Positions 1 to 64,000 of a stretch of 64,000 nucleotides of DNA are shown here, piece after piece (positions within the stretch are counted from its first letter, which is position 1; each line of letters opens with the position of its first letter). The notes under the pieces were generated by a model. The model was not told the origin of the DNA. It did no database searches and saw only the letters and a program-made list of their open reading frames with translations. This stretch comes from Eublepharis macularius. Taxonomy: Eukaryota; Chordata; Lepidosauria; Squamata; Eublepharidae. The DNA lies in NCBI RefSeq assembly GCF_028583425.1, contig NC_072807.1:34167001-34231000 (forward strand). Direction: 5' to 3'. A program made the position numbers and the translations under genes.

Positions 1-243
1 GTGGGGCGAGCTCTCGCTGGCTGTTATATCTTGTCTCAAAATTCTTGGAGCTTTGAGAAGTGGGGTTCACCCACTTAAGCACATTCTCCAGTGTGAATGC
101 TCTGCACTCCATAAAATGTGCTACTTAGGTTGTATAATTTCTCGTGGGATCTTCTAAAGCTGTATTTCTAGTGTGGTTCCAGTGTCGTTAGCATTAAGGG
201 ATCTCTGTGCTCCTTGTTCCTTTTTTTTTTTTCTTCCCCCCAG

Positions 244-3200
244 TGGAATTCCTGCAATGGTAGATTTTGCTGCTATGAGGGAAGCTGTGAAAAATCTTGG
301 AGGAGATCCCACAAAAGTTCATCCTGCCTGCCCAACAGATCTCACCGTGGACCATTCTTTGCAGATCGACTTCAGCAAATGGTATTTATTGTACATCCTG
401 ATTTTTTCCCCCCAAGATAAAATACCGTTATCTTGAAAGCGTTGTGTGTGTTTACCTTTAGTTACGCCCAGCATTTAAAATTTCTTTTCACCCTTTTTTA
501 AAAAATGACAGTGCAATACAGAATACTCCCAACCCTGGAGGTGGTGATCCGCAAAGGCCGCCAGCAAAACTTTCTCCGCTTAAGGCGCCTCGGAAGCTTC
601 CGTGCCGGGGCCAGGCCAGCTGCAGAGGGCCGTGCGACAGCGAATCGAGTCGCAACTCGGGGCCGCTTTCTGTGCAGATTGAGAACACGCCTCTGCTGTG
701 TCCTTTTCATCTTCAGCCAGTGCCTGAGTAAGCTGCTTATCTGTGCTGTTGTTCACCCCTCCCCTCTTTTTTTTAGCTTTTTTCTGCAGATGTCGTAGAG
801 TGTAGATCTTTCTGCTAAGTTTTATCACGCAGCTAAAAATCAGACACTATTTTAGATCATGCTGATTGCTAGTCACAGTTGCACCTTCTAGTTTTTACTT
901 AAACTATTAGTCGTCCTGCCGACGGGCTAACTAATAGTAAGAGTTCAGGGTCTCAGTTGTCACACAAAGTGAGTGTGTGGCTAGAAGGAATCATGTTTAT
1001 TTTCTCCTACGAGCCATTTCTACAGTTGTTTGTATGTGGAGGAGTAATTCCAAATCTGCCTGTATATAAAATATACCTCGGTGTTTTCTTGAGGGAAAAT
1101 GCAGAAGGTGGCAGTATGTGTCAGGAGAGAAGAGCTTTTCTGCAACGCCCAGCCGACATTCTTCCCTTACTGCCCACGGGGGCTGGTTTGTGGCCATCAG
1201 ATGGAAACCAAAAGAAGGCTTCTTGTGGCATCTGAAAGATTCTCAGATTTATTCTGTCCAAGGTTTTTTATGGATAATGATGATGATAATAACTGTTCTT
1301 CTATACCGCTCTTCTAGACAGATTAGTGCCATGCTCAGAGAGGTTAACATAGTCAGTGTTGTTATACAGCTGGGGCTGAGAAGAGTGGCTTCCTCAAGGC
1401 CACCTGCAGAGCTCATGGCAGTAGTGGGATTCGAACCAGCATCTGTGTCCACTTCACCATCTTTATTGCAGTGATGACATGTGTTGTAGACCATAAAGGC
1501 TTACACTAAAGTCAACCTGTGAGTCTTCAAGTTTCCACAAGAATAGCCATTGACAGACTAGCACAGCTATTCCAGAATTTGTCAGCATGAAGGCTTGGGT
1601 TGAAAAATAAGTGTTCCTCTCTGATGTATTAGAAAGGTGTGTGTGGGGAGGGGGGGTGAGAGAGAGAGAGAGGTAGTAACATCATCATCTTCAGAGTGGT
1701 GTACAGATTGTTGACAGAAGAGTTGTCATGTTTAACTACCAAAACAATTGCAATTTGACAGCAAAGGGCTTCAATTTTTAATAAACTGGTAGCAAATTCT
1801 TGCATAGAATCACATCTTGATTAATTTAAAGTTCCCCATGAGGACTTGATGCTTAGTTATGCACTATCATATTTAGAGAATCTCTGACTGGGATTAAGTT
1901 CAGTGTAGAAGATCTTCGGGGCCGTTATTGAGAAAGCAGCACAGAAACACATAAGGCTTTTATAAAAAATAGTTGGAATTTCCTGAAATGAAAAGCACGA
2001 CTTTATTGTCTTACAGTGTTTTCTTAATTGGCAGTACAAGGGACCAGATAAATGTTTTTCTTGTCATGTGTAGCATGAATCATCCACCTTCTGCTTTTCC
2101 GGAATCTTTTCCAAGACTTCTGTTAGCTTCCTCTAAGAATGACTGCTAGAAAGCACACAGCTTCTCTCAGTGACGATGTTATCTTATAGACAGGTTCATT
2201 TACTAAGAGATTTTACTTGCAACCCTCACCTTAAGCAAATGTGTAGCGGTGAAAGTTGTAACTTGCAGTACTCTTGAAAAGAAACTGGCCTTTCTTTAGG
2301 ATGGCACATTTTTGTCAGATGGAGGTGCTTTCCATTTCATTGAGGAAATGCCTCTGATTAAAGGTGGGCACGGACTGGAAAACGGACCAAAATTTAACAC
2401 GGACTGGGCCAGTTCAGCGTTCACGAACCGGCAGGTTGTGGGATGCCCATTTTCTATGGACCCCACGGACTTTTTGGCAATCGGTTGGTCTGTGGTCTGT
2501 TAAAGCCTTCCTGCTTTGCTGGCAAGTGGCGCCGGGAGCGCTTTAACCTTTAAATCCCCCCTTGCTCCAGCTGACTGGCGGACCTGCCAGTCAGCTGGAG
2601 CAGGGGGGGTCGGGTTAAAGCGCTTCCCAGAGCCGGCCCAGACTGATGAACTGGTTGGTTTGCGAACGAGCACTGGACTGTGAAAAGTTTGTGGTCCATG
2701 AAATGCTACAGACCACGGACCCACGGCCCGTGGGTTTTTCCTGGTCCGTGCCCATCTCTACCTCTGATATATTAAAACTAATCCAAATTCTCCTGTTAGC
2801 AACAATTAGCTGAATATTAGCAAAATAAATATTAACTGTCATTTGTGGTTTCTTTTCTCCCCTCTCTTAGGCCTGAAACAGTGTTAAAAAACCAGGAGGT
2901 GGAATTTGGTAGAAACAGAGAGAGACTCCAGTTTTTCAAGGTACATTGGTTTGCAGACAGCCTGGCCCAGAGAAAGTTTATATAAGGACCATACAGAATT
3001 GTTTAGTGGAGATTGCGGTAAACATGATGTGGTATTAATCCTGAAGCTTTTCTTCTGTTTTTCAGAATGTGTAATTGGGGGAACAAAACAAAAGTCAGTG
3101 TTGATATTTGAAGATAACATATCTGTTCATAAGTTGAAAAACTTTCATTTGAATCCTGCTTATGTGTTGAATCTCTGGAAGAGTAAAGGAAAGCATGCAT

Positions 3201-6200
3201 GGTTTGTGTTCCAAGTGGGACGCAATATAGTGACTGTGTAAAGTAGAAAATCATTTTATGAACTGGCAAATTAATCCTTCTTTTTTATTGCTGCTAACAA
3301 TATTCGCCATGTGTATTCTTTGGCTTTCTTTGTAAATAATAGGGGGTGGGGGTTGCACTAGATAGATAAAGTGTTTAAAAGCAGTGTCTGGTTTACCTGT
3401 CTGCGCTGACAGTTAACAGTGTTCATGCTTGTTCAGTTCAGAGAGTGTGAAGATAACTTGGTATTTTTTTCTTCTTTTCTACAATAAACTAGTGGAGCTC
3501 CAAAATGATTGAGAATGTCTCAGTAATTCCTCCTGGGACAGGAATGGCCCACCAGGTGAACTTGGAGTATTTGTCCAGGGTGGTGTTTGACGTTAAAGAT
3601 TTCCTCTATCCAGACAGCGTTGTTGGCACTGATTCCCATACAACAATGGTAAATGGCTTAGGGATCCTGGGATGGGGTAAGTTCCTTAGACTTAACTGTG
3701 CATTGATTGGTTCATTTACTTCTGTAGAAGGCACTTCTTGATTTTTTCCTATTGGCTGTCTTAAATTCCAGCAAAGATGTTTAATAAATTAGAGACAGCG
3801 TGCTGTAGTGATCAGTGTAGGGCTTGCTACGGGTTGAAATTCCCACTCAGTCATGAAGCCTACTAAGTCACTTGTATTCAATCTAACCTACCCCCTTCTT
3901 CCTGAGCTACTTGGAGGAAAGTTGGAATTAAAAAAAAGGTATATTAATGGGGGGCAATATTATGAAATATGAGAGAGTACCGGCATAAAGGTGCTCCTTT
4001 TAACCTTCGTGCTTGAGAAAGCATTTTATGAACCCAGTCTTGGGATCAAAGCGATTTAGAGAAACTTGAACTCTTCTAGCCTTCATTTAGAACAAAAGCT
4101 CTCCTGATCTGTTGGAGACAGGTAGACACAGCTAGCTGAATTTACACCATGCTTTTCCTTCTCTGCCTCCAGTTATTCCCCCCCCCCCACCCTTCGTCCT
4201 GGGACCATTTTATGCAGCTTAGCATAAACATAGACATAGGCCCATCTGTACAATTATTGTAGCTGCCCTGAGCCTTTGAGACAGGGCAGACTGTAAGCAT
4301 TTTCAGAGAGAATCCCTGAGGTCTGTGGTAACTCCAGAGTCAGTTAGTTCTTGGAGGTTCTTAGACTCCTGGTACCTCTATGGACCTTTAATGCAAATCA
4401 TCCAATGTGTGGCAGATAAAGGGGGGGAAATACACATGCTAGATTATGGGCACCTGGAAAATAACCGAAAGACTAAGTGTTGTGTTCTGTTCAGTGAAAT
4501 GACTTTTACCCTACTTTTAAAAAAGAATTTTCACAGTGGCTTGCAATAAAATAAAATCATAAAACAACTTAAATAATAAAACAGAAACAGCAGACTATTA
4601 AACAGTAGGTATACTAAAATAACGTGGCAATGTAGTTGGAAGTTCTGTCATGTGGAGTTGTTTTGACCTGCTGTCTAAAAAGTTTCAGACTAATGTCTCT
4701 GGAAAATGTAACTGGAACACTCCTACAGAAATAATACCTGGGATAGCTGCATTCTTGTAACTGACATTGACAGAGCTATTTGCATGAAGAAGATGTTTGG
4801 GGAGGGAGAAAATAGTTTCCTCTCAGTGATTATTACGGCAAACATGAAAAATCTTACAGTGAGCCATCAAAAATGTGGACTTTTTAACATTATTTCGATT
4901 ATTAAATGGCTATTTGAACTGTACTACCTAAATCTTACAGGACTTGGGAAACACCTTTTTCGCAGCATCTTTAAGAGTGTGCATGTCTTCTAGCTAGATT
5001 AAAACGGGGATATTATTATTCTCATTTCTGTGAAATATTCAGTAGCCTTTGGCTGTAGGTAAAAGAGATTTACAGGGATGTTTTTCAACTTTTAATGGCC
5101 ATTCAGTCATTTAACAAGCTGTTAAAAGGCAGTAATTTCTTCTTCCAGGTGTTGGTGGAATTGAAACAGAAGCGGTCATGCTTGGAATGCCAGTTACTCT
5201 GACCTTGCCCGAGGTGGTTGGATGTGAACTGACTGGCTCAGCCAGCCCTCTTGCCACATCAATAGACATAGTCCTCAGCATTACTAAGGTAAATCAGAGT
5301 TCACTCTGTCTCTACGCCAAGGGCATATGTTCTTTACACAAACCGTTTCAGGGGTGGCCAAACAAGGAACTCAGGGTTCTTCTCCCACGGCACGGTGTCA
5401 TAACTAGTTTTGTAAGATCTCAGCCACAGAAGCTAAACAAGGGAGATAGGAGGTCATATACAGAACTAGGGCATCAGATTGGTTGGCAGCAGAATGAGTT
5501 ATTTCCACATGAGCAGCGCTGTTCATCTGGACTCTTATCAGTTGTCTTTTCGTGAGCTTAATCAGTAAACTGGATAGCATTATGGAGGCCCCACCCAGAT
5601 GTGCTTGTGTGCATGAGAGCTGCCAGTTTAATTAAGAATTTAGCTGTTCACAGGCATGTTGCAGCTGAAAGGGCCAGCACTGGTTACCGCTGTATTGGCA
5701 TGAGTTGACTTCTTCGTTGGGATCCTTCAAAGTCCTGAAGGCAGCTCTGGTTATTTTGCTGGGTGGAGTTAGTAGTGAAAAGCTTTACACCACCATGTTT
5801 CTTCTCCTGCATTCAATAGTTCTGTTGTTTTGTTCACCTCCTAACAGCAACTAAGGCAAGCAGGAGTGTCTGGAAAATTTGTGGAGTTCTTCGGGTCTGG
5901 TGTTTCCCAGCTCTCAGTAGTCGACCGAACCACGATAGCAAATATGTGTCCAGAGTACGGTGCTATTTTGAGCTTTTTCCCTATTGATAATGTGACGCTC
6001 ACGCATTTAAAACACAGAGGTAAGATTGAAATTTCTCCTGGAAGCCAATTTGCATAAACAGTATAGTTTTTCACCAGTTTTTTGTTGTGGAATCAAGGTT
6101 CTCTCATGCAGAGATGTTGTTTCAGCTATTCTGCCAAGGTCGTGTCAAACAGGAAGTCTTTAATTTGGCAAGGGGAGTTATGAAAGCATGGTTGAGTTCT

Positions 6201-9200
6201 CGTGTAGCTGAAGCATTGTGCTGAACATTGTACAGAATCTGTGTCCTTTAAAAAGAAAAGTTGTGCTTTACCTACAGACAGTTTTCTTAAAATGTTTCCC
6301 TTAGGCTTTGAAGAGGCGAAGCTTAAGTCTATGGAAACCTATCTTAAAACTGTGAAACTATTTAGAAATGATCAGCTTTCCACAGAAGAACCTACATACT
6401 CCCAGGTAATTGCAGAATGTTTTTACCTTTTTCAAAATATGTCATGTGTGAAGGTTTATATCCATCCCTTAAGTCCCTGCTATCCCATCAGTGGGAGTTT
6501 GGTCCCCACCTCCAAAAGAGAGATCCCATTTCTTAGTTCATTCAACATCTCCCTCCCCCCTTTATCAAACTTGGGTCTGCCCAGCCATATCCGCAGCATG
6601 CTAAAAGTTTGGTAATAAGTCTCCCAGTGAATGTTTGTCGCATCCAGATGCTGCTTCATTGTGAAAATTGAGTGGGTATATCAGTACTGAATATGAGATC
6701 TCCATTAGCTTTGCACTTCGCACATTCCAAGAGAGACAAAATTACGACAATTTCTCTGTCCTTTTGAATCATTGTCACCTGAGCAATCTGCATTTTACCC
6801 AAATTGGTAGTGGTGTTCAAGACGGAGATTAAACTCTATTTCGTATTCCTCTCTTGAGTAGTTTTACAAACATATAGAGTTTGTGCTTTTAATAAAGCAA
6901 CCTGTTTTTGTCATTAGTACTTCAGCTCTTAATTTAGGGCAACGCTTTCCCAGAACATAAAGACTGCACAGTACAGTACGGTTAATAGAATTCTGTTTCT
7001 TCCTTTTTGCTAGCTCAGTGTTAACAAAACAAGGAAGTAACAGGTCGTATCCTGTGGGAGAACTCTTTGGGCCTCTTTGCTCTGCTCAAAGTGTGACTTC
7101 TGTAATGTTGTCAGATCCTTATTTCTAAAAAGGAGTTTGATAGAACTTTCCCATCGCTTGACAGAATTCATTGGCTCATGTGGAATGCTAGAGATCAGTG
7201 ATATGTATACAATGGACAGTAATTAATACACTTTTTCCCTCCCTGTCAGACTATACAAATAAACCTGGGTTCTATAATGCCGTATGTCAGTGGTCCCAAA
7301 AGGGCACAGGACAGAGTGGCCGTTACAGATATGAAAAGTGATTTTCAGGCATGCTTAAATGAGAAGGTAGGTAGAACTGAAGTGTGTCTGTTTGCCTGTA
7401 AAGCTGTTATTAGAATTACAGCAGATTTGAATAGAAAGGATAATCTCTTCTCTGGAAAAGGAAACTTCCTTTTTTCCCCCCTTTCATGCCCCACCCCCTG
7501 AATGAATGTAAATTTTCCTGTCGTTTGTGATGTTGGAAAATTAAGAGCATGTCCGGAAGGTAGCTTCCTGGTACTTCTGCTTCAGCAGAAGAGCAGCGTC
7601 CTTGAAGAAGACGCTTCGCTTTTCCTCAAGAGACCCCCATCCTGCAGCAAGCCAGGAGAGCCGATTAAACCTCAGTAGCCCATGTCCGCCATGTGTCTAG
7701 GTTGAAAAACCAAGCGCATGACTTGCTGCCAGAATTAATGGTGGGTGTCAGTTCCCCCAGTTATTTGATTTTCCCAGGGTGGTGGTGGTGTTTGACTTTC
7801 TGTACACCAGACATTGTGTGCAACCACGTAATTCTGTAATCTCCTCCCTTGCTTAAAATCGATTGCAGACTCCTTGTGTGATTTGACTTGGTGGTGAACT
7901 TCTCGTCCCCTAGGTTGGTTTTAAAGGCTTTCAGATTCCTACTGAGAAGCAAAGTGACGTCGTTCCAATTGAATTTGAAGGAAACGAGTACAAGCTGGCT
8001 CATGGGTCGGTCGTCATTGCGGCCGTGATCAGCTGCACCAACAACTGCAATCCCTCTGTAATGCTAGGAGCAGGTATGCCGTGCCCCTCTCCCCTTCCCT
8101 ACCACCTGTCTCTTCTTGTTTGGAAAATCCTATAGAGCCAAGCAGAAATGAGTCCCTTTTTAAATATACATAGACTGTGAAAGGAAAATACCAGAGCCTG
8201 ACCCAGCATGGAACAACATTTCCCCAACACAACAGTCTCCTATGTGTTTTCCTGCCACCTGCTCTCTTGCCTCGAGTCTTGGAAAGAATCCAAATGTGTT
8301 GAATGGAACAGGGAGCATTGGGTTGTGCCTTACTGGCTTATACTGATTGCCAAAAGCACTGAGCCCATCCCAGGTAGGCACATCACAGCCATGAGCCCTT
8401 AGCTCGATTATTTCTCTGTTGGACAAAATGGCTTTAAAACATTGCATGAGTTAGTGGCACTGGGGTCTCTGCCCAGTGCGGTGCAGTGGAGCTACTTGTT
8501 TTGAGAGCCAGTTCGGTGCAGTGGTTAAGAGCAGCAGGACTGTAATCTGGAGAACTGGGTTTGATTCCCCTCTCCTCTGCTTGAAGCCAGCTGGGCGACC
8601 TTGGGTCAGTCACAGCTCTCTCAGAGCTCTCTCAACCCCACCCACCTCACAGAGTGTTCGTTGTTGTGGGTATAATAATAGCATACTTTGTAAACAGCTC
8701 TGAGTGGGTGTTAAGTCGTCCTGAAGGGAGGTATATAAATTGAATGTCACGTTATTATTTTGCTGTTCAGAATCTAACAATAAAGTTTCCGAAATGGCTG
8801 CCAGGCTGCTTAGGTGAGCTTTGCTGGCCCTAGCCTTGTGCCCACAGATCAATGGCTCTGTTTCCTCCTGAAATTCAGATTGCACCCCCTCCCCCCAGTG
8901 GTTCATACGGTTGCAATTACGTAGGATTGATTAAATAACTTTATTTATTGTGTACCCTGCCTTCCTCCCCAGTGGAGACCCAAAGCAGCTTGCATTATTC
9001 ACATATTCTCCATTTTATCCTCCCAACAGTCAGGTGAGGTGGGATTGGTTAGGAGGGTGTGACTGGCCCAAGATAATCCAGCAAGTTTCCATGGCAGAGC
9101 AGGGATTCAAACTGGTGTCTGCCAGATCTTAGTCCCATGCCATGCTGGCTCTCTCTATGAGTTTGTCCTTTTGAAAATGCTGGTTATACACTGGGCGCCA

Positions 9201-12200
9201 TCTGCTGAGCATCACAGCTAAAACACTCTTCCAGGGTGTTTATGAAGCTGTTTACACAGGTCCTCTCCCAACAGAGACCATGCTGCAGCTTGGATCACAC
9301 CCTTTTCCCCTTTTCTGAGTCAGACCTCTGGTCCATCTAGCACTCTCCTGTTAAATCCCAACAGCACCCACTCTTTGACTGAAGGCTTGCTTATTTTAAG
9401 GAAAATTCCAGATATTTCAGGGACTGAACTTCGTATCTTCTACTTGCATTCAGAGCATGTGCCGCAGTCCCTTCTTACTTCCTGTAATAATTATCCTATC
9501 TGCAATATCATTCTGCCACTTAGAATTCTTTATCCAAATCTGAATTAACTGCTCTTCCCCCGTTCCCCCACCCACCATGTTTTTCATTAGGCTTGTTGGC
9601 CAAAAAAGCCGTTGAAGCTGGACTGACGGTTAAACCTTATATAAGAACTAGTTTGTCACCTGGCAGTGGAATGGTCACGCACTATCTCAGTTCCAGTGGA
9701 GTATTGCCGTACCTCAAGGAACTTGGGTACGTATTTCTTATGTGCAGAAGCCATTACGAAGGATATGCAGAAAGTTATATTCAGAGTGTACCGAGGCTTT
9801 ATTCATGTATGCTTAGCACAACACCTGTGTCCTTATAGTATAACTTCAGCTCCAATGCATGTGGGCTGTAAGGCAGAAATGGGAAGACAGCATATAGCTT
9901 CTGAAATTTCAGTGTGGTGGTGGTGATTCTTGGAGAGCCATGTTTGCAGTTACTGTCAGCCAAAACAGCCGTGTATACTTCCATCACTGGCATGATGCAT
10001 GTACATCAGGCCTGCAGCTTACCTCTTCATCCAGTGGTGGCTATTTGGGGCCTTGTCCACCTTCCTGAAAAATGGGGCAGGTGCCACGTTGGTGAATGGT
10101 GCCCAGAAGAGCCACAGGTGGAGTGTCCAGGCTCCCAAGCCGCTGAGTGAATATCACTGCTCTAGTGTGCAGACTGGAGATTTACTGATCTCTGGTTCAT
10201 TTTTGAAGTTTCGGTTTTATGATGGCAGCATGTCCGCCTATCCCAGAATTCAAAAGCTGGTTACTCTCCCAGCTGAACTAGTTCTAAATCTATTTTTCCA
10301 GGTAATGGGACATTTCTAAGCCGGCCCATGGTAAAGGGGCGTTTCTTGCTTTCAGAATTAATTCATTATTTGAATTATGGATGTGGTGCCTGACTAGATG
10401 AAGGCGGGTTAGTGTTTTATTCATCAAGTACTATTTTTTAAAATTACTTCCAACCCTTTTGTGAAAGCTTAAATCCGTGAAAATTGTTTCATGGCAAATC
10501 CAAGTGGTGTATTTCACAAAATTCCACTACACTTCTGTGACTGAGTGGAATTGGATGCATGTGAATAAGAGAGCAGGAGTCACCTGTGTGCCACTGACCA
10601 CCTAAAATCTCGGTTTTGTCTACAGATTTGATGTCATTGGCTATGGATGTTCCACATGCGTTGGGAATACCGCCCCTTTGCCAGAAACTGTTCAGAATGC
10701 AATAATGCAGGTGTGTCTTAACAGCTGGAACAGACTTTATCCTGTTGACTGGCCAAGAAATTAAGAACAGCAGCACTGCAAACTGCTAATAAAACTCTGC
10801 CACAAAAATTAAAAAAACAGTGAGAATACTGAGAACGTATTTATGTTTGTTTCTTACCTTTCAGGGTGACTTAGTTGCTTGCGGAGTTTTGTCTGGGAAC
10901 AAAAACTTTGAAGGCCGCCTCTGCAGCTGTATCCGTGCCAACTACCTTGCTTCTCCGCCTTTAGTTATTGCTTATGCCATAGCAGGGACTGTAAATACTG
11001 ATTTCCAGACTGAACCATTAGGTAACCGTCCACGCTTACATTTAATATTAGACTTGCGACTGTAGTTTTTGCAGTGTTTTTAAGCAGCCTTAAAAGCTCC
11101 CAAGGGTTGGTTTGCAAACAAAAAGGGTCAAAAGCACAACGCAGATCTATCAGCAGCGGGGGAGGTGGGGGATAATCGGGAAACTGATAATTTGCTAAAC
11201 CCAAGCAGAATAACAGGACAAGCAAAGGGGCAAACAAAATAGGACAAACCAAGAAGCAACGTGAGACTCTGTGAATTCCATAATGTTAGGGTAGCCATGG
11301 AGAAGCCAAGGCTACCCAGTAGATGCTAATCTTGGTGAGATGGGTTTTGTGAGTATTATTTTGGGGTGCTTCAAGTGGCTAGCACAAGATAGGCCAGATG
11401 CCCATAGCTGTAGAATTTCTCCCTGCCCACTTTTGCAGTACAAAAACAAAGCTTCCCATTCCAAAACTAGTTTGGCACCTTCAGTCTTCTACAAAAAAAA
11501 TTACAGGCTTACAAAGAGCAAGTGGGAAACTGCATGGCATTTTGCCCATTTCCAAAGAAAATATGCACAAAGCGGGTGCACTGCTTGAAGCAAACAAAGC
11601 CAGAAAGTTAGGGCTGTGGAGAGATCTATGGGGATGAATCTGGATTGTTAGAGTGGTCCTAAAGCATCGTAATATAAAATAACATGACTTTATATCGTGA
11701 AAGTTTGATTCTGTTTGGATGTTTATAAGGTTAAAAATTTAAAAAATATTAAAAAGTAATTTTCAATAGAAATGTAAATGCCATTGGTAAATGCCATCAG
11801 ATGCGCACCGTAATTGTTTGCAAAATTTCTCTTTCAGGGATCAATCCTGCCGGCAAAAGCATCTTCTTGCGTGATATTTGGCCCAGTCGAGAAGAGCTTC
11901 AGCAAGTGGAAGAAGAATTAGTAATATCGTCCATGTTTAAAGAGCTGAAGGAGAAAATGGAGGTTGGTTGACTATATGTATGTCATTGACACCATTTCAT
12001 TTTTAGCCCATCCTTCCTCCAGAGAACTCAGGGCGTCATACATCGTTCCCACTCTCATGTGTCTTCGCAACACTCCTGTCAAGGTTAGACTGAGAGATGG
12101 TGACTGGTTGAAAGTTGCCCAGTAAAGGCCAGACTGCACATTATGCTGAGAATTCTGTGTCCGAAGCGCAGAAGTGTTACAGGAGCACAGTCCAGTTTGT

Positions 12201-15200
12201 TGTTGTTGGGGGGGTGGGGTGTTTAAACCGTTCTCCCGTTCCTCTTTCTTAACCAGAAACTGCCCTACAGCACTCCTGCTTGCCCCAGTGGAGCAAATGG
12301 TCAGGAAACGTGCAAAAGCCCAGTACGTTTGCCCCAGCATGGCAAACAGCAGCTCTGCAGCACTAGTTCAGGTCAAAAAAACAGCACGGGGGGAAAGAGG
12401 AAACTCCCCCCTTCTTCCCTTTGCAGTCCTGGTGAGGATTGGGGGCCCACAATCATTTTTGCATGTTCTGAATATGGAATTCCCACGTTGCATGTAGTTT
12501 TGCCCTAAACTTCATGGCTGAATGGGAGTTTGAACCCTGTCGTCTTTGTCCAAGTCCAGCGCTGTAACCACTGTGCCACTCTGGCTCTTTAAGCACTGTT
12601 GTAAGTAAACCAGTGCCCAGATGAAATGCTTTGTGTTATTGTGGGTGCCATGTTGAGGGCAGTCAATATGATGCATCAGGTACACCTGGTAGTCCAAAGC
12701 AGCCCTAGTTAGGCTGCGGGTTCCTTTGTGTGTCCAAAACAGGTGCACAGCCAGCTATGATCCGGTTGTAGGGCTGGAAGAACAGTGGAAGGAACATTCT
12801 GTCGATGAAGCCTGCCATAAACTCAGCTTCAAGACAACATCTAGGAACCGGTTTTTGCAGCCAAGTTAACCAATAAATGAGATGCTGGAGTTGCATTTTT
12901 ATTTGGTTTTGATGTGTAATGCGGTTAATGCTGTTATATCAAGTAATTCATGTTTTTGGTATGAGTGAGAGGGTAACTAAGCTGATTTTACCAGATTACC
13001 ATTAAGCATGATCTTCACTTTTGCAGAAAGGAAATAAGCGATGGAACTCTCTGGAAACACCGGAGTCTGTTTTATTTACGTGGGATTGGAAGTCCACCTA
13101 CATTAGATGCCCTTCTTTTTTTGATAATCTTGTAAGTATGAAGTATTTTCATTGGGATTTGTTCATTTGGCATGTGCTGGCTGTTGAATCAAAGGTAGCC
13201 AAGTGCAGGGAGCTGACCCTTAGAAATGAAGCATAATTGCAGTGAGCTCTATTTTATGATTCAGTATGTTTTGAATGAACCAACCTGGAACAATAACTAC
13301 TCCTGTTTTTATTCGTCCAACAGGCCAAAGAACCACTTCCGCTTCAGTCCATTGAAAATGCATATGTCTTGTTGCATTTGGGAGATTCAGTCACAACCGA
13401 TCACATCTCGCCCGCCGGGAGCATTGCAAGAGGAAGCGCTGCTGCCAGATACTTGTCAAACAAAGGGTATAGACCTTCAGAAGATCAGCTGCGGTTTCAG
13501 CTTATTGTCAATAAATAGCTTTTTTCAGTAGTGTACATTGAAGAGCAAATGCCATAACTAAAGTCAGGGCTCATTTCGAGGGGGAACACACAGGAACACA
13601 GTTCTGGCAGTTCCCCAAAGAGGTCACGTCAGGTGGCCCTACCCACCTGACGCTTGGCCATTTTGGGCCCGTTTCGTCCTGTATTGGGGCCGAAACAACC
13701 TGGATCAGGCCTCTGACAGGTGGTGGATCACTCTCCCACTCAGCAACAGCCTGATCCTGACCATTTTGTGCCCATTTTCTGCCATTTTCAGGAATGGCTA
13801 GGATTGGGTCCAAAACAGCCAGAATAGGTGGTCAGGAGGTGTGGCATATGCAATTCAGTTATACTAATGACACACTTCCAGCAATGGCAAGGGGTGTGGC
13901 ACATGCTAATGAGTTATGCTAATGAGTTCCTCCAGGTCTTTTTCTACGAAATGACCCCTGACTAAAGTAATATAAACTGAATTTCTTTTGCTATGGGGCA
14001 GGATTTGCTTAGGTATCTGTTCTGCCAGAGAGAGAAATATGAGGTACAGACCCTCAAAGTGTAATCCATCCCTAGAAGAGAATAACTTCAGTCTGTGAAG
14101 TTGATTTATTAGTGGCGCACATTACTGTGTGGAAATGGGACCTCTTTTTTCCCCCTTCTCTTGATTTCTTAGTAGAATTCTAAGTCAGCATAATATGGAG
14201 ACAGACATTGTCCTCTGAGTATTTCTTCCGGTCTTTTCTAGCCTCACACCCCGCGAATTCAACTCTTACGGCGCTCGGCGAGGTAATGACGCTGTGATGA
14301 CGAGAGGTACCTTTGCAAACATCAAGCTGTTGAATAAATTCATTGGGAAGCCGGCTCCTAAAACGGTTCACTTTCCAACAGGGAAGACGGTAAGGAGGGC
14401 ACAGTTGTTCAGACAAAGCTGGTAACAGGCATTTGTCTGTCGAGAACTTGCTTTGATGTTACCCTCTCATTTTTATACTGCAGATGGATGTATTTGATGC
14501 AGCAGAGGCCTATCAGAAAGAGAACATCCCTTTGATTATCTTGGCAGGTGCAAAGTATGGTCTAGGGAACTCAAGAGACTGGGCTGCCAAAGGACCTTTT
14601 TTACTGGTACTTTTATGTTGTATTAATAGGTATCAAGTCGTAGAAATGCTCATCACGTCAAGCTAGTTATAATCTATTAAGTGTTCTTCAAGTTTTTAGT
14701 TTGTTTTTTTAAAAACTTAAATCTCTCTCTTGAAAAACATACAAATTAGTTTTGCTCAACCTTTCACAGCAGTCAAGGGAGTAAGATGGTGGTGAGCAAT
14801 CTGAGACCGCCATGAAATGACTATTCAAAATCTCACGCAAGTCCACCTGCCTTTAAAATAAGCACTACTTCCTTACAGATACCAAACTGTCCTATTGAAT
14901 CTTTCGACGTTATGTTCAGTAACTAATCAGCAAGCTGTACATACAAACCACTTTGGTTTTGCCCACCCTTTCAAAGGTTGATGTTGCCAGCGGTCTCTTC
15001 CTTTCCCTCGCTTCCCTCTCCATGTTATCATTCCATGACAGATTCCAGTTAAGCCAAGTTCTCTCCCTTGAGTGAGAAAGGAGTCCTGCATTTGGGTTAC
15101 AGAGATACTGGACCTATATGTGACGAATCTTTTATTGATTTGTGAAAGAGCATGACTGTGTGTTTGTATTGCGTTCCTGCAGGGTGTGAAAGCAGTTATT

Positions 15201-15872
15201 GCAGAAAGCTATGAAAAGATCCACAAAGGGCACTTGATTGGGATTGGCATTGCTCCGCTTCAGTTTCTCCCTGGGGAAAATGCAAATTCTTTGGGCCTGA
15301 CTGGCAAAGAACAGTTTTCTATCTTCTTTCCTCAAAAGCTAGCTCCTGGAATTGCCCTAGACGTAAAGGTAGTTGTTTCAGATTTCAGTTCAAGTTTTGT
15401 TTTTAAGAATTTTGCTTTCCTTGCCAAAATTAATTGTGGGCTTCCTTCTTTTGCTCTTAACTGGTGCCAAATGGGATCCTTACCATCTTCCTATTTCATA
15501 GAAGGCAAAACACAAAATAACTTCAAATGACCTGGGAGGTGGCGGTGGTCCTGGTGATTGGTGGAAACTGATCGATACGATAGGACCTTGGTTCCTGCAT
15601 CATGTTCACTCGCATATCCGGATGCCCTTACCCTACCCATCCTGTGACGGTTCTGCCTCTCTGCAGCTTTGTGTGCTTTTCTCTCTGCATCTAAAAAAAC
15701 AGAGACTGGTTTGGCAAATATCAATCCTAATTGTTGTTTTTGCTTCTCTTTTTCCTTGAAGACAAATACTGGAAAAATATTCCGTGTGATTGCCTCCTTC
15801 GACAGTGAAGTGGAAATAACATTATACAGACATGGCGGCGTTCTCAACTATATGGTCCGAAGACTCTTGTAG
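244..15872 (+). CDS. IREB2: Iron-responsive element-binding protein 2 (IRP2), 19 C-terminal coding exons, 5' end outside window
   Basis: Exons read from splice sites and frame: 244-381, 512-727, 2871-2940, 3493-3676, 5149-5288, 5848-6019, 6305-6405, 7250-7366, 7914-8073, 9591-9726, 10626-10710, 10865-11021, 11838-11962, 13027-13131, 13324-13466, 14242-14389, 14484-14606, 15183-15368, 15762-15872 (TAG). They give 871 residues; about 92 N-terminal residues of a roughly 963-aa protein lie upstream. The product is a cytosolic aconitase-fold RNA-binding protein that binds iron-responsive elements and is degraded when iron is high (family knowledge). Seen: the aconitase core with cluster-type cysteines in SCTNNCNPS (exon 7914-8073) and [11 protein letters not shown] (exon 10626-10710), then the swivel domain with [12 protein letters not shown]. 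Asn replaces the catalytic Ser of true aconitases, as in other IRP2 proteins. The IRP2-specific cysteine-rich insert at 512-727 separates it from ACO1/IRP1. All phases close and no stop interrupts the frame. Confidence 0.98.
512..727 (+). other. IREB2: IREB2 exon encoding the IRP2-specific cysteine-rich insert
   Basis: This 216-nt exon encodes the segment that IRP2 has and IRP1/ACO1 lacks. It is rich in Pro, Arg and Ser and carries three closely spaced cysteines in [14 protein letters not shown], followed by [13 protein letters not shown]. In mammals this insert has been linked to iron- or haem-dependent turnover, although the main degradation route is the FBXL5 ubiquitin ligase (established knowledge). 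Its presence decides the paralogue. The exon is noticeably GC-rich compared with the AT-rich flanking introns. The acceptor is TGACAG and the donor GTAAGC. Confidence 0.95.
1285..1475 (-). repeat. tRNA-derived SINE, minus strand, IREB2 intron
   Basis: Read on the minus strand this has a tRNA-like B box (complement of GGGATTCGAACC near 1427-1438), then CCAAGGCCAC-like body words, and ends in an A/T-rich tail. The same family recurs at 57555-57780, where the B box, the 'ACAGCTGGGG' word and the 'CTGCTCTTCTAGA' word are all shared. Confidence 0.7.
2359..2760. mobile_element. hAT-type MITE (family A) with intact 8-bp target-site duplication
   Basis: 402-bp palindromic element. Left terminus TAAAGGTGGGCACGGAC; the right terminus read inverted is TAGAGATGGGCACGGACC. 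It is flanked by identical 8-mers CCTCTGAT at 2351-2358 and 2761-2768. An 8-bp duplication is the signature of hAT superfamily transposition. There is no transposase frame, so it is non-autonomous. The interior is a GC-rich inverted structure around 2555-2610. A second copy of the family is at 61686-62050. It sits in the intron between IREB2 exons 512-727 and 2871-2940. Confidence 0.88.
3800..3935 (+). repeat. tRNA-derived SINE, degraded
   Basis: Shows the A-box-like GTGCTGTAGTGATCAGTG and the later CTCAGTCATGAAGCC / AATCTAACCTACC body words shared with other SINEs here (23521, 24130). The 3' tail is missing or decayed. Confidence 0.5.
8503..8760 (+). repeat. tRNA-derived SINE, nearly full length
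   Basis: A-box-like GTGCAGTGGTTAAGAGC and B-box-like GGTTTGATTCC, followed by a conserved body (GACCTTGGGTCAGTCAC) and a 3' tail ending GGAGGTATATAAATTGAATG, the L2/CR1-style tail. It lies in an IREB2 intron and is the best preserved copy of this family in the window. Confidence 0.85.
8933..9155 (-). repeat. tRNA-derived SINE, minus strand
   Basis: On the minus strand: tRNA-like head, B-box-like GTTTGAATCCC, body words TTGGGCCAGTCACAC and TCACCTGACTGTTGGGAGG, then an AAATAAAG-type tail (positions 8938-8950). IREB2 intronic. Confidence 0.8.
12010..12600 (-). repeat. SINE (minus strand) split by a ~375-bp insert
   Basis: The 3' part of a SINE lies at about 12010-12130 and its tRNA-like head, with B-box complement GGGTTCAAACTCC, at about 12505-12600. 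The middle (about 12130-12505) does not match the family and looks like an inserted segment. I did not find clear target duplications for it. It sits in the IREB2 intron 11963-13026. Confidence 0.5.
13565..13960. mobile_element. hAT-type MITE (family B) with intact 8-bp target-site duplication
   Basis: 396-bp element starting CAGGGCTCATTTCGAG and ending with the inverse of CAGGGGTCATTTCGTAG. Identical 8-mers ACTAAAGT flank it at 13557-13564 and 13961-13968. The CAG...CTG ends and the 8-bp duplication indicate hAT. There is no coding capacity. It sits in an IREB2 intron about 100 bp after exon 13324-13466. Confidence 0.88.
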
Positions 15873-16153
15873 AGCCCGGCTTGACACCCCAAGAGGCCAG
15901 CCCGGTGATGGCTCATCCCTCCCTCCGCTATTGATGGATCTGCATATGGCCCCCGCCACACTCGGATACTTCGTCCTGGATGTAAAAGATTGTGAATCGT
16001 TGTAGTGACTGCAGCAAGATCCTTCCCATTTTGTTTTGTTTTTTTAAAAAAATAATACTCAAATGGTGCTATTGACATTGCTAAAAATTGACGTGTGTCG
16101 TGGAAGAGAGCTTGTAAGTATGGGGGGGCGGGGTTGGCTTGGGCCACTTTGTA

Positions 16154-16159
16154 AATAAA
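16154..16159 (+). promoter_or_regulatory. Proximal IREB2 polyadenylation signal AATAAA
   Basis: Canonical hexamer 282 nt after the stop codon. Use is inferred. Confidence 0.5.
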
Positions 16160-18548
16160 CAGCGTAAAACTGAAACTGAATTGTGATGAAGATTTTAAGC
16201 CGGACGTTTTTTCTGATGTTAGCTTTTTCTTTCTCCCCCCCCCCCCCCCCGCCCTCCCAGTTATTGAACCTTCTCAAGTTTTCCTGTCGCTGTTTGTTGG
16301 TTTGAGGGCAGCATGTGGTTTGAAACATGAAAGCCCTGCAGCTTCCTTAATTCAGACACCCAAATATTCTAAACTTTCCAAGTGAGACTTGTGTCAAGCC
16401 TGCCAGCCATAGACTAGAAGGCTGAAGGGAGCCAGAAATGAGGTTCAGAGTCTCTCTGTCCTCTGATGCCTTAAAATATTTCAGAAAATTACATTCAGAA
16501 AACAACAAAGCTCACAGTTCCCACTGCACCATAGGAAATTAATCCTATCAAAGTTCTTTTTTCCCTCCCTCTCTCCCTTTAAAGCATTCCATATCTTTTA
16601 AAAACAGATTTATTTTCAATTTGGTTTATAGCGCATTTTATAGCAGGGAGTAATCCTTAATTTGAGAATCATCTAGAATGGCAGATGCTCACAGCAGTCT
16701 CTGCCTCATTTGATGAGGGTGTCTGCCCTCAGAAATCACCCTTGGTAATTAAAGTTGGCTCAACATACTGGATACAGAACAGGTTTGTGTGTGTGTGTGT
16801 GTGTTTTTAAACCTTCATACAGTAGATTATGCTTCTTGTGAATATTATACTCCCATAAAAATACCGAGTTAATGAATAAACATTTAATTTGGACAAATAT
16901 TAAATTATGAAATTGTACCTGAACAGCTTTGGAAATATTGTGATGGAGGGAAAATATTAAAGGATATGAATACCTCTTCTGTACAAGCCTTCTGAAATCC
17001 TGGTTGCTTTTTCTAGTTAAAGGATGTGATAAAGAGACTTTGGAGGGTTTTTTGTGAAATTTCAGATTGGGGGACAGATTTCCTGTAAAGGTTTTAGAAT
17101 GCACTAACTTTTACCCATATCAGCTGCACTGTTACGTTTTTAATTACAAGTAAACACTTTTAATCAATTTTTCTGTGAATACACTGACATGTTGAAACTT
17201 GTGCCTCCTAACTTCCGCCATTGGTTGTCTGAATGAATGAATGAAGTATTTGAAGAATGCAGTTCTATCCTGGCAGTTACCTATAGCAAGCATTACTGAG
17301 CAGACTTCAATTTATGACAATACCTAAATGCATCTTTTCCAACCTGGTGAAATCTTCTCTCTGTGCTTGCTCCAAGGATCCTCAAAGTGTGCCTTCATCA
17401 GGGGCATGCTGTTTTCTAGTACTAAACAATAACTGCAGAGCCCTAAAACTCTTGCTTGAAAACACTTGGTGTATCTAAATGGTATGCTTGGAGTTGATGT
17501 GCAGGCTTCCACAGATTATGCCTTGGGAGTGAGGCAGGCACTACAAAAAATCTAACAGTATTGTGAATTTAAATACAACCAGATGCTTTCGTGTATGCCC
17601 ATATATTGATACTTGAGTTCCTTAAAACAGCCCAGTTTCATTTGCAACACGATCGCTTTGTTCTGGGAATGGAAGTCAGTGGCAAGAGAGTAGTTGTAAC
17701 CCCAAAAGTACACAGCCTACCCTTGCTGATTTTGTGGGATTCTGAAAACTTCAGGTTGTCTTGGTGGTCCCCCCCCCTTTCAGTTTCCTCCCACAAGTAT
17801 AATAAGTAACACAACCTTTTGAAGGAAGTGGTAACATTGGATTGATCTTCCAGGTTAGAAAACTGCCAGGAATAGGCAAACCCTTCTGGAGATTGGCTGT
17901 TTTCAGATTTGGGAGCAGACAGGGAGTAATTCCAGGTTTGTTGACTCCCCATGAGTTTGGTAGGCATTTCTTCAGAAAAAGCATGCATAGGTTAGAGTTT
18001 GCACGTCTCAGATTTCAGTTGGCACAGCTCACTGGATGAGTTTTAATGATTCCCCCTCTTCCCCATATCTGGCTAAAATGAGCTTTAGTCTTGGTACACA
18101 AGAGGTAACAAAAAGAAGGGAGACGAGATTGTGCTTTGTTTTTCTGAGGGGTGAAGCAGCTCTTCATCTGGACCTGTTGGTTTGGGAATTTTATCCACTT
18201 CCTAGCTGCTGTGTTTAGGGAGATGTCATGAGAGCAATCTCTGAGCGGGAAGCATATTTTGTTCTCAAGCTTTATTTCCAGCATCATTAGGAAGAGAGAA
18301 ATTTGTATTCTTAAAACACCCAGCCACCACCAAATCTGGGACAGTGTTTATAAATCTTGCAAAGGACAAATAAATGCATATTGTACTCGCATTTAAGCAA
18401 CTGCAAATTTAACGTCTGCTCTTTTAAGCCAACAAACCAGTATAATAGTTTTAAGTTCACTAATAAGTATTGTATAGAAATCTCGAATGACAAAGTTCAA
18501 TTTGCTGACAACTGTGCATAAAATGTTAACTGATGTAAATTATTTTTT

Positions 18549-18554
18549 AATAAA
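18549..18554 (+). promoter_or_regulatory. Distal IREB2 polyadenylation signal AATAAA
   Basis: Canonical hexamer followed within 20 nt by a GT-rich tract and a T-run, the usual downstream element. It sits at the end of the repeat-free stretch, so it probably marks the main transcript end. Confidence 0.6.
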
Positions 18555-19178
18555 GAAAGTTGTTCCATGTGCATCATGGTTTTTGTTTTTTTAATTTTAA
18601 AGGTTGTATTAGCCATTGCCAGTGCAATAGTGGTGGAAGAGTGGGCCATTGAGGAGGGATTCACATATCAGTCCAGTAGTTCAGAGTACCGTCTGCAGAC
18701 CATATCTTGTTCAGGGAAAACGTAGCCATCACATCTCAAGAGCTAGCAAGGTGATATTCTGTGTTTATGAATGGCCTCTCCGAAGAGCGGTTGTTTCTCT
18801 GGTCTTTTCCTGATCATTAGTTCTGATTGCAGAGAGTCAACCAAGCTTCTCAAAATATCCTGCTGGCAAATTTTTTGAAGAAGGAAGTTCTATACATTAT
18901 TTCTGTATCTTTTTCAAACACAGCGCTTTTCAATGAAGGCAATTCACATGTTCAACTACAAGTGATAAAACAGCCAGGGATTGTACATGTATACAAGTCC
19001 TGTTTAAGAATAGTGAAAATCTGGGCATTCTCTTAATTTAAGGGGGAAATAGAAGTCATGATTTAAAGGATTGGAAATTGGGGATTTGGGATGTTTCCTG
19101 GAATAGTCCCTTGTTCCTTCCTCTCTGCTGGCCAGCTGCCAGCCCCTGAAATTGCCATCCAAAATGTATACAGTTGCT

Positions 19179-19486
19179 CAGGGCTTTTTTTCTGGGAAAA
19201 GAGTTGGTGGAACTCAGGACTGCACAATGATGATACTTTGGGTCAGCTGGAACAAGGGGGGAATTTTTAAAAGTTTAAATCGCCCTTGACAAAAATGGTC
19301 ACATGGCCGGTGGCCCTGCCCCCTGATCTTCAGACAGGGGAATTTAGATTGCCCTCTGTGCCACACGGCACAGGGCAATCTAAACTCCCCTCTGTCTGGA
19401 GATCGGGCGGGGCCACCAGCCATGTGACCATTTTCAAGTGGTGCCAGAACTCCGTTCCACTGTTTTCCAGCTGAAAAAAAGCCCTG
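19179..19486. mobile_element. hAT-type MITE (family C) with intact 8-bp target-site duplication
   Basis: 308-bp element with ends CAGGGCTTTTTTTCTGGG and the inverse of CAGGGCTTTTTTTCAGCTGG. Identical 8-mers CAGTTGCT occupy 19171-19178 and 19487-19494. The interior is a large palindrome: two arms around a CACAC/CACGG centre near 19360, each carrying the word GGGCAATCTAAA or its inverse. Non-autonomous. Confidence 0.88.
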
Positions 19487-19558
19487 CAGTTGCTATTTAT
19501 CTGCATCCAACAAATGTGCAAACTATGTCATGCACTTCAGGTAACTGTTGAAAATAGA

Positions 19559-19752
19559 AGAGCAAGATTCAAGTCCGGTAGCGCCTTAAAGACCCACTAG
19601 ATTTCCAGAGTATGAGCTTTCGAGAGTCAGAGCTCCCTTCATCAGATCCGACAAAGGGAGCTCTGACTCTCGGAAGCCCACACCTTGGAAATCTAGTTCT
19701 TTAAGGTGCTTCTGGACCCGAATCTTGCTCTTCTACTACAGGCCAACATGGC
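19559..19752. repeat. Inverted pair of family-1 repeats with hammerhead-like core (probable Penelope-type)
   Basis: Two half-copies of one repeat face each other. Outer ends read AGCAAGATTCAAGTCC and the inverse of AGCAAGATTCGGGTCC. On the minus strand 19618-19645 reads CTGATGA, a 5-bp stem, a short loop and then GAAA, which is the hammerhead core order. Words such as 'GTAGCACCTTAAAGACCAAC' are typical of this widespread reptile repeat. Assignment to Penelope-like elements is inference. Confidence 0.5.
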
Positions 19753-20419
19753 AACCCATCTGAAACTGTTAAAAACGGAAGCAGAAAAGATTGGGCATGG
19801 AATAGAGGGGCAGGGGCAGAACTCACTTCAAAAAGGAGGTGTTGCAAAAGAATGCATTTCCATCTACAATCCAGACAGGTTTGCCAGAGGTGTCAGAAAT
19901 GGAGTTTGAAGGGAAGACCCCTTAGATGGTGTGCTGGGGCCAGTGTAAGATGTTTTGCTGCCCCGTTTGCCATCACACCACCCATGAGTCAAAAGGAAGA
20001 ACGCTTCCTACTCCATTGCTCCTTTAAAAAATAATATGCCCAGCTTCTCATAAACTAACACTTCCCTGAGCTCTCACAAAAGTTGGGCTACCATTTCTCC
20101 AGCTGGGAGTAGCTGCAGCAGAGGAGTTGGGAGCAATGAAGAGAGGGGTGTTTGTGGAAGGTGTCAGGACAAACTTGGGTTGGCCTTGGTATAATACGCG
20201 AAATGGCTGTGCCATGCAGCCTGTAGCTTAGTGCTAGATATTCGTAAACGCTAAAAATGAAAAAAAAATGTATTCTATTCACTGTTAAATGATTTCTGCA
20301 TTTTGGGTAGATGGAGAGTAGCATGGACATGCTGTGCGAGAAACTACTGCTAAGCGTAATTCCAGATGGGCACCCAGCTTAGTCTGTAGCAACAATTTTT
20401 TAAAAAAAATTCCACCAAG

Positions 20420-20580
20420 CCCTTTAAGGTCCAGTGGCACCTTAAAAGGCTTGGCAAAACTGATTCCTGCTTATGCCTTTAGACCTCGAAGCTCAGTTCA
20501 TGCCTCTGATGAACTCTGCTATGACTCGAGTTGTGACAGCTCTTTAAAAACTTTTTGTTCATAGCTGCCACTGGACTCCT
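20420..20580. repeat. Family-1 repeat copy, inverted halves, degraded
   Basis: Shares TCCAGTGGCACCTTAAAA at the left and the inverse TGCCACTGGACTCC at the right with the 19559 copy, and CTGATGA is present at 20508-20514. The core after the stem has decayed. Confidence 0.5.
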
Positions 20581-21093
20581 CTTTTGATAAGTCTAAATAG
20601 ATGTTCTCATTTGAGGCAGCGTGAAAACCACTGGCGGTATGGTGGATGGTTTGCGTTTTCCTCACTCAGCTGTCTTTCCAGCCTCACTTACTGCGCTCCA
20701 GAATTCTCTTAACTGCTTTTGGTGCTGGTTGGAGGAGGCTGGAGGGAGGGAATCATAGTAACTGACACCAGAGGGTTGTAACAAACTGGAAACTTCCTTG
20801 CAAGATTCTCCAGGCACATCAAGGGTGTCCGAAGAGCTGTTTCCTCCCCAAGAATCTTGCTATGGCTTCAGCAGAAAATAGCATTCCAGACTGGGGGCCC
20901 TAGCAGCTGGTGTGCACCGCCAGTTTAGGGCTGAGAGCCCTGGCTGCTCCTAGCAACCCTTTCCAGAGGAGCCCTCCCTCTTAGGACTTTACTCCGCGTC
21001 TAACACATTCTGTTTCCGCTCTGTTTGCCTGACCGAGTTGTTATTCCACATCCTGCCATAGTTGCATAATTTATCTGTGTGCTTTCCTTCCAG

Positions 21094-21131
21094 AGAACGA
21101 ATCACTGGCTTAGATTTCCTGAGTTGCCCAG
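21094..21131 (+). other. Candidate non-coding exon (possible HYKK 5' exon)
   Basis: A 38-nt segment is bounded by a strong acceptor (T/C-rich tract then CAG at 21091-21093) and a consensus donor GTAAGG at 21132. It lies outside recognised repeats, 1.9 kb before the HYKK start codon. Mammalian HYKK has upstream non-coding sequence, but nothing here proves transcription. Confidence 0.25.
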
Positions 21132-21239
21132 GTAAGGTCATTTTAATTCTGAAATAAACCTATTTCCCCACCCCCTTTCTCTTCAAACGTTTTCTGCTGT
21201 CTTCTTTTGGACAGGGCTTTGCATGTACTCTGCTGATTG

Positions 21240-21560
21240 CCTGCTTGCGTTGCCAACTGGTGCTTGGGGAAATACCTGGAGATTTGGGGGTGGAGCCTAG
21301 GGAAGGTGGGGTTTGGGGAGGGGAGAGACCTTAGCAGGGTATAATGCCATAGAGTCCACCCTTCAAAGCAGCCATTTTCTCCAGGGGATTTGATCTTTGT
21401 CAGCTGCAGATTAGTTTCACGTGGGTAGCCCTGTTGGTCTGCAGTAGGACAGCAAAATTTGAGTCCATTTGCACCTTAGAGACCAACGAGACTTCCAGGG
21501 TAGAGATCTGTTGTAATTCCAGAAGATCCCCAGCCCCCGTTTGGAGGCTGGCAAACCTAG
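21240..21560 (+). repeat. TIR-type repeat (family G) interrupted by a family-1 fragment
   Basis: Left part (21250-21365) reads TTGCCAACTGGTGCTTGGGG, AAATACCTGGAGATTTGGGG and TATAATGCCATAGAGTCCACC. The continuation (GTAATTCCAGAAGATCC... to GCAAACCTAG) is at 21510-21560. Between them, 21420-21505 is a family-1 piece with GGTAGCCCTGTTGGTCTGCA and GAGACCAACGAGACTTCCAG. Confidence 0.65.
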
Positions 21561-21784
21561 CGCAGGTTGCCTACGAGGGATCAATGAAAAGGCAGGAACA
21601 GCAGATTAAGTTTTTTTTTCCCCAGAGGAGCAAAGAAGAGACTTTGAACTGAATCACAAATGCATTCTAATCCACAGGAACCTTGAAATGCCGTTGTCAA
21701 TCCACTTCCCTGCATGGCCCTCAGTCACTTTAGAAATCTGCGTTTTGAAATAGCCCATTGAGTTTGAACAGGTGTGCCTCACTA

Positions 21785-21983
21785 GGGGCCGGAACTTGGG
21801 CTGAAATTCCTGGATACTTGGAGGGTGGGGCTTGGGGAAAGGAAGAACCTCAGCGGGGCATAATGCCATACAGCCTGCCTGCCAAAGGAGCCTTTCTCTC
21901 CAGAGAATCTCTGCAGTCCGGAGAACAGTTACGCAATTCCAGGAGCTCTCCGGCCACCACTTGGCAGATGGCCACCCTAGGTG
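21785..21983 (+). repeat. TIR-type repeat (family G)
   Basis: Carries the family words GAAATTCCTGGATACTTGGA, GGGCATAATGCCATACAG, CTCTCCAGAGAATCTCTGCA and a right end with GGCCACCACTTGGCAGATGG. It is diverged from the copies near CHRNA5. Confidence 0.7.
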
Positions 21984-22004
21984 AACAGCTCACTTTTTAA
22001 AAAA

Positions 22005-22190
22005 TCCCAGTTTTTCTCCAAGGAACTCAAGGTGGCGTACGTGGTTCTCCTTTCTCTGTTCTACCTTCACAACAACCCTGTGAGGGAAGAAGAGGATGAA
22101 ATTGACTGGCCCTCGGTGTTCCCGCCCTACCAACTTGGAGCAGTGTGGAAAGTTAAGCTTGGATTTCAGATTCTAATCCACTGCACAGTC
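22005..22190 (-). repeat. tRNA-derived SINE, minus strand
   Basis: Minus-strand body words, including the complements of CAACAACCCTGTGAGG and AACTCAAGGTGGCGTACG. The tRNA-like head near 22175 has decayed. Confidence 0.65.
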
Positions 22191-22529
22191 ATATAGAGTG
22201 CTTTAAGTGTCATATCTTCGCAGTAATTGTTTCATCTACAGATAAGCAAGCAGAGTGGAACTGATAGTAATTTAATTTTTTTTAATCAGGTACTTTCCCT
22301 CTTGGGGTGGGGGAGAGGTGGCTCAGTGCACAAGATGGGAGGTATCATTTTTGGCCACTTCCTTACCAGTAAACTGAACTGGCCTGAAACAGCTTACTTT
22401 CACCCCAGAATGTAACCTCAGTCCACAGAGGTGTGAGCACACAGGGAGAAACCATGCTATGAAACCTCATTGTTCATAACCTCTCCCCCAGCGTATGTAT
22501 GTATATATTTCTGTAGACTGAGGTTTCAC

Positions 22530-22660
22530 TTCAGGCATCTCTCCGCCTAACCTACCTCATAGGGTTCTTGTGAGGATAGAATGGAGAAGAGGAGAATGAT
22601 ATAAGCTGCTTTGGGGGGAAAGGTGGAGTATAAATGCAGTAAAATAAAAATACAATAGAT
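22530..22660 (+). repeat. SINE 3' half
   Basis: CTAACCTACCTCATAGGG, TTGTGAGGATAGAATGG and AAAGGTGGAGTATAAATG form the shared 3' body and tail of the local SINE family. The tRNA-like head is absent. Confidence 0.6.
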
Positions 22661-23053
22661 AATATTAATTCATTCATTCCATTCATTCATTATAGTCCTA
22701 AGACCAGCATATAAATTAATCAAGCCAGGATACAATTAAAAGGAAAAAAGGTCCACTTTAAGAACGTTTAAGATACAATTCCCATAATTTAAGAATTAAT
22801 GCAGAACATTTAGCAACTTGATGTGTAATCCTAAAATTTTTATCAGATAAAAACCAGCAGAGCCTTGCATTATTGGTTGTTATATGACCAGGGATCATAT
22901 CAAATAATGAAAATGAAACGAACCTCCCTATAAAATGGGCAACTAAAAACATGTGCTCGATAATGTAAAATGTTGCAGTAAGAACTGTGTCTCTGCAAAA
23001 TACACTTTGGATGTCCCGTTCTCTCCTTTTTCCCAGTCTCCTCTAGAGGTACA

Positions 23054-23961
23054 ATGTCATCCCAGAACAATCAAGCTCTCCACAAATGGAATAAGCCGGC
23101 ATTCAGCGAAACGCAAGCTGTCAGCTTGGTCGAACGGGTGTATGGATTCAGCGTCTCTAAAATCAAACCACTTCCCAGCTATGATGATCAAAATTTCCAC
23201 CTGCGTGTAGCTGGCTTGGAAGGGCCTCCAGAGGGCATAGAGGAGTATGTCCTCAAAATCACCAATTGTGAAGACAGTCAGAATCCCAGCCTCATTGAGG
23301 CGCAGACGCGGATCATGATGTTTCTGAGCGCTGAAGGTTTTCCCGTGGCCACCCCACGTTTCACCACGCATGGAGAAATAATGTTTCTCAAATCTATAGG
23401 TGAGAGACTCAGAAGTACTGCTATTGTGATTCTCTTAGAAGAAACATGGACGGAGCTATGGTTGTCCGTCTTCAGATGTTTCAGTGCCTCAGGAAGTTTG
23501 CTTACAAAAATCATTTTAAAGAGACGATGTGGTGTAATAGTTAAGAGCAGAAGATAAGGACCTGGTAGAGCCAGGTTCAAATCCCCACTAGTCATGAAAC
23601 TCATTGAGGTGACCTTATCAAAGACATTCTCTCTCAGCCTAACCTACCTTGCAGGGCTGTTGTGAGGATAAAAAAAAACAGGAAAGAGAGAACTGTGTAC
23701 AAAATACTGTGCCCCTTGGAGGGGCCACAAGAAGAGCCCTACTGGAGTAAACCAGTGGTCCATTTTGTCCAGCACTTTGTCTCATACAGTAGCCACCCAG
23801 TTGCCCTGGTGGGCCAATGATGGGGGCATAGAGGCCTTGATCTTCATTGGGTGGCCACCCAAATGTATTGTTATATTGTATTTTATGCTTTTAATGCTGT
23901 TTCTATTGTAATTTCATTATTTATGTTGTAATCCGCTCTGAGCCCGGTTGTGGGGAGAGGA

Positions 23962-24028
<67 letters not shown>

Positions 24029-26965
24029 GTTGCCACCTAGCGCTGGTATCCAGAGGCTTACAGTGAGAGGGCAGAATAAATATGTACAAGAAGATGATAC
24101 TAGATTCAGCTTTCCTGAGTTACTACACCTGAGTAGTGGTGTAGTCGTTAAAAGTGTTAGACTAAGTTAGACCATTTCAAATTCCCACTCTCAAGGAATG
24201 ACTTGGGGCCAGTTATACCCTCTCAGCCTAACCTACCCCACAGGGTCATTGTGCGGATAAAAAGGAAGAGGACAGAATGATGTAAGCCATTTTGGGTATC
24301 CACTGGGGAGAAAAAAGAGGGGTACAAATGAAGTAAAAAAATAACAGTTTGTTCAGAGAATCTTACTTACAGGCAACAGAAATGTAGCTGTCATGTATTC
24401 TGGGCAATTCAGGTGGCCCTGCCAAAGGTAACCTCAGGCGGGAGATTTTGAGTGCCACTAAGTGTGGTACAGCAGGAGCCACAGATCCACAGGGTACAAT
24501 CCATCAACAGAAGTGTGAGAGCCCCCCGTTAGTTGTACCCTGCACGTACTGCTTCTTTGGACCTTATAAGAGGTTGCAAAAACACCAATGCAGAAGCAGC
24601 GTGCGGTTCATGGGATGGATTGTAGGCTAATATCAAGATAGAAGTGTTTCCCAAATAGGAATGCTGTTCCTTCTTTCTAATAAGTGACATGTACACCCCT
24701 CTTGTTGCCTTTTAGATATTGGCTCAGCCACCATAGGCTACATGGTGAGGCTGCTGACCTATCTGCCAGGCCAACCGTTGGCAACCAACCCCGTGAGTCC
24801 TCCCATTCTGTATGAGGTTGGACAGCTAGCTGCCAAGCTGGATAAAACACTTGCTGAGGTGAGGTTTAGAGCTGGCATTCAGGGGGACGCTTCCCTATTC
24901 TGAGTCTGGCGCTTTACCAGCCAAACGTTAGCCCACCGCCATTCTCCCTCCAGGATTCTCTAAACTCTACTTGAACAGGTCTGGTTTTTACTCTCCTCTT
25001 TTCCCTTTGGAGATTCTTAGCTGCTGTCAGTATTTTGTGCCTCCAGGAGCCTATTCAATGTTCACCAGGCTAGGTTTTCCTCTTTCGGTTCATTCAAAAC
25101 TTCATACTTTTTTTTTCTTCATGAAAGACATGTATTTCCATCAGTTTCTCTGACACATCCGAACCATATCCTTAATATTGGGAATTTGATAATGTTGTCA
25201 TCCTGCCAGCTGGTGTTTTGAATCCCACCATCCGTCATTTCTTACAAGGAGCTCAGAGTACACACACCTCCCCTCCTCTGTTTCATCTTCCCGATTATCC
25301 TGTGAGGTAGTTGAGGCTGAGAGGAAGACAGCAACTGGACCAAAGTCATCAAGAACAGAATGGGTTTTGGACCTAGGTATCCCTGTCCCAGCACAACACT
25401 CTAGCTGTTACACTACACTGCCTTGGCCATCAGTGACACTGACACGGTGTGCTGTGTAAGCTGCAGAAATACAACCGGATATATAACTTTTTTCCTGCAG
25501 AGATTCCATCACCCATCGACAAAACATCTGCATCGAGACAAGTTCATCTGGAATCTGGCAAACGTTCCTCTTCTGGAGCAGTACATTCCAGCACTGAACC
25601 AGAATAGAGATCTTGAAGTCGTGAAGCAGGTTATCCAACAATTCAAGCTTAAAATAGTGCCAAAGCTAAGCAACTTCCGGCCCTGTAAGTATTGACAATT
25701 GCATTGCTTAGCATCCTGTAAGTACTGCCTTCTTTTGCTTGATTGTACATGCGTGTGAGGAAAATTCTAATTGCTCTTGTGTATTTGGGTCCCAAACCAG
25801 ATTAATTAATTTATATTCTGATTTTCTCCCCATGGGAACCCCAAGTGGCTGGTAATACCCCTCCCTCAGTACAAAACAGGAGCAGGTCAAACCCTGAAAA
25901 GCTTGTTGGTCTCTAAGGTGCCACTGGACTCACATCCTACAATTAAAAAAAAAAGGCAGAAGGGAGAAAGACTTCTGAATGCAAAGCACATTTTTCTGTC
26001 TCTCCCTGTCCTGGCAGCAATTCCTCCCTGCTCTAGGCTAGGATCTTTAGGCTAATAGCTGAAGAAAAAGAAGTAAAGTTGCCAACTCCAGGTTGGGACA
26101 TTCCGGGAGATTTGAGGTGGAGCCAGGGCAGGGTGGCATTTCAAGAAGGAAAGTTGTTCAGCAGGGATGTGATGTCGTAGAGTCCACTCGCCAAAGCAGC
26201 CAGCCGTTTTCCCTACAGGATCTTTGTTGTGTTGCAATCAGTTGTAATTCCGGGAGAACTCCAGGCCCCACTTGAAGGTTGGCAACCCTTGGCATTCCCA
26301 GTAAGCAGAGGAGAAGAAACTGAGTCAGATCTTACATAGCTGCTACTAGCCAGCTAGCAGGATCTTTCCAGCTTCCTCCCCTGCCTGATTAATGCATGGA
26401 AAAGAAATGGATTACAGCCTCTGTGATATTGTCATCTTCCTCTGAAGCACTGGGAAATTGCTGGCCACGACCGGACAGGATACTGGGTTAGACATTTCAA
26501 TTTTTTGTTCTGCTTCTAGGTATTAATCACGGAGACCTCAATGATCACAATATCTTATTGGATACAGATTCTGGTTCCCCTCAAAGTCCACGCTACAGAG
26601 TATCGGGTATTTTGGACTTCGGTGACATGAGCTATGGCTATTATGTGTTTGAAGTTGCAATAACTATCATGTACATGATGATTGAAAGCAAGGATCCGCT
26701 CAGCGTGGGAGGGCACATCCTTGCGGGGTTTGAAAGTATCATCCCCTTGACAGCCGAGGAGCGAGGTGCCCTCTTTCTCCTCGTAAGCGGAAGATTCGCT
26801 CAGTCTCTAGTGATGGCCGCGCACACCATTCTGCTGCATCCCGAGAACGAAGAGTATTTAATGATCACTTCCAAAACGGGATGGAAACACTTAGTGAAAC
26901 TGTTCGAAATGGGCCAGGAAGCCATGGAGAATATCTGGTTTGAAACGGCAAAAAGATATACCTGA
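23054..26965 (+). CDS. HYKK: Hydroxylysine kinase (AGPHD1), complete
   Basis: Four coding exons: 23054-23399, 24716-24858, 25501-25684, 26520-26965 (TGA). They give 372 aa against 373 in human. The enzyme phosphorylates 5-hydroxy-L-lysine using GTP in collagen-lysine breakdown (established for the family). It has the aminoglycoside-phosphotransferase kinase fold. Seen: VLKI in the N-lobe (likely the phosphate-binding Lys), the catalytic loop [10 protein letters not shown] straddling the start of exon 4, and the metal-binding [13 protein letters not shown]. The start is the first ATG of an open frame that matches the family N-terminus (MSS...), and the sequence [11 protein letters not shown] follows as expected. 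All junctions are GT-AG and phases close. HYKK lies between IREB2 and PSMA4 on the same strand, as in human. Confidence 0.97.
23521..23725 (+). repeat. tRNA-derived SINE, HYKK intron 1
   Basis: A-box-like GATGTGGTGTAATAGTTAAG, B box CAGGTTCAAATCC, body TCAGCCTAACCTACCTTGCA, then an A-rich stretch. The 3' tail is short. Confidence 0.75.
23860..23960 (+). repeat. L2/CR1-style 3' tail
   Basis: TTTTAATGCTGTTT, GTTGTAATCCGCTCTGAGCC and TTGTGGGGAGAGG are typical of the 3' end of L2/CR1-mobilised repeats in reptiles. It runs directly into the ATG microsatellite, which probably grew from the repeat's own tail. Confidence 0.55.
23961..24028. repeat. (ATG)n microsatellite
   Basis: Pure GAT/ATG trinucleotide run of about 22 units. 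It produces meaningless poly-Ser/poly-Met/poly-Asp frames. Confidence 0.97.
24130..24343 (+). repeat. tRNA-derived SINE, HYKK intron 1
   Basis: Head AGTGGTGTAGTCGTTAAAAG, body TCAGCCTAACCTACCCCACA, and tail GGTACAAATGAAGTAAAAAA. About 200 bp, same family as 23521. Confidence 0.75.
25235..25430 (-). repeat. tRNA-derived SINE, minus strand, HYKK intron 2
   Basis: Minus-strand SINE with B-box complement GGACCTAGGTATCCC region and body words complement to TTATCCTGTGAGGTAG. It ends 70 bp before the acceptor of exon 25501-25684. Confidence 0.65.
25893..25945 (+). repeat. Family-1 repeat fragment
   Basis: Contains GCTTGTTGGTCTCTAAGGTG and CCACTGGACTCAC, the conserved right-hand portion of family 1. 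Confidence 0.6.
26072..26293 (+). repeat. TIR-type repeat (family G), full length
   Basis: Left end AAAGTTGCCAACTCCAGGTT and right end CTTGAAGGTTGGCAACCCTT are inverted copies of each other. The centre has GAGTCCACTCGCCAAAGCAG. About 220 bp, consistent with a short non-autonomous DNA element. Confidence 0.75.
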
Positions 26966-27063
26966 AACAACCCAACTTTAGCTCTCGGATTTCATAGCAA
27001 TCGATCATGTATGTTACATAGTGAGAAAGAACAATTCCCAATGTAAATACTGCAGAGGTATGG

Positions 27064-27069
27064 AATAAA
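27064..27069 (+). promoter_or_regulatory. HYKK polyadenylation signal AATAAA
   Basis: Canonical hexamer 99 nt after the stop. It implies a short 3' UTR, in contrast to IREB2. Confidence 0.65.
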
Positions 27070-27579
27070 AGACGCTCATTTGGACACATGCCCATCATAG
27101 AATCCATTCTGCTTCCAAAATCCAGACTCTGGAATTTATCTTGGGTTGGAGAAGGATTGAAGAGGTAGTAGGAGGGGAAGGCCATGGGGATTAGGAAAAA
27201 CAGGGTAGAGCAGGATGGGTTCTTTAATGGTTACCCCTACGTGTTTCGCATCATGTTCCTCAGGGGGATCTTCAAAATTCCTTTTAACGTCTATTCCATA
27301 TATGCACTTATTGCAAAGTAGGGGTCACTTACAATTAAAGAATTCTTCCTTTTGCACCATTTGCTGTTCCTTCTTTGTTTTTGCCTTAGTGCGCCCCCTT
27401 CTTTTTCATTGATTTACTAGAGCAGGATGGGCCAAGCAATTAAAGTACAAGACCAAGGAGTTATTCACGGAGGGAAGCATCACCCCATGTCTATGCTAAG
27501 AAAAACTGCACCACTTAAATTTCTGCCTTTTCAGTTTTTTAAAGGCACAGCAGCTTTACCAGGGGAAAACAGGAGAACA

Positions 27580-27930
27580 GATGTCGCGTACTGGTTAGAG
27601 TTTCAGATCTGGGCAAGTCAAGTTCGAATCCCCATTCTGCCGTGCAGGTTTGTTGGGAGACCTTGGGCCATTCACACGGTCTAATCCTATCTCACAAAGT
27701 TGTGAGGATAAAATGGAAGTTTCCCAGGCTCCAGCCCCAAGATCTCCAGGAATTTCCCAACCCAGAGATGGCAACCAATCCCAAACTGGAGCTGGCAACC
27801 TATTGGGGTTGCCAGGCTCCAGGTGGCGGCTGGCAGTCTCCCGGAATTACAACTGATCTTAATCCTCCTTGGGTTTCAGTGAGAAAGGCAGTTTATAAAT
27901 AAAATTTAAAAATAAAAATACATAAATAAA
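27580..27930 (+). repeat. SINE interrupted by family-G fragments
   Basis: SINE head and B box (CAAGTTCGAATCCCC) at 27580-27715, then family-G-like segments at about 27720-27850 (CTCCAGGAATTTCCCAACCC and GGGGTTGCCAGGCTCCAGG), then the SINE tail with AAGGCAGTTTATAAATAAAA at 27880-27930. This is a nested insertion between HYKK and PSMA4. Confidence 0.55.
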
Positions 27931-28017
27931 ATCTATAGACAGAAGATCAGTTGTTGTAATTCCAGATGTTCAAGTCGCTCCTGGAGTATGGCAACCCCAA
28001 GGTGCCACTAACATCTC

Positions 28018-28062
28018 ACTCACACGCGCACACACACACACACACTCACACACACACACACT
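28018..28062. repeat. (CA)n microsatellite
   Basis: Imperfect CA dinucleotide run in the HYKK-PSMA4 spacer. Confidence 0.9.
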
Positions 28063-28189
28063 TCATTGGAATTGCTTAGGAGGAAAAATGCTTTGTCAGC
28101 CTGCAGGACATGGGAGGCCATAGAGCTGGGAGAAAATCCTAGAGCTGCCCATCGGCTCTCAAAGGAACTTCCGATTTAAAACGGAACTG

Positions 28190-28520
28190 GCTTTCCCTTC
28201 TCCCCCAGCGATGGCGACAAGCTTGGAACCATGGAGGCTCCGCGGGGCAGAGCGGCGCTCGGAAGCTCAAAGCGCCTCATCACTCTATGGGTCCAGGAGG
28301 AGGCGAGTGCGCAGGCGCGGTGACCATTTTGGAAGCCGGCGGACGGAGGGACGGGCGACGGAGGCAGGTGAGGCGGGCTGGCCGAGGCCCCTGGCGGGTT
28401 CTCCTCGCGGGGCCCTCTCGTCGTGGGTAGGAAGGCAAACGGGGCCGCTCGTTCTCCATTCCCTCTTCGCTCTGCGTTGGGGCTCCTCCTCCTCCTTTGT
28501 AAGCGCTGCGGATGACTTGG
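28190..28520 (+). promoter_or_regulatory. CpG island and promoter of PSMA4
   Basis: Dense CpG and GC-rich, unlike flanking DNA. A TGCGCAGGCGC word at 28308-28318 resembles an NRF1 site and CCATTTT at 28324-28330 resembles the core of a YY1 site; both are common in TATA-less housekeeping promoters. It ends about 150 bp past the donor at 28368, so it covers the presumed first exon. Site calls are by eye. Confidence 0.75.
28290..28367 (+). other. PSMA4: PSMA4 non-coding first exon (start approximate)
   Basis: The exon ends GGAGGCAG before a consensus donor GTGAGG at 28368 and lies inside the CpG island. The transcription start is not visible, so the 5' boundary is a guess. Confidence 0.5.
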
Positions 28521-28530
28521 CATCTCTTCT

Positions 28531-28797
28531 GCAGGCAGGCGGGAGCTCAACAGGTGCTGCACCAAGACTGGGCCTGGAGGGGCTCCCCTCTGCCCTTCCC
28601 AGGCCCCTCTGTGTCTTTTGCCTGGCAGGCAGGCGGGATCCCAACAGGTGCTGCACCAAGATTGGCTCTGGAGGGACTCCCCCTCTCCTTCCCAGGTCCT
28701 TCTGTGTTCTTTGCCTAGCAGGCAGGCGAGAATCTAACAGGTGCTACACTAAGTCTGGGCCTGGAGTACTTCCCTTCCCAAGTTCCTCTGTGTCGAT
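28531..28797 (+). repeat. ~93-bp minisatellite, three copies
   Basis: GCAGGCAGGCG begins copies at 28531, 28625 and 28718 (spacings 94 and 93). Each continues ACAGGTGCTGCACCAAGA-like, then a GGGCCTGGAG-like and a CCTTCCCAGG-like word. The third copy is the most diverged. It lies in PSMA4 intron 1, just beyond the CpG island. Confidence 0.85.
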
Positions 28798-28798
28798 G

Positions 28799-28895
28799 GT
28801 TGTTGTGGGTTTTCCGGGCTGTATTGCCATGGTCTTGGCATTGTAGTTCCTGACGTTTCGCCAGCAGCTGTGGCTGGCATCTTCAGAGGTGTAGC
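28799..28895 (-). repeat. Family-2 repeat with hammerhead-like core
   Basis: Plus strand reads GTTGTGGGTTTTCCGGGCTG, then GTTCCTGACGTTTCGCCAGC. On the minus strand 28856-28886 gives CTGAAGA, a perfect 6-bp stem (GCCAGC/GCTGGC) with a 7-nt loop, and GAAA: the hammerhead core order CUGANGA-stem-GAAA. A family relationship to Penelope-like elements is inferred. Confidence 0.5.
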
Positions 28896-29314
28896 ACCAA
28901 AAGACAGAGATCTCTCAGTGTCACAGTGCTTGTAGTAATTCGGCACGAATAAAAGGAGTTAATGAGCAAGAGTAGGTTGAGCATGTCTGCATCTTTAGTT
29001 TTGCTTTCACTCTCATGGTATCAGATGATCCCTGTAAGTGAAATTTTACCAGTCTAGATTCTGAAACTTGTGTCCAGACTTCACATTCTGAATATTCTTC
29101 TAAAATGCTACACTTCCGTTATGTCTCTTCTCCTTGTTGCTAGGAGCATTTCAATGTATTTATGCTGACGGATTTTTTTCCTGTCAGATCGTCATAGTGA
29201 CACATACCATAATAATGAACAGTTGCTTTTTGTTACAGCTACAATTTAGTGTCTACCAGAACTCTGTTCTGGAGCTTAATTAGTCTTGGAAATAGTAAAA
29301 TGTGATGGAGTAAG

Positions 29315-29545
29315 TTAGTTGTTGTAGATTTTCCAGGCTGTACGGCCGTAGTCTTGGCATTGTAGTTCTTGACGTTTTGCCAGCAGTTCTCTTTGTCAGA
29401 TGCATCTGGCGGGGAGAGCTGTGGTTCTCGAAGGCTTGTGCTGCAGTGGAATTGGTTGGTCTTGGAGGTGCTACTGGACTCTTTCTGCTTTTGCTACTAC
29501 AGACTAACACTTCTAACTCCTCTGAACCTTTACAGAAGCAAACTG
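29315..29545. repeat. Composite of family-2 and family-1 repeats
   Basis: 29315-29390 is family 2 (TTCCAGGCTGTACGG, GACGTTTTGCCAGCAG). It joins without spacer to family 1 (GTCAGATGCATCTGG, GAGAGCTGTGGTTCTCGAAG, GGTGCTACTGGACTC, ACTACAGACTAACAC). Confidence 0.6.
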
Positions 29546-29651
29546 ATCTCCATATCAGAAGGAGCTGTTTGCATCTACATATCAGAAGGAGCTGTTTGGC
29601 ATCTAACCCGCCCTCCCCTCTCCTCCTCTATATCTGACCAGTTTCTTTTGG

Positions 29652-29788
29652 CCTTCCATGCATCTGACAAAGAGAACTGTGATTCTCGAAAGCTTATGCT
29701 ACAATAAAATTGGTTAATCTTAAAGGTGCTACTGGACTCTTTTTGATTTTGCCACTACAAACTAACACGGCTAACTTCTCTGGATCTA
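29652..29788 (+). repeat. Family-1 repeat, well preserved, hammerhead-like
   Basis: CTGACAA at 29663, stem arms GAGAA (29672-29676) and TTCTC (29683-29687), GAAA at 29688-29691, then GCTTATGCTAC. The fifth and sixth core bases read CA where CG is expected, which looks like CpG decay. It continues GGTGCTACTGGACTC and CTAACACGGCTAAC. Confidence 0.6.
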
Positions 29789-29951
29789 TCGCCAGCAGCT
29801 GTGACTGGCATCTTCAGAGGTGTAGCATCAAAAGACAGAGATCTCTCTATGCCAATGCGTGGAGAAGATGTTAGCAGGTAATTTATATGCTGGCGAAATG
29901 TCAGGAACTACAATGCCAAGACCACGGCCATACAGCCCGGAAAATCTACAT
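29789..29951. repeat. Family-2 repeat, inverted halves
   Basis: Left half CGCCAGCAGCTGTGACTGGC and right half TGCTGGCGAAATGTCAGGAA followed by GGCCATACAGCCCGGAAAAT, facing inwards around 29860. Confidence 0.6.
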
Positions 29952-30632
29952 TTAACGTTCTCCGTCCATGAAAGCCTTTGACAATATATGAGATGGAGTA
30001 ACTCTAAGTATGCCTCAATATTCTATCAATTGTGTAAGCATACCTAGCTTTCATGCTTATCAGTATTAGGGGGCAGAGTTTTCAAGGCCAAGGTGTGCGT
30101 TTGTGATTTGTAGGCAGGCTGCATCTTCACAATCTTTCCCTAGAAAGTAACCTTTGGTCTGAGCAGCTATTATTCTTTTTTATGCTAGGAACAAAACAGT
30201 CACAATATCAGATTACTTTACTGGACAGTAACCCTGTCATTTTGGTTGGCCCTAATAAAAGTTATTACATGAGTTTTGTTTTTTTATTCAGTAATTCTGT
30301 TACCCTCCTAACATTTTTTTTTAAAAAAAACATGTTTCTAATAAGTGGAGAATGCCTTCGATGTACATGTGATTAGGTTGTCTGCTTTTATGGGTTTTTT
30401 AACTGGCTTTTTGCTCTTCCATTTTTATCAGCAGCACATCTCTTAGAAATGTAGCAGTTAATGCTTCTACTGGTGTGGGAAAATTCAGCGGCTTTAATGT
30501 CTGTGAGACAGGCTGCTGTCTTGCTTTTTGACCGTAAGTGCAGGAACGTTGCCAGTTCAAAATCTGGCAACCGTATTTTTGATGCCACATAGTAAAATGT
30601 AACACTGTTTTGTCTTTTTTAAATTTTTACAG

Positions 30633-30654
30633 CAGCGTATAGTCTAGAAGCAAC

Positions 30655-30657
<3 letters not shown>
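30633..30657 (+). other. PSMA4: PSMA4 exon 2, start-codon exon
   Basis: 25-nt exon after a T-rich acceptor (TTTTTACAG). It contributes 22 nt of 5' UTR and the ATG. The next exon starts with the Ser codon of MSRRYDSR. Confidence 0.85.
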
Positions 30658-38791
<8,134 letters not shown>

Positions 38792-38971
38792 ATCAAGACC
38801 TGGAGGGTGGGAGGGGGTCTGTTTGTACAGATAAAAATTTTCACTTATGTGCACATGGGAGTGAAGGAGCAAGAAATCTCGTTTCCTGAGTCAGCTGGTT
38901 ATACCATTGCAACAAATTATTCTTGCCCTTCTTACTCGGTTCTTTTCATCTTTATTTCTTTTTTATTGCAC

Positions 38972-38977
38972 AATAAA
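38972..38977 (+). promoter_or_regulatory. PSMA4 polyadenylation signal AATAAA
   Basis: Canonical hexamer 181 nt after the TAA, in an A-rich context. Confidence 0.7.
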
Positions 38978-41900
38978 AAAAATTTCAAAATGATGCTGCC
39001 CAAGTTTGTACTCCATTAGCAACATTTAATATGCTAATACTGAAGGGAGCCCTTTGGTTTGACATTATATAGCTGCTTGGAATGATGCTTCCTCACCACA
39101 AATTGGGTGTTTTTTAAGAGTGGTAATGAAGGAAGAGTTTAGGAGACTGAAATGCATTTTCAGATGTTAAATTTGCAAGGGTTACAGTAATAGAGATGAA
39201 AAGTAATCCAATATCATCCAACCCAGATAGAAATCACATTTGTCCGGCTTTCTTTCATGATGATGCTTTCATTTAAAATGTTTCTATGCTTCCTTTCTGC
39301 CCAGTTCATCAACTGCAGGGCAGAGTCAAAACATTAAATTTTAAAGTTTGCGCGTTGCAAGCAATAAAAAACACAGACACATGTAAACAGTATTTAAAAC
39401 GATATAATAATAAATCTCCCACATGCTCTGGGCAGAGTGTGTGAAAAGAAGAAATGACTTAGAAATCCAAATGTACAGAAAAATGAATAATAATTCGGGT
39501 AATTGATAGTTTCTATATAATATTTTTAAAGTGATTCTTTTATCATTTAAAAAACAATTTCTATCAGTTATGGACATCAAATTCTTTTTGAGAAATATCT
39601 GTATGGAATACATGTATCTACTTAAGTGTTTCGACTGGGATAAAAGTACTTTCTGTCTGGGGAGAAAGTCTTGATTGAAAATACACCCATGAAAAAGAAA
39701 GTTTCTCTGTATTTCTTGCCCTTATAAGCTGTCTGTTCCCTGTTGGCCACAATTCCCATTGTATACTAGTCATCTGCCCTGCTGTTACTTCCACTAATTG
39801 GTGTTTCCAAATCCCAAATTGGAGGTGAGTTTACCTCCAGTTTTGGAGGTAAATTTACCTCCAATTTTAGAAAACGATCTTTATGGAAGGATAATGGAGT
39901 CTAAAATCGACAGATGGTACAAAGACAGTAAATCTGATTGTTTTAGTAGTAAGAATTGCATGGAATTTAATGTTGCCATGAATCAGTTTTTCGCAGGCCA
40001 AATTTTTAAGTTAACACACCCCAATTGATTTTCTAAACAATACTGTCCATTAAAAATCTTAGATTGTTTTTTAAAGTTTTAATTTAAATTTAAAGTTTAA
40101 AGTTTTAATTGCTCTAGTGATATTTTTACTTGAATTGGATCTTTAAAAACATTACATATTACTTTAAAAACATCTTTTTTTAGTATAGAGGAATAGCTGC
40201 CCCATTCTTTATCTGTGTTTTTTATCACTTTCATATTAGAATAAATTGCCCTGCAAAAAGGCAAGGGCTAGTCTGCAATTAGCCAGTTCTCTTAATACAT
40301 CAGACGAACCCTTCAGGGGTCAATTTTGTGCAAAATTGTGTGAATTTTTCAAGGCTGTGCCAATGTTCCCGTTGAGTGAAGTGGGGTCAGGAGAATAACT
40401 TTGCAGCTATCAAAGCAGAAAAGATTATGCCTACATCTTTATTCAAGCATACCAGCAGTAAGCCTCTATTGCGGAATTGAGGGTAGTCGTAACTAGCATT
40501 TTAAAAGTGTACTTGTGTGAAGGAATTGTGTCTAAAGCATTTGCCAACCTAATTAAGGCTAAGAGCTGATTGTAATGGCCACAAGATGGTTATATGAATC
40601 AGGAAGTCCATAATATTTTAAACTGCAGCAGGGTGGCAGAAGGCAAGGAGCTGGAAAAACCCCACTTAAGGCCATAATTGAGAACAATATGAGCGGGGAG
40701 AGGTGTGTAGGGCATAGATTTCTGTTTTGTTTTCTCGCCACAAATTAGTCTTAAGTTTTCATTTTTCTCCCCTCTAAAGTCTTTGTGTTTGGGGATTTTT
40801 AAACAGAAAAGCAGGGGTCTTGGTGAATGCCAGATGTGCCCAAGTAGATTCATTAAAGGGCTGGCTATAAGAGCAAATGGAAAATTTAATTTGGATGAGA
40901 GAATCCGCACACACCTCTCATAACTATAAGGATTGCTGTGGTCTTGCCCCACTCTTATCTCTCCCTTTTCAAATCCTGATACTTCCCAGCCTGTGATTTC
41001 TGATTCCCTGAATGTGTCTGAAATTAATTGCAAGGCAATCTAATTCAAAGGCGCTTAGCTCTGGATTTCCAAAAGGGTGCATCTTCTTGAGGCTGTGATA
41101 TACTGCTGTTCAAGGCAGTGGAGTTTGGCAGGATTGGGAGCCCTGGAGCATGTTTCAGCAGGGAAAGAGGGCAAGACATTTACAGCCAAAGGCACATTGC
41201 AGGATAGGGATTTTCCAAAGGATGAATTAAAGAAAAGTATAATTCCCCAAATACGGCAACCAAAACCAGGGAGAAGAAGGCAAGGATATCTAGGAGGACT
41301 TGAAAGCTTGCACATTTGTTTTGTGTCGTTTTGGTTGCTCCCAGTAAAAAGTATTCGGTGGATTGTGGTTTGTTTAAGGATACCTGGGGCCAGACCAGTC
41401 CAGGTAAGCACCTATTTGCTAAAGGTAACTGTCAGAGAGTGACGATTTTGCCTGGAACGAAGGAAACACTTCCTGGAGAGAGTATGTGAAAGGCATTCAA
41501 AGGCGTATATTCAAAGGGGAGATCCCTCGATTGTGATGAATGGGGAAAATGCTTGACTGATGAAGTGGAGTTTCTCATCTGTGCCTTTCCCACTAACAAA
41601 TATGCTAATTTATGCAAGTCACGTTCTCTAGAAGTATTGGTTCACGTTATGCCAAAAAGCACTTGCAAAGGGAAGCCTATAATAGGCAAGAAAGTCTGCT
41701 TGTTCTTAAAAGCATAATCATAAATAAATCTAGAACTTCTGATGGATTAGACCTGACCCATAAAAGTGATGCTCAGCAAAGGTGTGGACTATTCATCGGC
41801 TCAAGGCTTGGATGTATCTACTGGGCAGCAACAAGAACGTACCTCTGCATTGGAAGGTAAAATGCTGCTTGTTTTATCAAATGGTAAAAAGGAAGATGAA

Positions 41901-42870
41901 AATTTGCTTGTGTGGCATTCCTTGCAAAACTGCCTGGGTAAGCATTTCCAAGTATACCTGAAGCCCAGGGACTCTGAAGTTAAGAAACTTTCATTTAATA
42001 AGTACATAAATTGACAAAGAGTTTACTGCATAGCATATATCAAGCCACTTTAGGTGGAGGAAAAACGTAGTTTTTTCCCAAATGCCTGCATTGTAGTTTT
42101 TTTCACTTATATGTTGCTTTAATTAGAGAGAGCTGGTTTGGAATCATGCAGGAACACATCTTTGGAGATGAGCTATTAAATCTGCCTTGTTTTTGGAGCA
42201 ATTGCCCAAACTCAACACACAATACAAAAATTCCTGTATAATGAAACATTTCTAAAACAGGAATATTTTTTCACTAGGATTCTTAATTTTTCTGTTAACC
42301 AAAAGTGCATATTAATGCATAGAATTGTTGGGTGTCCTGCCCCCCCCCCAAGTGAGAGTCTTATTGCAAAACATGTTTTTTATTTGTGCTCCTGTGACAA
42401 CATTGGTTCTGTGTCCAGTTCAAAATGTGGGGTTGAACTATAAAGCCTTAAGTGGTAGGGAACTGAGATACTCAAAAGGATTGCTTCACCACCATATTAT
42501 GATGGATGGACAGTTTGCATCCTGCCCTTTCCCCAAGGACCTTCCTTACCCTTCCAGCATCTCTCTAAGATAGAGATAGGGTGAGGGAAGGACTCGGTCA
42601 CAGTCACACCCCATAAACTGGTTGAATTTGAACTCAGATTGCATTCTGCACCCAGCATCGGAACCACCATGTTCCACCAGGTATTCTAATCTGATATGTT
42701 CCGAATATGGCCATGAAGTGTGCCGGGTGACTTTAAATTAATGATGTTGTCTCCACCTTGTATCCCTTGCAAGGCTGTTGTGAAGAGAATGTGAGGAAAG
42801 GGGAGAAGCAAATGAGCTGGTTGGAGGAAGGGTGATGGGATGGAAACATGCCACATAGCTAGATGAGAAA
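38978..42870. other. PSMA4-CHRNA5 spacer, AT-rich
   Basis: No coding region recognised; the open frames here are short and unlike any family I know. It contains a small tandem of GGAGGTGAGTTTACCTCCA-like units at 39820-39870, a TTTAAAGTTTTAAT-rich patch at 40065-40115, and a faded minus-strand SINE at about 42505-42680. Confidence 0.6.
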
Positions 42871-42875
42871 ACTAG

Positions 42876-43080
42876 GGTTACCAACTCCAGGTAGGGAAAT
42901 TCCTGGAGATTTGGGGGTGGAGACTGAGGAGGGCATGGTTTGAGGAGGGACCTCAGTGGGGTATAATGCCATACAGTCTACCCTTCAAAGCAGCCATATT
43001 CCCCAGGGGAACTGATCTCTAGTCTGGGGATCAGAAGTAATTGCAGATCTCCAGCCCCACCTGGAGGCTGGCAACCTTAG
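42876..43080 (+). repeat. TIR-type repeat (family G)
   Basis: Ends CTAGGGTTACCAACTCCAGG and the inverse CACCTGGAGGCTGGCAACCT. Internal words GGGGTATAATGCCATACAGT and CCAGGGGAACTGATCTCT. A TA dinucleotide lies at both outer edges. Confidence 0.8.
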
Positions 43081-43197
43081 AGAGGGTTAAGCACTTCCCC
43101 TTAAAGGTGATAACTTAGGGAAAGGGGAGGGAGTTTTAGAGCCACATCGATCCCCACAAAATCCCCAAGTCATACCTTTTATGAGGTCCAACCAATA

Positions 43198-43592
43198 GGA
43201 TTACCAGCTCCAAGTTGGGAAATTCCTGGAGATTTGGGGGTGTTTGGTGCGGTTGCCAACTCCTGATTGGGAAATTCCTAGAGATTTGGAGGGTGGGATT
43301 TATGAAGGGGAGGGTACAATGCCAGAGCCAACCTTTTCAGGCGCCCTTTTCTCCAGGGGAACTGATCTCTGTGGCCTGGAGGGCAGCTGTAATTCCAGGA
43401 GCTCTCAGCCACCACCTGGAAGTTGGCGATCCTAGAGTTTGGGGAGGGGAGGGACCTCAGTGGGGTAAAATGCTCTACAGCCCACCCTCCAAAGCAGCCC
43501 TTTCCTCCAGGGGAACTGATCTCTGCGGCCTGGAGATCCATTGCAATCCTGGGAGATCTCCAGGCACCACCTGGAGGTTGGCCACCCTAAGC
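43198..43592 (+). repeat. Tandem cluster of three family-G copies
   Basis: A truncated copy at 43198-43250, a second at about 43251-43437 (ends GGAAGTTGGCGATCCTAG) and a third at about 43437-43592 (ends CACCTGGAGGTTGGCCACCC). The long frame running through them is a by-product of the repeat, not a gene. The cluster abuts the CHRNA5 CpG island. Confidence 0.75.
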
Positions 43593-43734
43593 ACCCGCGC
43601 GGCTTTTGTTCTTCTAAAGTCCAAGGAAAGTCGCCCGGACTCCCTAGGCTGGGCTGAGCAGCAGACGGGGAGCAGCCAGAAGTGGTACAGTCGTCCCCCC
43701 CGCGCAGGACTGTACCACCCCCGCCTGCCCACGT

Positions 43735-44060
43735 GCGAGGCGGGGGGCGTGTTTGTTGTGGGCGGGGCGTCCCGCCTTTCCTCCTCCCCGTGGGGGGCGT
43801 GGCCTCGGCGGCGGCCGTTGGGCGCGCGTTGCGGCTTTCCCGGCGCTGAGGCGATGGCGGGGCGAAGCCGGCGCGGTGCCCTGCTGGCCCTCCTCCGCCT
43901 GCTCCTGCTGCCCCTCGCCCCGGCAGCCGAGCCGGGCAGCCGCCGCGCCCCCTCTCCGGGTGAGTCGACACGCGTGCAGCTCTGGGGCTCGTGTGAAGGC
44001 AGGTTCAACCCGGGCACGGGCTGCGGCTCCCCTCCTTTGCCTCTCCGTGGGGGGAAAGCT
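43735..44060 (+). promoter_or_regulatory. CpG island and promoter of CHRNA5
   Basis: Abrupt rise in GC and CpG around CHRNA5 exon 1. A GC box of Sp1 type, GTGGGCGGGGCG, lies near 43757-43768, and GGGGGCGTGGCC near 43793. No TATA box is seen at a plausible distance. Beyond 44100 the DNA becomes extremely AT-rich. Confidence 0.7.
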
Positions 44061-47000
44061 TCAAAATTAGCATCAGTGATCCGTGGCTGGGCCAGTAACA
44101 CATGACTGCACTGCCCTGGAATTACTAGTACATTTTTTAATAATTATCATTAATAACTATTATTAATATCAGTGTTTGATATAAGTTATTAATAATTGTT
44201 AATAGCTATTGATTATTAATAACTGTATTGATAATTTTGGCACAGTGCAGCAATGTGTTATTGGAATGTTTGTATATACTGCACAGCAGTATAATTGTAT
44301 TAATAATCACAGCACGTTATTATTATTAATTATTATTATTATTATTATTAATACTAATTATAATTATATAATACTTGTTATTAATCACACACTGTAGTGA
44401 ATACAATTATACTGCTGTGCATACATTTGAACCATAATACTATGGAGAATTATGCTTTTATGGTTATATTAAGTCATCTTATAATAGCCTAATTATTGTC
44501 AATATATTATCAATGCTAATGATACTAAGGCTGCAATTCTAAGAACTCTTTCCTTGGAGCTGAATAAGATGGGCCATAGTTCTGGGTAGACATATTTAGG
44601 ATTGCTCCATTAGCATATTATATTTTATTAGTGACAGGATTTATAGTACTATTGCTTATTATCAATACCAATAAAACTAATACTGTTCTTTATAGTTTCC
44701 TTTATGTTAGTGTTATTAGAGGTAGCATTCCGTAATGCTGGCTGTAATCATCAATACTGATAATGCTGATGCAGCTGTATTATAGTTACACTTACGTTGA
44801 TATTATTGCTAATTATCAATTCCAATACCAATAATGCTATTACTATAACAGTAGCACTTATGCTAGTATTATTACTGATAACATTTGAAAAGGCTAGCTC
44901 TTATTATCAATACTGATATTGCTAACAGAGTTGTATTAAAGTTACACTTAGGTTAATGATATTGTTTATTATCAATTCCAGTACCAATATTGCTAGTACT
45001 ATAAAATTATAGTTGCACTTATTTTAGTATTATTACTGATAGCATTCCATAACACTGGCTTTTATCATCAGTACCGATAATGCTGATACATCTGTAGCTA
45101 CTCTTAGGTTAGTATATTAATGATCGTATTCCCTAATGCTGGTTCTTACTATAAGTGCTGACAATACTAATACAGCTATATTATAGTTACATGTATGTTA
45201 GTGTAATTAGTGATAACATTCATAATACTGACTTTTATAATCGATACTAATAATGCTAATATTAACAATAAAATCGGTTGATAGTGATGGAATTAATAAT
45301 GCTGTTTTTATTATAAAAATATTAGCACTGCCAGTAATACCAATATAGCTATAGTGCAGTTATATTAGTTAGTAAAATCAAAAAGAGTCCAGTAGCACCT
45401 TTAAGACTAACCAATTTTATTTTATTGTAGCATAAGCTTTCGAGAATCAAGTTCTCTTAGTGTTATTAGTAATAGCATTGATAATATCATTTATTAATCA
45501 ATGGTAATATAACCATAATATAATAATATTCTGTTAGAATTGTTAAGCGTTGCATTGTTGGACATTGGAGGAAAATGCATGTTGCTGTCTTGATTCTTTG
45601 AAAACATTTTTGTTTCAGTGATATAGAATTAGTGGTTTGGTGCTTAATTGGCGGGGGGGGAGGTGTTATTGTGTGCTTTTAACCTGTTTCTAAAAGCACC
45701 TTTTGAGCACGAGATCAAGTGGCACAAAAATATTTTTTAAAATCCCTTTCTTCCTAAAGGTAGGCACCATCACAGCTTCCCCCACCTCCGCCCTGCACCT
45801 GCCTAGACTTCATTTTTTTCCTGGCTGAACCTGGTGCAGTGGAGCTGTGCAGATAAGAACTGAAGACTCTTCTGTCTTACAGAAGAGATGCGGCTGGATT
45901 TTGGAGTTTTAAACAAACAGTTTTTGCTTGGAGGGGCTAATGGGAGGAATCCCCTGCAGGGATTTAAACAGATAAGGACATGTTTGTGTGGCTGTGGCAT
46001 GTTTGTTTGTTTGTTTTTGGCCTTTGGAGGATTTTGGCTGCTTCAGTCTGATTTGGAGAGTTTTGAACGTCAGTATTGCAAGGCTGGGGAGATAATGCAG
46101 TGGCGAAGATTAGCAGAATGGCTTTAGATCTTTTTTTCAACAACAAACCAAAACATATGACGAAACGGGTTTTAAGGGTCTTGCATTAAGCCGTTCTGTC
46201 GCAGTTCCGCTTTGCAAAAAGGAGAGTGAGAATGTTGTGATTGAATTTCATTTCTCTTTTTCAAATGTATCTTTTTGCTTTGATTCACTTAGGTTCGCAC
46301 CGGGAATACTGTGTCTGCCCCCGCTACTTATTCACCCATATTTTACGTTGTAACTCAACCATGCATTTTTTTTACAATTGTATTCCTTTCTCGTCACTAG
46401 AATACTCTTAGTTTTTCACAAAAGCAGTAGCTTTATAGTGAGTTTCATAAGTGGTAACACACTTTCTACAGTTTTTAGACCAAATCTGCTTTGCTTGGTA
46501 CCAAGTTAATCAACGGACAGCATTGTGTTCCACTCAAGGCAGAAATCAGCTTGCTTGCTTAAAATATGCACTATGCTGGAAGCCAGAAATACATGCCAAA
46601 GACAGCAGTATGTTCAAAAGTTTATTTATTGAATGTGTTTGTGCTGCCTGGGATCCTTGTGAAGCAAGAATGTGTATATTGAAGCCGCGATAATTTTTAA
46701 AATTGCACTCTTGCTGTACTCAGGGGTAGCGGCGGCAGCATGTAGAATATGCAAATAAAGCTGCCTTAAAAACTGGTTACGTTTCTGTCAGTGGAGAATG
46801 TCAAGTTGAATTGATGGCTTAATATTTTAATTTTTTAACTTCATTTGTACCTTGTCTTTCTCTCCAATGGGGAGCCAAAGTGGCTTAACACTGTTCTCCT
46901 TCTTTCTATACTCACAACAACCCTGAGAGGTAGGTTAAGCTGAGAGCGTGTGACTGGACCAAGTTTACACAGCAACCTTCTCTGGCAGGGAGTTGAACCT

Positions 47001-50000
47001 GGATGTAGCAAATCCTAGTCTGACACTCTAATAACCATCAATAATAAATATTACAAACTTAAGGAAATTGCAAGTGGCAGTAGTGTGACCTGGAACAAAC
47101 TAGGAATGTTTGTGTGTTTGCATTGAGTATAAACAACAGTTACTTAAATCTTTTTGGTTGCCTCGTCAGGAAGCTTGTAGAGCTGTATTTTGGTCTCAAA
47201 TCAAGGAGGCAGCTCTTTTTAACAGACTGTTGTTTAAGACCAGTTTAAAGTATGGTCTTAAACAATAAAACAATACATCTGCTTTACTGAATGGAGGATT
47301 GCTATGGCCCTCTGGACCAAGTAAAGACACGGGTCTCGTAGCTGTTCATTTGTGTATTAAATGAGTCACAGTCACTCAACTTCACATATGGTTCCCTGGG
47401 TGTAGTATTAGTTAATGCAGGAAAGACGGTGCTACCTGCTGCAGACTTCAAGATACTCATAAACTGGTTATTTTCATGGGTTACAAAAAGGTGAAAGTTG
47501 TATTTGTAGTCCCACTCACATGTTTGAGAGCAAACCTCATTGAATTCAGAAGGACTTACTTCCAAGGAAACACAGGATCAAAGTGATTCTGGAATATCTC
47601 AGTTTCATAAATTATTTGGTATGAAATCCACTTTTAAAACTGCTCGATTTGCAGGCTACAATTTTGCAGTGCAATCTTAAACAGAATTACGTCTTTTTAA
47701 TCCATGGATGTCACTGGGTTTAGGAAGGTGTAACTTTGTCGTGGGTTGTACTGCACGTCTCCTTCACACATCTGCAGATATTTTACCTTAAGCAAAGGTG
47801 TTAAGGTTATGAAAAGAGATGTATCTGCTAATAACTAACCTTATTAAAATTAGTGGGTTTTGTCTTTGTTTTGGGCTTTGCTTAATGCAGATTTTTCAGT
47901 AGATAACACATAAATCAGGAAAAGAAGTTCTTACATAACTATAGATTCCTTGGAAAGAAAAATGCTTTCTTGATTCTGTCAGGAAATTACTGTAGAAGCC
48001 AATATTGAGCTTGTACAGGGACAATTTTGTGAGAATATATTCTGATGTACTGGTAACTAGTTGTTAAAGCACAGCCCTGTTACAGACAAATGACAACCCG
48101 TGGAGCATCTCAGACCACATCTGCAGCTTGTTAGAAGCCTGAAGGCTGTGCCTGATTTGCATATTATTTACATAATTGTTAATTTGTATTCACGTCCATA
48201 AATCGTGTTAGACTAACCACACTACATACGAATATTTCATATTGATATTTTTTTCCTACCACTTTCATGGCACTGGTTTGCACGCAACCCTTTTTTGTAA
48301 CTTCTTCACGCCCTTTATTCCATCATCAGCTTCCTTGTACAGGTTAGATCCCGGCAGTTTTGTTATAAGAGTTTTACGTTTTAATATTCTTAGCAGCGAC
48401 ATGCAGGTACTTAACAGTACGCCCTAGTGAACTCAACGAGACTTCTTCCTGACGTGCATAGGATAGGGCTGTTTACCAAGAAACAGTTTGCTCTAAATTT
48501 CTGGCCCTTTTAACAGATGGCTGGAGGAATCCTCATGGGAATTCCAACTGTTGTCTGTGCGGTGACAGTGTGGTGTGTGTTATTGTGATTGCCAGTGACT
48601 TTGCCAAATAAGGCTACAACTCAAGCTATTACATTTAGCTCCATTGATGTCTACAAAATGTCAAGCACTTTCCAAATAATTTAAAAGGAAACATTGCTGT
48701 GCTCTGTTAAGCTCTTAATCCGAAGATGCCGATGCACAGAGGCCAGAGGAAGGGAAACTAATGCACAATCAATTGCCAAGTCAATTTTATTTCTTTTAAA
48801 AACAGCTGCATACTGCTTGAGTTTTCCAGTGGTTCGTTGCTAGGCTTGCAAAATCCATTCTGCGAATGTAGATTCTACTGGCAAAACGTTTATTATATAA
48901 AGTGTTCTGGTTTTGTCAAGTTTTCATTCTTTTTGAATTGCCATGATAAGTTTTTCTACATGAGCTAATAATTTTGTGCTGTCAAGAACCACGATTTCTG
49001 TGTCGTCTGCTGCTTGTAGCTTTCTCAAGTTCTGTCACATCAGTTTTGCACTGCATGTTCAAAACCTGTATGCAGCGATGTATATTAAGAACCTTGCAGT
49101 TACGCTACTGAAAGTGATACTTGGCAAGTGATAGTTTTTAGCTGTAGTACCAGAGCAAGAAAACGCCACGGAGAGTGCCGAACGCAAGACACTTAGGCCG
49201 CCTTGGTTTTATTTGAGGTGCAGCAGCTCAGAATGGACTTGACTTGTTTTTCTGCACAGGATGTTTCTGTAATAATTTTGGTGGTGGTACTTTGTTTACA
49301 GTGTCTTTTGTGCTATATCTTGTCTCTTAATACTGGAGCTGAGGTTGGCTGGGATGGAAAGGACAGACAAAGAACCTTCATATTTACTAGTTCATGTAGA
49401 GCCAGTGTGTCCCAGGGTCTTGAGTTTCGATGCAGGGAAAGTCCATTCGAATCCTTTCTGAGCCTCGATACTCTCTGGATGGCTTTGGGAAAGTCATGCG
49501 CACATGTAGTCTTGCTGTACCAATGTTGTGGACAATACACTGGAAAGGAAAGATATCTTTCTTGAAGGTCAAAATCAGGTGTTAAATCATGGACCTGAAT
49601 AGTCACACCGGAGCATTACAGGAGGACACAGCAAAGCGAATGTTTCTGTAAATAGCCTAAAGTTGTTACGACTTGATGGAGTTTGTACCAAAGTTTACAG
49701 CAAAGCTAATCTTTAATGGAAGCTATCAAATATAAAAAGCAATGGTGCAACACAATATTTTCTGGTACATTTTTCCAGTGCATTTTTTTCAAATCATGCA
49801 TAAAGCAGACTGTCACGTTTCGCAGAAGGCAACCTCTAGCATATAGATGCATTGGGTGCTTATTTTGTCTGTATAGAGCACATCTCCTAAATAAGGTTAG
49901 GACAGTGAAGAGTAGAAAGTTTGACTGAATGGCAAGGGGAATCTTAGGCTCTGGGTCCAGCACCCCTCTCTGTCTTCTCGCTTCATGCTCCCCCACTTAA

Positions 50001-53000
50001 CTTAGCAGTCTACATTATCTTCTTGCTGCTTTCATTTGCATTATCATAGCTGGGATGAGAGAGAGCACAGCTGAATACGGAGGCAGCCAGCCATCTGCCG
50101 GGTGCCCTTCTTGCAGGTTGTTTGGCAGCCCCTCCAGGGTTAGCAGCTGGAACCGGTGTTCTATTTGTGAAGTAAGCGTGTAAGTTGAATGGAAGCACTT
50201 TGAGGTGTAGAATCCCAGGGCATCGTCCTAAGCACAATGCTGCCAGGTCTGGTACATCTGACAAGCAAATGTGCAGAAGAGAAAGCTGCAGGCCTTAACT
50301 TTCTACCAACCCTGTTTTGCTCTAGGCAAACTTCAGTAGACAAATCTGTCAGTTTGATAAGTGCAGTTCCTTTGTCTATTTGGTGCTTTCTTTTCTTTCA
50401 CCTCTATTGCGGTAAATTTTTAGTTACAAGAAAGCGGGGGAGAGGATATGTAGGCGGCAGTGTGTGTGCTTTTGTAAGACTATATTGAAGCTCTTTTACC
50501 TTTTGTGCAGGTACAGCGGAGCCTTCCTTTATTGCGAAAAGTGAAGACCGTTTGTTCAAGCACTTATTTGAAGACTATGAAAGATGGGTCCGCCCCGTGG
50601 AACGCTTGAACGATACCATCAAAGTGAAGTTTGGCCTTGCCATTTCCCAGCTGGTGGATGTGGTATGTTAGAAAATTCTGCTGGTGCTATACTGTTAATT
50701 AAGAAACGCAGGAATTTCAGTGCAAAATACATTGATTCTTGGAGACAAGTGGTCTTACGAACACGACTAGCCTTGGCTTCCATCCCCAGACAGAGTATAC
50801 TAGGGCTTAATAACCCTGCAGAAATTTCTCACGTTTGTATGGACGCCTACATCCATGTGTGGAGAAAGTTAATAAGTGTGTTGTACTTAATAGTTGTGAT
50901 AATGGGCAGTCTGCATTTTTGCAGTTCAGCTGAGACTTTTTCCACCTATTCTTAATACAGATGGGGCTGTTCTCCTCTCCCACTCCAGTAGCAGTATAGA
51001 GGATATGCAAGGAATGCATGTGTAAATGCCATTGTTCATACTTACAGGGGTGAGTTGGGGGAAAACGCAGTATGCAATTGGGTCAGGTAGCAATTTTCCT
51101 GAGGCCAGGTTTGTTTGGGATCCTGACAGTGGGCATGGAGTCAGGTCACTGGGTGTGTGTAGGGGGGGAGGTATTTGTGAATTTCCTGCATTGTGCAGGG
51201 GGTTGGACTAGGTGACCCTAGAAGTCCCTTCCAACCCTGTGATTCTATGATTCTGTCTATAACTTAGCACCTCCTGTTATAGTGCATCGCTCAAACAGAC
51301 AAGGTGAAGATCTCATTCTATCCATAAAATGCAAATTGCAAGCTCATGTAGCCTCAATTTGCCTTGTCCCCAGACGAGAAAGATTAACCTTTCAACTTCT
51401 ACTCAGTTTTGCTGTTCGAATTAACATTTTAAAGGGGACAAATGTGATTTAAAGGTTACGTCTTTTCTCTTTTACAAGGAGCCTAGTTCCAAATAGCGAT
51501 ACAGCGTACAGGTTGAAGAGTTAATAGATTTGCAGGTCAGTATTAGATTGCTGGCTCCAGTTGATAACTATAGAATATACGGCACGTGCTTGTCTTGAAA
51601 TGTGAAATGCTTGTGAAATCTTTTTTTAAAAATAGGATGAGAAAAACCAGCTGATGACGACAAATGTTTGGCTGAAGCAGGTGAGTGTGGTATGCTGTGG
51701 AAATGTTTATCGTAACTGTTCATGATGTTTGGGGCGATGCTGAATCTTATCCCTGGATCGGATCACTGAGATACAAACTCTCTGTTACGAGTGTCCAATC
51801 TTGCTACCTTACAAGAGTCGCAAATCAGGCATTGCAGCCAATTAAAAGGCAAATTAGCTTCTAAAAAATGCTTGCTTGTGTGCTTAACTTGCTTGAAAAG
51901 ACTTTTATTTGCATGCTGTAAAACATCCCCAGAGAGAAATCCTGCTTCGCATAGTTAACAAGAAGAAAAACAGGGAGAAAAATGCTTTGTTATTTTTGTA
52001 CTGGAAGAAATGATGCCTAATTCTGTTGATGTAATTTGTAGCAATTTCCTGTTCTGTTTCCTTTGGTTTTTCAAAATTTATCTGAAACAACTGAGAGTGT
52101 GTCCCATTGTGATTGTATCTAGGGGTTTTATGTGTATTGGTGGTGACTAAGAAAAATGACTATTGCAGTCAGTAAATGTAATTTTTAAAAAGTGTTGAGT
52201 CTCAGATGTTGCATTATGTACTGCCTGTTTCAGATTAATCATCATCAACTTTACTGCGTTGGTCCAAAGCCTTAGCAAACAACATTAAAAGAAAACAGAC
52301 AGTCCAAATAATCACAGTAAGAATTAAAACCCATAAAATATCAATTAAAATAAAAAACGTAATAAATGTTTGATATCAAGACCGTTAGTAACAAGAAGAA
52401 AACATACAAAATTAATAACTTGCTGTCCTATTGTGATACATCACAAATTGTCGCAGCAGACTTATGGCGACACCAAGGAGCTTTCAAGACAAAATAGACT
52501 GAGTTACTTTTTAAAAACATTTCTCGTTTCTCTTTATAGGAGTGGGTTGATGTGAAACTGAAATGGGACCCTAAAGACTATGCAGGAATAACATCTATCC
52601 GTGTCCCTTCGGAGTCTATATGGATTCCAGATATAGTTTTATATGACAAGTAAGCATTTCTTGTTTTACTATATAATCATTATGGACATGCCAAAGGCTT
52701 GTGACATCACATCAGAGAATTTTAATGAAAGGAGCTTTATTCTTACACTGCTAGAGTAAAGAACCTTGGTATAAGGTTCATTTAAACAAAAAAGTAATAC
52801 TCATCCTCAGAAGATATTCCATCATTTTAAACTATTTGCAGATGAATGTATAAAAGTAACAAGTTTGTTGTTGTATATATCAAGCAGTGCAACAGACCTT
52901 CCTGTAGAACATCACCCGAGTGATTTGTTCCATATTTTTGAGTGGCACATCACGTGGGGTAGGGTGTCCCTTTGTGTTTTCCCTTTCTTTCTCTACAGCT

Positions 53001-56000
53001 CAAAGATTATAGGATTTCAATTCATCTCTAATTTACCAAAGAGGAAATAATTTTGCATGAGCAAAATTGAAATGCAGTAAGAGCCAACAGATTTGTGTTA
53101 CGGTTAGGAAGGGAGGAAGAGTGACTTTCCTTGCTGGGAACTCCCTTAGACCAAGTTTTCCCTGGAAAGCACTCGCGTATCTATCTCCTGAGAACATCTA
53201 GACTGACCTGATGAAAACGTGAGAGAAGAAAAATAGTTCCTGTTACTGTTCTGCTAATGCTTTCTCAGGATATGACACAAGAGTTCTTGCACTGGTATAG
53301 TAGGTAGGTTCTCTAGATGATCTCTGTGCTTCCACTTTCACAAAGGGCCACAGGATTTTCTGTGTCTGTCGAAGAACATATTAAGGTTTATCTTCATTTT
53401 TCTTACATAAAATTTCCACAGAAAGGTCAATAGTAGTTTGCACAAGGGCGCTTTTTGATCCAACCCACTGAAATCTGAGCAAAATGGAAGCAGTACTGCT
53501 AGTGCAAGCCTGGGATGTATTTAATCCTTGCAACAGAAGATGGTGTCCCAAATGCACATTCTGGGTACAATTGCATTTGCAAGCCTTGCAGCTGTATCAT
53601 GTTGGTGGTTGCTTTGTAGTTTTATGATGAATCAAACTGAAGACCACTGGCCCAAGCAATGTTAACTCAGTTTCAAAATTCTGTGTCACCTATTCATTCA
53701 TTCAGTTATTTATTTTAAACATTTTAATTCCATCATTCCACACAGTTTAGGATTCCCAAGACAGAAAACAATCAAAAACATTAAAACAAGCTTTTGAAAT
53801 GTATAGTATAAAAACAATTAAAAACAGCAAATAAACACAATGTAAGAACAATTAAAACACATGCAGAGGATGGAGTATGTGTTGAAACCTAACAGTGCAT
53901 ATGATTAGCTTGCAAGTTAAGAGTGCCACAAATGTTGGGAAGCAACTGTGTAAAGTGGAAGCTTTTCCTGTAGAATAGATCCATTTCAGCATGTTACATA
54001 TTTCATACTATTTGCATAATTTTTTTTCCAGTGCAGATGGTCGTTTCGAAGGCACATCGACCAAGACTGTAGTGAAACACGATGGCACTATTGCTTGGAC
54101 TCCACCTGCAAATTACAAAAGCTCCTGTACCATCGACGTCACTTATTTTCCATTTGACCTTCAAAACTGCTCCATGAAATTTGGCTCCTGGACGTACGAT
54201 GGCTCACAAGTGGATATCATACTAGTGGATGATGAAGTTGACAAGAGAGACTTCTTTGATAATGGAGAATGGGAAATAGTAACTGCGACTGGGGTCAGAA
54301 GGAACAGGACGGACGGGTGTTGCTGGTACCCATTTATCACATACTCATTTATCATCAGACGCTTGCCTCTTTTTTATACCCTATTCCTCATTATTCCCTG
54401 TATAGGGTTGTCTTTCTTAACTATCCTCGTCTTCTACCTTCCATCTTACGAAGGCGAGAAAATTTCTCTGTGCACTTCAGTGCTGGTGTCCTTGACAGTC
54501 TTTCTTCTTGTTATCGAAGAGATCATACCGTCATCATCTAAAGTTATTCCACTTATCGGCGAGTATTTGGTGTTCACAATGATTTTTGTGACTTTATCCA
54601 TCGTGATCACTGTATTCGCTATTAACGTTCACCACCGATCCTCGTCTACACACACTGCAATGGCGCCTTGGGTCCGCAAAATATTTCTTCATCAACTCCC
54701 CAAACTGCTTTGTATGAGAAGCCACATAGATCGGTATTGTACTCCGAAAGAGGAAACCGATAATCCCGATGGATCAGAGGCCTCGAGGAATACCTTGGAA
54801 GCAGCCTTAAATTCTATCCGCTACATTACGAGGCACATTGTCAAGGAGAATGAAGTACATGAGGTGTGTGCAATGAGTCACGATGCGGTCATCGGATGAG
54901 GTCAGAAGTTTGAAAGAGAAGCACATAAAGTTGCTTGGATCATAGGTGCTAAAATATGCTCCTTTTTGGCAACTTAATCTCAAGGATAATTAATCTTCCC
55001 CTGCCTCCCCATACTGTAACTGGTCCTCAGAATAATGGTGCTTGCATTATGGAAAGCGCAAAACTAGGACTCTTTTTCTGCTTTTTATTTCCACTGCTGG
55101 CATCTTTTGGATTGGGAGAATCTGTTACTGCAGAGGAGAGGATGTGTGTTCATTCTACAATACCACTGAGGAGCTAATTCCTGCCTGCATCTATTCATAG
55201 GGCATCCAAACAACACGTCCAACATTAGAAGTAGAACATAAGACTGCTCCAATTCAGTTTGAGAATCAGGCTGTAACATGTGATGCTCCATCGTATAAAT
55301 GATTCACGTGTCAAACAGCAGTCTAATTTGGAGGGGGGGATCACTTTACAGTGCTTGCATTTATAAGACAGGCTAGTGTGTTTGACCAAGTAAATCAAGA
55401 AACATTTCGATTGTTATTTTAACTAGGCCAGTTACGTTGGTGGGAGAAATCAGGAAGCTTTTGAGTTTACAGAAAGGGAAGAAAACTGGGGACTCATTCT
55501 GTGCAATTTAAAAGCTCAGTTGGCCTGTTACTCTGGAGCCTGAACATTTAGTTCATGAGAAATATATTAAATAATGCGGCTGTGGCATCTGTAAGATCAT
55601 CTAGCATTTGTGTTCTTTCTTAAAGCAAGAACAGAAATATATCTGGCATTTTTTGAGGCTTCCTTAATGATGTTTTAAATATATTTGATGGGTGATAACT
55701 TACTTCATTTATACTCTGGTTTTCTCACCAGTATGGGGGATCCAAAGCTTCTTACAGCTTTGCCTCCATTTTATCCTGGCAATAATCTTGCGAAGTAAGT
55801 TAGGCTGAGAGTGTGATACCTAGCAAGCTTCCATAGAGCAGTGGGGATTCAAACCTGGGTTTCCCTGATCCTAGTCTGACATTCTAACCACCATGACATC
55901 CCTCATACAAGAGATTTAGCATCTTTTTTAAAAAAGCAAATTTCTGTTTCCTAAGTCGTCAGTGGCAGTTGAAGGCTTCCACGTGGAGCTTTCCCTCCAG

Positions 56001-56530
56001 TTATTTTTTTCCCCAACATATGGAGCAGAGGTCCATCAGTGGCTATTTAGCCACAAGGTATAGATGGAACTCTCTGTCTAGGGCAGTGATGCTCTGTGTT
56101 CTTGGTGTTTGGGGGGGGCAATCAGTGGGAGGGCTTCTAGTGTCCCTTCCCCACTGGCAGACCTCCTGAGGACACCTGGGTTTTGGCCACTGTGTGACAC
56201 AGAGTGTTGGACTGGATGGGCCATTGGCCTGATCCAACATGGCTTCTCTTATGTTCTTATGTCTAGTGCAGTTTGTGCCTGAATAATAACACATGTTTTC
56301 AAGTAAACTGAAGTGCGTGTATTTTGAAAGTACTTCTAACTTTTCTTATTCTCTCTTTTGTTTTTTAGGTGGTTGAAGACTGGAAATTTATAGCTCAGGT
56401 CCTTGACCGCATGTTCTTATGGACATTTCTTCTCGTTTCAATTATTGGATCTCTGGCACTATTTATTCCTGTAATTCATAAATGGGCAAGCATAATAGTA
56501 CCAGTCCACATTGGGAACACAAACACATAA
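43854..56530 (+). CDS. CHRNA5: Neuronal nicotinic acetylcholine receptor subunit alpha-5, complete
   Basis: Six exons: 43854-43959, 50511-50662, 51636-51680, 52540-52649, 54032-54863, 56369-56530 (TAA). They give 468 aa, the same length as human. It is an accessory subunit of pentameric cation channels with alpha-3/alpha-4 and beta-2/beta-4 in neuronal membranes. Seen: an N-terminal hydrophobic leucine-rich signal (about residues 9-23); the Cys-loop C170-C184; the vicinal cysteine pair C234-C235 that defines alpha subunits, without the YxCC aromatic of ligand-binding alphas (GCCWYP); four membrane segments (M1 from RRLPLFYT, M2 after GEKISLC, M3 [11 protein letters not shown]4 in exon 6); and N-glycosylation motifs NCS (183) and NRT (229). 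The start is the ATG in a GC-rich first exon within the CpG island. Residue 398 is Asn (AAT at 54810-54812), where human has Asp. Confidence 0.98.
44110..45540. repeat. AT-rich degenerate satellite in CHRNA5 intron 1
   Basis: About 1.4 kb built from ATT/TTA/ATA words. Recurring landmarks (variants of ACATTCCATAATGCTGGC, TAATGCTGATACAGCTGTAT and TTATAGTTACACTTAGGTTA) recur at roughly 80-bp or 160-bp spacing between about 44725 and 45245. The 5' portion (44110-44360) is simpler (ATT)n-like sequence. A family-1 repeat is inserted at 45372-45460. No open frame of note. Confidence 0.75.
45372..45460 (-). repeat. Family-1 repeat inserted in the satellite
   Basis: AAAGAGTCCAGTAGCACCTT, AAGACTAACCAATTTTATT and GCATAAGCTTTCGAGAATC are the inverse of the 29652 copy. 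The hammerhead-like core is truncated at the far side. Confidence 0.7.
45541..50510 (+). other. Rest of CHRNA5 intron 1
   Basis: Apart from the SINE at 46835-47040 I recognise nothing coding or repetitive with confidence. The open frames here show no family features. Confidence 0.5.
46835..47040 (-). repeat. tRNA-derived SINE, minus strand, CHRNA5 intron 1
   Basis: Minus-strand SINE: tail complement at TTCATTTGTACCTTGTCTTT, body CACAACAACCCTGAGAGG, and B-box complement GGGAGTTGAACCTGG. Confidence 0.75.
51075..51258 (+). repeat. CR1 LINE 3' end
   Basis: ATTTCCTGCATTGTGCAGGG, GGTTGGACTAGGTGACCCT and CCCTTCCAACCCTGTGATTC, followed by the ATTCTATG-type terminal repeat, are the hallmark CR1 3' end. 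It is 5'-truncated, as usual for CR1, and lies in CHRNA5 intron 2. Confidence 0.9.
52650..54031 (+). other. CHRNA5 intron 4
   Basis: 1.4 kb intron; 53700-53860 is an A-rich, repeat-like stretch containing a CATTCATTCA run and AAACAATTAAAAACA words. Nothing coding. Confidence 0.5.
54032..54863 (+). other. CHRNA5: CHRNA5 exon 5: ligand-binding domain end, M1-M3 and cytoplasmic loop
   Basis: The 832-nt exon codes for residues 138-415 and holds both the Cys-loop and M1-M3. It ends HE before the donor GTGTGT; the next exon begins VVEDWKF. The M3-M4 loop ends in the amphipathic segment [17 protein letters not shown], in which residue 398 lies. Confidence 0.97.
55705..55905 (-). repeat. tRNA-derived SINE, minus strand, CHRNA5 intron 5
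   Basis: Minus-strand copy with B-box complement GGGGATTCAAACCTGG and body complement CCATTTTATCCTGGCAATAA. It ends about 460 bp before the final exon. Confidence 0.75.
56030..56265 (+). repeat. CR1-type LINE 3' end
   Basis: AGTGTTGGACTGGATGGGCC, ATTGGCCTGATCCAACATGG, then CTTCTCTTATGTTCTTATG with a short terminal tandem. This is the second CR1 subfamily style common in squamates. It ends about 100 bp before the last CHRNA5 exon. Confidence 0.8.
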
Positions 56531-57060
56531 GATGTGTGTGGCTAGAGGCCGAGAGAAACCAGTCTTTCTATGAATGTTAATCATAATTTGACCACTACTT
56601 GTATCTTTAGCACAATTTAACATAGAACGATGAAATCTTTGCAAAGAACCGGTTGGGAGGGGGAGGGGGGATTGTGCTTATATTTAAACCTCAGGCATCT
56701 AAGGACACGGGCAGAACATTCTTCTTGGCTCTTAGCTCATCATTTTTCCTAATAATAAGTCAGGACTGACCAGTGAGGCGTCACGGACTTGATGAGTCCT
56801 CAAGTCAGCAGAATGCACGAGGGGCCGTGCAGAGAGCTTCGCTGAGGGTTGGAGTACAATATAGAACATTCCAGGTATTTAGAGCACATTTGTAAGTCTT
56901 AGCAACCCTTGTAGAAGCCTCGCACCATGGGACAGCCTTAGGATCCTCATGCTGCAGAGGCGGGGCTGAGCACAGCGCCCTCTTTAAAAGCCACCTGGTA
57001 CATTTATGCTTGAAGTCTGATTGACAGAGGGGGCTGTCTTGCTCACAACTGGCACTCTAA

Positions 57061-57396
57061 GAGCCAAAACACACGTTAAGAAATACCTAGATTCAGCACG
57101 TGTTCTCTTACCTCAAGGTTTGCCGGGATCTGTAGGAGTCCTGGAAGCTTAAAGTTTAGCATTTACAGAGCAGCAAAAAGGGGAAGGGAAATACAGGCGC
57201 CTGTATTTTAAGCTTTAAGCTTCCAGGACGCCTTTAAGCTTCCAGGACGCTTACAGATCCTTTAAGCTTCCAGGACTTTAAGCTTCCAGGACCCCTACAG
57301 ATCTTTAAGCTTCCAGGACGCCTACAGATCCCGGCAAACCTTGAGGTAAGAGAACACATGCTGAACCTAGGTATTTCTTAACGTGTGTTTTGGCTC
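57061..57396. mobile_element. Long-TIR MITE, Harbinger-like (family H), recently active in appearance
   Basis: 336-bp element whose outer ~93 bp on each side are inverted copies with only about three mismatches by eye (start GAGCCAAAACACACGTTAAG). Flanking triplets are TAA (57058-57060) and TTA (57397-57399). The centre holds four or five tandem CTTTAAGCTTCCAGGACG-like units. No coding capacity. Confidence 0.8.
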
Positions 57397-57554
57397 TTAG
57401 CCTCTCGCTATATTTGCTCTTGTAGTGTGGCACTGACTGCCATTCCCTCGTGGCAATGCCCACAACTAGTAGTCTGTCAATCTCTCTCCTATGTCATTTC
57501 AGCTTCTGCTGCCTTTGGATGCTCTGTGCCTAACATGCAGCAGCCTTTCAAACA

Positions 57555-57780
57555 ACAACAACTGTGCTTATATACTGCTCTTCTAGATAGATTAGTGCCC
57601 CACTCAGATGGTGAACAACGTCTATTATTATTCCCACAATACAGCTGGGGAGCTGGGGCTGAAAGGAGTGGCTTGCCCAAGGCCACCTACTGAGCTCAGG
57701 GCAGTCGTGGGATTTGAACCAGCAGAGTGCTGATTTGCAGCCCAACCACTTAACCACTATGCTACAGCAGCTCGCTGGGA
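57555..57780 (-). repeat. tRNA-derived SINE, minus strand
   Basis: Same family as 1285-1475: CTGCTCTTCTAGATAGATTA, ACAGCTGGGGAGCTGGGGCT, and B-box complement GGGATTTGAACCAG. It begins with a CAA repeat at 57551-57560. Confidence 0.75.
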
Positions 57781-59497
57781 ACCTTCTTGCCACAAGGGGC
57801 AGGAGGCATCAGGTATGAACTTGTGATGTGCCTCCTTCTCATATAGCACATGATTTTTTCCATTTAAGTGCAGGAAGAAACAAAAATGAGACTTGTGGGT
57901 CCCGAGTTTCCAGTTCATGGTTCCAGCAAGATCCGTGAAAGGGGCAGCGCTGAATCTCCGTGTATTATGTTTTCTACTTGCAGAGCAGTGAACAATTCTG
58001 ACTTGAGAGCTTAGACTGGTTTGGGGAAATGATTATCATTGGCTAGGAGCAATTTCTGTGGTTGTAGAATGTTGTGACCTCAGCGTTATTGCCGACTTCA
58101 GCTGTAATCTGCCGGAGCTTCGCACTTTGCCGATTCCTTTATGAGTGAATGCCCTCTACTGGTTGCGTGAAGAAACTGCCCTTTGGAATTAAATCCCCAA
58201 ACTGAAAAAGTCTCCGCAAACATTTGCATGTATGCTACGGCAAAATAATATTTAGGGCTGTAACCCTATTTAAATGCATTTTACCAGGGATATGGAACAA
58301 AGCTGGAAAAGTTTTACGTCCACCATGGACTGTCGTAATTCAGTAATCATGATTATGGTTGGCATAAGGTGACATCCTTGGTCATTGATGGTTTTATCTT
58401 GGGCACAGTGGAATTTTAAAAGACCTGGAAGACTCCAGTTTTAATTGTAAACGTTTTTGTAAAGGATTTTCAAAATTTACCAGGTATGCCGACACACTAT
58501 GGGTTGATCTTGTCTTAATGATAACAAATTAAACCTTGCATTTGATCATTGTCTTTTACGGCTAAAATCTGAAGATGCTCTTTTGCTTTTCATTCGTGTC
58601 AGAATTTTCAGTTTGAAGAGTGCACACATAAGAAAACAAGCATTAGTTTCAAAGTTAATTACGTGTTCTTTAATAATTTCTCTTATGTGTTTTCTATAAA
58701 TTGGTCACTCTTTCCCTCTCCTTCCCCAGTAGTCATTTTTCTGCTCTCTGAGCAGAGTTGAGCCCTTTTTTTTCCAAATGGGAAGGTCATTCCATGTTCC
58801 TGATATCTTGGGAGGGGAAGATCCGAGCTGCACCCAGCGTTTATATAAGACTGCAGCATAGATTTGTTGTGCTGGTATTGGAGCTGTGTCCTAATACTTC
58901 CTGATTTTTCATTTGTCTCCTTATTGCTGTACCACACAGCCGTGATGAATAGCTCGGCAAGTTTTACTACTTTTCTCTCTGAAAGATCCTGCGGTTCTCC
59001 CTCCTCCCCCAACCAAGACTTCAGCAGAAATACAGAGAATGGATTTTTCTCTGCAAGTTTGCAAGCCTTATTTTACAGCTGAATGTGGGATACTTTAAAG
59101 GAGCGTTGCAGTGCTTAGTAAGCTGTTGTTTGGGGCTGCTGCATAGCTATTGTTATGAGTAATGGGGCCTGTAAGTAATGCTGATTTCTGCTAGCAGTAG
59201 AAATCAGAAATGGGGAATTGAACTCGATTGTATTGACATTCCTCCTTATGGTTACTACTTTGCTGCCTGGAGCCCACAGTGATAGTTAAAATCTTTGTTT
59301 GGTCTTAGGGTATTTCAGATAACGCTATGTAGCTGCTCATGCAGTTTGAACAGCACCAGATATATTCAACTATATCAGCAGTGAGGAGTAGAAATTATCG
59401 TTCTATCTAATAGGATGCTGGCTGTCACATTAGGATTCCAGGTGGCAAACATAGACCATCCAGTGACAAGATGTTTATATCTCCCTGCTGTTCCCTA

Positions 59498-60050
59498 CTG
59501 GGAGGGGCTGTGGCTCAGAGCTAAACTACAAGAGACGAGTTACACGAGGACGCGCACATGAAGGGAGTCGCAGGGAAGCGGAGTTTTAAAAGACAGATTG
59601 GAAGGCTTTGTCAATTTCCCCTCTCCACAGAGCCCCCAAAGATCACTCCTCAAGGTTTGCTAATTTCCAATTTTTCTCCAGAAGACTCTTGGCAGTTTCA
59701 CCGCCCCTTCTAGGAGGCAAAGAGGAAATTGAAAAAGCCTTCCATCTGTCTTTTAAAACTCGGCTCCCCGGCTAACATTGCGGCTCCCTTCACGTGTGCG
59801 TCCTCGTGCAATTCGTCTCTTGTAGTTTCGCTCTCAGCAACGGAGCAACTTCTCAGCAAACAGAAGGTCCCAGGTTCAGGTTCAATCCCTGGCATTGCCA
59901 GTTTTAAAAAAAGGTCAAGTGGTAAGTGGTGTGATGTGAAAAACCTCTACCTAAGCCCATGGAAAGCTGCTGCCAGTGAGAGTAAATACCAGCCTCGATG
60001 AATGATCTGATTCAGTATCCAAAGGCAACTGTATGTGTGTTCATCTGTAT
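59498..60050 (+). repeat. tRNA-derived SINE split by a Harbinger-like MITE
   Basis: The head GGGAGGGGCTGTGGCTCA lies at 59500-59517 and the rest resumes at 59834 with CAGAAGGTCCCAGGTTCAGG (B-box region), then GGTGTGATGTGAAAAACC, GAAAGCTGCTGCCAGTGAGA and GATCTGATTCAGTATCC. The interruption is the element at 59518-59833. Confidence 0.75.
59518..59833. mobile_element. Harbinger-like MITE (family H relative) nested in a SINE
   Basis: 316-bp element with inverted ends GAGCTAAACTACAAGAGACG and GAGCGAAACTACAAGAGACG; the ~55-bp arms are alike throughout. TCA triplets flank it at 59515-59517 and 59834-59836. Removing the element and one TCA restores a continuous SINE, which supports a 3-bp duplication. 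Confidence 0.8.
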
Positions 60051-60309
60051 TGGGGGGCTTGTTTCTGATTCCTCGCATTCCCTGTCTTGTTTCTTCTGGC
60101 ACTGAAGTTGCCAGACCTCCTGAAGGACACAGGGCTGGACTGGAGAGCGTAAAAGCCGAGTGGCTGGAGCTGTTGCAGATCTAGTTACACAGCCTGAAGC
60201 AAAGGACTTTTCAAAAATTTAACCTAAGCTTGCTTTGTTTCCACAGCTAAAGTTGGCCAATGGAGAAAGGTAACGATGCAGGATGACCAGGTATTTCATG
60301 TATTTCGTT

Positions 60310-60390
60310 GCAAAACCAACACACCTTTTCAACGGAGATCTTAAAAATAACTTCCATAAGATCTCTGTTTAAAAGGTGTGTTGGTTTTGC
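60310..60390. repeat. Perfect-looking hairpin element, ~34-bp arms
   Basis: Left arm 60310-60343 begins GCAAAACCAACACACC; right arm 60357-60390 ends GGTGTGTTGGTTTTGC. The loop is 13 nt, with few mismatches in the arms (CAACGG against CTGTTTAA). Probably a very short MITE. Confidence 0.6.
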
Positions 60391-60467
60391 ATCCACATGT
60401 TACGAGAGACTGTCTGTGTGCCGAGATGATAAATAACACCCCAAAAGCGAGCCTTACCTTGATTGCG

Positions 60468-60565
60468 AGATAGTACAGAGTCCGGTAGCATCTTTAAGAC
60501 TAACCAACTTAGCATCTGATGAAGAGAGCTGTGGCTCTCAGAAGCTTATGCTACAACTGGTTCTA
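60468..60565 (+). repeat. Family-1 repeat with hammerhead-like core
   Basis: GAGTCCGGTAGCATCTTTAA on the left, CTGATGA at 60516-60522, stem arms GAGAG and CTCTC, then AGAAGC (GAAA decayed to GAAG) and TTATGCTACAACTGGTT. Confidence 0.6.
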
Positions 60566-61125
60566 ATAAACAGCTTTGTGGTGCTTAGAAAATCGGCCTT
60601 CCTGGCAGATTGAGAGACTAGCCAAGTTTGGATTGAGGGAATAGGATAATATAAAAGCACCCCCAAACTTTGAAAGGTGGTAAAAATGATTGCCTGTTTT
60701 TCAAAACCTCCTAAGCTAATGGCCATCACCATAGCTTGGAGCACTGCATGCTGCAAATGGTCTCTTTTGCTCGGACCCTATCGCCAACTGACTAGATTCA
60801 TTAACCCAGCATTCTGGTGTTCCAAGAATCTTCACTAACCTGATGGCCTCTCTTAGGGCTAAACCAGAAGAGACACTTGGGAGAGGCCTGTGGCTAGAGC
60901 AGCCAATGCCTTTTTAAACTCAAATATCAGTATTTTAATTGTAGGTGAAATACAGGTGTGTTTTACAATACCATTATTTCCTTGCATCTCTTTCTTACGC
61001 CTCACTGTTTTGCTGGAGTTCCTGCGGCGACCCTCACAGCACTGAGGGTTAATTGATTGACTGGGGACAGTAGAATAAACGGATCATCTGTGCAAATCTT
61101 TGTTGCTTTCAGGCTCTGGTATTCA

Positions 61126-61131
61126 TTTATT
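61126..61131 (-). promoter_or_regulatory. Candidate CHRNA3 polyadenylation signal
   Basis: AATAAA on the minus strand (TTTATT on plus), about 270 nt beyond the CHRNA3 stop. Use is inferred. Confidence 0.4.
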
Positions 61132-61399
61132 ACAAACCTTAAAATACATTTTAAATTCCATTAGAGAAAAACAACCAAAGTCTGGAAGACTTTTAGTTTT
61201 AAAAAATTATTCTTCGGTGTCTCACAAGGACTTGCAATAACTTTTATCAACTTTTTCAGTGGCTGAGTCTAGGCAAATTAACTTTCAGGAATTCTTTGCT
61301 ACTCACAGACACAGAAACAGTTACTTTAGCATAAAGAGAGTGTAAGAAGTTTGGACAGCAGACAAGAAATTACTTTTTTTTTTACAGGGTATTTTTTGT

Positions 61400-61528
61400 C
61401 TACACTTCATCTGTAACCATCAAAGGCTGCAGAAATAGTCCAGCTGTTCCCAGAATACACACAAGAATAAAAACCCACAGAAAAATGCGGTCAATCACCA
61501 TGGCGACGTATTTCCAATCATCTTGAGT
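61400..61528 (-). other. CHRNA3: CHRNA3 last exon (M4 and C-terminus)
   Basis: 43 codons including the stop, preceded by acceptor TTTTTCAG on the minus strand. It starts [16 protein letters not shown] and encodes M4. It joins exon 5 in phase 0. Confidence 0.95.
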
Positions 61529-64000
61529 CTGAAAAACATAAGCAGTCAAATTATATAGAGGCCAGTATTTCTACATACTTAACCTACAGACACAATATTA
61601 GCAACTAACTTTGCATAATAGCAGGAGATCCTTTGAATTCACAAAATCAGCCTAAAGATGGGACGGTATGCATTAATATTGTGACTAAAGATGGGCATGA
61701 ACTGGGGGGGAAATGAACCGTGTGGTTCATGGTTTGTCGCGTTTCACAAACCACGAACTTGCCCTGATTCACAAACTGGTTTGTTTGGTTCGTGAAAACA
61801 TCACTTCCAGGTCAGCAAATCGTCACATCCTGCTCAGCAGAAGGTCTAGAAAGCCCGTCCCCTGTTGCCTAGGAAACTGATCGGTGCCAGGCTGTCTGCA
61901 GTGACGAACCGAAAAACGAACCAAAAAACTGGCCTAAAGTTCATGGAGGTTTGTCAGAAATGGGTTCTGAAGAACTGCCGGTTCGCAAACCATGAACCGG
62001 CCCAGTTCGTGCCAAACTTTGGTCCATATTTCGGTTCGTGCCCATTTCTAATTGTGACACATTGAAATAGTTCCCTACATATATAGCAAGCTACTAAGGG
62101 GTTAAATATGGACACTTCATTTCCCTCCTTACTCCAGCCTCAATGTACATACTCAAACTTATGAGTTGTCCTGTGTCTCGTTCACATTTCGTGCCCAAAG
62201 TACCAAAAGTCTTCTGTGTTTTGCTTAAGCTCCTCCTCTTCTCCTCCATATGCATATTTTGAAACACCAGAAGGTAACAGAGGAGCAACCTTGCCGGATC
62301 AGACCAGTGGTCTCGTCCAGTGTCCCCGACCCTTTAGGCCAAAGAGATGCCCCTAGAAGGCCTACACACGAGGCGTAAAGGTCAAAGTCTCCACCTGATG
62401 TTGTTCCCTAGCACTAGTAGATTTCCTGCCTTGAAAAGGCTTCTAGGTTGCTTTCACATTTCTGTGCTGCTCAGGCATTTCTTTGCTACTAGTAGAAGCT
62501 GTGATTCAATGTAGCACTTAAGAGGGCACTATAAAAATCAAGCTACACTTGTCTCTAAGGCAAGCTCCTACTGTATGTTTACTTGGAAGCAAGTCCTGTT
62601 CTGAAAGGGCCCCTCTACATTTTTGCTTCTCTCTGCTGAGTATTTTTGATGGGGGGCGAGAATGTTTAAACCCCCTTCCCTCAATACTGGGGCTCCCATC
62701 CAGTTTGTTCCATATAGCTGCATTTTAAGGCCCAATTCCACACTCGGAGTGTTCATCATGTTGCTCAACATGAAGTATAGTTTGGTCTAAGTGAGGTTTT
62801 GAGCCTGTGTTTGGGCCGTTGTGCCTCATCTTGCTCACATGACCGAATGCTCCTCCGTATGTACAAATCATATAGAACACTATGTTAGAAGGATGTGTCC
62901 TAACCCTGAAATGCTAGTTTTCTACATGGAAGGAAATGTTGTGTATGAGCCGTGCCTGTTTGCTGAAGCAGGTGGGGAAAACTAGGCTTCACCATTTTAA
63001 AAGTATGGCGAATAAAATCAGCTCTTACCTCTTTGGCTTCATTCTGCAGTCTCATGTTTTCTGCAATGTACTTAACGCTCTCGATCGCCTCCCTCATTTC
63101 CGGGGACAGAACTGAAAAGGGAAGCAGAGCGTCCACAGATTCGCAGCTGGAGCTCTGGGTCAAGTTGCTGTTCATCTTCACATATTTAATATGTTGACAC
63201 TGACAACAGCCGCATGCCGCTCCTTGGCACGGGAACCCTTCTCTGCTGGACTTGGTTTCGGAGGTGCTGAGGGAGTTTAAGTGGGAGAGCTCAGCAGTGT
63301 AAAGGGATTTTGGCTTCGGCTCGTCGCCATCTTCGCCAGTCGGCCTCGTCATAAACATGATCCTCGGGAGAAAGTTAAGGAAAATGGTCTTCACCCACTC
63401 GGGCATGGTGTGCGTCCGGGGAGTCCTATAGTGTACATTCAGTACAAAGACGGTGATGACAATGGAGAGCGTGACGAATATCATAGTGAAGAGGAGGTAT
63501 TCCCCTATCAGCGGGATCACCAGAGAGGTAGAAGGAATTGTCTCTGTTATCACCAGGAGGAACACGGTTAACGAAAGAAGGACCGAAATACACAGTGTGA
63601 CTTTCTCGCCACAATCCGAGGGCAGATAGAAGACCAACACGGTTAAAAAGGAGATCAGGAGGCAAGGAATAATCATGTTGATGGTGTAAAACAAGGGCAG
63701 CCGCCTGATATAAAGTGAATAGGTGATATCTGTATAGACGGCTTCGCAGCAGTTGTACTTAATGTCATGTTTATAACCTGGCGCATTAATAATAGCCCAC
63801 TCTCCACTTTCCCAGTAGTCCTTGAGGTTCATCATGGAGCCTACGAGAACCAAGTCTATCTCGGCTTTGTCATAGGACCAAGAGCCAAACTTCATGGTGC
63901 AGTTCTGGTAGTCAAACGGGAAGTAGGTCACGTCTATTTTACAGGAGCTCTTAAATATAGCCGGGGGCATCCAAGTTACGTTACCAGTGTAATTCAATAT
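61400..64000 (-). CDS. CHRNA3: Neuronal nicotinic acetylcholine receptor subunit alpha-3, last two exons, 5' part outside window
   Basis: On the minus strand: exon 5 from the window edge to 63029 (donor GTAAGA) and exon 6 at 61528-61400 (TAG). They give 366 C-terminal residues. It is a ligand-binding alpha subunit of ganglionic receptors, assembling with beta-4/beta-2 and alpha-5. Seen: the Cys-loop from [10 protein letters not shown] to FDYQNC; the loop-C YNCC pair; M1 ([15 protein letters not shown]), M2 ([14 protein letters not shown]), M3 ([12 protein letters not shown]), a long cytoplasmic loop, and M4 in exon 6 (DRIFLWVF). The C-terminus reads PLMVTDEV, where human has PLMAREDA (human sequence from memory). 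Exon 5 runs off the window, so its acceptor and exons 1-4 are not visible. The gene converges on CHRNA5, the order known in mammals and birds. Confidence 0.97.
61686..62050. mobile_element. hAT-type MITE (family A), second copy, intact 8-bp duplication
   Basis: 365-bp element starting TAAAGATGGGCATGAAC and ending with the inverse of TAGAAATGGGCACGAACC. Identical 8-mers ATTGTGAC flank it at 61678-61685 and 62051-62058. The ends match the copy at 2359-2760. The interior repeats GAACCG-like words on both strands. It lies in the last CHRNA3 intron, about 160 bp from exon 6. Confidence 0.9.
62280..62360 (+). repeat. Common squamate interspersed-repeat fragment
   Basis: CAACCTTGCCGGATCAGACC then AGTGGTCTCGTCCAGTGTCC. 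Related pieces lie at about 23740-23830 (TGGAGTAAACCAGTGGTCC) and 9315-9380. Probably CR1-derived. Confidence 0.5.

Follow-up and report, generated by a model that had tools for sequence, protein, structure and literature searches.

Asparagine at the position of human D398N in the CHRNA5 orthologue of Eublepharis macularius

The CHRNA5 gene in this stretch of Eublepharis macularius DNA (64,000 nucleotides, which as a whole we call the window) encodes asparagine at residue 398, where human alpha-5 has aspartate or asparagine (PMC7744819). In the reading that we favor, to which we give a probability of roughly 0.6, this is a working alpha-5 orthologue with a conservative, one-base Asn398, the effect of which would be buffered and milder than that of D398N in humans. 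We present the gene and its neighborhood, the evidence on residue 398, the charges that surround it, and the competing readings.

CHRNA5 and its gene neighborhood

Six CHRNA5 exons, found downstream of two syntenic neighbors, can be spliced into a 1407-base coding sequence that encodes 468 aa and a stop, with GT/AG borders and no internal stops. The features on this strand are as follows.

23100..26965 (extent approximate), plus strand: HYKK-like exons, a syntenic neighbor, from sequence matches
32190..37520 (extent approximate), plus strand: PSMA4 exons, a syntenic neighbor, from motif matches
43854..43959, plus strand: CHRNA5 exon 1, with ATG start codon, signal peptide and GT donor
50511..50662, plus strand: CHRNA5 exon 2, with AG/GT borders and an open frame
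51636..51680, plus strand: CHRNA5 exon 3, with AG/GT borders and an open frame
52540..52649, plus strand: CHRNA5 exon 4, with AG/GT borders and an open frame
54032..54863, plus strand: CHRNA5 exon 5, with the Cys-loop, M1-M3, the intracellular loop and the first part of the MA helix
54810..54812, plus strand: AAT codon, Asn398 of CHRNA5, the site of human rs16969968 (D398N)
54858..54860, plus strand: CAT codon, His414 of CHRNA5
56369..56530, plus strand: CHRNA5 exon 6, with the end of the MA helix, M4 and the stop

The sequence-only reading had arrived at 468 aa by counting back from the stop. That length is correct for the six spliced exons, but it requires exon 6, which is present at 56369-56530, since after HEV the exon 5 frame stays open into the intron. 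Exon 5 matched nicotinic subunits in the PDB (E about 1e-93), and the protein contains the Pfam ligand-binding (PF02931, E 6.7e-75) and membrane (PF02932, E 1.1e-57) domains. The Cys-loop (Cys170/Cys184) and the alpha-type vicinal pair (Cys234-235) are both present. Going by the open frame and the splice sites, CHRNA5 here is an intact and probably functional gene; a pseudogene was considered and ruled out, with all six of six exons intact.

The gene order in the window is HYKK, PSMA4, CHRNA5 and then CHRNA3 on the opposite strand. This is the well-known CHRNA5 neighborhood and agrees with what we take to be the human order. On the basis of this synteny, the gene is a one-to-one orthologue of CHRNA5. 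The paralogues CHRNB3 and CHRNA3 were ruled out by synteny and by the presence of a distinct CHRNA3 in the window. No alpha-5 chain occurred among the best 60 PDB matches listed, and the assignment to alpha-5 rather than beta-3 uses synteny together with 79% identity to human alpha-5 (78.6%, against a working version of the human sequence).

CHRNA5, CHRNA3 and CHRNB4 are known as a gene cluster (PMC6354393). The same 2019 study of vertebrate nicotinic receptors did not find CHRNA5 or CHRNA3 in the lizard Anolis and found both in turtle (PMC6354393). In our window, by comparison with the absence reported for Anolis, both genes are encoded between 43854 and 64000. As a squamate window, it shows that both CHRNA5 and CHRNA3 exist in squamates. 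Interspersed repeats in the window appear similar to squamate ones.

Residue 398 and its homologous column

In the spliced coding sequence, the codon at 54810-54812 is AAT, confirming the initial claim that CHRNA5 has Asn at residue 398. The residue sits where the MA helix begins, and this helix lines the intracellular vestibule. It had also been argued that the residue is not misaligned, and this holds up: Asn398 is 22 residues from Trp420 (WKF motif, MA/M4 junction), with no gap between them, and the stretch around it is gap-free against the PDB alpha-3, beta-4, alpha-4 and beta-2 chains. Because of this alignment to the four paralogues, position 398 is secure and misalignment is ruled out. 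A single transition separates GAT from AAT, and the exchange of Asp for Asn is conservative; a chance estimate for one residue is meaningless.

Across PDB chains, beta-2 has Asp in the column homologous to 398 and human alpha-3 has Gln, while alpha-4, beta-4 and Torpedo alpha-1 all have Glu; the species of some chains is assumed. Since human alpha-3 has Gln in this column, an uncharged amide is normal in one partner subunit. An alpha-6 chain (8zrn) with Asn near the 398 column was left out, as its helix looked engineered.

The site of D398N has been called ‘conserved across species’ (PMC2556340) and a ‘highly conserved site’ (PMC8568944). Both statements are general, and neither names reptiles. 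Macaques are reported to have a predicted-damaging G>A variant that lifts over to rs16969968 (PMC11755938), and because of it the Asn398 described here is not the first natural non-human instance. Our full-text literature search found no printed alignments of the MA-helix motif around 398, and the bacterial and viral contig collections that we scanned contained no CHRNA5 orthologue DNA as vertebrate contamination.

The gecko state shares its residue, aligned position, gene and cluster with human D398N (rs16969968-A) and with mouse and rat D397N. Unlike human D398N, it is what the reference of another vertebrate carries; the protein as a whole is about 79% identical to the working human sequence, and its partner alpha-3 has Glu in place of the human Gln. 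The macaque variant likewise puts Asn at this site naturally in a non-human species, but it segregates in a primate, whereas here Asn is the reference allele in a reptile (PMC11755938). The Gln of human CHRNA3 is a parallel in that an uncharged amide is tolerated at the homologous MA column of a co-assembling subunit; it differs in belonging to a paralogue with two copies per receptor, which in the window has Glu. The suggestion that this is a natural instance of the human risk residue stands as far as the residue and its orthologous position are concerned, but it does not imply equal function.

Charges around residue 398

Compared with the working human alpha-5 sequence, the MA helix differs by D398N, M408V, D412E and R414H, and the 13-residue stretch around 398 is otherwise identical. 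With R414H offsetting D398N, the 27-residue helix carries a net charge of -3 in the window as in the working human sequence. Identical totals need not produce identical local fields, since 398 is at the vestibule tip and 414 lies nearer the portals. Over residues 369-420, the net charge is -6 in the window versus -3 in the working human sequence, making the wider loop more acidic. We take residue 414 of human alpha-5 to be Arg and to align with the portal arginine of 5-HT3A, at the same helix position.

Alpha-3 is the usual partner of alpha-5, and the alpha3-beta4-alpha5 receptor contains two alpha-3 subunits and one alpha-5. Three features of CHRNA3 fall in the window.

61400..61528, minus strand: CHRNA3 last exon, ending in DEV and the stop
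63029..64000 (runs off the window), minus strand: CHRNA3 large exon with the MA helix, closest to human alpha-3 in 6pv7
63080..63082, minus strand: CHRNA3 GAG codon, Glu, in the column homologous to alpha-5 398 (Gln in human alpha-3)

The animal's CHRNB4, CHRNA4 and CHRNB2 lie outside the window. If beta-4 is unchanged, the ring at the level of 398 would, relative to human, gain two acids from alpha-3 and lose one from alpha-5.

We observed one further difference, in the pore. Residue 283, at the pore-lining 2' position of M2 and encoded in exon 5 (54032-54863), is Ser; its human counterpart is presumably Cys. C283S could weigh more on permeation than residue 398.

Competing readings of Asn398

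In the buffered orthologue that we favor, the acid missing from alpha-5 would be offset by other charges of the helix, and the two Glu-bearing alpha-3 subunits of the alpha3-beta4-alpha5 receptor may also buffer its loss. The change in calcium entry and desensitization would then be smaller than that caused by D398N in an otherwise human receptor, and the effect of Asn398 here is possibly milder than in humans. As a counterpoint, the Glu of alpha-3 may be an ancestral state rather than a response. It is distinctly doubtful that the pairing of alpha-5 Asn with alpha-3 Glu naturally suppresses the effect of the residue that confers risk in humans.

Among the alternatives, the one that survives best is that Asn398 is common in squamates or sauropsids and that the mammalian Asp is one of two ordinary states. 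We regard this as a substantial possibility, though not the probable one; it is compatible with a buffered orthologue and would take away the novelty of the observation. It fits a column that varies among paralogues, conservation statements that leave reptiles unnamed, and a large evolutionary study without a lizard CHRNA5 (PMC6354393), and it runs against the published description of the site as conserved across species (PMC2556340).

Asn398 could instead act like the human risk allele, with less calcium and more desensitization as a fixed natural state, which we think unlikely. The shared residue sits in a helix that over 13 residues shows no other difference, and human and mouse N variants reduce the calcium signal in several systems (PMC7744819). 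However, other helix and loop charges differ, and in the homologous column alpha-3 has an acid here and none in human. The effect of D398N also varies by assay, which makes the step from the same letter to the same effect a weak one: depending on the construct, the human N form has lower calcium permeability and more desensitization in some systems and shows no such effect in others (PMC7744819). The pentameric concatemers of Prevost et al., as far as they are described where cited in PMC7744819, were equal for D and N in potency, efficacy and acute desensitization.

Less likely still, Asn398 may be segregating in the species, or the site may be heterozygous with the A allele kept by the assembly. 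AAT is known here from one haploid reference, the human site is polymorphic and the macaque G>A variant lifts over to the same site (PMC11755938). A sequencing or assembly error is very improbable, as the whole gene is without frameshifts or stops, suggesting good base quality, and the AAT codon lies outside any long homopolymer or repeat.

Asn398 implies no nicotine phenotype or nicotine risk for the animal. If it is fixed in a lineage and the receptor is normal, it would provide a natural test of how much other parts of the receptor, alpha-3 especially, shape the effect of D398N. The pairing of alpha-5 and alpha-3 could also show whether the vestibule acids at the level of 398 act as one shared ring.

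Two inverted repeats were observed in the DNA that flanks CHRNA5. Just downstream of the gene, arms of 98 nt (57057-57154 and 57303-57400) are 97% complementary and 148 nt apart; the region they span, 57057-57400, contains repeated ctttaagcttccaggac units and has the appearance of a hairpin or MITE-like element of recent origin. Between CHRNA5 and CHRNA3, a second pair of 63-nt arms (59510-59572 and 59779-59841) is 87% complementary.
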